In this document: positions 1 to 27,281 of the stretch, piece after piece
How the letters are laid out: each line of letters begins with the position of its first letter
Position numbering within the stretch: the first letter of the stretch is position 1
From: a virus
Length of the DNA stretch: 27,281 bases
Reading direction: 5' to 3' (one strand)
Virus record (IMG/VR): IMGVR_UViG_3300018083_000103
Location: 1-27,281 of that record
The notes under the pieces: generated by a model
The model's database searches: none
The model's input: the letters and a program-made list of their open reading frames with translations, nothing else
Told to the model about the DNA's origin: nothing
Translations under genes and position numbers: made by a program

Positions 1-123
1 TGGTGGCGGCGCTGCCTTGTCCAGCGTGACGAGGCGGGCAAAGTTGGCAATCTCCGTCGTCGTCTTGGCTGAGTTGGCGCTGCTGGTTGCAGCACCGTTT
101 GTTAGCGTGAGTATGGTAGCCAT
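1..123 (-). CDS. Putative tail or fibre-associated protein, 3' end cut by window
   Basis: This is the first 41 codons of a minus-strand gene that runs off the start of the window with no stop. The ATG at 123-121 follows an AGGGAG ribosome-binding site that overlaps the stop of the tail-fibre gene, so the two are cotranscribed. The visible N-terminus is rich in Thr, Ala, Ser and Asn and has no signal peptide or membrane segment. I do not recognise the family. Its position just downstream of the fibre suggests another virion surface protein or a fibre chaperone, which is inference from gene order only. Confidence 0.6.
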   Translation of the reverse strand, partial: MATILTLTNGAATSSANSAKTTTEIANFARLVTLDKAAPPP

Positions 124-135
124 AATTGCTCCCTG

Positions 136-1848
136 TTAACTGTTGGTATCCAGCCACTCCAACACAAAGCCTTCCATTACAATATCATTGTTACTTGTGG
201 CCTCACCTGTAATCTTGAAGGTAACAGCCCCGCTCAAGGTCTGGTCTAGTGCCGTGGTTGTATTGAGCAAGAAGATTCCAGCTGCACCAGAAGCGGCGTA
301 GGATAATTTCCCATAGCCTCTTTGGGTAGCCGCCCCCGACCTTAGGGCATACCCTTCGACTTCCCAAAAAAGGGCTTGGGCATTCGGAATCCCACTTGCA
401 CCAGTATCGAGAATTAAATTCGTTCCAGATGTGCCAAAGCGTACCCTCACCCTCTTTACATTGGCGTTATTCGCAACAGTCCCCCACGCCTTAAAGCGAA
501 AGCCCATCCCATTTGCGCTCAGGGTGTTCGCTGGGACGCTATAATTTACTAGGTCATCCTCGCCCGTCCCCACATTTCCAGCGCTCGCATGTGCCTCAGT
601 AAGCACCCCACCCACCGCGGCGTCATTGGTGGACGTACCCGCCTTGACGCCCAATTGTGACGCCCCTGCGCTGGTCAGCCCACCGGTGACGGTCACACCG
701 CTGCTGAGAATGCGGAGGGCTTCGGCAAGTGCCGTGACGCCCACGGAGAATATGAGATCGACGGGGATATTGCCAGCGGATACCGCACCATTGACCTTAG
801 CGGCGATGCGCCCCAAGTTGAGATAGTTCGTGCCATCGTGGAACCAGGCGTTCTGGACAAACCCAAAGTCAGCGTCAGCAACGGTTGATTCGCTGCCACG
901 ACTGCCTCTGGCTTTGCGAAAGTTAAACAATGCACCTTGCGCGCCGCTGTTAATCTGCGTACTGGTGATTCCGCGCACCGCATTCGCTGTGCTTGTCGCA
1001 ACTACTTCCAACTCGCCTACGGGGTCAGTATTCTTAACGCCCAGGAAATTATTAACTTCGTCGTAGGTGGACGTGCCGAAGAATAGATTACCCTTCGTGG
1101 CGTTGTTGGTGCTCATCAGGGTCAGGTCGTCGCCACTCGCCGTACCACCCTTGAGCGTTTGCCCGCCACTACGCCCGGCAAGCAAGGCATATCCCGTATG
1201 GTCGTCGTCACTTAGCCCGGCGATACTGCCATGATCAATCAACGCCTGGACAATTGCCGCCGCCTGCGTTGCGGTCAAGTCAGTTGGGTCGCCTGTCCCT
1301 GCCCCCGCCGCACGCCCCTTAATGGTCGATTGCGCCATGTTCGCTAACTTGGCGTTGGTCGTGCCGTCGTCCTTCTCCTGGATGTTGCCGCCGCTGATTT
1401 CGACAGTAGAGTTGTCCACGCCTACCACGAAATCAATCGTGTTGTCGCTGTCCTGGTAGGTAACGCTAACCCCTGTTTCGGTGTTGCCTGTCACCATTGT
1501 CCCAACGAGGTCGGCTACATACTCATCAATGATAGCGATCGACAAAGTGTTGGAGCCATCGGTATAGGTAACGTCAATGCTGCTGCTGTCCGTGATGAGC
1601 GCGCCGACAACATCTTGGAGATACTCATCACTGAGCGCAAAATCTATCGTGTTGTCTGAATCCTGGTAGGTGACGGTGATACCTGTCTCAGTATTACCAC
1701 TGACCATCGCCCCAACGGTGTCGGCAATGTACTCGTCCGTGATGGTCGCGACCTGCTCAACCGTCTCTTGGACAACCAGCCGCTTTTCTAGCCGGTTGAC
1801 GCGCTCCATGAGTTGCCGCAGGAAAGCCATTTCGCCGGGAGTCATCAT
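136..1848 (-). CDS. Tail fibre / receptor-binding protein with N-terminal repeats
   Basis: This 570-residue protein probably forms the distal fibre that contacts the host. Residues 5-35 look like a short coiled coil. Residues 37-142 are three copies of a roughly 35-residue unit that starts with DEY and contains VG-hydrophobic and TYTDGSNTL- or TYQDSDNTIDF-like strands. Residues 211-258 carry the DDDHT / LLAGRSGGQTL / GGTASGDDLTL / ATKG block that I know from many phage tail-fibre proteins. The remainder is Gly/Ala/Thr/Ser/Asn-rich and looks beta-structured, with a likely globular receptor-binding tip at the C-terminus (about 440-570). The ATG overlaps the TGA of the preceding gene as ATGA. 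A second Met follows at once, so the start could be one codon later. Confidence 0.85.
   Translation of the reverse strand: MMTPGEMAFLRQLMERVNRLEKRLVVQETVEQVATITDEYIADTVGAMVSGNTETGITVTYQDSDNTIDFALSDEYLQDVVGALITDSSSIDVTYTDGSNTLSIAIIDEYVADLVGTMVTGNTETGVSVTYQDSDNTIDFVVGVDNSTVEISGGNIQEKDDGTTNAKLANMAQSTIKGRAAGAGTGDPTDLTATQAAAIVQALIDHGSIAGLSDDDHTGYALLAGRSGGQTLKGGTASGDDLTLMSTNNATKGNLFFGTSTYDEVNNFLGVKNTDPVGELEVVATSTANAVRGITSTQINSGAQGALFNFRKARGSRGSESTVADADFGFVQNAWFHDGTNYLNLGRIAAKVNGAVSAGNIPVDLIFSVGVTALAEALRILSSGVTVTGGLTSAGASQLGVKAGTSTNDAAVGGVLTEAHASAGNVGTGEDDLVNYSVPANTLSANGMGFRFKAWGTVANNANVKRVRVRFGTSGTNLILDTGASGIPNAQALFWEVEGYALRSGAATQRGYGKLSYAASGAAGIFLLNTTTALDQTLSGAVTFKITGEATSNNDIVMEGFVLEWLDTNS
1423..1740 (-). 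repeat. Three tandem ~35-codon repeats in the tail fibre gene
   Basis: These encode fibre residues 37-72, 73-106 and 107-142. Copies 1 and 3 are close to identical at the protein level (both contain GNTETG and TYQDSDNTIDF). Copy 2 is diverged and carries TYTDGSNTL instead. The DNA copies differ at many synonymous positions, so the duplication is not recent or has been kept by selection. Each unit likely forms one layer of a trimeric beta-rich shaft. Confidence 0.8.
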
Positions 1849-2966
1849 AGCGCATTCACCATGTCGAGTTGGATACGTTCGGCTGTCTCGCCGCCGGATG
1901 ATGCCGACAACACCACGTGCGCGCCGCGGATGCGCTTGGGGACTGTTTCCTCGTAGTAGGTGACGCCAACAATATCGCCCATGACACCCGCTTGGCAGTA
2001 GTCACGCCCGTACATAAACGCGCCGCTCTGAAGCACGTTGAAGCGAAAGTCATTGCGTGCCCGCAGCTCATTCATGCGTGCATCCCCTGCCGCTTGCAGC
2101 GAGGTTACGCCCTGGTTGGCGGCGTCTACATATACCTCTATGTCGTTATAGTCAGCGACATAGTTCGGCCCTGTCACTTCCAGGAACTCACGCGCCGCGC
2201 CCGAATCCTCTCCCCATGTCATCGCCACCGTTTCCTCGTTGATGGCGCCGCCAATCAGTTGCGGCTCGTCCAGGTTATCCCAGGCTAGGCTAAATTTGAC
2301 GTTGCCGGTCAGGTCATCGCCAAAGACGCCGGTGCGAAACTCCCATGCCCTGAGTCCCGTCTTTACCAAGTCCCAATCCAAGCCGCTCAGTACAGCCAAC
2401 TCTTGTAAGCAATCGTCTACCTTGCGATGGGCAAATGCTTTGGTAACGTTCGTCCCGGCGGCGGTGTCAGCCGCCACGCTGATCAGGCTGGCCCACGTGG
2501 GGACGCGCTTGCGCCCGTCTACGAGGGTAGCGCTTGCCGTACAGTTATACTTGACGATGTTCTTCATACACGTTTCGCCGGGGACACTTGTAAAGTCATT
2601 GCGGAGATTCGTCCCCGCAGGATGGCCCGTGACAGCGCGGTAGAGATAGTGCTTCTGCTCTACGCACTTCATCGTGAAGATACCGTTTTTGTTGCCGTTT
2701 GGCGTCTGCCGGTCACGGTCACGGTAGAGGCCAAAGAAGTCACAGTAGGGGTCGATCGCAGCGTCATGATTCGAGCGCCATATCTCAATCTGTCCGTCCT
2801 GTTCCAGCGCGTCAATGGCGATATGGTTATTGGGCAGCTTGACGCTGAGCAAGCCCCAACCATTGAGATACTTGGAGTAGTCCAACTCCAGGAAGTCGCG
2901 CCCGGTCAAGTCGAATTGGCGCACGCCTGCCCTATTGCGAATCTTGACAACGTACTGAGTGGTCAC
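1845..2966 (-). CDS. Tail hub / baseplate protein, siphovirus ReqiPepy6 Gp37-like
   Basis: This 373-residue protein resembles the Gp37-like tail proteins of siphoviruses. These are taken to be tail-tip or hub components that sit after the distal tail protein. Supporting features are the N-terminal beta-rich segment that lays out position and plane (FLELDYSKYLNGWG, then a polar loop and IEIWRS), the YCDFFGLYRDRDR segment, the central ELAVLSGLDWDLV helix, and a C-terminal region with a conserved-looking GDIVGVTY strand. The start is GTG at 2966-2964, one base after the TAA of the preceding gene. The stop overlaps the fibre ATG. Family assignment is from recalled sequence style, not a search. 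Confidence 0.75.
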   Translation of the reverse strand: MTTQYVVKIRNRAGVRQFDLTGRDFLELDYSKYLNGWGLLSVKLPNNHIAIDALEQDGQIEIWRSNHDAAIDPYCDFFGLYRDRDRQTPNGNKNGIFTMKCVEQKHYLYRAVTGHPAGTNLRNDFTSVPGETCMKNIVKYNCTASATLVDGRKRVPTWASLISVAADTAAGTNVTKAFAHRKVDDCLQELAVLSGLDWDLVKTGLRAWEFRTGVFGDDLTGNVKFSLAWDNLDEPQLIGGAINEETVAMTWGEDSGAAREFLEVTGPNYVADYNDIEVYVDAANQGVTSLQAAGDARMNELRARNDFRFNVLQSGAFMYGRDYCQAGVMGDIVGVTYYEETVPKRIRGAHVVLSASSGGETAERIQLDMVNAL

Positions 2967-2967
2967 G

Positions 2968-3837
2968 TTAGGCCGCCGTGTACCAACCGCTGACAGACAG
3001 GAAGTCGCCGGAACTTATGTCGCTACTGGAAAGAACGTCGGCAAACGAGCTTACGCTGCCCGATACAATCTTGTAGAGAGTGCCCTCAGTGCCGCCCGAC
3101 GATATTTCCATGATGAGTCCAGATATGGCAGAGGCCATGCCAGTCCAAGCGCCAAAGGGGATGTAGAATGTGGCGTTTGCCGTGTAGGGCAGGCCGCGAA
3201 TACTGGCATTTCCGTTATGGCTACCCCCGCTATTGAGTTGGATGACCAAGTTAAAGAATACAACGTTACCTAACCTGTAGTATGTGCCGGTCTGAGTCGT
3301 GTAGGTGACCCCAGTATCGGAGATGGAAAAGTGTAGCGTAGGCGTAAAGCTGCCCGACCTGAATGCGCCGCCAATCCACTCACGCGCATCGGTGACGGTA
3401 ATCACGCCGCCGGTGGTGATGCTCACGGTCGCCAGCGGTATATCCCAGGTCGTGCCGGCGCTCTGTGTCATAGCGGGTGCCGCGCCGCCTTCGCTGCCGG
3501 CAATGCGCGTGATGCGTACCGTCTGCGCTGTCCAGTCGGCGCGCAGGACAATACGATCAATGCGGGTCAGCGATGCCGGGGTAGAAATGGCGACGTTCAC
3601 CGAGGCCGAATTAAAGTAGGGAATACCATAGACAAGCGCCTGGCCGGTGTTGACGGCGACGGGCGATGATGTACCGCTAACGGCCAACTCATTCAGCACG
3701 TTAGGGGCCACGCCGCCTTTGTTGGTCGATTGTGGGCAGAACGAACGGAACAACTGAAAGAGATCGTCATCGGGATAGCCCGAACCTGTACCGTCGCCTG
3801 TGCCACTGGTTTCCCAAAGGATTGATTTCTCTGCCAT
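2968..3837 (-). CDS. Baseplate / tail appendage protein
   Basis: This 289-residue structural protein lies between the distal tail protein and the hub. The N-terminal half has a pattern known from phage baseplate and fibre-attachment proteins: a short polar N-terminus ending in a LFRSFCPQ-like segment, a VNTGQALVYGIPY strand, then RIDRIVLRADW and IPLATVSI, ending near ITVTDARE. The C-terminal half (about 165-289) is Gly/Ser/Thr/Tyr-rich and probably a beta-sandwich carbohydrate-binding or receptor-contact domain. An AGGAGG site lies eight bases from the ATG, overlapping the end of the distal tail gene. Whether it contacts the host surface directly is unknown. Confidence 0.65.
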   Translation of the reverse strand: MAEKSILWETSGTGDGTGSGYPDDDLFQLFRSFCPQSTNKGGVAPNVLNELAVSGTSSPVAVNTGQALVYGIPYFNSASVNVAISTPASLTRIDRIVLRADWTAQTVRITRIAGSEGGAAPAMTQSAGTTWDIPLATVSITTGGVITVTDAREWIGGAFRSGSFTPTLHFSISDTGVTYTTQTGTYYRLGNVVFFNLVIQLNSGGSHNGNASIRGLPYTANATFYIPFGAWTGMASAISGLIMEISSGGTEGTLYKIVSGSVSSFADVLSSSDISSGDFLSVSGWYTAA

Positions 3838-3846
3838 TGCGCCCTC

Positions 3847-4752
3847 CTATTCGAGCGACGGATACTTGTTGTAAAATTCGACGCGCACCAACGTGTCGTC
3901 TGTTGCGCCGCTTGTTACCTCGACACGAATATCATTGACGCCGCCGGGCGCTTCTGGGTCGGCGGCGATACTCCAGGTCGCCAAGTCGCTCTCGTCAGTC
4001 AAGGCGTCATTCTGGTAATCGCCGTTGTTGTCAATCACCACATGTGGGCGCGCGGCCAAGTCAATCAGCCAAGTGTCGCCATCGGGAATCGATGTGCCGG
4101 TGAAGTCGAGTACGGCGCCCGTTGTCTCGTTGGTGATGATGAAGTCCGTCCCCGGCCCGGTGATGTAGATGCGCGGCGATACTTCCCAATCCCCAACGTA
4201 GGTATAGCTAATCAGTTGGTCAATGCCAACGCCCGTGCTGTATTGCATCGGCACTTCGAGCGGTACTTGATAGCCTGTGCCACCCGATGTATCGAAGCTG
4301 ACGTTTTGCAGCGTCGGGTCATAGGGGATAGGGTCAGCCGCCTCGAACTGCACAACTACCAACTGACTATTGCCGATACGCTCTTGCATGGTGTTGGGGA
4401 AGTCCACAATGCCAACGGCGTAGCAATCTATTTGGCGTACCAAGTCATCCTCGCCGGTGACACGTAGCTGTATCGGCGTGCTGGACAATGGCTTGAGGAT
4501 ATGCGCCAGTTGGCGGCGTGCGGTCGCCACCAGCGCAGGCGTCGTGTCGGTGATGAGCAACGCCATATTCAGCATTCGCTCATCCAAGAGAAAGCCCACA
4601 TCCGTACTGCCGTGTTGCTGCGGCCCACGCTCCTTCTGACGGCGAATGGGCGGATTGCCAACGCCGGTCAGCGAGATATAGCTGTACGGGTCGCGCCCCC
4701 ACAGGGGATAGGTTGTGCTGCCAACGATGGCGTCAACTTGAGTGAAGCTCAT
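3847..4752 (-). CDS. Distal tail protein (Dit-like, siphovirus tail component)
   Basis: This 301-residue protein directly follows the tape measure, the standard place of the distal tail (Dit) protein that forms the ring joining tail tube and baseplate. Residues 1-130 match the Sipho_tail style, with an N-terminal beta-barrel, a segment around residue 40 with an RRQKERGPQQHG loop, and an LRVTGEDDLVRQIDCYAVGIVD strand pair. The rest, with WEVSPRIYITGPGTDFIITNETTG, resembles the galectin-like insertion and C-terminal domain of long Dit proteins. GAGG precedes the ATG. It is probably translated together with the tape measure gene, eight bases upstream. Confidence 0.75.
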   Translation of the reverse strand: MSFTQVDAIVGSTTYPLWGRDPYSYISLTGVGNPPIRRQKERGPQQHGSTDVGFLLDERMLNMALLITDTTPALVATARRQLAHILKPLSSTPIQLRVTGEDDLVRQIDCYAVGIVDFPNTMQERIGNSQLVVVQFEAADPIPYDPTLQNVSFDTSGGTGYQVPLEVPMQYSTGVGIDQLISYTYVGDWEVSPRIYITGPGTDFIITNETTGAVLDFTGTSIPDGDTWLIDLAARPHVVIDNNGDYQNDALTDESDLATWSIAADPEAPGGVNDIRVEVTSGATDDTLVRVEFYNKYPSLE

Positions 4753-4759
4753 TGAGTCC

Positions 4760-7663
4760 TCATGGCGTTGCCGAGTTCTGCAAGCTGCCGAGTAGTTGCA
4801 TCAAGCCCAGCACGTCAGCGTTGGCGTTGTTGCTGCCGTTGAGATTGATGGTATAGGTGTTCGAGTTGTTGTCGCCGGTCAGTCGCTTGTCAGTAGGTAG
4901 CGGATTGCCGTATTGGTCTTTGGCGTCGTAGTAGTTGGCGAGCGTGCGGAAATCTACCGCAGATTGCAGCAAGTCAGCGACCTTGCTTGGGTCAGTGCCG
5001 GCGCTTATCTTCTTCAAGACAAGCGGCAAGTTAGCGGTAAGAGAGCCATAGATTTGACTAAGCCCCAACAGGGCAGCCATCTTTTGCCGGATGGTATCGC
5101 TCGCGCCTCGCAACTCTCCGAGACCAATCGCATTATTGTTCTTGTCCATTGCCAGCCCGCTAAAGACGGCGTTAACTTTGGTGTTGTCAAGGGTATCGCT
5201 AAAGAAGTCGCCCAGCCCAGCGATAAAGTCCTTGACCTTCGCCGCCGCTTCTTTGGCGCTATCTTTGGCGCTCTTAATGTCAGGCGTCGTCAAGTTGATG
5301 CCACCGAGTAGCCCCTGGTTCGTGGTATTGACGTTGGTGTTACCGCCAATCAGCGCGCCAATCGTGTTGGTCGTTGGCGTGGTCGCCGGCGTGATATTTG
5401 GCGTAGGCGTGTTGCCACCAGCGGGGCCGATAATCAGCCCACCACCGGGCGCGATGCCGATAACATTACCCGTGCCACCCATCGAAGGCGGTAAGAGTTT
5501 GGGGTCAATGCCTAAAAGTTGCGCTATATTCGCTGGGTTGATGGCCTGATCTTTGACGGCTTTCAAGTAGGACTGTTGCGCCTGTACCGCCGCTTGGCGA
5601 GTGATGGTATCAATCTGTCCCTGCAAGGTGGCGTTCGCCAAGTCCATCGTTGACTTAATTTGGTCAGCCACGTACTGCGCTTCGGATTTCAGGCCGTCGC
5701 CCAGACCGTGCGCCATCGCCGCACCTGCGTCACGCGTGCGCCCCATGTCCTGATCTACGCCACCGACCAAGCCGGCCACCACGTCCTGTCCAAACCCCCA
5801 AAAGAGGCGACTAGGTGATGCGATGCCCAGCAACGATGTTGTTGCACTGATGAGCAGACGGATGGGGCCGAAGTTATTCCACCAGTTGAGGAAATCGTCC
5901 TTCTTTTCTTCGATGCCCTTACGTAACCCCTCTACGATGTTCCTGCCTGCCTCTAGCAGGCTGTCTCTCCACTTGGGCCAATTGTCCTGCACCCATTGCA
6001 CGATGGATTGACCCCACTCTTTTAGCTTCTCAAGTGCGGTCGGTATGGCCTCTTTGGTAATCCATTCCCAAGCGGCTTTGGCCCAATCCGCTAAATTATC
6101 ACGCCACTTGGGCGCGTTGTCTTTGACCCACTCCCATAGCTGCGCGCCCCACTTGGCAATCTGCTCAAGCGCGGCAGGGATGGCGGTGTCAGTGATCCAC
6201 TTCCAAGCGTAGCCTGCCCATTCAAGTAGTACATCTTTCCACGCCGGTGCATTTTGCTTGACCCAATCCCACAGCTTGCCGCCCCAATCTGCCAGCGCCC
6301 TGAGTGCAACCGGCGTAACATCAACAATCCACTTCCACAGGGTCAGCCCCATCTCTTTTGCCAGGTCAGCCAACGCTCGCAACAAATCCAGTCCCAAATG
6401 CCCCATCGTTTCGATGAACCTCAGGAATGCCGGCTTCACAGCGGGGATAAGTTCCTCAGTAATCCAGCGCCACAGCTTGTCGGCCCAGCCACTCGCCATG
6501 CCGCCAAGTTGGTTGCTGCCTGCGCCGTCACCCTCGCCGCGTAGGCCGCGTATAAAGTTAGCGAGTGACTCAATCGCCTTTGGCAAGGTATCGTCAATCC
6601 ACTGGTAAAGCGCCGTCTCCCATTCAAGGAATGTCGCAATAAAGCGCGGCAAGGCATGTACTAACCAGGTCACAATCTCGCCGCCCCAATTCGTGAGCTT
6701 TTGCAAAACGATGGGAATGGAGTCTACTACCCATTTCCACATCGCCGCCGTCCAGTCTTTAATCACCGGCAATACGCTCTTAATCACCGCGCCAAAGGCT
6801 TCTGCATAAGATCCGCCCTTGCTCAGATGGTCGTTAAATATACCCACGAGGCCACTCAGATAGTCAGTGGCGGCGCTGAGTATCGGCATGGCGCGCTTGG
6901 CAAGGTCGTCAAAAATCGGGATAAGGAACATGCCGACTTGCTCTTTGACATCGCCCCACATATTCGCCAACTGCTTGCCTGGTTCGACCATCGCCCTAGC
7001 CGAGCCGCCAAACTCTTTGGCGAGTTCGTCCAAGATTAGCCCTTGTGCGCCGGCGACGTTGCCCGCTTCGACCATCGTCGTGATTTGCTCTTTTTGTTGG
7101 TCGGTGAAGGTGACACCCACGCGTGACAGCGCGCTGATACCGGCAATCGGGTCATTCAATGCCTTGCCAAGTTGCACGGCACTGCTTTTCATATCCTGCC
7201 CAAGCGCCTGCGACATATCTAGCATGGACTCGGTAGCGCGCGGAAAGACATCTTTGCCAATATTGGTAAAGGTCAGCAGCAGGTTTTCACCGCCAAGTAC
7301 CGCCTCGCCATCAAAGTTGGTTACTTGCTGCATCGAATCAGCCAGCTTATTCGCCATCTCAGACGTGACGCCCGCCGCGCCGCCGGTGCTTTTTAGTACC
7401 GCCTCTAGTTGCTTTTCAACCTGGATATGCTCACGGGCAATATCGGCGCTGTCACGAAAGGCAAAAACAAGCCCACCCACCGCCGCCGCGCCCGCAGTCA
7501 AGGCAACCGTCAAGCCGCCTGTCATCAAGCTACCAAAGGAACTAAAAACACTATGGCTCTCTTTGGCGTTGTCGTTCATACCGCCAAGCGAACTCTTGAC
7601 CGTGTTAATAGCCGGGCTTGCCTTGTCGGTGGCGTTGATTAGAATGTCGATTGCGTCAGCCAT
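4760..7663 (-). CDS. Tail tape measure protein
   Basis: At 967 residues this is the longest gene in the window and sets tail length. By the usual rule of about 1.5 angstroms per residue it implies a tail near 145 nm. Residues 1-45 are a polar helix start, and 49-70 form a strongly hydrophobic Gly/Ala-rich segment. Residues 74-300 are helical, with the GKALNDPIAGISALSRVGV stretch typical of tape measures. Residues 300-590 are Trp-rich repeats. SPSRLF at about 616-621, followed by GQDVVAGLVGGV, is the conserved tape-measure tail motif. Residues 730-790 are a Gly/Thr/Pro/Asn-rich linker. The ribosome-binding site is weak. The promoter of the divergent plus-strand gene lies immediately upstream. 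Confidence 0.95.
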   Translation of the reverse strand: MADAIDILINATDKASPAINTVKSSLGGMNDNAKESHSVFSSFGSLMTGGLTVALTAGAAAVGGLVFAFRDSADIAREHIQVEKQLEAVLKSTGGAAGVTSEMANKLADSMQQVTNFDGEAVLGGENLLLTFTNIGKDVFPRATESMLDMSQALGQDMKSSAVQLGKALNDPIAGISALSRVGVTFTDQQKEQITTMVEAGNVAGAQGLILDELAKEFGGSARAMVEPGKQLANMWGDVKEQVGMFLIPIFDDLAKRAMPILSAATDYLSGLVGIFNDHLSKGGSYAEAFGAVIKSVLPVIKDWTAAMWKWVVDSIPIVLQKLTNWGGEIVTWLVHALPRFIATFLEWETALYQWIDDTLPKAIESLANFIRGLRGEGDGAGSNQLGGMASGWADKLWRWITEELIPAVKPAFLRFIETMGHLGLDLLRALADLAKEMGLTLWKWIVDVTPVALRALADWGGKLWDWVKQNAPAWKDVLLEWAGYAWKWITDTAIPAALEQIAKWGAQLWEWVKDNAPKWRDNLADWAKAAWEWITKEAIPTALEKLKEWGQSIVQWVQDNWPKWRDSLLEAGRNIVEGLRKGIEEKKDDFLNWWNNFGPIRLLISATTSLLGIASPSRLFWGFGQDVVAGLVGGVDQDMGRTRDAGAAMAHGLGDGLKSEAQYVADQIKSTMDLANATLQGQIDTITRQAAVQAQQSYLKAVKDQAINPANIAQLLGIDPKLLPPSMGGTGNVIGIAPGGGLIIGPAGGNTPTPNITPATTPTTNTIGALIGGNTNVNTTNQGLLGGINLTTPDIKSAKDSAKEAAAKVKDFIAGLGDFFSDTLDNTKVNAVFSGLAMDKNNNAIGLGELRGASDTIRQKMAALLGLSQIYGSLTANLPLVLKKISAGTDPSKVADLLQSAVDFRTLANYYDAKDQYGNPLPTDKRLTGDNNSNTYTINLNGSNNANADVLGLMQLLGSLQNSATP
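5939..6337 (-). repeat. Tandem Trp-rich ~44-residue repeats in tape measure
   Basis: Tape-measure residues 443-575 contain three tandem copies with the pattern WxWI....P.AL..L..WG..LW.WV..N.P.W.D.L..WA. Degenerate related units extend upstream to about residue 309 (WKWVVDSIP, YQWIDDTLP, LWRWITEELIP). The regular Trp spacing suggests a repeated helical hairpin. Copy-number change here would alter tail length. The repeats differ at the DNA level. Confidence 0.8.
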
Positions 7664-7670
7664 TTGTCAC

Positions 7671-7699
7671 TTGACTATCCTTGCCTGCACGGGTACGAT
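7671..7699 (+). promoter_or_regulatory. Sigma70-like promoter for the plus-strand moron
   Basis: TTGACT at 7671-7676 is followed by a 17-base spacer and TACGAT at 7694-7699. This matches the -35 box at five of six positions and the -10 box at four of six, with ideal spacing. It lies 46 bases ahead of the ATG at 7745, inside the 81-base divergent gap with the tape measure gene. It is the most convincing promoter seen in the window. Activity is inferred. Confidence 0.6.
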
Positions 7700-7744
7700 A
7701 TTTACGTTTCTGTCCAAAGACCATAAACGTTAGGAGATGCCCCG

Positions 7745-8212
7745 ATGAAACGCATATTGCCCTTTGGTCTTGGTTACGTCGCTGGCTTTGCCACGCTCTT
7801 TGTACTCATGCTCATCTTTGGCGATTACAGCGATACACCGTCTCAAGTTTCAGCCGCCCCTTCAGTGCCACAAATCGACGCCGGTCTTGTGCTTGGCAGC
7901 TTTCAATCGACGGGTATTCAAGTCCAAGATATTGATCGCACTCCCCAACTTGACCCCAACTCGCCGCTACCCCGCAGTTTTCGCTCACATGCCACATGGA
8001 AAGATGCCCTACTTGGCGACAAAGGTGGTCAGCTTTTTGTCTGCGATAGCCCCGACCTTTGCCGTTCCATCTCTGCCTACTTTCAGGCGCTCGTAGGATT
8101 GGCTGGCCCTTACACCTACACCTCGCCATCGGGCTTGGTTGTCGTTCAGGTCAACAGCAGTTACACCCCTGACCAAGCAATACGTTACAAAAATGCTTTG
8201 GCGAATTACTAG
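7745..8212 (+). CDS. Membrane-anchored extracytoplasmic protein, antisense moron
   Basis: This 155-residue protein is the only supported gene on the plus strand. Residues 1-6 are polar and basic. Residues 7-25 form one hydrophobic segment with a GxxxG-like GLGYVAG start. There is no lipobox, so an uncleaved anchor or Sec signal is likely. The rest faces outward and contains C100 and C106 in a GGQLFVCDSPDLC context, a possible disulfide, then a GPYTYTSPSGLVVVQVNSS strand pair. AGGAG lies eight to nine bases before the ATG, with its own promoter upstream. The gene sits exactly between the tail chaperone and tape measure genes, which are normally adjacent. It may serve host conversion or superinfection exclusion, but I do not recognise a characterised family. 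Confidence 0.8.
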   Translation: MKRILPFGLGYVAGFATLFVLMLIFGDYSDTPSQVSAAPSVPQIDAGLVLGSFQSTGIQVQDIDRTPQLDPNSPLPRSFRSHATWKDALLGDKGGQLFVCDSPDLCRSISAYFQALVGLAGPYTYTSPSGLVVVQVNSSYTPDQAIRYKNALANY

Positions 8213-8732
8213 CCATTCTGTCGCGTCTTTTGTACTTCTGTCTCGACTGACATAATCACGAGTAGCCGATACATATCGCGCGCCGGTTCGCGCTCCACCT
8301 CAGAGGGAAACTTGTGGAAGTGTTCGCATATCAGATACTCATAATATTCTTCTGGTATCGGAAAGCGCGCGCTGTCTTGCATCCACAAGGCTTCCCGCAG
8401 CCGGTCGGCTAGTTTCCCTCAGCGGCGGTTTCCTGCGCGTCACCCATCATTAGTTTACGCATAATTTCATTGACCACTTCCAGCGGTAACTCGTCAGTGT
8501 CGCACCCCGACACCCTCCTGATCATGTCTTCCATGAAATCACTTAGTTCATCCTCGCCAATTTCCTCATTGGCAAGGCGAGCGCGCAATTTACGCAACTC
8601 TTTACCGTCCTTCCAGAGCAACTTTGACATATCAATTTCGCCGGCAAATGTGGCGTGCTTGACAGTAATATTGATGCCCTTTGGCGCGGCCTGTTCGACC
8701 GCGCCATTCCCCTGTACCAATTCGTCTGACAT
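8209..8732 (-). CDS. Tail assembly chaperone, frameshifted long form (gpGT-like)
   Basis: A -1 ribosomal slip at 8418-8412 joins the 107-residue upstream frame to a second frame. This frame reads from CTA at 8412-8410 to a TAG at 8211-8209 and adds 67 residues (about 174 in all). The added part begins LADRLREALWMQD and contains IPEEYYEYLICEHFHKFPSEVE, acidic and aromatic, as is usual for T extensions. In long-tailed phages, the G and GT forms bind the tape measure and recruit tail-tube subunits, and are absent from the virion. The extension has no start codon or ribosome-binding site of its own, which supports frameshifting. Its TAG is the complement of the plus-strand gene's TAG. Confidence 0.85.
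8399..8418 (-). promoter_or_regulatory. -1 programmed frameshift site GGGAAAC with small stem-loop
   Basis: On the minus strand, GGGAAAC occupies 8418-8412 in the phase G GGA AAC, the canonical X XXY YYZ arrangement, and the next codon is the zero-frame TAG. One base downstream is a perfect 12-base palindrome (8410-8399, AGCCGACCGGCT) that can form a four-pair stem and may act as a stimulator together with the stop codon. Both tRNAs can re-pair as GGG and AAA after the slip. Confidence 0.85.
8409..8732 (-). CDS. Tail assembly chaperone, short form (gpG-like)
   Basis: This 107-residue acidic, helical protein is encoded immediately after the major tail protein gene. That place, the small size, the KHATFAGEIDMSKLLWKDGKELRKLRARL region and the -1 slip site at its last two codons mark it as the short tail chaperone. 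An AGGAG site lies seven bases from the ATG. The frame ends GAG GGA AAC TAG, where the slippery heptamer directly abuts the stop. Normal termination gives this form, and slippage gives the long form. Confidence 0.85.
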   Translation of the reverse strand: MSDELVQGNGAVEQAAPKGINITVKHATFAGEIDMSKLLWKDGKELRKLRARLANEEIGEDELSDFMEDMIRRVSGCDTDELPLEVVNEIMRKLMMGDAQETAAEGN

Positions 8733-8743
8733 AACTCTCCTAC

Positions 8744-9244
8744 TTAGGTTGTAGCGGTCAAGGCGCGCAGGACTTTGGGTGCTTCCAGGACAACGCTCAC
8801 CAGCGCCGGGCCACCGTTGCCGGCGTCCAAGTCGGGTACGTTCATCGACTTGATGATGGCGGGAAAGGCGCTGCCGGCGTCGTCGGTGGCGGTGAATTGC
8901 TCGTTGCCCACGACCGTACCGATACCGCCTTCAGGCGCCCAACGGATATACACCGTCTTGGCAGAGTTGCCCGCTACCTCTTGGCGGTCTTTGATGAAGT
9001 CCCAAAACTCACCGCTTACTTTGGTGTAGATGCCCCGGCAAGTGATGGTTGCGGCGCTGTGCTTACCGCCACCGGTCACGACGGGCGCAAGGCCGTCTGC
9101 GGTGTTCTGTGCGCCGCTCATCTGCTCCTGCCCGGTGTGCTTGATGTCCACCGTACTGCCCGACTTGTCCGCCCATGACGAACCATCGGTGGACAGTTGG
9201 ACCATAAACTTATTCTGTGGGATTGCCCCGGTACTCTGTGTCAT
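8744..9244 (-). CDS. Major tail tube protein
   Basis: This 166-residue protein forms the hexameric rings of the tail tube. Evidence is the position directly before the chaperone pair, the usual length, and the layout: an N-terminal strand (KFMVQLSTDGSSW), a Gly/Thr-rich loop around residues 45-62, a central YTKVSGEFWDFIKDRQ helix region, and a C-terminal run of beta strands ending in an APKVLRAL strand. GGAG precedes the ATG by eight bases. It lies two bases after the glycosyltransferase stop, so the sugar genes and the tail tube are on one transcript. Confidence 0.8.
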   Translation of the reverse strand: MTQSTGAIPQNKFMVQLSTDGSSWADKSGSTVDIKHTGQEQMSGAQNTADGLAPVVTGGGKHSAATITCRGIYTKVSGEFWDFIKDRQEVAGNSAKTVYIRWAPEGGIGTVVGNEQFTATDDAGSAFPAIIKSMNVPDLDAGNGGPALVSVVLEAPKVLRALTATT

Positions 9245-9246
9245 TT

Positions 9247-10068
9247 CTAGTTCTCCATAATCTCAATGGCGCGCCTGTCCAGGAAGATGGCGGCGGCGTC
9301 TGCACTCAACTCGATACTGTCACCTACTTTGTATTCTTTACTCGGCCCTGAAATCTGCCGTCTTACACGATATGTTGCTACGTCAGGCAAGACGATACCC
9401 TTATGCTGTGGCACGTCGCCACCCTCTATCCTGTGCATGTCGGGCGCGTCGGGGTCAGGCCACAGTACCCCGCCCTCATGGATGATATGGCCGCAGACCA
9501 CGCTTAGGTCATGCGCCATGCGAAAGCCCTTCTCCTTGGCGTCAAGGGCGAATTGCCAATCGTCGGCAAACTTGCGCCGCTTGTCGTCACGGAAGGTGAT
9601 GGCCTCGAGCACGTTCCTACGAATCAACGTACAACCAAAGCCCGCGCCCTCGCTGGGTAGCACCTTGCCCCATGCGGCTTTGGCGGCGTCACGGTCTGCA
9701 TTTAGCGCAACGCCCTTGTAGCCGTCAATGGTGGGGATACAAAGCCATATACGGCTACTGCGTGACACGTATAGACCGCAGGCAATGTCAGCGTCAACAG
9801 CAGCAAGTTTCACCAGCGCATCCGGCGGCACAATCATGTCAGCTTCGATGGTGAGTAGCGCATCGTAGCCACCCGCCAACACGTCGTCACGCATCTTGTT
9901 ATGCTTGATGGTCAGGTTGTCAGGGTGACTCAACTTGGGGTTGTCGTCGCCGTAGTAGGCAACCAATACACCATGCTTGCCATAATCCAGCGCATCCATT
10001 GATGCCCTCGCCGCAGGGTAAACATCTGGCTCAGTTGGATAAGTTGCCACGCCAATCAATATCTTCAT
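9247..10068 (-). CDS. Glycosyltransferase-like protein, GT-A fold
   Basis: This 273-residue protein has the look of a GT-A nucleotide-sugar glycosyltransferase. It has an N-terminal Rossmann-like strand (ILIGVATY) and a metal-binding type acidic motif, EAD at residues 75-77 (LLTIEADMIVP). A later GAGFGCTLIRRNVLE segment resembles the acceptor-side loop of such enzymes. The last 40 residues (YKVGDSIELSADAAAIFLDRRAIEI) form a small separate beta domain like a short KOW/SH3-style module. Its ATG overlaps the stop of the preceding GT2-like gene as ATGA, so the two are likely made together. Its place inside the tail operon suggests virion glycosylation, which is inference. Confidence 0.75.
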   Translation of the reverse strand: MKILIGVATYPTEPDVYPAARASMDALDYGKHGVLVAYYGDDNPKLSHPDNLTIKHNKMRDDVLAGGYDALLTIEADMIVPPDALVKLAAVDADIACGLYVSRSSRIWLCIPTIDGYKGVALNADRDAAKAAWGKVLPSEGAGFGCTLIRRNVLEAITFRDDKRRKFADDWQFALDAKEKGFRMAHDLSVVCGHIIHEGGVLWPDPDAPDMHRIEGGDVPQHKGIVLPDVATYRVRRQISGPSKEYKVGDSIELSADAAAIFLDRRAIEIMEN

Positions 10069-10607
10069 ACGTGTTCTGGTTCTCCCCTGCTAACCCTTTG
10101 GCATTTGCTTGCCACTACATCCAGCCAATACACTTCGTAATCTCGCTCAAAGACGTCGCTGATAAAGTTGAAATCGCTCGAATATGTTCCCGGCGCAAAG
10201 GCGCTGCGATGGCGCATCCATACCGCCCGCTTGACGATAAAGCAACTGACGCACACATGTCCCAACTGCGGCGGCTTTTGCCAGGTGAACTTGTCTGGCA
10301 AGATGTGTCCATCCCTGTCCATCTTCATCATGACCACGTCAGGATTATGGGCGAAAGCAACGTCGTATAAGTCCGCTACCAAATCCTCATAGACACACAG
10401 GTCATCGTCATCAAGCAACCACACGAAGTCCCCGCCCGGCTCATAAGTGGATAGACGCTCATAGGTGGCGGCAATGCCGATGCCCTCGTGGTCAATCATC
10501 ATCGTCTGTGTCCAGTCATGCGACGATTGCCGCTCCAGGCTGGCGCGATTGTGGCGCAACATGGCCGGGCGCTTGTACGTGCGCGTGATGATCTCTAGCA
10601 ATGCCAT
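10065..10607 (-). CDS. Family 2-like glycosyltransferase
   Basis: This 180-residue protein has the N-terminus of GT2 enzymes, EIITRTYKRPAMLRHNRASL, in which the TRT..RP segment marks the nucleotide-binding start. WLLDDDDL at residues 63-70 is the DxD-type metal-binding motif. It is short for the family (commonly 220-300 residues) and may be a minimal catalytic domain. A later FISDVFERDYEVYWLD segment may hold the catalytic base region. Its ATG overlaps the TAA of the tail-terminator gene as TAATG, and it is followed by a second glycosyltransferase. The acceptor is unknown. Confidence 0.8.
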   Translation of the reverse strand: MALLEIITRTYKRPAMLRHNRASLERQSSHDWTQTMMIDHEGIGIAATYERLSTYEPGGDFVWLLDDDDLCVYEDLVADLYDVAFAHNPDVVMMKMDRDGHILPDKFTWQKPPQLGHVCVSCFIVKRAVWMRHRSAFAPGTYSSDFNFISDVFERDYEVYWLDVVASKCQRVSRGEPEHV

Positions 10608-11023
10608 TAGCCATTCCCCGTAATGCTTGCCACGATGTACCAGTATTCCGTCTCACCGATGTAGTCAATCTCGCCGCGTATCGCCCACGACAGCTTGGCT
10701 TGCGAGATAGTATTGGTGGCAGGTACGGCGCGCAAGGTCGTACACAAGGCGTCTATCAAGGTCAAGGCCAACGCCTGGTTGGTCGGTTGCCTACTCTGCC
10801 CAACAGGCGACACCACGATTACCAGTTCGACTGTGCGGTTAGGCCAGCCGCCTTGCCCATCCGCCGTCAGTGGCCCTTCGCTGCCCACAGGTAAGCGCAC
10901 AAACTGGCAAGGCAAGTCTGCTGTGCTGAGTTGGTCGGGTATGTTCGTGTACTTGCGCTTCACCCCCGTGATACTCAGGTTGGCGACGCCACTACTAAAG
11001 GCAGCATAGGTATAGATGGTCAT
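10607..11023 (-). CDS. Tail terminator / tail completion protein
   Basis: This 138-residue protein lies between the head-tail connector and the tail tube module, the usual place of the tail terminator that caps the tube and joins it to the head. Its pattern fits: GWPNRTVELVIVVSPVG gives a central strand pair, followed by LALTLIDALCTTLRAVP as an amphipathic helix, and WYIVASITGNG as the final strand. Function is assigned from position and general fold pattern, without a signature motif. The start overlaps the connector stop as ATGA. Confidence 0.6.
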   Translation of the reverse strand: MTIYTYAAFSSGVANLSITGVKRKYTNIPDQLSTADLPCQFVRLPVGSEGPLTADGQGGWPNRTVELVIVVSPVGQSRQPTNQALALTLIDALCTTLRAVPATNTISQAKLSWAIRGEIDYIGETEYWYIVASITGNG

Positions 11024-11595
11024 ACAAGCCGCCTGTATGGGGCGAGTAGCGCCTTTAGGTCTTTGGGCAGGTCAGCCGGTAACAACATGGCGCTGCTGCC
11101 GATCGCAATCGGTCTGTCCAGGTCGCCTGAATTGTTCTTCTGCCGGTACAGGTACGCCGCGAGCCGCGTGCAAGCCTGTACAATGTCCGCCGGTGCGCTT
11201 GTGCTATATGCCCACTTGCCGACAATCGAAATACTGTTCTCCGGCGTCGTTGTGTACGTCCATGCCACCGTGCTATTGCTCTTGAGCGTCAATGCCCGGT
11301 ACGGCGTGCTATTGCGCGGCTCGGTGATGTAATTGCCGGCTGATACCACGTTGCCGTCACCGTTGGTCACGGAGGTAATCGCCGCAAGAGGCGCATCCAG
11401 ATAGAGCCAACGCCCTGAGGCGTCACGCGTCGGGTCAAAGGTGCGCGTGGTATCACCGCTTGCCTCAAATGTTTGGCGGCAATAACTGTCAATGAAGGCT
11501 TGCGCCGCGGCAATCAACGTACCGAGTAAGGTATCGTCTGTCGTTTCGGTGATGCCTAAGTAGACTTTTAGGTTGGCCGCGCTCACGTATGCCAT
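11020..11595 (-). CDS. Head-tail connector protein, HK97 gp6-like
   Basis: This 191-residue protein begins YVSAANLKVYLGITETTDDTLL and continues with an AAQAFIDSYCRQTF helix. This is the classic N-terminus of gp6/gp15-type connectors, which form a ring below the portal. The middle is an extended beta region (WLYLDAPLAAITSVTNG). The C-terminal helix is IVQACTRLAAYLYRQK, and the protein ends LPKDLKALLAPYRRL, the usual ending of the family. The ribosome-binding site is weak, and the gene starts one base from the stop of the small upstream gene. Confidence 0.85.
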   Translation of the reverse strand: MAYVSAANLKVYLGITETTDDTLLGTLIAAAQAFIDSYCRQTFEASGDTTRTFDPTRDASGRWLYLDAPLAAITSVTNGDGNVVSAGNYITEPRNSTPYRALTLKSNSTVAWTYTTTPENSISIVGKWAYSTSAPADIVQACTRLAAYLYRQKNNSGDLDRPIAIGSSAMLLPADLPKDLKALLAPYRRLV

Positions 11596-11802
11596 TTACT
11601 TTTTCGCCTTTGGACTCCGTAGCATCTTGTCAACCGGCGGCGCTTCTATCGCCTTGACCGCATCTTCGATACGAACAAAGCACCCCGGCGCATCTGCCAT
11701 TAGGAACAAATAGAGTTCGTTGTCAGGCTCAAGCACCTGCCCGACGGGGAAGTGCATCCCACGCCCAATGTACTCGCTGATAACTCTTAGTTTTTGCGCC
11801 AT
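11596..11802 (-). CDS. Small conserved head-module protein
   Basis: This is a 68-residue protein between capsid-region genes and the connector. Residues 1-45 look like a small beta barrel, with YIGRGMHFPVGQVLEPDNELYLFLMADAPGCFV. The tail is basic and Pro/Lys-rich. Short proteins of this style are common between the capsid and connector genes of siphoviruses, but I know no defined role. It overlaps the end of the sugar-methyltransferase gene by 16 bases, and its AGGAG site lies within that gene. Confidence 0.6.
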   Translation of the reverse strand: MAQKLRVISEYIGRGMHFPVGQVLEPDNELYLFLMADAPGCFVRIEDAVKAIEAPPVDKMLRSPKAKK

Positions 11803-13115
11803 AGGTTCTCGCTCTCCTCTATCATGCCAACTGCCTCACACCATGCCTTGAAATAGGCGCTGTTGTCATGGTGCATCGGGTATAGATCCTGTTGCCCAAA
11901 GTTGTTATGAGCAAAGATATGGCCGCCGCTCACGATGGCCGGCTCAAGGTCAGCTAAAAAGGTAGGCAACTCGTCCGGGTGGATATGCTCAATTGTGTCA
12001 ATGGCAACCACAAGGTCAAAGTATTCATCGCCTAATGCCTGCCCAAGCGTGTCGCCCTCTAGCCACTTGACGCGCTCGCCAAGCCGCTTGGTTGCGAAGT
12101 CTTTCAATGCGCCCGGCAACTCGAAGCAGGTTACGTCGTTATGGTCAGCCATCACATCGGCCTCTGTGCCTAAGCCTGTGCCAATCACAAGGACCCTTTG
12201 CCCTGCGATGCCGTACAGCGGCGCTATGATACGGTCATAGAGTGGTTGACAATTCCAGTTCAGCAAGTCATAGAGATAGCCGTTTTGTGCGCTGCCATAG
12301 AAGGCGCGCTCCTGCTCTGCCGTCTGCGGCGGGTTGGCTTGCCACGGCTCACGCACGTTCTTATTGCCATTGATGGACTTGGCGACTACCATGTCAGGCG
12401 TTTCGCCGGTAAAGTCGGCCACCATTCTTGCCAATCTGTCATAGCGCTCAATCAGTGGCAACTGCCCACTCACACGCAAGTAGTCTTGATAACTCTCCCA
12501 CGAGGTTGTCACCTCAGTCACATGGCCTGCCCGTATCGCCGTCGTTGCGCCCAGGCGAAAACCAAGCCCCTGCGCTTCGATACTAAAGATACCGTCCTCA
12601 GACGCCTTGTTGTGGCGCGGGTAATAGAACCAATCGAAGGTATCTGGGTCAGCATCGCCCAGCATCTTCAAGAACACTTCTCTGCGGAATAGACAGCAAT
12701 GCGTGCCTACCATATCCACATCTTCGATTTTGTCCGGGTCAGTGACGAAGCATTCCATCATCTCACCCAGGGCGTTGCGCTTCATCCAAATGGCCCGCGG
12801 CGGCCAACCCCGCCGCGGGTAGAAGGCTTGAAGGATGTCATAAGCAAAGCCCGGTTCGTAGTTCCTAAACTGCTCTACGAAGTCCGATGCTACATCGGCA
12901 TCGCTGTCAAGGGTTAGCAGGGTATCCATGTCGGTCGTAAGGAAGTGGCGCACCACATCGTTCTGTGCTTTGTGCGCCACCATCCCCGCGGCTGAATAGA
13001 GGCCGTCTCCTTTGCGTAAACCGCCGGTGACAAGCTGAGTCCACGCCTGAAAGAAGCGTGGCGTGACCTGTTTCTCCAACCTGGTTGACACCAGGATACG
13101 GCCCCAATCTTTCAC
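11787..13115 (-). CDS. Glycosyltransferase-methyltransferase fusion
   Basis: This 442-residue protein has two enzyme-like domains. Residues 1-230 resemble a GT-A glycosyltransferase, with TLDSDAD at 68-74 as the DxD metal site and VGTHCCLFRREVF at 136-148. Residues 265-442 are a class I SAM-dependent methyltransferase: VLVIGTGLGTEAD at 308-320 is motif I, FELPGA follows as the acidic loop at 331-336, and FDLVVAIDTIEHI at 366-378 is motif IV. FAHNNFG at 401-407 lies in the following strand. The likely reaction is transfer of a sugar and methylation of that or a neighbouring sugar. The start is GTG at 13115-13113 with AGGAGG upstream. It sits between decoration and connector genes. Confidence 0.8.
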   Translation of the reverse strand: MKDWGRILVSTRLEKQVTPRFFQAWTQLVTGGLRKGDGLYSAAGMVAHKAQNDVVRHFLTTDMDTLLTLDSDADVASDFVEQFRNYEPGFAYDILQAFYPRRGWPPRAIWMKRNALGEMMECFVTDPDKIEDVDMVGTHCCLFRREVFLKMLGDADPDTFDWFYYPRHNKASEDGIFSIEAQGLGFRLGATTAIRAGHVTEVTTSWESYQDYLRVSGQLPLIERYDRLARMVADFTGETPDMVVAKSINGNKNVREPWQANPPQTAEQERAFYGSAQNGYLYDLLNWNCQPLYDRIIAPLYGIAGQRVLVIGTGLGTEADVMADHNDVTCFELPGALKDFATKRLGERVKWLEGDTLGQALGDEYFDLVVAIDTIEHIHPDELPTFLADLEPAIVSGGHIFAHNNFGQQDLYPMHHDNSAYFKAWCEAVGMIEESENLWRKN

Positions 13116-13123
13116 GTACCCTC

Positions 13124-13543
13124 CTACGGGTTGAGTGAGATAAACAAAACGGCGTCCACATCCAATGTGTTGGTTGGGTTGAGGTCGGTCGTGCCGGTGA
13201 CACTTAAGCCGAGAGTCTCACCGGCGGCAAAGGTGATTGCGCCGGGTCGGATGGTGGCATATGTGCCATTGGTGTCATTGTCCGAGGTCAGCGCAGGAGC
13301 AGGGTAGCCGCTCTGAGCAAACTCGGTGCTATTCTTGTGCGCGCGCACGGTAATCGTGCCGGCGGTGATGGCCGCACAAGAGGCGCTAATACCGACGATA
13401 GTTCCTGCTGCTGGGGCGACAATCAGCGTACCTGCCCCGGCCAACACGCAATCTTCATTGCTTGCGCCGGTCGTGACGTTGGTCTTTTGGAACGGAATCG
13501 CCACAATCGCCCCGTACTTCTTAGAATCAAATTCGTTTGCCAT
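13124..13543 (-). CDS. Probable capsid decoration / stabilising protein
   Basis: This 139-residue protein directly follows the major capsid gene. It is rich in Ala, Thr, Gly and Val, with alternating hydrophobic strands such as TLIVAPAAGTIVGISASC and ITVRAHKNS, and it lacks enzyme motifs, signal peptide and membrane segments. Its last strand (DVDAVLFISLNP) resembles the ending of small beta-sandwich fibre or decoration proteins. The gene position right after the capsid supports a decoration role, but the fold could also serve a head fibre. GGGAG lies seven bases before the ATG. Confidence 0.6.
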   Translation of the reverse strand: MANEFDSKKYGAIVAIPFQKTNVTTGASNEDCVLAGAGTLIVAPAAGTIVGISASCAAITAGTITVRAHKNSTEFAQSGYPAPALTSDNDTNGTYATIRPGAITFAAGETLGLSVTGTTDLNPTNTLDVDAVLFISLNP

Positions 13544-13563
13544 GATCTATCTCCCTCAGTCAC

Positions 13564-14988
13564 TTAGACTGTGATGTTGAATAAGCCGCCGGTGTGGGTG
13601 TTGGTGGAACGTGTCCCCCACGCCGCAAGCGCCTGCCGGAAAGACGACACAACGATGAACTGACGGCGCTGAATGTCCTTGTCCATCTCGATCAGCAGGT
13701 CGCGACGGAAGCCGATATACCACATATCACGGTTGACAATCGACAAGCCACCCTTTGCGCCAGCCGCCACGTTCGCCTTGCCGTCGGTTTCGGTCAAAGG
13801 CTGTGAGGCGGTCACGACAATCGGAACGCCACGGAAGGCGGCAAGCTGCCCGGTCAAGACAAGGGCGTTGGAGCCAAACTTGTCAATCGTGGTCAGCAAT
13901 TCACCCGGCGAGCCACTTGCCGCGCTGAGAAAGCCGTTCAGGTAGGTGGACACATCGCAGAAGATCACCAGTTTGTTCGGGTCAACTGCGTACTTGCCCA
14001 TCGCCGCCATCTCGGTCAGCAGCTTGGCGTCAGTCAGTGCGCCGTTTTGGTCAGTCCCCATGTTGGTGTTATCCACGAGGTACTGGTGACGGATACCGTC
14101 CTGCCCGTTGCTGATATAGTAGCTATCCGATGGCGGGGTGGCATCGTCCATATTGATGTTGCCGGTTGATGTGACGGTGTTGTCAGCGTTGAGCGCGAAA
14201 GCGTCCATTGCCTCAGCGCCGGACTGTGCCAAGCGCGCACGAATGGCCGGCGCCATCGCCACCACAGCATCCTCATCCAGCGTGTAGCTCCACGCCTGTT
14301 CCGTGACAAGCTCAGTGCTAGTCAACGTCACCTTAGCGGTGCTGGGGTTGCTCTGCGTGGTAGCAGTATTCTCGCCACCCTTGCGCCAGGTCACGCTGCC
14401 AAGCCCAAGCGGAATGTCAAAGGGATTGGTCGGCATGGCGATGCGCTGCAAGGTGCTGACAATCTTGGACTGAAGGAAGAAATCCTCCCACAGTTGGCCC
14501 GCCAAGTTGGTCGGAACCAACTCATCACCGGCGGTAGCGGTCGTGCTATCCATTGCCTTGATTGCGGCCTTGAGGTCGTCGCTCGGCTGCACATACGGCG
14601 CACCCAGCGCGGCATAGTAGTTCTTGGCTTGCCCTTCCATCAACATCTTGGCAATGGCAAGGTCTACCGGCTGCAAGCGGGTGATACCGTCCTTGTGATA
14701 GCCGTCTACCTCAAAGTCATGTAGCATCTTGGCATAGCGATTGCCCTTGAGCGATGCGCGTGCGGCCCCGTCCAAGACAGGTGCGCCGGCCACGCCACGC
14801 CGCTGGGGTTGGGCGTCCATCTTCTCTTGCACCTGTGAGGCGACAAGAGCGTTCATTTCCTTCTCAAAGTCTTTCTTGAGGTCGTCCCATTGCAGCGTGG
14901 TCTTAACGTCTTGCCCCGCTGCTGTTTTCTCTTGGATGGCGGCGGTTAGTTTGCCAATCGCCCCCATCACATCTTCGTTGTTAGCCAT
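13564..14988 (-). CDS. Major capsid protein, HK97 fold
   Basis: This 474-residue protein is the head shell subunit. Residues 1-75 are a charged helical delta (scaffold) domain that should be removed by the prohead protease encoded just upstream. No separate scaffold gene is present. The mature part contains DELVPTNLAGQLWEDFF at about 154-170, typical of the start of the N-arm and spine helix in HK97 shells, then the E-loop region and the P-domain. GAEAMDAFALNAD is the spine-type segment, and FRGVPIVVTASQPL is the conserved A-domain strand near the C-terminus. The ending YIGFRRDLLIEMDKD followed by a strand is also characteristic. GGGGGAG precedes the ATG. Confidence 0.95.
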   Translation of the reverse strand: MANNEDVMGAIGKLTAAIQEKTAAGQDVKTTLQWDDLKKDFEKEMNALVASQVQEKMDAQPQRRGVAGAPVLDGAARASLKGNRYAKMLHDFEVDGYHKDGITRLQPVDLAIAKMLMEGQAKNYYAALGAPYVQPSDDLKAAIKAMDSTTATAGDELVPTNLAGQLWEDFFLQSKIVSTLQRIAMPTNPFDIPLGLGSVTWRKGGENTATTQSNPSTAKVTLTSTELVTEQAWSYTLDEDAVVAMAPAIRARLAQSGAEAMDAFALNADNTVTSTGNINMDDATPPSDSYYISNGQDGIRHQYLVDNTNMGTDQNGALTDAKLLTEMAAMGKYAVDPNKLVIFCDVSTYLNGFLSAASGSPGELLTTIDKFGSNALVLTGQLAAFRGVPIVVTASQPLTETDGKANVAAGAKGGLSIVNRDMWYIGFRRDLLIEMDKDIQRRQFIVVSSFRQALAAWGTRSTNTHTGGLFNITV

Positions 14989-15014
14989 TTCTGTTCTCCC
15001 CCGGTCGCCCGGTG

Positions 15015-15617
15015 CTATAGGTCGGTCAATACTTCACTGAGCGCGCTGAGTGCGTCCGCCAATGCCGCAAGTTGTTCGGGCGTGAGTTCGTTGTCTACAT
15101 CTGTGGTCGCCGTCGCAATGTCATCTGTGATAGGTTCGGTGTGCGGTAAAGCCGGTGCGTCAGTCAGCGCCTTGACTGCCATGCGAATGGCCTCTTGATT
15201 AGCAGGCACAGGCACAAGGCTGATTTCAAGCAATTCAACACGGGTAAAATCTAAGCCGCCATGCTCGTTGGCCTTCGCCTCGATAGGCTGAAAGCCGATA
15301 CTAGCGGCACGAAGTAAGTTCTGTTCCCACAATGCGCGTACAATGTTCATCGGGTCAGCGTCGCCGGTAGAGGCGCGCAGTTCCGGGCGAATACGTAAGC
15401 CGCTCATGTCCACCGTCATATCAGCGGCGCGGCCAATCACGGCCCACGGCTCAGAGTAGTTATGCCCAAAAATCAAAACGGGGTTCTTTTGGTAGTTGCT
15501 CAGGTCAATCCCCATCGGCATGACGCGGTCGTGTTGGCGGTCGACTACCGGTGTTGAGGCGATGATCCAGCCATCTTCTGTCTGCCCTGCGTCTACTGTC
15601 TTAGTTACTTTGGTCAT
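15015..15617 (-). CDS. Prohead serine protease, HK97 gp4 (U35/S78) type
   Basis: This 200-residue protease cleaves the capsid delta domain during head maturation. The likely triad is visible: His52 in FGHNYSEPWAVIG, Ser106 in LRAASIGFQP, and an acidic residue, Glu131, in ELLEISLVPVPAN. These match the order and spacing of the HK97 gp4 family. The N-terminal DGWIIASTPVVDRQHDRVMP strand pair is also typical. The C-terminal 50 residues are acidic and low in complexity. The gene sits between the gp10-like gene and the capsid gene, with GAGGGG before the ATG. Confidence 0.95.
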   Translation of the reverse strand: MTKVTKTVDAGQTEDGWIIASTPVVDRQHDRVMPMGIDLSNYQKNPVLIFGHNYSEPWAVIGRAADMTVDMSGLRIRPELRASTGDADPMNIVRALWEQNLLRAASIGFQPIEAKANEHGGLDFTRVELLEISLVPVPANQEAIRMAVKALTDAPALPHTEPITDDIATATTDVDNELTPEQLAALADALSALSEVLTDL

Positions 15618-15618
15618 C

Positions 15619-16011
15619 TCATCCCCTCACCACCAGGTCAATCGCCTGCTGAAAGTCTGCCCGTATCGCCTGCTCTAACTCACTGACTGCCCTGCTATCG
15701 GTGCGCCATCCAGTGCGCCTGTGAAAGCGCGTCTGAAAGCGGTCACTCTGCACGTATGGACCGTAAGGAACGTTGTTGCCCACCTTGCCTACTAAGCCGT
15801 CGTTCTTGCGCTCAATCTTGGTTGTCCAACGCCTGCCAAGCGTACCTGTGCGAATATAGCGACTCAGTGGCGGCGCTGCCGGGTAGTCCTGCATGTATGC
15901 CTGTAGGCGGTAGACGCCGCGCTGCATGGGCGCTTCCAGCTTGTCAAAAGCCGCTACTCTGTCCAGCTTGGCGAATATCTTGTCTAGTCCGTCAATATCA
16001 ATGCTTGCCAT
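15619..16011 (-). CDS. HK97 gp10-like neck / tail completion protein
   Basis: This 130-residue protein has the look of the HK97 gp10 family: a short N-terminal helix (DIDGLDKIFAKLDRV), the TGTLGRRWTTKI segment, and a VGNNVPYGPYVQSD segment. The latter is the common N..YA.YVE motif of the family. The gene is usually found after the connector. Here it lies between the portal-MuF gene and the protease, which is unusual. The start directly follows the portal stop, with GGAG inside the end of that gene. Confidence 0.8.
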   Translation of the reverse strand: MASIDIDGLDKIFAKLDRVAAFDKLEAPMQRGVYRLQAYMQDYPAAPPLSRYIRTGTLGRRWTTKIERKNDGLVGKVGNNVPYGPYVQSDRFQTRFHRRTGWRTDSRAVSELEQAIRADFQQAIDLVVRG

Positions 16012-18459
16012 TTAGCGTTTCTCCACGACAGGCCGTTCAAAGCATCTGCAACCAGGATGGGCAGGCGGCGATAGCTCACCCGCATACGTTCCGCCCAGCG
16101 GAGCGCGCTTGCCATCCAGCGGCCCACAGACAGGGCACACGCGCTCATCATTGACTGTCACCCACTCGGTTTCCTCTATCACGCCACTCTCTTTGTAGCC
16201 GGCTTGCCCACCCTCACGCGCCGCCCTGGTTGTCTCGGTCTGCGCGATCGCCTTCGCGCGCCGCTTGCCGAAGGTCGGCTCTAGTTCTCGCTGCAAGTCC
16301 CTAATGGTCGTCGGCTCTTTGAACCAGTCATTGACCGCCGTTTGCAAGCGCGCCTGCGACGTGTTGTTGATGCCCCTTACCAGGTCGAAGCTGTATTGGC
16401 TTGCCCACTTTGCCGCTTGGTCATGCGCCAGCGTCCAGTCAAAGGACATACCCACACGCTCTAAGGTGTCCAGCGCCACCGATACGCCCAAGCTACTGCC
16501 CTGCTCTAGCGATTGCCTTAGCACGGCGCGTACGCCGCCGCTTGTGGCGTCCACTCGATGTATAGCGGAGCGTAGTTGTTCATCGGTCGCATCGTCCGGC
16601 ACAAGCTCGTCAAGCTGTTCACCAAAAGCCCTGGATAGGTCACGGGTAAAGCGCTTCTCAATATCTTCCCTCGCCCTTTGCTCTGCATCGTCACTGTCCG
16701 GGTCAAGCTGCAAGACCATTGCCTTGAATACTCGGTAGGCGTCAAGGGTAATTGACCCACTCAGTGTAAAAAAAGCGGCGGCAGCTTCCACCTCCAACAG
16801 GCGAGTCAATGACGGATCGCTCTTGAGTTCGTTATATGCGGCGTTCACGGTGTCGTGGTCGTCGCTCACAATTGGCGCAATGGCATAGTCCAGCGCCGCC
16901 AATACGTCATAGGTCTTATCACCCAGCCAACGCGCCAAATCGCCTTCATCCAGCGAAACAAAGTGCCAGTGGTCGCCTGAGCGAATGGCCCGCAGATGGG
17001 CGTCTTGTCGCTCCTGGATTAGCTTCTTCAGCGTGCGCCGCGCCTGTTCCTTTGCGCCTTCAGGCAGCAGATACTTTGGCGGCGTTGGCTCATCCTGTAC
17101 GGGTTCGTCTGCCGGCGGCGTGTCCTGTGGTGCTTCGTCCGTAGGTGGCGCATCCGCACTTGGCGGCGTTGGCGGCATGACGATTGGTGCGGGTGGCGGC
17201 GGCGGTGGCTCAATCGCCTGCTCAAGCGGCACAACCATACTCGGCACAAAACCCACATCGCCGCCGTCAATCTTGCCAAAGCCCAGGTTGAAAGCCTCGT
17301 CCAGTTTGTTGAACGGTACACCCATCGCCCATAGCTTTGTCGCCATGTCAATCTTAGGTAGCAAATCCTCTTGCAACACGTCCACGCCGCTTAGGTCGGT
17401 GTCAATGCGTTGCCCTGGTAGCAAGCCATAGCCGTACTTCTGCATGTGGCGAGTCAGCGTCGTGTCACGGCTGCGGACAATGGGCAGAATGGTCAGCGTC
17501 CACAGCACTTCTAAGGCTGTGCCAAAGTTCTCATAGGTATCTTTGCCAAAGCCCATGATCTCATCCGGCACGCCAAAGATGGCCGCCACTTCGTCGCGCG
17601 CCATCTCCCTTTGTTGCAACCATTCAATGTCTTTGGGCGGGAAAGAGAACGTCTTTATGTCCGTTACGCCATCCTCTAAGATGACAGGCAAATAAGCGCC
17701 GTTTACGCCTTGATGCTTGCCCAAGAACTGTGTTTCGTAGCGGCTTCGTTCGCTTTCGGTGATGCCCTGTGGTGCAACAATGGCAAAGTCAGGCCGCGCG
17801 CTATTCTTCAGGAACTTCTTTGACCACGCTTGGTTATATAGGTCAATGGTGATACCCTCGCGCACGGCGTTGATAGGCGCCAGGCCGCGCCACGTATTCA
17901 GCGGGTTATAGAACTTGTCGTGCGCCATTTCGTTGGCAGGAATGACAATCGTCTGGTTGTCCTCGCCCAGAAACTGGTACTCAAGCGCCGTCGGGTAGTT
18001 GAGGCGCGTCGCATCCGGCACGACGGCGATTTGGTCAGGGCGTCGCATCCAGATCTCGACAGGTCTGCCCCTGCCATCCGGCACAAACTGATAGAAGGTC
18101 TCGCCACCCAGCAGCATATTGACCACGTAAGAGCGCCACAATTGCGCCGGCGCATCCTCGTCATTGACGTTGGCAAGCAGCAAGGAAAGCGGGTGGCTGT
18201 CGAGCGGCTTGTCGTTGGCATCCACCACGCGCACAGGCAGGCTTGCGATGTTCTCAGCAATGACGCTTACCGCCTTCTTCACCCACACATAGCAGCTATA
18301 CACCGCCGCATAGTCGGCAAAGCGGTTCATTTCCTGCTCTACCGCGCCCGCGTAGGAACGGTACAGGTGTTCGCGCCCAGCCAATTCAGGATGATGCGAG
18401 ATGGCCTTTGGCTTGCCGAATGACTGATATTGTTGGCGCACCCGCTGTAATAGGTTCAT
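16012..18459 (-). CDS. Portal protein fused to MuF-type minor head protein
   Basis: This 815-residue polypeptide joins two head proteins that are normally separate. Residues 1-410 are an HK97-type portal: YVWVKKAVSVIAENIASLPV near the start, GLAPINAVREGI at about 192-203, and DEVAAIFGVPDEIMGF at about 289-304. Residues 417-462 are a Pro/Asp/Glu-rich linker with a run of six prolines. The C-terminal part is mostly helical and ends in a MuF/SPP1 gp7-like domain with RAKAIAQTETTRA and a likely zinc site, Cys775, Cys778, His801, Cys804 and Cys806 (CPVC ... HPGCRC). The portal forms the DNA entry ring. MuF proteins sit at the portal and may be injected. The ATG overlaps the preceding TGA. Confidence 0.92.
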   Translation of the reverse strand: MNLLQRVRQQYQSFGKPKAISHHPELAGREHLYRSYAGAVEQEMNRFADYAAVYSCYVWVKKAVSVIAENIASLPVRVVDANDKPLDSHPLSLLLANVNDEDAPAQLWRSYVVNMLLGGETFYQFVPDGRGRPVEIWMRRPDQIAVVPDATRLNYPTALEYQFLGEDNQTIVIPANEMAHDKFYNPLNTWRGLAPINAVREGITIDLYNQAWSKKFLKNSARPDFAIVAPQGITESERSRYETQFLGKHQGVNGAYLPVILEDGVTDIKTFSFPPKDIEWLQQREMARDEVAAIFGVPDEIMGFGKDTYENFGTALEVLWTLTILPIVRSRDTTLTRHMQKYGYGLLPGQRIDTDLSGVDVLQEDLLPKIDMATKLWAMGVPFNKLDEAFNLGFGKIDGGDVGFVPSMVVPLEQAIEPPPPPPAPIVMPPTPPSADAPPTDEAPQDTPPADEPVQDEPTPPKYLLPEGAKEQARRTLKKLIQERQDAHLRAIRSGDHWHFVSLDEGDLARWLGDKTYDVLAALDYAIAPIVSDDHDTVNAAYNELKSDPSLTRLLEVEAAAAFFTLSGSITLDAYRVFKAMVLQLDPDSDDAEQRAREDIEKRFTRDLSRAFGEQLDELVPDDATDEQLRSAIHRVDATSGGVRAVLRQSLEQGSSLGVSVALDTLERVGMSFDWTLAHDQAAKWASQYSFDLVRGINNTSQARLQTAVNDWFKEPTTIRDLQRELEPTFGKRRAKAIAQTETTRAAREGGQAGYKESGVIEETEWVTVNDERVCPVCGPLDGKRAPLGGTYAGELSPPAHPGCRCFERPVVEKR

Positions 18460-18623
18460 CTATCCATGCCCGCTTTATATCCTGCGACGATAGCAGCCGC
18501 CACCCATAATGTCGCCCGCACAATGATTCCCGCCAAATAGCCCAACACGTACAGCGGCGCGCTCAGTAGCAACAACAGAATGTCCCGCCATGCGGGTGCT
18601 ATGACCTGCGCGCTCGTAGCCAT
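18456..18623 (-). CDS. Small membrane protein between terminase and portal
   Basis: This 55-residue ORF overlaps the terminase end by 25 bases, and its TGA overlaps the portal ATG as ATGA. The overlap structure fits an operon that needs a translated bridge between the two genes. Residues 15-48 form one long or two short hydrophobic segments, with Arg36 and a Trp between them; the C-terminus is basic. Ribosome-binding support is weak. Small membrane proteins at this place are known in some other siphoviruses. A separate function is unknown, and it may serve mainly as translational coupling. Confidence 0.6.
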   Translation of the reverse strand: MATSAQVIAPAWRDILLLLLSAPLYVLGYLAGIIVRATLWVAAAIVAGYKAGMDR

Positions 18624-19975
18624 ACCCAGCTTTCTAAAGCGTTCGCCGCGTGGTCGTTGCCGTCCTCCGGCTTTGTTTCCAAGCCGTGTTTGCCCTCCGG
18701 ATACTTGTACCCTGCGCGTATCTCATCCAGCAGGTGACGGCATCGTCGGTGTATCTTGATGGCCCTGTAGCCCTTGCCGTCACAGATAAGCGAACGGGTC
18801 AAGGTGATAGCGGCCAAACGTGTAGAGCCGCCGCCACCTGCCTTGCTGGACAACCAATTGCGCGCCGGTATGTTGGCTTTGCGTAGCCTGTTCTGTAACG
18901 CCACGGCCTCATGGCTCACCGCCGCAATCTCGGGCGTTGGCAGGCCAAAGCGCGCGCAGATGGTAGGCCGTTCGGCATAGTCGAGCGTGTCCCACTCCAC
19001 ATTATTGGCGGCTAACTGTTGCCCGAAGTCAGCGTGTCCGAAGTGCGTCAGGCAACGGTCAAAGATGTTGCGAATGCTTTCTTCTTCCAGCTTCTTCGTT
19101 TCGTACAGTTCGTCAAATACCAGAATGTCGCCGCCCGGTTGCCGCTGGATGAAGAGCGTGGCCCGTGGGTCAATGTAGCCATCGTCGATGGCAAGTTCAA
19201 AAGGAAGTGACGCGTCAGGCTCTTGGTCTGTCACGTTATCCTCACTGAATGAGTCATAGACCAAGCCCTCTACCGCCGCATACCAGTCGCCGTGCAGCCA
19301 TGCCTCACGTAGCGGCCCGCTGAGTGTCTCAAGCATCTCCCAATAGGACGGGTCAAGATGCGGGTTGTCGGTCGGCAATGCTGGGATGAATGCGAACTGG
19401 TCGGCACTTGCCTTGAGCGCGTCCGGCAAGTCCTTCTCTATCCAGTATTCGCGCACCCAATTGGCGGCAGGGTTGCACGCACCGGCCATGTAGGTGTCAG
19501 TAATCCCCGGCCAACGCAAAGAGCCGCGCAATATATCAAAAATGCTTTCACGATTCTTCGTGATCTCGTCTATGTTCATGCCTGCGAATTCGCTACTCAT
19601 GTATTTGCTTGGATCGTCCAAGTTACGTAACAGAATCGAGCCGCCGCCATACTGTGGGCGAAGGTGAAAGCCTAAGCCCTTTTCCTTCGTGTCCCTGAGT
19701 TCGCCAAGCCATGCCGGGAACTCACTTGCAATCTTGCCGATATGCCTATCCTTGAGCGACGGGTAATCTTCGCACCCAAGCATTACAGACACGTTGCGAT
19801 GTCCTTGCGCTGCCCACCTGAGCAAGCGCCGAACAGGATACCACCTGAGCCAATAGCTCTTTCCCGGCCCACGACTGCCACCGAATAGCGTGTACTTGTG
19901 CGTATCGGCGACTTGGGTTGCCTGCCATTGCTTGTCAGAGAAGCCGCATAGTTCGGAAAAGTTGACACTCGTCAT
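18599..19975 (-). CDS. terL: Terminase large subunit
   Basis: This 458-residue ATPase-nuclease packages DNA through the portal. GGSRGPGKS at 32-40 is the Walker A motif, FAGMNIDEI at 130-138 the Walker B with catalytic Glu, and GACNP at 165-169 the coupling motif. The nuclease domain has Asp264/Asp265 in LAIDDGY and DGNDHAANAL at 438-447, the last acidic cluster of terminase nucleases. The length is usual for the family. The start overlaps the small-subunit stop as ATGA. Confidence 0.95.
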   Translation of the reverse strand: MTSVNFSELCGFSDKQWQATQVADTHKYTLFGGSRGPGKSYWLRWYPVRRLLRWAAQGHRNVSVMLGCEDYPSLKDRHIGKIASEFPAWLGELRDTKEKGLGFHLRPQYGGGSILLRNLDDPSKYMSSEFAGMNIDEITKNRESIFDILRGSLRWPGITDTYMAGACNPAANWVREYWIEKDLPDALKASADQFAFIPALPTDNPHLDPSYWEMLETLSGPLREAWLHGDWYAAVEGLVYDSFSEDNVTDQEPDASLPFELAIDDGYIDPRATLFIQRQPGGDILVFDELYETKKLEEESIRNIFDRCLTHFGHADFGQQLAANNVEWDTLDYAERPTICARFGLPTPEIAAVSHEAVALQNRLRKANIPARNWLSSKAGGGGSTRLAAITLTRSLICDGKGYRAIKIHRRCRHLLDEIRAGYKYPEGKHGLETKPEDGNDHAANALESWVWLRARRS

Positions 19976-20298
19976 TTGTCCAGGGTAATGAACAATGGAT
20001 CGCCACCGCTGGTAATATCCATCTCTGCCTTTGGCGGCCCGTCAATGTGCTGATAAATGAACTTGACGACGCCGCTCCAGTCCTGAATGTCGAGTGTCCG
20101 CACAAAGCCATCTGGGAAGGTGACTGTGCCGGTTGTCGCCGCCTGCCAAAGCAAGTCAGCCAACAGTTGCTTTCGTGTGACAGCCGCACTACCCATGTTC
20201 TGCTTTTGGTTGCCGGCCTTCTCCAGGATGCCCGTTAATGTTCGATTCTTTAGCGGCCTGCCCTTTGGGTTGCCGCTCTGTCCTGCTTTGAATGTCAT
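19972..20298 (-). CDS. Probable terminase small subunit, DUF5681-like
   Basis: This 108-residue protein begins FKAGQSGNPKGRP, the basic N-terminal motif of DUF5681-type proteins that occur just before large terminases and probably bind DNA. Residues 40-60 form a helix (TRKQLLADLLWQAATTG), and the C-terminal half is more acidic. It overlaps the terL start by four bases, so the function is inferred mainly from place. No good ribosome-binding site is present, and a palindrome lies just ahead of the ATG. Confidence 0.75.
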   Translation of the reverse strand: MTFKAGQSGNPKGRPLKNRTLTGILEKAGNQKQNMGSAAVTRKQLLADLLWQAATTGTVTFPDGFVRTLDIQDWSGVVKFIYQHIDGPPKAEMDITSGGDPLFITLDK

Positions 20299-20305
20299 TG
20301 TTTGT

Positions 20306-20320
20306 ACTTGTTTTACAAGT
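20306..20320. promoter_or_regulatory. 15-base perfect palindrome ahead of terminase small subunit
   Basis: ACTTGT, a three-base spacer TTT, and ACAAGT form a perfect inverted repeat in the 24-base gap before the small-terminase ATG. It could be an operator, a terminase recognition site or a small hairpin that affects translation. No other copy was noticed, and the function is unproven. Confidence 0.4.
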
Positions 20321-20322
20321 TC

Positions 20323-20556
20323 CTACTCCACCACCTGCATAAAACCAATGTTATTCACGAGAAAATCCGGCCCGGTGTCGGGCTGGCAAAAATAGACCAC
20401 GATGGCCCCGGTCGTTGCTACATGCGTACAGGCGCCCGGTTCGCTTGGCGCGGCATTGGCAACCGGCGGCCAAATGAGATAGTAGACGCCGATGCCTGCA
20501 AGCATGATGACCACAATAAGCCCATAAGCGATGGCATATGCGAGTATCTTGGTCAT
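20323..20556 (-). CDS. Small single-pass membrane protein of lysis block
   Basis: The start is placed at 20556, where ATG overlaps the stop of the lipoprotein gene as ATGA; the frame stays open upstream, but that stretch is unlike protein (Arg- and Ala-rich). The product has 77 residues. Residues 5-29 are a strong membrane segment, AYAIAYGLIVVIMLAGIGVY. The exterior part has Cys43 and Cys57, which could form a disulfide, and ends with a hydrophobic strand. It pairs with the lipoprotein gene in order and coupling, similar to two-part spanin sets, yet it has no coiled coil. Function unknown. Confidence 0.65.
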   Translation of the reverse strand: MTKILAYAIAYGLIVVIMLAGIGVYYLIWPPVANAAPSEPGACTHVATTGAIVVYFCQPDTGPDFLVNNIGFMQVVE

Positions 20557-20714
20557 GGTGTTGGTGTCACCGTTGGGACGTAGTTCGCGGTTGCGGTAGG
20601 TGGCACAATACGCGGCCCCATACGCGGCACAGGCGGCCCGGCGTCGGGGTCTGTCACCAAATGGAATTGACAGGCCGTCAGTAGCACCAAAGCGCAAATG
20701 AGAAGCAGTCTCAT
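20553..20714 (-). CDS. Small lipoprotein, possible o-spanin-like
   Basis: This 53-residue ORF encodes a type II signal: a basic residue at position 2, hydrophobic residues 3-12, then the lipobox LTAC at 12-15. Cys15 would be lipid-modified after cleavage. The 38-residue mature part is Pro- and Thr-rich with no predicted helix (PPVPRMGPRIVPPTAT). It is coupled on both sides: ATG overlaps the stop of the 22-residue peptide gene, and TGA overlaps the next ATG. Proline-rich small lipoproteins next to endolysins recall the outer-membrane spanin subunit. That role needs a diderm host, which is not known here. Confidence 0.65.
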   Translation of the reverse strand: MRLLLICALVLLTACQFHLVTDPDAGPPVPRMGPRIVPPTATANYVPTVTPTP

Positions 20715-20782
20715 TACCAGCCCCAAGTCTTATAACCGTCGGGGTGCGCCATGCCGAAGAGTGACCAAAGCAGTTCAAACAT
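20714..20782 (-). CDS. 22-residue peptide coupled to endolysin stop
   Basis: The ATG lies within the last codons of the endolysin gene, with a strong GGAGG six bases upstream. The frame runs 22 codons to a TAA whose last base starts the next ATG. The peptide is aromatic and amphipathic (FELLWSLFGMAHPDGYKTWGW). It could be a leader that carries ribosomes from the lysin to the lipoprotein gene or a functional micropeptide. The strong ribosome-binding site is the main evidence. Confidence 0.45.
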   Translation of the reverse strand: MFELLWSLFGMAHPDGYKTWGW

Positions 20783-22136
20783 TGCTTGCCTCCAGTAGTA
20801 AGTCAGCCCGACGATTCGTCCATCCGCGCCCAAAGGTATCGAAGCTGCCAAGCGTCGCGTACCATTTGAGCAGGTTGCCCACGTAGGCATCGAAGCTGCC
20901 GCCACTCTTGTCCAGCATCTCCTTAGCGCGTCCAGGGCCGGCGTTGACAGCCGTATCGAAGTGCGCCAATGCCAGCGGCCAGGGCAGCTTATCGCTACCA
21001 CTCGCCTCCCAATACCACTTGCGGTATATCTCGTCCGTCTCGGCGTCAGTGATATTTCGCAAGTCCTCTTTCGTCGGTGTCGGCAATCCCTTCGCCTCAC
21101 GCCAACGGGTAAATGTGCCGATGGTGATACCCTTGTTGGTTGCACCGCCGGGGTCGGCGGGGTTGTCAGCCCAGCCCCCTTCCCACTTCGCGATAAATGC
21201 GCGGGCGCGTGTCCAGTTGTCGCCGGATGGCGGCGCGCCGTTGTCGATGGCCGGCAAGTGCGTCTCAAATGGCGGTGTTGCGGTTGCCGTGATAGGCGTT
21301 GCCAAAATCGCCTTGTATGCCGGCTCTACGTCAAAGCTAAACCACTCATGCGCCGCGAAGTCGCTGGCAAAGACAGCGCAACCAACAAAGCGTGGATCGG
21401 CGCTCATGCGGCCCACGTACTCAGCGAGTTCGTTGGCGTAACGTTCCGGCGGCATGTGACCCTGCCAGCCGCGCCGTTGTTGCCCAACGCTCGTGTCTTT
21501 GACGAACATATCCACGCCGCATTCGCCAATCACAATCGGCACTTGCCACGGGCACTTGAGCGTGCGCCCGCCCCACCATCCCCAATTCTCAGCCGGCCCC
21601 TGGTCTGCCCAGTATTCGTGGCAGACCAAAGCGCCACCGTTGCGAAGTATCGCCTCGTCTACGCCGTGAAAGGGCGACCAATCCGGCGGCGTGTCAGGGC
21701 CATTGTTGCCCGGCCAGCCCACGCCAAGCTGCATAGCGCCTACGCGTAGGCCGTACTTCATGGCCTCGTAGCACAAAGCGATAGTGTATTGACGAAGCGC
21801 CTCAGGAAAGCCCTCTTGCCACACCGTCGGCTCGTTGATGCCAAGAATCAGCGTCTTGGTGCGGTCAAAACCAAGTTTGGGTTGATGCTCGTTCCACTCC
21901 CGCGCGTGGCGTGTACCTGTCCCAACGGGGTCGCGGAGCATGTCGGCATGTTGCTCGCTTTGAGCCCAGTCCCTAGCTACAACCAAACTATCGGAAAGAT
22001 TTGCTTTTATCCAACTGTAATCAGATTCTCCGCCATCCATAACTTTCATGACGGAGGGTTGCAACTCGGAAAAGTACGCGTAATCTTCCGCACGTCTATG
22101 CATTACAGACCAATAAACGGATAACTTACTTGTCAT
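20775..22136 (-). CDS. Endolysin with clan GH-A-like and GH108 muramidase domains
   Basis: The start is set at 22136, where AAGGAG precedes ATG by ten bases; an earlier ATG at 22166 would add ten residues inside the HNH gene. The product is 453 residues. Residues 5-285 look like a TIM-barrel glycosidase: GINEP (Glu102) after a beta strand and IGECGVD (Glu205) fit the acid/base and nucleophile of clan GH-A. Residues 309-450 match GH108 lysozymes: FIAKWEGGWADNPADPGG with catalytic-type Glu319, then NKGITIGTFTRW, and a C-terminal peptidoglycan-binding-3-like part (AHFDTAVNAGPGRA). It should cut the glycan chain of peptidoglycan. No signal peptide is seen, so export depends on the holin. Confidence 0.85.
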   Translation of the reverse strand: MTSKLSVYWSVMHRRAEDYAYFSELQPSVMKVMDGGESDYSWIKANLSDSLVVARDWAQSEQHADMLRDPVGTGTRHAREWNEHQPKLGFDRTKTLILGINEPTVWQEGFPEALRQYTIALCYEAMKYGLRVGAMQLGVGWPGNNGPDTPPDWSPFHGVDEAILRNGGALVCHEYWADQGPAENWGWWGGRTLKCPWQVPIVIGECGVDMFVKDTSVGQQRRGWQGHMPPERYANELAEYVGRMSADPRFVGCAVFASDFAAHEWFSFDVEPAYKAILATPITATATPPFETHLPAIDNGAPPSGDNWTRARAFIAKWEGGWADNPADPGGATNKGITIGTFTRWREAKGLPTPTKEDLRNITDAETDEIYRKWYWEASGSDKLPWPLALAHFDTAVNAGPGRAKEMLDKSGGSFDAYVGNLLKWYATLGSFDTFGRGWTNRRADLLLEASNV

Positions 22137-22701
22137 GGTCGCGGTGCTCCTTACCGTGACAATCAAGGCACACGGGAATTACCTCCAACCAATATTGGCG
22201 GTCATAGCCCTTGTGATGATGCCAGTGGGACGCTTGCGCCTCGTCACAAATAGAACAAACCATTGACCAGGCAGGCGGCAATAAGCTGCGACGAACTGCA
22301 CGCGCGACCGTAGTTTGTGCGCGCCTCTGGTCATTGCGATAGCCCTTCGCCTGCTTAATACTGCGTTCATATTGCCGCACTTTTTCGGGGTCGCGCTGTC
22401 TCTGAACACGCTGCCATTCGAGTACCTTACGGCGATACTCTTCATCGTTGCGATAACGTTCTCTAGCATAAGCCGTTTCATGCTCAAGATTGGCTTGATG
22501 CCATTCACGCATATACTCGCTACGGCGTTCTTGATTTTCTTCTCGCCAAGCCTTATAGAGCGCGCTAGAGCAAGACTTGCAATAAGCACGCAAGCCGTCT
22601 TTGGCACCTTTTGTTTTAGAGAATTGGTCTAGGGGTTTTGCTTCCCCGCACTTAGTGCAGGTTTTGAACGCAGGCGCGCCCAGGGTATCATTGAGGTTCA
22701 T
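22126..22701 (-). CDS. HNH endonuclease with N-terminal zinc knuckle
   Basis: The product is 191 residues from the ATG at 22701, preceded by AAAAGGGA. The frame is open upstream to 22860, a possible start that would add 53 residues of Cys/Gly/Asn-rich sequence. Residues 15-44 carry CxxC...CxxC. The middle (45-130) is a very charged helical region rich in Arg, Glu and Tyr. Residues 149-186 form the HNH core, CSIC, a HWHHHKGY segment, and CLDCHGKEH, where the His run supplies the catalytic histidine. Such genes often behave as free-standing mobile nucleases. This one lies within the lysis genes and overlaps the endolysin start by 11 bases. Confidence 0.85.
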   Translation of the reverse strand: MNLNDTLGAPAFKTCTKCGEAKPLDQFSKTKGAKDGLRAYCKSCSSALYKAWREENQERRSEYMREWHQANLEHETAYARERYRNDEEYRRKVLEWQRVQRQRDPEKVRQYERSIKQAKGYRNDQRRAQTTVARAVRRSLLPPAWSMVCSICDEAQASHWHHHKGYDRQYWLEVIPVCLDCHGKEHRDHDK

Positions 22702-22724
22702 CAGAAGTCCCTTTTCTGGTGACA

Positions 22725-22762
22725 GACCACGGGCGATTCCAGTCGCGCCGTGGTCACTTTTT
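22725..22762. terminator. Hairpin with T-run on plus strand
   Basis: GACCACGGGCGA at 22725-22736 and TCGCGCCGTGGTC at 22743-22755 can pair with a single bulge and a six-base loop. On the plus strand it is followed by AC and five T (22758-22762), the form of an intrinsic terminator. On the minus strand no T-run follows. As no plus-strand gene leads into it, it may block antisense transcription, or act as an RNA hairpin ahead of the HNH gene. Confidence 0.4.
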
Positions 22763-22779
22763 ATATAGTTTACTCCTGT

Positions 22780-22808
22780 ATTATAGCCGAAATTGCCCAT
22801 ATTCACCA
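22780..22808 (-). promoter_or_regulatory. Possible minus-strand promoter before HNH gene
   Basis: A perfect TATAAT lies on the minus strand at 22785-22780. The hexamer 17 bases upstream, TGGTGA at 22808-22803, is a poor -35 box. It would start transcription ahead of the HNH and lysin genes. Only the -10 box is convincing. Confidence 0.25.
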
Positions 22809-22861
22809 GGTTGCAAATGGCTTTCTGCTGGCACGCTGTGCCGCAATTACACGCGCTCATC

Positions 22862-22942
22862 TCACGCCCCGTACATCCAAACAAAGGCCACGGCCGCGAG
22901 AATCAGCCCGAAACCAATCCAATTTACTGATGCCAGAATCAT
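22862..22942 (-). CDS. 26-residue single-pass membrane microprotein
   Basis: ATG at 22942 follows AAGGG and lies two bases beyond the holin stop. The peptide is nearly all membrane-spanning, with NWIGFGLILAAVAFVWMY as its core, and ends in TGA, two bases before another possible ATG. It has little outside the membrane. It may modulate the holin, as small antiholins do, or it may be a chance ORF; the good spacing and hydrophobic pattern favour a real gene. Confidence 0.5.
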   Translation of the reverse strand: MILASVNWIGFGLILAAVAFVWMYGA

Positions 22943-22944
22943 GG

Positions 22945-23223
22945 TTATTTGCCCTTCTGAATCGAACGTGTCTGTGCGTCGGTCAATTCGCCATCCGGCC
23001 CGGTCAGCGGCAAGCCGGTCTCAGTGGTGGGCTTGGCGAGTGGCGTGGTCGTTCGATGCCCCCACCAAACCACGGCCCACGGCGCAAGCAAGGCGACAAG
23101 CTCCAAGATGCCCGACCGTTGCTCCGGCGTTAGCAGAATGCCAAACGAGGCCATTATGTTGAGGAGGAGCGTAATGGCCGTGACGACGGTAGCAGCCGTA
23201 ATGAGCGGGTAATTGTTCGCCAT
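22945..23223 (-). CDS. Holin, two membrane segments
   Basis: This 92-residue protein has two hydrophobic segments, residues 8-31 (ITAATVVTAITLLLNIMASFG) and 38-55 (ILELVALLAPWAVVWWGH), separated by a short polar turn with TPEQRSG. The C-terminus (56-92) is polar and charged. Both the size and layout fit class II holins that open the inner membrane for the endolysin, whose gene lies downstream in the same block. AGGGGG is placed before the ATG, overlapping the stop of the upstream membrane protein. Confidence 0.8.
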   Translation of the reverse strand: MANNYPLITAATVVTAITLLLNIMASFGILLTPEQRSGILELVALLAPWAVVWWGHRTTTPLAKPTTETGLPLTGPDGELTDAQTRSIQKGK

Positions 23224-23802
23224 CTATCCCCCTGTCACCCCAGGGCAATCAGCCCCAATCCGAAACGGTATAGCCTGCGGGTTAGCCTTCATGCTGCTCT
23301 CGTAACTGACAATCGATATTTCGCGCTGGTAATTGCCGGGTGTCCATTCTCGTTCTGGGCGGGTCGGTGTTGCCGGCAGCTTGGCAGGTATCTCCCATGC
23401 CGTCGCGACCGTGCGTCTATCTGGCCAGTAGATTGCTTCCGTGCTGCTGCTCCACTCCTGCCGCCCATCATCCAGGTTACGGATGACAATCACGTACTTG
23501 CCGGTCAATGCCTCGTCAATGTCGAGCGTTGTCGAGTACTTCAGCGTATCGCCCGGACAAAGCAGCGGGTTGGCGACGGCACTCTCGATTCTCAGGTTGA
23601 CGACGCTGGGCAAAGGCTCACGGATGTACTTTGCCAGCCACACTTGAGCGCCGATACTGGCGGCGGCCAACACTAGCCACGCCAACAGGAATCTGCGGAA
23701 CGCCACCCGGATATGCTGGTCAGTCTGCTGCTGACCCGCCCTGTGTTGCTCGACGATCTGGGTTGCTGCGCTTGCTATCTCGGATAAGTCGCTCAATGGC
23801 AT
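23224..23802 (-). CDS. Membrane-anchored protein with extracytoplasmic beta domain
   Basis: The start is placed at 23802 (192 residues), with GCAGG eight bases upstream. A start at 23901 would lengthen the overlap with the preceding gene and adds an unlikely Ser/Pro-rich tail. Residues 1-34 are polar and helical, residues 38-57 are a membrane segment (FLLAWLVLAAASIGAQVWLA), and residues 66-192 form a beta-rich domain outside with Cys82 and Cys186, a likely disulfide closing the domain. The gene overlaps the coiled-coil protein gene by 83 bases and directly precedes the holin. I recognise no family. It may be an adhesion- or lysis-timing component. Confidence 0.65.
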   Translation of the reverse strand: MPLSDLSEIASAATQIVEQHRAGQQQTDQHIRVAFRRFLLAWLVLAAASIGAQVWLAKYIREPLPSVVNLRIESAVANPLLCPGDTLKYSTTLDIDEALTGKYVIVIRNLDDGRQEWSSSTEAIYWPDRRTVATAWEIPAKLPATPTRPEREWTPGNYQREISIVSYESSMKANPQAIPFRIGADCPGVTGG

Positions 23803-24079
23803 CTCGTAGACCTGCGATCTCGGTACGGATAGCGGCAAACTGCTCCATGAGCTTGGCGAGAGAATCTCCGTTGCGGGTGGATAGAGCAGCGTTGTTTTCA
23901 ATGGCGGTGATTGCCCTCTCCAGTAACTTTGCTTGCAGGTCGTTGAGTTGCTTCAACGAGTCTGCATAGCGCGCGCCCTCTGCCGCCCTGTCCTTCTGCA
24001 CCTGTTGATAGAACCACAGGGCAAGGATAACGGCTGCTAGATTCGGGACAGCAGCAATCAACTGTGCAATATCGAACAA
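23720..24079 (-). CDS. Membrane-anchored coiled-coil protein
   Basis: The start codon is TTG at 24079-24077, with GGAGG placed eight bases upstream. The 119-residue product has a membrane segment at residues 5-24 and then one continuous heptad-rich helix to about residue 105 (for example LNDLQAKLLERAITAIEN), ending in a basic, disordered tail. This is the layout of XhlA-like lysis proteins or of an inner-membrane spanin, but neither can be assigned. It is the first gene of the membrane block and overlaps the next gene by 83 bases. Confidence 0.7.
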   Translation of the reverse strand: MFDIAQLIAAVPNLAAVILALWFYQQVQKDRAAEGARYADSLKQLNDLQAKLLERAITAIENNAALSTRNGDSLAKLMEQFAAIRTEIAGLRDAIERLIRDSKRSNPDRRATQGGSAAD

Positions 24080-24165
24080 TCAAGCTGCCTCCGAACGGAA
24101 ACAAGGACACAAAGAAGCCCGCTACCCTAAAAGTAACAGGCTCCGATACGGTAATGCCGTACGCC

Positions 24166-24378
24166 TCAGTCAATGCGCCAGCCCTCTAAGTCTTGGACAA
24201 TGGGCAACACTCTACTCAGCTTGCAGAGCATTTCCCACACGCTATGGTGCTGTAGCCCCGTCGCCTGAGCAAAGTACGCCGTCGTGAACTTCTTCCCGCG
24301 ATTTTCCATGAGAGTAAATACAACCATGCCCGCACGTTCGGTTGGCAATGTATCCCTCCTGATTTCGCTTATCGCCAT
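24166..24378 (-). CDS. Small winged-helix-like DNA-binding protein
   Basis: This 70-residue protein has a predicted helix-turn-helix pattern: MVVFTLMENRGKKFTTAYFAQATGLQHHSVWEMLCKLSRVLP. The TAYFAQATGLQHHSVWEML part is like the turn and recognition helix of a MarR/winged-helix fold, followed by a short strand (PIVQDLEGWRID). GAGG lies before the ATG. It could regulate the late genes it precedes, which is inference. An 86-base gap follows with no clear gene. Confidence 0.6.
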   Translation of the reverse strand: MAISEIRRDTLPTERAGMVVFTLMENRGKKFTTAYFAQATGLQHHSVWEMLCKLSRVLPIVQDLEGWRID

Positions 24379-24436
24379 AAGTGCCTCGTCCCTGCGCCAC
24401 GCGTCCCATCTACGATGCCGAGTTTGCCACTTTCGG

Positions 24437-24715
24437 CTAGGTAATTACCCTGTCGGCGCGGAGCGCACGTAGTCTCGTGCCTAATTCTGCCTTGCGTGCG
24501 TCTGACATAGGTTTTATCGCCTTGCGTATCGTGATTTGGTTGGCGGGCAATTCATAGTGTTTGCCAACACCATCGGCTGCCGTCCTAACAAGTTTTGCAC
24601 CGACAGACTCAATCCGTCTCTGCATCACCGGATCATCGCTGTAAACATGCCATGTGCCGCGGTCGTCTGCACTCATGCTCAGATTGGTTTCTTGCTCTTG
24701 CTGCGTGAGATTCAT
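24437..24715 (-). CDS. Conserved phage hypothetical protein
   Basis: This 92-residue soluble protein starts NLTQQEQETNLSMSADDRGTWHVYSDDPVMQRRIE. The pattern of an N-terminal 'QQEQETN..S.SADDR..WHVYSDD' is one I associate with small phage proteins of unknown role. The C-terminal half is basic (IRKAIKP, ARKAELGTRLRALR) and may bind nucleic acid. It overlaps the preceding gene as ATGA. Confidence 0.65.
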   Translation of the reverse strand: MNLTQQEQETNLSMSADDRGTWHVYSDDPVMQRRIESVGAKLVRTAADGVGKHYELPANQITIRKAIKPMSDARKAELGTRLRALRADRVIT

Positions 24716-24924
24716 CGTAACAGCTCCTTTGATTCGATTGTGGCGGTAGGTTCTGCGTCACGCACTTCGACAAGCCGGTAGAAGCGCCCAGGATACTGCG
24801 CCAACGTGCGCCATTCGGGTTCTCCGCACTCGGCAATGTAGCCACAGCACATTTCCACCACGATAGGCCGCGTTGACGTTTCGGTTGGGTAATAGTGATA
24901 GCTGCCGTCAGGGAGTGACTTCAT
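24712..24924 (-). CDS. Small hypothetical protein
   Basis: This 70-residue protein has two Cys in CCGYIAECG and aromatic strands (YHYYP, RFYRLVEV). It has no membrane segment and no known motif. Both ends overlap neighbours by four bases (ATGA), which supports its reality as part of the same operon as the DNA methyltransferase. Confidence 0.6.
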   Translation of the reverse strand: MKSLPDGSYHYYPTETSTRPIVVEMCCGYIAECGEPEWRTLAQYPGRFYRLVEVRDAEPTATIESKELLR

Positions 24925-25607
24925 GCGCCTATCTCCAGTAGCGGCAATTGCATTTGCGCCTCAGCTATGCGTTTCTCTGCGATGGCGAAATAGGTCGGGT
25001 CGATTTCGATGCCGATAAAGTTGCGCCCCGTCTTGACACAGGCGACGCCGGTTGTGCCTGAACCGGCAAAGCAATCCAGTACCGTTCCGCCAGGCCGCAC
25101 CCATTGCGATACCATGTGCTGTACTTGGTCTAGTGGTCGCGGGCACGGATGACCATTAACGTAATTCGACATACCCGGTTGCCGCATTGCCGGATTTGTA
25201 TTCGCCACATGGTAATCACGTGACAATGTGCCTTCGCTCCAAATATCGCCATCTGTCCACCATGCAATCACAGGGTCAAAGGCGTACTGCATTGCGATAG
25301 GTCGCATTTGCACAAAGTTTTTGCAAGCCGCAAAGATTCGATAATTGCGCGGGAACCATTCGCCAAAAAGCCGAACGTTTGGCATTGCCTGCCAAACGAA
25401 CACAGGCGAGCCGGGCTTACAAAGCCGTTCCGCTTCCAGCAATACCGACCATAGCCATTCTCCGTAGCCTTCAGGCGAATCATCGTACGTGGCATACTTA
25501 AAACCAATCCCATACGGCGGGTCAGTCACCACCGCGTCAACGCTGCTATCCGCCATACTCCTCATCACCTCCAGGCAATCGCCCAGATGCAACTGTACGT
25601 TGGTCAT
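24921..25607 (-). CDS. Orphan DNA methyltransferase, N4-cytosine or N6-adenine
   Basis: This 228-residue enzyme transfers a methyl group from SAM to an exocyclic amine in DNA. DPPYGIG at 29-35 is motif IV (catalytic), and DCFAGSGTTG at 178-187 is the SAM-binding motif I. This order, IV before I, marks the beta class. The middle region (80-165), the probable target-recognition part, has a PCPRPLDQV segment typical of such phage enzymes. No restriction enzyme gene is adjacent, so it probably protects phage DNA or marks it for timing. DPPY could go with either base. ATGA overlaps both neighbours. Confidence 0.9.
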   Translation of the reverse strand: MTNVQLHLGDCLEVMRSMADSSVDAVVTDPPYGIGFKYATYDDSPEGYGEWLWSVLLEAERLCKPGSPVFVWQAMPNVRLFGEWFPRNYRIFAACKNFVQMRPIAMQYAFDPVIAWWTDGDIWSEGTLSRDYHVANTNPAMRQPGMSNYVNGHPCPRPLDQVQHMVSQWVRPGGTVLDCFAGSGTTGVACVKTGRNFIGIEIDPTYFAIAEKRIAEAQMQLPLLEIGA

Positions 25608-25939
25608 AGTTCAGTCACCTCCACCACCACTCGTGGGTAGTTCTTGTCGTCATTGCGATAGGCATGTATCTCGGCTATCTGGCTGTCGTTGTGATAGGCA
25701 AGCCCCTGGATAGAGTCCAGCAGCACTTTGATACGGTTATCCAGGTCGCCGCGCTTGGCAGGACGGTAGAAGGTCAGCGACACGCTTACCAAGCCCTCTA
25801 GCGGCTCTATGCCGGAAGTGCGCCACAGAAGATAAACGCTGTCCCTGTAGGCATTTGCTTCTTCGCTGCGATGGGTAACGCCTCGGTTATGGCGATAGTA
25901 GCGATTTGCGGATGGTGGAAAGTCAAGCGTGATTTTCAC
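25604..25939 (-). CDS. rusA: RusA-type Holliday junction resolvase
   Basis: This 111-residue nuclease resolves recombination junctions and branches before packaging. FPPSANRYYRH near the start and RGDLDNRIKVLLDSIQG at 63-79 are the family signature. Asp65, Asp67, Lys71 and Asp85 correspond in spacing to the metal-binding and catalytic residues of E. coli RusA. The length is normal. Its stop overlaps the start of the methyltransferase gene. Confidence 0.92.
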   Translation of the reverse strand: MKITLDFPPSANRYYRHNRGVTHRSEEANAYRDSVYLLWRTSGIEPLEGLVSVSLTFYRPAKRGDLDNRIKVLLDSIQGLAYHNDSQIAEIHAYRNDDKNYPRVVVEVTEL

Positions 25940-25960
25940 TTAGCCCCCTCGTAGCGTTCT

Positions 25961-26164
25961 TTACCATGACTCCTCCTCGAACAATTCCATTTGCGGCTCT
26001 CCTTGTTCGGCTGAATCCACCTCGCCATTGATAGCGGATAGACTGCGCTTGGCGTCGTTGGGACTATCGCAGATGCGGTAAAATCCCCAACGCGCTCCAG
26101 GTAAATCCGCCTTCCACTCGATCATTAGTTTGTTCGTCGGGCATATTCGGAATAGGTGCGTCAT
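25961..26164 (-). CDS. Small hypothetical protein
   Basis: This 67-residue protein has two CxxxN/CDSPND-type turns, a WGFYRICD strand and an acidic C-terminus (MELFEEESW). No family is recognised. It is placed between RusA and a Cys-rich protein in the same orientation, with short gaps of 21 and 6 bases, so it is likely expressed. Confidence 0.5.
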   Translation of the reverse strand: MTHLFRICPTNKLMIEWKADLPGARWGFYRICDSPNDAKRSLSAINGEVDSAEQGEPQMELFEEESW

Positions 26165-26170
26165 GTTCGT

Positions 26171-26371
26171 CTAGCCAGTCCAGTCCTTGCGCCGTATCTT
26201 GTCAGTATGGTATCGCCTCTCGCTGTGGCAATAACACGAAGGTTCGCGGCAAATGTGGTAGACGTGCCAATACTCGTCCCCACAAACACACTGTTCCCCG
26301 CATGGAGCGTGCTTCTTGCACCGTCCCGGCGTGGCTGTGCGTTTTGGCTTGTCGCTAGTCTGTTCGCTCAC
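26171..26371 (-). CDS. Small Cys-rich, probable zinc-binding protein
   Basis: In 66 residues it has seven Cys (18, 24, 28, 30, 41, 46, 48) and several His, arranged as CKKHAPCGEQCVC and CREPSCYCH. This could hold one or two zinc ions. The ends are basic. It may bind nucleic acid or a protein partner. Its ATG overlaps the upstream stop as ATGA. Confidence 0.6.
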   Translation of the reverse strand: MSEQTSDKPKRTATPGRCKKHAPCGEQCVCGDEYWHVYHICREPSCYCHSERRYHTDKIRRKDWTG

Positions 26372-26580
26372 TTGTCGCCTCCCATGCTGAGTTCCTCGAT
26401 ACGTAGCTCGCGCCCTACGAAAAAACCTCTCTCCCGCGCCGTCAACTGCATGAGCGTCTTGCTGTGCCAGAATGCCGGCAGCCTGTTCGGGTCAGCGTCA
26501 TAACCTTCTTCCAGCCCCGCCGCGTACTCGGCCTTGAGGCGGTCTAGCTCACGTTGAATGTTCGTGTTGACGATTACCAT
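26368..26580 (-). CDS. Small helical hypothetical protein
   Basis: The start is set at 26580, where GGAGGG lies three to four bases before the ATG; an upstream ATG at 26604 lacks such a site. The 70-residue product is helical with charged faces (IQRELDRLKAEYAAGLEEG) and ends in a second helix around ARERGFFVGRELRIEEL. Its start overlaps the end of the cytosine methyltransferase gene by seven bases. Role unknown. Confidence 0.6.
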   Translation of the reverse strand: MVIVNTNIQRELDRLKAEYAAGLEEGYDADPNRLPAFWHSKTLMQLTARERGFFVGRELRIEELSMGGDK

Positions 26581-27281
26581 AAGCCCTCCGTCAGTAGATG
26601 CCATGCTGCTGCTGCCACTGCCGGAACTTGTCCATTGCCAAGGGATTTAAGTCGGTCCACCCTAGAGGCCAGCCCATCAACCACTCGACCCACGCCGGGT
26701 TCAACTTCCCACCATTGCCCTCGGTCGCTACTTGGTCGTTCAGATTGCGGCTGCGCTGCATGTCGTCCCATCTGTGCGCCTCGCCCGTTCGATAATCCCG
26801 TGATTGTGGTGTCGCCATCATCACCGCTGATTCCAGAGAGGGTGACTTTCTCGCCCTCTCTGCCGGACAATCCCCCCGCTGCTTCGCTTTGGGCGTGGGC
26901 CACATGTGAGCGACCGCACTCAGCGATGCCCGACTCTGCCCACCCGCCTTGTTCAGGTGGCGAATCGTTCCGTTGCTTGTCAGGATGGGATTGAATACCG
27001 TTCGGTTGAGCGCGTCTTGCGCCGTTGGTGTGGGCAACAATCCAAAGTCTGTCTCTCTTATGCGGAGCTCCCAACTCAGCTGCCGATAGCACACACCATC
27101 GACAGTCATACCCGCTTTCGGTAAGATCACCGACAACGGTATTGAAATATCCAGTAGCAATAAGCCCTGGAACGTTTTCCAGGAAGCAGTATCGGGGTCG
27201 TACCGCGCGAATGGTGTCGATAGTTGCGGGCCACATATTGCGTGGGTCGTCGGCTCCTGCTCGCTTCCCTGCAACGGAGAA
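26574..27281 (-). CDS. C5-cytosine DNA methyltransferase, N-terminus beyond window
   Basis: This reading frame of 235 codons is open to the right edge, so the gene starts outside the window. It begins FSVAGKRAG, which in this family directly follows the catalytic PCQP, so the active cysteine should lie just beyond the edge. ENVPGL at residues 35-40 of the visible part is motif VI, GAPHKRDRLWIVA at 71-83 is motif VIII with its RxR-type core, and LKSLGNGQVP near the end is motif X. The region between VIII and X, the target-recognition segment, is short and low in complexity. A second long frame covers the same DNA. No restriction partner is visible. Confidence 0.85.
   Translation of the reverse strand, partial: FSVAGKRAGADDPRNMWPATIDTIRAVRPRYCFLENVPGLIATGYFNTVVGDLTESGYDCRWCVLSAAELGAPHKRDRLWIVAHTNGARRAQPNGIQSHPDKQRNDSPPEQGGWAESGIAECGRSHVAHAQSEAAGGLSGREGEKVTLSGISGDDGDTTITGLSNGRGAQMGRHAAQPQSERPSSDRGQWWEVEPGVGRVVDGLASRVDRLKSLGNGQVPAVAAAAWHLLTEGLW
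26591..27281 (-). CDS. Overlapping-frame protein inside methyltransferase gene
   Basis: A second minus-strand frame overlaps the methyltransferase for its whole visible length, open from the right edge to TGA at 26591. A TTG at 27274 is a possible start, but the true start may lie outside. The protein has recurrent LLPTPTAQDA and WPTPKAKQRGDC / MATPQSRDY segments and ends GGKLNPAWVEWLMGWPLGWTDLNPLAM. I remember this layout (YDPDT..W.T.Q, KAGM....CY, LPTP, then LNPxWVEWLMG) from phage and prophage proteins annotated as methyltransferase-like. It may be a true overprinted gene or a frame kept open by the codon pattern of the methyltransferase. Confidence 0.5.
   Translation of the reverse strand, partial: SPLQGSEQEPTTHAICGPQLSTPFARYDPDTASWKTFQGLLLLDISIPLSVILPKAGMTVDGVCYRQLSWELRIRETDFGLLPTPTAQDALNRTVFNPILTSNGTIRHLNKAGGQSRASLSAVAHMWPTPKAKQRGDCPAERARKSPSLESAVMMATPQSRDYRTGEAHRWDDMQRSRNLNDQVATEGNGGKLNPAWVEWLMGWPLGWTDLNPLAMDKFRQWQQQHGIY

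Follow-up and report, generated by a model that had tools for sequence, protein, structure and literature searches.

Why should a gene on the plus strand lie between two phage tail genes that are both read from the minus strand? The gene in question, P0001 (7745-8212, plus strand, ATG start, 155 aa), was found in a window that comprises the whole 27,281-nt stretch of viral DNA analyzed here. One of its neighbors is the tail length tape measure gene (4760-7663, minus strand, 967 aa), which was recognized by its match to phrog_27166 (E 2.1e-46). The other is a gpG-like tail assembly chaperone-type ORF (8409-8732, minus strand, 107 aa). Family searches and a phage-record search with this ORF gave no match, and its label rests on its position and its frameshift. 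The ORF ends in GAG GGA AAC TAG, where the slippery heptamer GGGAAAC (8412-8418, minus strand), which is of the classical -1 type, is directly followed by the zero-frame TAG. In the -1 frame, translation would continue through a gpT-like extension (8209-8418, minus strand) that starts with GKLADRL and stops at the TAG at 8211-8209. This extension matches its counterpart in Bacillus phage vB_BpsS-36, the ORF that precedes the tape measure gene there (E 5.6e-4). As the initial annotation had noted, a single CTAG (8209-8212, both strands) provides the stop of both P0001 and the frameshifted chaperone.

The initial annotation also held that P0001 splits two genes that are normally adjacent, and proposed a search for relatives that lack the insert. 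We compared 80 tape measure loci out of 138 confirmed relatives, and none of the 80 contained P0001. Four of them were too short for an ORF-end test; among the remaining 76, the start of the tape measure gene coincided with the end of a same-strand ORF in 70, compared to a background of 413 of 1600 random positions (26%) that also passed. The six loci that failed were L062, L067, L081, L082, L092, and L093. The flanking genes are, therefore, adjacent in relatives, as had been claimed. A viral-contig scan with the whole tape measure protein gave no match, and in seven terminase relatives (L010-L016), which are fragments or distant, no matching tape measure protein and no relative of P0001 was found. 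The composition of P0001 is also unlike that of the surrounding genes, with a G+C content of 52.1% that was equally low in 0 of 407 overlapping stretches from 17 minus-strand genes. P0001 is, then, an antisense cargo gene inserted between tail genes, and a moron in the broad sense.

A moron in the classical sense has its own promoter and its own terminator, and on this point the earlier description stood only in part. The promoter-like sequence TTGACT-N17-TACGAT that had been reported is present (7671-7699, with TTGACT at 7671-7676, plus strand), but with 9 of 12 matches, it is a weak and at most suggestive fit to the consensus. Counting both strands, the window has 18 sites that match this well, so that the chance of one or more falling in the 81-nt gap is P ~0.026. 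Another promoter scan found 2 sites where 1.5 ± 1.3 were expected in 2.5 kb. The ribosome-site-like AGGAG (7732-7736, plus strand) was confirmed 8 nt ahead of the ATG. A simple scan for one class of terminator found none between 8212 and 8970.

P0001 is a real and conserved gene, clearly beyond chance, since a leave-one-out profile of 11 relatives, from which P0001 was excluded, found it at E 1.2e-32. Relatives are present in 14 other records, with viral records retrieved under two or three locus ids counted once, and so the frame proved to be conserved in homologues. A viral-contig scan with P0001 alone as the query gave no match. Two family-alignment scans of bacterial genome contigs returned 34 and 82 pattern hits, of which 0 were confirmed as relatives, and P0001 had no match in PADLOC.

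The family is defined by the core KGGQxFxCx5C ... AGPYxY ... VVxQ and an N-terminal anchor, and P0001 has both. The membrane anchor and Cys pair predicted earlier were recovered. Residues 12-26 (codons at 7778-7822, plus strand) are the most hydrophobic 15-residue stretch and the presumed anchor, with no lipobox, and the conserved Cys100 and Cys106 (codons at 8042-8062, plus strand) lie within KGGQxFxCx5C. A lipobox was seen in 13 of the 15 Cys-pair members; P0001 and the relative in L105 carry a transmembrane or hydrophobic anchor instead. The members are phage proteins anchored in the membrane or through a lipid, and their genes are mostly found in the company of repressor-type genes. Pfam identified an HTH/CI-type regulator upstream of the relative on the same strand in 9 of the 14 other records (six above the Pfam cut-off; L005, L008, and L103 below it), and most relatives in Mu-like phages are downstream of a repressor-type gene. 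No description of a Cys-pair anchored family was found in the limited set of literature searched.

AlphaFold models of P0001 (pLDDT 80.3) and of its relative in L003 (pLDDT 84.3) predict a small alpha/beta domain. Foldseek found nothing at E ≤ 0.001 among solved structures with the L003 model. In a second look, the P0001 model gave Z 7.7 with the PknH ectodomain 4esq (rmsd 3.8, 108 aligned), 7.2 with 1vr8 (3.0, 99), and 5.8 with TiME 7cu9 (3.2, 101), and the L003 model gave 7.3 with 1vr8 (3.0, 101) and 6.9 with 4esq (3.8, 107). A confident match to a solved fold was rejected because all Z scores were below 8 and tied with or close to those of kinase-type N-lobes; these modeled similarities may reflect just a common arrangement. 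When searched against a viral structure library, both models matched best to a lipoprotein of Corynebacterium phage StAB (E 1.6e-3 and 2.3e-3), which was not located in the StAB genome.

A remote sister family was found in phrog_8870, the lipoproteins of Paenibacillus and Staphylococcus phages, by profile-profile comparison (98.4%, E 8.5e-15). The two families are alike in overall layout and in lysogeny-module position: in Staphylococcus phages SpT152 and VL4 the phrog_8870 gene has the regulator on one side and the integrase on the other, and in Paenibacillus phage Hayley it follows a regulator-toxin-integrase series. They differ in that the five phrog_8870 members tested have neither the KGGQxFxCx5C motif nor the Cys pair. 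The link from P0001 runs only via its relatives and the profile comparison; P0001 itself did not match the phrog_8870 profile at E up to 10 and reached E 0.26 against the Gram-positive profile. The suggestion that phrog_8870 is the Sie2009 family was rejected, as Sie2009 belongs to phrog_8545. Among plasmids, the Pasteurella relative as query gave one weak Gordonia match (E 2e-4), and the Gordonia protein did not match phrog_8870 at E up to 1. P0001, an antisense cargo gene that lacked annotation, is now tied to a wide, lysogeny-linked family of envelope-anchored proteins from phages that infect Gram-negative and Gram-positive hosts.

The slot between the chaperone and tape measure genes is already known as a moron site from HK97 gp15, whose gene likewise follows a -1 frameshifted chaperone and precedes the tape measure gene. 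This superinfection exclusion moron is predicted to lie in the inner membrane and, according to PMC10883804, prevents the injection of DNA. In contrast to P0001, gp15 is 62 aa, is encoded on the tail-gene strand, and has an annotated terminator, and no sequence homology between the two was detectable. There is precedent as well for antisense morons that carry a promoter of their own. Tab of Pseudomonas phage JBD26, as presented in PMC10884400, is a moron opposite the late operon that is expressed by the prophage from its own promoter; it acts on tail assembly, its target is linked to the tape measure protein, and a counter-protein exists. Compared by description, Tab resembles P0001 in its antisense placement and in having a separate promoter, a candidate one in P0001, and differs in its location between terminase genes, its 83 residues, its action on tail assembly, and its counter-protein. 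Ltp of Streptococcus phage TP-J34 and Sie2009 of Lactococcus phage Tuc2009 are further likenesses, being exclusion proteins that are encoded in the lysogeny module and anchored in the membrane or by a lipid. Neither is related to P0001 in sequence: Pfam scans of P0001 found no Ltp family, and Sie2009 did not align. The fold of Ltp is a helical repeat.

Our preferred reading, to which we tentatively assign a probability of about 0.45, is that P0001 is an envelope-anchored exclusion protein expressed during lysogeny. The protein would be held at the cytoplasmic membrane by its single N-terminal anchor and would display its domain, probably disulphide-bearing, outside the membrane. It would be made from its own promoter in the dormant phage or early in infection. 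Like Ltp, Sie2009, and HK97 gp15, it would impede related phages as they enter the cell, and it might do so through contact with their incoming tape measure protein. Late transcription of the minus strand would cross the gene antisense and could turn it down while virions are produced. That relatives mostly lie beside dormancy genes suggests that P0001 shields infected cells from rival phages, and expression during lysogeny is supported because relatives adjoin repressor-type genes or sit in regulator-integrase modules. The HK97 gp15 slot, the Tab precedent, and the defence-type genes that share the slot of relatives in L111 (PDC-M48B, E 1e-148) and L114 (GmrSD_N, E 4.5e-23) also favor exclusion. 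On the other hand, this reading is weakened by the weak promoter and missing terminator, and by the lack of homology to gp15 and Sie2009, of a confident fold match, and of a direct match to phrog_8870. It is also weakened by members in other settings, since the gene has no neighboring regulator in L006, L105, or the window, no regulator is in view in L004, and the gene is not in a lysogeny module in PVJ1. We infer that the phage is temperate, but it may not be, since no repressor or integrase was recognized among the 18 window proteins scanned, a subset of the window's ORFs.

If exclusion holds for one member, it would supply a function for the whole family, and the antisense placement would be a testable case of a phage sparing itself from its own exclusion protein. 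A bolder version, which we consider doubtful, is a single anchored-exclusion superfamily across Staphylococcus, Paenibacillus, Mu-like, and uncultured siphophages. Here, a member that moved into the tail operon in antisense would guard the dormant cell by meeting incoming tape measure proteins, and silencing by the phage's own late transcript would let the phage spare itself through a built-in switch, where other phages use a counter-defence gene such as anti-Tab.

Surface lipoproteins beside repressors would suit any prophage-expressed trait, and P0001 could be a surface protein that alters the host envelope to the benefit of the host and is not directed at phages. The best solved neighbors, which are not significant, are bacterial extracellular domains (the PknH ectodomain and TiME) and would agree with this other form of lysogenic conversion. 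We judge it rather unlikely in view of the defence-type genes in the shared slot, although these are an association in two records and four other cargo proteins had no PADLOC match below E 0.03. Several relatives directly precede lysis genes, with an amidase as the next gene in L002, L004, and L005 and an ORF assigned by eye as endolysin-like in L003 and L007. This raises the chance of a lysis-tied envelope protein that guards against or times endolysin action, such as a periplasmic inhibitor. Such a role nevertheless seems improbable to us: the Gram-positive sister family gene lies beside integrase and regulator, outside the lysis cassette, the window's endolysin gene is 12 kb from P0001 on the opposite strand, and no lysozyme-inhibitor family was matched.

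Exclusion by an anchored protein was also weighed against two further readings. P0001 converges on the chaperone gene, with a stop in common, and in L105 the relative is aligned with head genes that share its strand, as might be expected if P0001 were not cargo but served in virion assembly or controlled tail gene expression, for example through antisense pairing over the chaperone/tape measure junction. We regard this as very unlikely given the 80 tape measure loci without P0001 and the conservation of the protein, beyond the RNA, far outside this phage type. It is likewise very unlikely that P0001 is a passenger without present function, recently acquired or decaying, as its deviant G+C content and weak promoter might indicate, for its frame is open and it retains every family-invariant residue, including the Cys pair.

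A tblastn search of phage records with P0001, the 155-aa product of the ORF at 7745-8212 (+), found a relative in Pasteurella phage AFS-2018a (E 7e-14), and scans of viral contigs with stepwise enlarged alignments added 13 further records. A profile built from 11 relatives, with P0001 excluded, recovered P0001 at E 1.2e-32. None of 200 shuffled versions of P0001 passed this profile at E <= 100. All 12 invariant columns of the 12-sequence alignment A5, in which P0001 is itself one row, are kept in P0001. The predicted membrane anchor and Cys pair were both found, as a hydrophobic anchor and the core KGGQxFxCx5C; the latter was present in 15/15 Cys-pair members checked. A lipobox is present in 13 of these 15, and the window protein and the L105 relative have a longer hydrophobic anchor instead. 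Fold searches returned no confident match among solved structures. Judged by sequence comparison, 7745-8212 (+) is a real gene.

All elements previously described for this gene are present: its start and stop codons, a ribosome site and the promoter-like hexamers. The window has roughly one promoter-like match of comparable quality per 3 kb on each strand and, therefore, P is ~0.026 for one such match in the 81-nt gap. No terminator-like site was seen 3' of the gene before 8971. Its G+C is 52.1%, and 0/407 overlapping stretches from 17 minus-strand genes were equally low. The chaperone-type ORF at 8409-8732 (-) has the 3' end GGGAAAC-TAG, with the slippery GGGAAAC (8412-8418, -) directly before the zero-frame stop. 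Its -1 extension has a counterpart 5' of the tape measure gene in Bacillus phage vB_BpsS-36 (E 5.6e-4), supporting a putative frameshift in the window ORF. The -1 frame reaches a TAG at 8211-8209 and, thus, the two convergent genes end in one CTAG, as had been proposed.

A scan that used a conserved segment of the tape measure protein as query confirmed 138 relatives; of the 80 loci examined among them, none (0/80) carried a P0001 relative. A same-strand ORF ended within -45 to +30 of the tape-measure start in 70 of 76 assessable loci, compared to 413/1600 random positions, and in the cultured relatives RcCronus and R4C the chaperone gene is likewise followed by the tape measure gene. The claim that the window gene splits a normally adjacent pair thus held up, and 7745-8212 (+) is, on this comparative evidence, an insert in the tail operon. 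HK97 gp15 occupies the same slot, with a frameshifted chaperone gene on one side and the tape measure gene on the other, so the slot was already known; no homology of P0001 to gp15 or to Sie2009 was detected. In relatives, the tape measure start usually abuts the upstream gene. In the window, the ribosome-site match at this start (7661-7690, -) is weak (AAGGA at a distance of 14 nt) and, therefore, the insert may have uncoupled tape measure translation.

An HTH-, CI- or S24-type gene lies upstream on the same strand in 9/14 other records by Pfam (L103, L110, L003, L005, L007, L008, L106, L111 and L114), a count that leaves L104 out of the test. Six of the nine matches exceed the Pfam cut-off, and the regulator lies directly next to the relative or one to two genes from it. 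L005 additionally has an IrrE-type peptidase (E 0.0026, below cut-off), and in AFS-2018a a regulator is annotated two genes upstream. No regulator-type gene was seen near the L004 relative in the stretch viewed. The L006 relative has neighbours that are P2-like by eye, with an adjoining gene lacking a Pfam match. The L105 relative has a head gene of Mu-F type (E 2.3e-6, below cut-off) on one side and further head genes on the other. This relative (L105 5875-6381 / L113), the only one besides P0001 without a lipobox, sits in a same-strand head gene cluster. We read many of the phages carrying relatives as Mu-like from their transposase-like and annotated neighbours.

The relatives' slot also holds cargo matching PDC-M48B (E 1e-148, PADLOC) and GmrSD_N (E 4.5e-23). 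The PDC-M48B candidate defence protein and a preceding membrane-type ORF (L111 7189-8917) lie downstream of the lipoprotein gene. The GmrSD_N protein and a small ORF (L114 4164-5771) lie between regulator and lipoprotein gene, likely a defence cargo slot. The other four cargo proteins had no PADLOC match below E 0.03.

A remote sister family was reached through the L006 relative, which matches 34 phage records (28 Paenibacillus, 4 Staphylococcus, 1 Psychrobacillus and 1 Pasteurella). All five Gram-positive proteins tested matched phrog_8870, a PHROG without assigned function, at E 3.1e-46 or better. For the Pasteurella protein and most tested Cys-pair members the match was weak to moderate (E 6e-8 to 0.004), and the L003 relative and P0001 gave no match. 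In pairwise searches the Staphylococcus proteins match weakly, at E 0.05 to 0.8, and their assignment rests on the PHROG profile. Profile-profile comparison of the Cys-pair and Gram-positive groups gave 98.4% (E 8.5e-15). The phrog_8870 gene is flanked by regulator and integrase in SpT152 and VL4, and in Hayley it lies 3' of a regulator, a toxin and an integrase gene that share its strand. The SAP3 match has no annotated gene and lies beside an integrase feature; in PVJ1 the gene is outside any regulator/integrase-type module.

The Cys-pair proteins form a conserved, anchored family enriched beside regulators, with the window copy antisense in a tail operon. The window gene is a real antisense cargo gene of this phage protein family. 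Tab of Pseudomonas phage JBD26 is described as a moron opposite the late operon strand, with its own promoter, that targets the tape measure protein (PMC10884400). It is a precedent for an antisense moron. HK97 gp15, Ltp and Sie2009 are reported to block DNA injection (PMC10883804, PMC3952083), repressor-adjoining genes of Pseudomonas phage Fc02 to show exclusion (PMC9936078), and the membrane protein SNIPE to be able to act on entry via tape measure proteins (PMC13190303). From neighbours and precedents, exclusion is the best-supported candidate role for the anchored family. The P0001 domain would face outward, with a disulphide; the protein would be expressed in lysogeny and exclude other phages, and late transcription would turn it down.

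Elsewhere in the window, glycosyltransferase-like proteins lie among the head and tail genes (9247-10607 and 11787-13115, -), the first two by weak Pfam matches and the third by eye. An endolysin (20775-22166, -) has a C-terminal GH108 domain (E 5.2e-27), preceded by a longer N-terminal domain that reads as glycoside hydrolase-like.

Follow-up and report, generated by a model that had tools for sequence, protein, structure and literature searches.

Putative virion-modifying enzymes at two sites of one phage operon, and co-inheritance of a decoration protein gene with its neighbouring glycosyltransferase gene

We have found that a phage virion operon probably encodes virion-modifying enzymes at two sites, one beside the gene for a candidate decoration (cement) protein and one beside the gene for the probable major tail protein, and that the decoration gene is co-inherited with the glycosyltransferase (GT) gene next to it. 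The operon lies in a stretch of 27,281 nucleotides of the IMG/VR virus record IMGVR_UViG_3300018083_000103 (the window), a record that is probably a fragment of a larger genome. Virion glycosylation, proposed by an earlier sequence-only reading of the window, is the best reading of these enzymes; it is supported by GT-A motifs and a predicted GT-A fold, by an O-methyltransferase-like domain, by conserved placement, and by gain and loss locked to the decoration gene. The genes form one tightly packed unit on the minus strand (Table 1) in the order that had been claimed: capsid, decoration protein, glycosyltransferase-methyltransferase fusion (GT-MT), 68-aa protein, connector, tail terminator, 180-aa enzyme, 273-aa enzyme and major tail protein. 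The short gaps and overlaps claimed among virion and enzyme genes were borne out (overlaps of 16 bases between the start of the 68-aa gene and the GT-MT gene, 4 between connector and tail terminator, 1 between tail terminator and 180-aa enzyme, 4 between the two tail-slot enzymes, and a 2-base gap before the major tail protein gene), and all of the claimed motifs, namely DSDAD, DDDD, EAD and the SAM motif I (VLVIGTGLGTEAD), were found. The GT-MT gene has a GTG start with AGGAGGG upstream, and downstream of the major tail protein gene come a probable chaperone gene and, later, the tape measure gene. Elsewhere in the window, at 24921-25607 and 26574-27281, lie DNA methyltransferase-like genes, their motif read by eye.

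Table 1. Virion and enzyme genes of the operon, from capsid to major tail protein
Feature	Position	Strand	Basis
Major capsid protein, HK97 fold family	13564..14988	-	TIGR01554 48.6 bits (cut-off 27.5); phrog_10 7e-7
Candidate decoration (cement) protein of 'type A', the proposed head-enzyme acceptor	13124..13543	-	Position after capsid; AF2 jelly-roll
GT-MT (442 aa): residues about 1-205 predicted GT-A glycosyltransferase, residues about 262-442 class I SAM methyltransferase	11787..13115	-	Pfam, alignment, AlphaFold2 model, structural matches
68-aa DUF7210-like small protein, conserved C-terminal PPxDKM	11596..11802	-	Sub-threshold DUF7210; alignment of 13
Head-tail connector	11020..11595	-	phrog_442 1e-24; PF05135 above cut-off
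Tail terminator, probable	10607..11023	-	Position; 80% identical protein at same place in L003
GT2-like enzyme, 180 aa, motifs TRxYxRP and LDDDD	10065..10607	-	Motif level only
GT-A enzyme, 273 aa, same family as GT half of fusion; C-terminal tail weakly DUF7210-like	9247..10068	-	hhalign; phrog_1574
Major tail (tube) protein, probable; proposed acceptor of tail enzymes	8744..9244	-	Position

Judged by its family matches and modelled fold, the 442-aa protein is a genuine fusion of a GT-A glycosyltransferase and a class I SAM methyltransferase. The AlphaFold2 model has a pLDDT of 92 and a pTM of 0.84, and its GT half combines a DxD motif, a catalytic acidic residue and a C-terminal His with a fold that matches solved GT-A enzymes; in an alignment of 13 sequences D70, S71, D72 and H198 are invariant and E173/D174 are conserved in at least 90%. 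The top structural match of this half is A197 of the virus STIV (Z 19.3, 2.5 A over 172 residues), and others include LH3, Mnn9 with GDP and Mn, and Mimivirus R699. The second half scores above the cut-offs of two family models (PF08241, 31.4 bits against 21.2; PF13649, 31.2 against 27), has a Rossmann-type fold, and is O-methyltransferase-like. Its top structural match is NodS (Z 16.3, 2.7 A over 170 residues), a chitooligosaccharide N-methyltransferase; since many solved class I methyltransferases match at Z 14-16, the match to NodS does not identify the substrate.

The 273-aa enzyme is homologous to the GT half of the fusion (hhalign probability 98.4, E 7e-15) and matches phrog_1574 (1.6e-8) and phrog_12406, 'glycosyltransferase' (0.0038). 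It has a 72% identical counterpart in one relative, L003, and EAD, DDW and H194 are retained in both. Its C-terminal tail weakly resembles DUF7210 (Pfam E 0.017) and the 68-aa protein (hhalign 43%), which weakly suggests that the tail may be a fused copy of the latter. The 180-aa protein is a probable third sugar enzyme on the basis of its motifs, which are preserved in a 67% identical protein of L003; it has no match in Pfam or NCBIfam, no relevant relative among solved structures, a best PHROG (14775) at an E-value of just 0.077 and an hhalign value of 3.6% against the GT half. The description of the locus as holding three sugar enzymes is firm for two of them and probable for the third.

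The earlier supposition that these two enzymes form one set with GT-MT is not supported as such. The pair was found at two loci, the window and L003, in both cases at this tail-tube gene, whose product is 88% identical in L003; when the 273-aa enzyme and the tail protein were each used as query, L003 was the only relative recovered. The close relatives L002 and L004 have GT-MT without the tail-slot enzymes, and GT-MT goes with the head module. When any GT is counted, one lies beside the tail-tube gene in 4 of 35 loci; L029 and L046 are loci with this arrangement.

The assignments of the decoration, tail terminator and major tail proteins are positional only, because none of the three has a match in Pfam, PHROGs or NCBIfam. 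The AlphaFold2 model of the decoration protein (pLDDT 86, pTM 0.80) is a jelly-roll that resembles phage spike and cement proteins and TNF/C1q-like trimers (phi812 spike Z 10.0, KHP40 cement Z 8.4, TNF-like domains with equal scores). We considered the 68-aa protein as a dedicated partner of GT-MT and dropped it: a profile finds it in relatives with and without the GT gene, and it is present in 35 of 35 loci without GT, its presence being part of how those loci were classed. Sub-threshold matches to DUF7210 came up in three of four relatives examined.

The association between decoration and GT genes is based on 80 of 160 capsid relatives in one collection. Among these 80 capsid loci, a GT adjoins the decoration gene in all 29 resolved loci with a type-A decoration protein, the type-A profile having itself been built from 13 loci carrying GT, and in none of 35 others (0/21 with a weakly similar decoration protein and 0/14 without one). 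The methyltransferase was detected in 26 of the 29; L070 and L081 have GT only, and at L050 the contig ends. On the capsid tree there are 10 changes of GT and 10 of decoration type, GT always switches with decoration type, and agreement is seen in all six independent pairs that fall on branches with good support (sign test p 0.031). On the decoration tree, which groups rows without the type-A profile although the rows themselves were found with it, there are only about two changes of GT, and an AU test does not reject a single clade (p 0.43). GT thus changes with decoration type on the capsid tree and hardly at all on the decoration tree, the two genes travelling together.

We note that adjacent genes can be swapped jointly without being enzyme and substrate. 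An account that we consider unlikely holds that the enzymes do modify virion proteins, but that the decoration gene only hitch-hikes in a block swap, with the capsid or another virion protein as the real acceptor at the head. The adjacency of the decoration and GT genes fits such an account, as do the targets reported for the mycobacteriophages Che8 and Corndog, which are capsid and tail-tube proteins (PMC12363180, PMC12619734). Against it, GT tracks the decoration gene far more closely than it tracks its other neighbour. Distances between GT-MT sequences correlate with those of the decoration protein at r 0.83 (0.70 given capsid) and with those of the 68-aa protein at 0.58 (0.32 given capsid); the mean is still 0.64 (5th percentile 0.54) once the decoration alignment is trimmed to an equal column count, and 0 of 500 permutations attain the observed value. 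In addition, capsids of similar sequence are found both with and without GT, and in L011, L056 and L058 the decoration and GT genes stay together though the capsid match ends about 590-660 bases farther away from them (in L011 that match is partial).

If virion glycosylation is indeed their function, GT-MT at the head slot would move a sugar from a nucleotide donor, with DSD and the C-terminal His holding the metal and the conserved ED acting as the catalytic base of the GT half. The sugar would be put on Ser or Thr, either in the decoration protein encoded next to it or in the capsid beneath, and the methyltransferase half would then methylate the added sugar, capping it. At the tail slot, the 273-aa and 180-aa enzymes would likewise modify the tail-tube protein of the adjoining gene, and the benefit might be stability, shielding or altered adsorption. 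Ser and Thr make up 22.4% of type-A decoration proteins versus 17.6% of other decoration proteins; they are lowest (14.6%) in those paired with a second GT family, which argues against a simple rule, and a search of the decoration alignment for a single acceptor residue gave no convincing site. This second, unannotated GT-A-like family occupies the same head slot in other relatives, and further relatives have a caspase-like or HslV-like protein there. We tentatively suggest that in this lineage the cement protein may travel with a modifying enzyme of its own as an exchangeable 'coat cassette' (with GT-MT or the second GT family, the slot holding the caspase-like or HslV-like protein in other relatives), independently of the tail-tube slot. 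With such a cassette a single recombination event would let phages exchange their whole surface chemistry, beyond the surface protein alone. Among the matches listed in open-licence literature we found no description of a decoration-GT cassette and, in open-licence full text, no paper on point concerning methylated glycans on phage virions.

It is very unlikely that the targets of the enzymes are instead host surface glycans, modified during infection or lysogeny as in serotype conversion or superinfection exclusion. Phage glycosyltransferases of that role exist (PMC12619734); the three enzymes here, however, have no membrane segment in a 19-residue hydropathy scan (maxima 0.94-1.40), are sited among virion genes and, at the head, are locked to decoration type, and a flippase-type partner was not recognised within the window, itself probably part of a larger genome. 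Least probable of all is that they add sugars to modified bases in the phage's DNA: phages with enzymes that glycosylate DNA are known (cited in PMC12619734) and the window has DNA methyltransferase-like genes, but the nearest folds belong to a viral coat-linked GT and to protein or glycan glycosyltransferases, the GT is placed beside a decoration gene, and no base-hydroxylating gene was recognised in the window, which may be partial.

A few actinobacterial phages provide documented cases of virion glycosylation among tailed phages, and our preferred reading would likely extend the range of this modification to a large uncultured lineage, that of the 160 capsid relatives. A single-protein portal search among viral contigs found no relative, and in a phage collection GT-MT, the 273-aa, 180-aa and decoration proteins had no match, and the capsid had one, a Microcystis phage at 27%. 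The capsid profile found matches in 4 of 400 Chloroflexota genomes, three with decoration and 68-aa relatives and no GT. The GT-MT profile had hits in 7 of the 400, of which six cover the linker and methyltransferase part and only G001 covers both halves, with an inflated E-value, as G001 is the genome of L020, itself a row of the profile. The analysis offers a concrete enzyme-acceptor prediction (GT-MT with the type-A decoration protein), a GT-A-like family without annotation, and a guide to where further enzymes of this kind may be sought: the interval from decoration to DUF7210-like genes and that from tail terminator to tail-tube genes.

Several known systems resemble parts of this arrangement. 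STIV A197, a viral GT-A enzyme proposed to glycosylate its own virus's coat protein (PMC4187194), is the best structural match of the GT half, yet shares 18% identity with it, has no fused methyltransferase and comes from an archaeal non-tailed virus. MW202496 (Myoviridae sp. ctvy9321), recovered using the L020 relative at 26% identity, carries, immediately after the capsid gene and a 100-residue gene, a GT-like gene, but its GT is single-domain, lacks a methyltransferase and has a different capsid neighbourhood. The three-enzyme set with a built-in methyltransferase had been called uncommon; this was partly wrong, because two precedents exist. In Corndog (Cluster O, gp35-gp38) an O-methyltransferase and three transferases lie between portal and protease within the virion operon, and its authors suggest that the capsid is modified with methyl groups and glycans (PMC4351075); a later paper says that these enzymes modify capsid and tail tube (PMC11600133). 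The O-methyltransferase of Corndog is a separate gene, whereas the window has a fusion between decoration and DUF7210-like genes and two further enzymes at the tail-tube gene. Che8, reported to be a glycosylated phage (PMC12363180), has a three-gene set, gp108-gp110, that includes a GT-methyltransferase fusion (gp108: Glycos_transf_2, 34.0 bits at 31-132; TylF, 39.3 bits at 295-366); this set lies at the right genome end, its methyltransferase belongs to another family than that of the window fusion, and the window enzymes have no sequence similarity to gp108-gp110. As in Che8 and Corndog, phage-encoded glycosyltransferases and a methyltransferase are found together in the window. The system is thus not categorically new, Corndog and Che8 having preceded it; what would be new is its apparent cassette behaviour, its two slots and its lineage.

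Genes in the 27,281-base window, a virus record, lie mostly on the minus strand; in the stretch from capsid to tail protein, the spacing between neighbours ranges from a 16-base overlap to a 20-base gap. Their order is terminase, portal, gp10-like protein, protease, capsid, decoration, GT-MT (a fusion of a GT-A glycosyltransferase, GT, and a class I SAM methyltransferase), 68-aa protein, connector, tail terminator, 180-aa enzyme, 273-aa enzyme, tail protein, probable chaperone, tape measure, and Dit-like and further tail genes. The coordinates, gene order and motifs of the sequence-only reading are right when checked on the window sequence. That reading treated the three enzymes as one set modifying virion proteins; the class of function is supported, but we replace the grouping by a head enzyme, GT-MT, tied to the decoration gene, with acceptor and sugar as proposals, and a separate tail pair (180 and 273 aa) found with one tail-tube gene only.

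We find that the 442-aa GT-MT has two domains. The GT-A motifs of the first (DSD and ED, plus a C-terminal His) are complete and are conserved in 13 relatives down to 29% identity; the second contains SAM motif I and scores above the cut-off against Pfam methyltransferase models. When its AlphaFold2 model (pLDDT 92, pTM 0.84) is compared by VIA-align, the top match to residues 5-211 is STIV A197 (Z 19.3), followed by LH3, Mnn9 with GDP/Mn and Mimivirus R699, and the top match to residues 267-442 is NodS (Z 16.3). Matches in predicted viral proteins include a 391-aa Che8 'Glycosyltransferase' (E 4.8e-11), but its overall superposition is poor, at 21.6 A rmsd. The 273-aa enzyme belongs to the same GT-A family as the GT half (hhalign 98.4%). 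The 180-aa enzyme has GT2-like motifs, conserved in the relative locus L003, and gave no match above threshold in Pfam, PHROGs, NCBIfam or the phage collection and no relevant one among solved structures. The candidate decoration protein is modelled as a jelly-roll (pLDDT 86, pTM 0.80) resembling the phi812 spike (Z 10.0), KHP40 cement (Z 8.4) and SPV1 (Z 8.4); since TNF-like domains score equally high, its label, given by place and fold, is plausible and not proven.

Features with coordinates (L-numbers, relative loci)
Locus	Positions	Strand	Feature
window	13543-13124	-	candidate decoration protein
window	13115-11787	-	GT-MT, 442 aa
window	11596-11802		DUF7210-like small protein; C-terminal PPxDKM-basic motif in most of 13 aligned relatives, diverged ones included
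window	7745-8212	+	155-aa gene, opposite strand within tail operon; N-terminal hydrophobic segment; no PHROG match
window	20775-22166	-	endolysin; phrog_315 lysis domain at 316-457; N-terminal ~300 residues glycoside hydrolase-like by eye
L016	13063-13635		~190-200 aa protein with DLHG/DLNG and TTC/TVC, in GT position between capsid/decoration and 68-aa gene
L047	10152-10724		as L016
L057	12158-12766		as L016
L031	3633-4175		HslV peptidase family protein (phrog_1040, 4.9e-23) between decoration and 68-aa gene
L020	1830-3212		460-aa GT-MT fusion, 29% identity; no recognisable tailed-phage proteins encoded around it (of six tested, one had a weak PHROG match)

A GT-MT profile scan gave 13 viral loci, one of them (L014) a weak match only and without a capsid match. 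GT-MT comes after capsid and decoration in the other 12 of 12, and the 68-aa gene then follows in all 10 whose contigs extend far enough. For sampling independent of the GT, we used the best 80 of the 160 relatives that passed a capsid-profile scan, leaving out second copies of contigs (L019, L095, L096) and near-copies (L013, L018, L038); the window and loci found before but absent from the list were added. The 80 loci scored comprise 64 resolved and 16 with contig ends or without a recognisable 68-aa gene; near-copies above 90% capsid identity (L050/L056, L045/L046, L078/L088) still count among the resolved.

Where the decoration protein is of the window type (E < 1e-30), a GT is present in 29 of 29 resolved loci (in L050 the gene runs past the contig end), against 0 of 21 with weakly similar decoration proteins and 0 of 14 with none recognised. 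The GT is the constant part, because two of the 29 (L070, L081) carry it without a methyltransferase. On the capsid tree (67 rows) GT and decoration type each change 10 times, and where branches are well supported, the two traits agree in all six independent pairs (p 0.031). Two changes of GT suffice on the decoration tree, whose grouping of rows makes no use of the profile trained on GT-bearing loci, and the AU test does not reject a single clade (p 0.43). Over 23 loci, GT-MT distances follow those of the decoration protein (r 0.83; 0.70 given capsid) more closely than those of the 68-aa neighbour (r 0.58; 0.32 given capsid), also after length matching. From these tree changes and distance correlations, we take decoration and GT-MT to pass together from one capsid backbone to another. 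Being adjacent could by itself explain such joint movement; that GT-MT follows one neighbour more closely than the other speaks for a functional pair, although it does not prove one.

Another family sits between decoration and 68-aa gene in six loci classed without GT-MT (L064, L065, L066, L071, L074, L076), with HSD/HAD, ED and a late His and, in the five scanned (all but L065), no Pfam or PHROG match. It is only probably GT-A, because hhalign gives 92.6% to the GT half but 3.6% to the 273-aa enzyme. Further members occur in L063, L086 and, in addition to GT-MT, L008 and L061. Since second-family loci add to GT-MT loci, a GT-like gene lies between capsid and 68-aa gene in 35 of 64 resolved loci. 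The motifs shared by the L016, L047 and L057 proteins are reminiscent of caspase-like (CHAT) peptidases; these proteins had no match in Pfam (all three), PHROGs (L047, L057) or NCBIfam (L016).

With near-copies removed, 35 loci extend 5 kb or more downstream, and four of them (window, L003, L029, L046) have a GT placed between connector and tape measure. In L046 this GT is a fusion as well, with a methyltransferase-like domain (E 0.0018, below the cut-off), and directly precedes a probable tail-tube gene.

Capsid relatives occur in 4 of 400 Chloroflexota genomes searched, in three of these accompanied by relatives of the portal, protease, decoration and 68-aa proteins, and a distant full-length GT-MT lies in the L020 contig, from an assembly labelled Dehalococcoidia; we infer a Chloroflexota host for the window. 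L020 is possibly a different virus or element.

In Corndog, the stretch from portal to protease is described as encoding an O-methyltransferase, two glycosyltransferases and a putative N-acetylglucosaminyltransferase, and the authors of that work suggested that the capsid is modified with methyl groups and glycans (PMC4351075). As later papers citing Freeman 2023 put it, the targets of such enzymes are capsid proteins or both capsid and tail-tube proteins (PMC11600133, PMC12363180, PMC12619734, PMC11256854). Our family-model scan of Che8 identifies gp108 as a GT-methyltransferase fusion, and thus the window's fusion and set of three, which the sequence-only reading had thought uncommon, are already matched by a known system, albeit one whose enzymes are unrelated in sequence.

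Follow-up and report, generated by a model that had tools for sequence, protein, structure and literature searches.

The window analysed here is the whole of IMG/VR record IMGVR_UViG_3300018083_000103, 27,281 bases long, and at one end it carries two long open reading frames on the same minus-strand DNA (26574–27281). The frames are offset by one base, the second (β) being +1 relative to the first (α). Both were noticed in the first-pass annotation, which read one of them as the C-terminal region of a C5-cytosine methyltransferase with motifs VI, VIII and X; this assignment holds, with α containing FLENV, GAPHKRDR and LGNGQVP and matching Pfam PF00145 (2.6e-20) and phrog_363 (3e-44). The β translation matches phrog_1008 (8.6e-25), a family named 'DNA methyltransferase', as well as short families of unknown function. 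The end of the record truncates the gene at its 5′ end, so motifs I–IV and both starts lie outside the window. In intact relatives α and β are each ~300 residues long, and the window locus is best explained as the last three quarters, on the 3′ side, of a phage gene region that encodes two proteins in overlapping frames. Its features, with the α motifs and the β repeats read from the translations, are as follows.

26574–27281, minus strand: α frame, catalytic part of a C5-cytosine methyltransferase, running from upstream of motif VI through motif X to the stop (235 aa, the 5′ part with motifs I–IV and the start cut off by the contig end)
26591–27280, minus strand: β frame, motif IX and probable target-recognition protein of the phrog_1008 family (229 aa, likewise cut off on its 5′ side)
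27179–27202, minus strand: β conserved N-terminal block, YDPDTASW (W34 almost invariant in the alignment)
27171–27185, minus strand: α motif VI, FLENV
27048–27071, minus strand: α motif VIII, GAPHKRDR
27014–27040, minus strand: first β PTP-type repeat, LLPTPTAQD (α reading VAHTNGAR)
26882–26905, minus strand: second β PTP-type repeat, MWPTPKAK (α reading VAHAQSEA)
26792–26818, minus strand: third β PTP-type repeat, MATPQSRDY
26657–26692, minus strand: β motif IX-like sequence, WVEWLMGWPLGW, beginning 50 nt upstream of motif X
26622–26642, minus strand: α motif X, LGNGQVP, in a region constrained in the α frame in relatives

The second protein had been described as ending in GWTDL, but the β C-terminus in the window translation runs past this point to ...GWTDLNPLAMDKFRQWQQQHGIY. 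Likewise, the suggestion that the DNA encoding motif X also encodes a WVEWLMG...TDL terminus is right in that the frames do overlap there, but WVEWLMG itself is motif IX-like and starts 50 nt upstream of LGNGQVP. This spacing is a property of the family, as WVEWLMG in the β frame lies exactly 50 nt ahead of the α motif X in 103 of the 104 loci measured, and no motif IX was found in the α frame of these 104 loci. The gene belongs with the C5-cytosine methyltransferases by its PF00145 match and by its motifs (VI, VIII and X within the window, I and IV visible only in relatives), while it departs from the monomeric enzymes in having motif IX in the +1 frame and, in relatives, an unconstrained α stretch between VIII and IX.

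Further genes that may act on DNA or on sugars lie elsewhere in the window.

24921–25607 and 25604–25939, minus strand: N6/N4 DNA methyltransferase (PF01555, 8e-28) and RusA resolvase (PF05866, 7e-19), just downstream of the C5 gene
11787–13115, minus strand: protein of 442 residues, its C-terminal part a methyltransferase domain (PF08241), within the structural-gene block
10065–10607, minus strand: frame resembling a glycosyltransferase by eye, within the structural-gene block
9247–10068, minus strand: possible glycosyltransferase-like gene (weak PF13641), within the structural-gene block

With an N6/N4 methyltransferase gene beside the C5 gene, the phage is likely to encode two DNA methyltransferases, and the genes at 9247–13115 are perhaps involved in sugar decoration of the virion.

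Searches with tblastn across 50,697 phage records found β in 105 and α in 1,250, with β relatives in at least 597 candidate stretches of viral contigs and in 12 of 369 gammaproteobacterial genomes. The loci fetched number 440 (certain contigs repeatedly), 36 of them by α alone. Every α-matching locus also has a β match, including those among the 36 fetched by α alone, and β lies at +1 relative to α in 431 loci; three have both in the same frame, and one has β at +2. The remaining five lack a catalytic match: the window itself, two loci (L179 and L180) starting at the edge of a contig, and two end-piece remnants (L190 and L194). The remnants are lone 3′ ends (L190, 2500–2620; L194, 2520–2640) with IX and X in separate frames and the catalytic part absent, and look like deletion products that have retained the IX–X overlap. 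Genomes with only the second protein had been proposed as something to look for, but an intact β without α occurs at none of the loci fetched. The nearest relative of the window, the best among the matches listed, has ~44% identity, and with no close relative available, selection on the window gene is inferred from the family. Phage records are annotated unevenly: both genes are entered for Phanphagia and for Paenibacillus phage Bloom, in the latter as two nested genes each called DNA cytosine methyltransferase, and α only for Acinetobacter phage ABMM1.

In intact relatives the start region is mostly NTGAATGAG, in which α starts from NTG and β from an ATG 4 nt downstream. The second and third α codons overlap this ATG, and their use is opposite to the background: Asn2 is AAT in 167 cases and AAC in one (background 607 and 979), and Glu3 is GAG in 166 and GAA in two (background 808 and 1666), indicating the β ATG and the Ser that follows are kept by selection. 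Both starts lie behind a single ribosome-binding site in most intact relatives, with a spacing of mostly 4–5 nt to the α start and 8–9 nt to the β start. At the other end, the β stop precedes the α stop by a median of 9.5 nt. In certain lineages β opens late, 169–199 nt past the α start; as the N-terminal part is also absent from the fused relative described below, the β N-terminus is probably dispensable.

The two frames are arranged differently in some relatives. In a split layout, found in the actinophage loci L002 and L004 as well as in some loci from bacteria, archaea and viruses (L176, L183, L184, L192, L368, L369, L377 and L420), α stops shortly past motif VIII, and both IX and X are in the β frame. 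L196, from an Actinomycetota genome, has I–VIII, the β blocks, IX and X in that order in one frame of 730 residues, free of any overlap. The split and fused relatives together indicate the β blocks are a genuine protein domain belonging between motifs VIII and X. Two further arrangements were encountered. In L022 (2100–3200) and L047 a shift between IV and VI fuses I–IV to the β frame, leaving α VI–X in another frame, which reflects either genuine variation or an error in sequencing; and in L445 (1189–3087, a gammaproteobacterial genome) a short β of 227 residues has immediately behind it a frame of 405 residues that, by eye, looks like a ParB-like plus N6/N4 methyltransferase protein.

Both frames avoid stop codons well beyond what the other frame's protein imposes. 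When synonymous codons of the window α were shuffled, 4.5 stops were expected in the β frame and none is observed (p=0.0004); shuffling those of β gave an expectation of 5.8 stops in the α frame, where again none occurs (p=0.0005). Across 242 loci the α linker between VIII and IX has no stop against 683 expected, a count that by construction excludes the ~20 loci in which α ends before IX. The β N-terminal stretch, which lies mostly upstream of the region covered by the search query, has two stops against 74 expected in 72 loci. An α linker that is unconstrained in sequence yet stop-free makes it likely that translation runs through the whole of each frame.

Substitutions were counted in 50 disjoint pairs of relatives (68–98.5% nucleotide identity), and dN/dS was calculated region by region with bootstrap intervals, using a simple site count and a fixed transition weight of 2. 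Over codons 1–75 dN/dS is 0.23 for α and 0.89 for β, and from codon 75 to motif VIII it is 0.27 and 0.68, respectively, third α positions varying most in both regions. Between VIII and IX the relationship is inverted, with α at 1.21 (1.08–1.34) and β at 0.34 (0.27–0.41), the latter falling to 0.14 in the motif IX core, before constraint returns to α in motif X (α 0.26, β 0.91). Counting transitions only leaves the contrast between regions unchanged. The switch is equally apparent at the nucleotide level, as change at α positions 1, 2 and 3 between VIII and IX is 0.346, 0.144 and 0.135, position 1 being the β wobble position, compared to the usual 0.179, 0.123 and 0.375 in neighbouring reading frames of the same loci. 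Changes at α position 1 exceed those at position 3 in 46 of 47 pairs between VIII and IX, but in none of 50 pairs between codon 75 and VIII. Since the alignment was made on α residues, which biases against the β result, the β pattern is not an effect of alignment. Mean amino-acid identity follows the same division (α 0.90 and β 0.76 over I–VIII; α 0.59 and β 0.82 over VIII–IX). Constraint therefore alternates along the gene, acting on α over I–VIII and X, and on β over the VIII–X segment including IX.

Both frames are coding and selected, and α and β are probably translated over their full length, judging from the stop-free frames. The first-pass annotation had left three explanations side by side, of which true overprinting is borne out by stop avoidance in both directions and by selection on both frames. 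A widespread annotated family that is nothing but the shifted frame of cytosine methyltransferases is contradicted by the VIII–IX dN/dS values and by the same protein occurring without overlap in L196, and a decayed or frameshifted gene by hundreds of loci in which both frames are stop-free and selected; this is not a decayed locus, and an annotation artefact accounts for neither frame. Free variation of the second frame beside a constrained methyltransferase frame, which had been named as the outcome that would speak against overprinting, is the opposite of the pattern between VIII and IX.

C5 methyltransferases are built from a large domain holding the AdoMet site and motifs I–VIII and X, and a small domain comprising the recognition domain and motif IX. 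Lee, Kam and Shaw reportedly found in 1995 that the small chain of M.EcoHK31I has its coding sequence in an alternate frame within the gene for the large chain, and that both chains are required for activity; here, too, β is encoded in a second frame of the same DNA. The M.EcoHK31I β chain has ~176 residues, while β here covers nearly all of the gene and, in most intact relatives, starts only 4 nt from the α start. Motifs I–VIII and X of M.EcoHK31I are on the larger chain and IX only on the smaller, and fragments of other C5 enzymes are able to complement each other (PMC3404938). The same division is found here, with VI, VIII and X of the window and I and IV of its relatives in α, and IX as WVEWLMGWPLGW only in β, the comparison with M.EcoHK31I (YGGCCR) being one of motif layout. 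A further difference is that the target-recognition domain of M.EcoHK31I has been placed in its larger chain, whereas here the corresponding α stretch is unconstrained and β is constrained. M.EcoHK31I itself was not identified in our plasmid and E. coli searches, which did find related genes.

M.AquI (CYCGRG) also consists of two chains, with the catalytic part on the larger and IX on the smaller, but differs in having X on the smaller chain as well (PMC3404938), while X in the window is on α. The M.AquI layout, with X on β, occurs in split relatives such as L002, L004, L183 and L184. Monomeric C5 methyltransferases of the M.HhaI type share the catalytic motifs and their order, but here IX and the probable recognition domain lie outside the catalytic frame. 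The same two proteins have been recorded as PHROG 1008 and 363, and as overlapping 'DNA methylase' pairs in mycobacteriophages, Streptomyces phages and Paenibacillus phages, each protein being annotated as a DNA methyltransferase, but piecemeal and in many cases for one of the frames only. The papers searched give no account of the two-frame arrangement in phages; the precedent for the layout is M.EcoHK31I, and as far as we found, the phage family that has it is apparently undescribed.

The motif division shared with M.EcoHK31I, together with fragment complementation in other C5 enzymes, makes a heterodimer produced from one mRNA the best reading of the locus. We consider it highly probable that the two frames encode a heterodimeric C5 methyltransferase of M.EcoHK31I layout, with α as the catalytic subunit and β providing motif IX and probably target recognition. 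That the frames are probably two parts of one enzyme is a relationship the first-pass annotation had missed, as it had the precedent of M.EcoHK31I. In such an assembly α and β would be made separately from one mRNA and combine into one C5-cytosine methyltransferase, α contributing the AdoMet/catalytic domain and motif X, and β a small target-recognising domain organised by motif IX, while the α stretch between VIII and X would serve only as a linker. The likely role of the enzyme would be to methylate phage DNA against host restriction. We infer the translation of both chains, their assembly, recognition by β and protection of phage DNA from the pattern of motifs and selection described above.

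The order of the blocks and the presence of motif IX suggest β could form the small domain of a C5 methyltransferase. No relative of β was found in PDB or Pfam, and an AlphaFold model of the window β alone, from 113 sequences, has a pLDDT of 64 and a pTM of 0.28, values too low to support a search by fold. In the model of the L196 fusion, made with alignment rows for the catalytic part only, the catalytic part is confident and the β part is not; mixed α/β alignments on L196 were discarded, as β pieces landed on the catalytic part.

An unlikely alternative is that the active enzyme is a single polypeptide, formed by a +1 ribosomal frameshift downstream of motif VIII that links the catalytic and β parts. 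The order I–VIII, β, IX, X does exist as one chain in L196, and in the split relatives, with X on β, a single +1 shift would yield a complete enzyme. In the window, however, the α frame is in use again for X, 50 nt after IX, which would demand a second shift in the opposite direction, and frameshifting calls for neither an open but unconstrained α linker (0 of 683 expected stops) nor a β frame open from a conserved ATG. It is similarly unlikely that β is instead a separate protein with a role of its own, such as an inhibitor or an anti-restriction protein, and not part of the methyltransferase. Such a role would fit with database entries for β that are partly of 'unknown function', but β holds the motif IX that α lacks, sits between VIII and X in L196 or carries X in the split relatives, and is found intact without α at no fetched locus. 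That a single frame is coding, with the other open by chance or composition, or that the gene is decayed or frameshifted, is scarcely credible given the codon shuffles in both directions, the region-wise switching of substitutions between frames and the conserved internal ATG, even though the codons of some families alone leave shifted frames open and the window gene is truncated at the contig end.

Beyond the heterodimer itself, we lean, if only slightly, towards a fuller account in which the locus represents an old, widespread and near-total gene overlap, translated from a pair of starts that share one ribosome-binding site and lie 4 nt apart, with selection alternating domain by domain, motif X having moved between frames, and specificity residing entirely in β. 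Outside small viruses there are, to our knowledge, few long overlaps on one strand for which selection on both proteins can be demonstrated. Here, the overlap is available in hundreds of natural variants, with a division of labour that is clean and testable. A heterodimer encoded in this way would explain why two database families of 'DNA methyltransferase' exist for the same DNA, and the apparent absence of motif IX from such phage C5 methyltransferases. The single-frame and split relatives offer a route to studying the origin and separation of overlapping genes and, if β sets the target, the family would provide a ready set of exchangeable specificity subunits.
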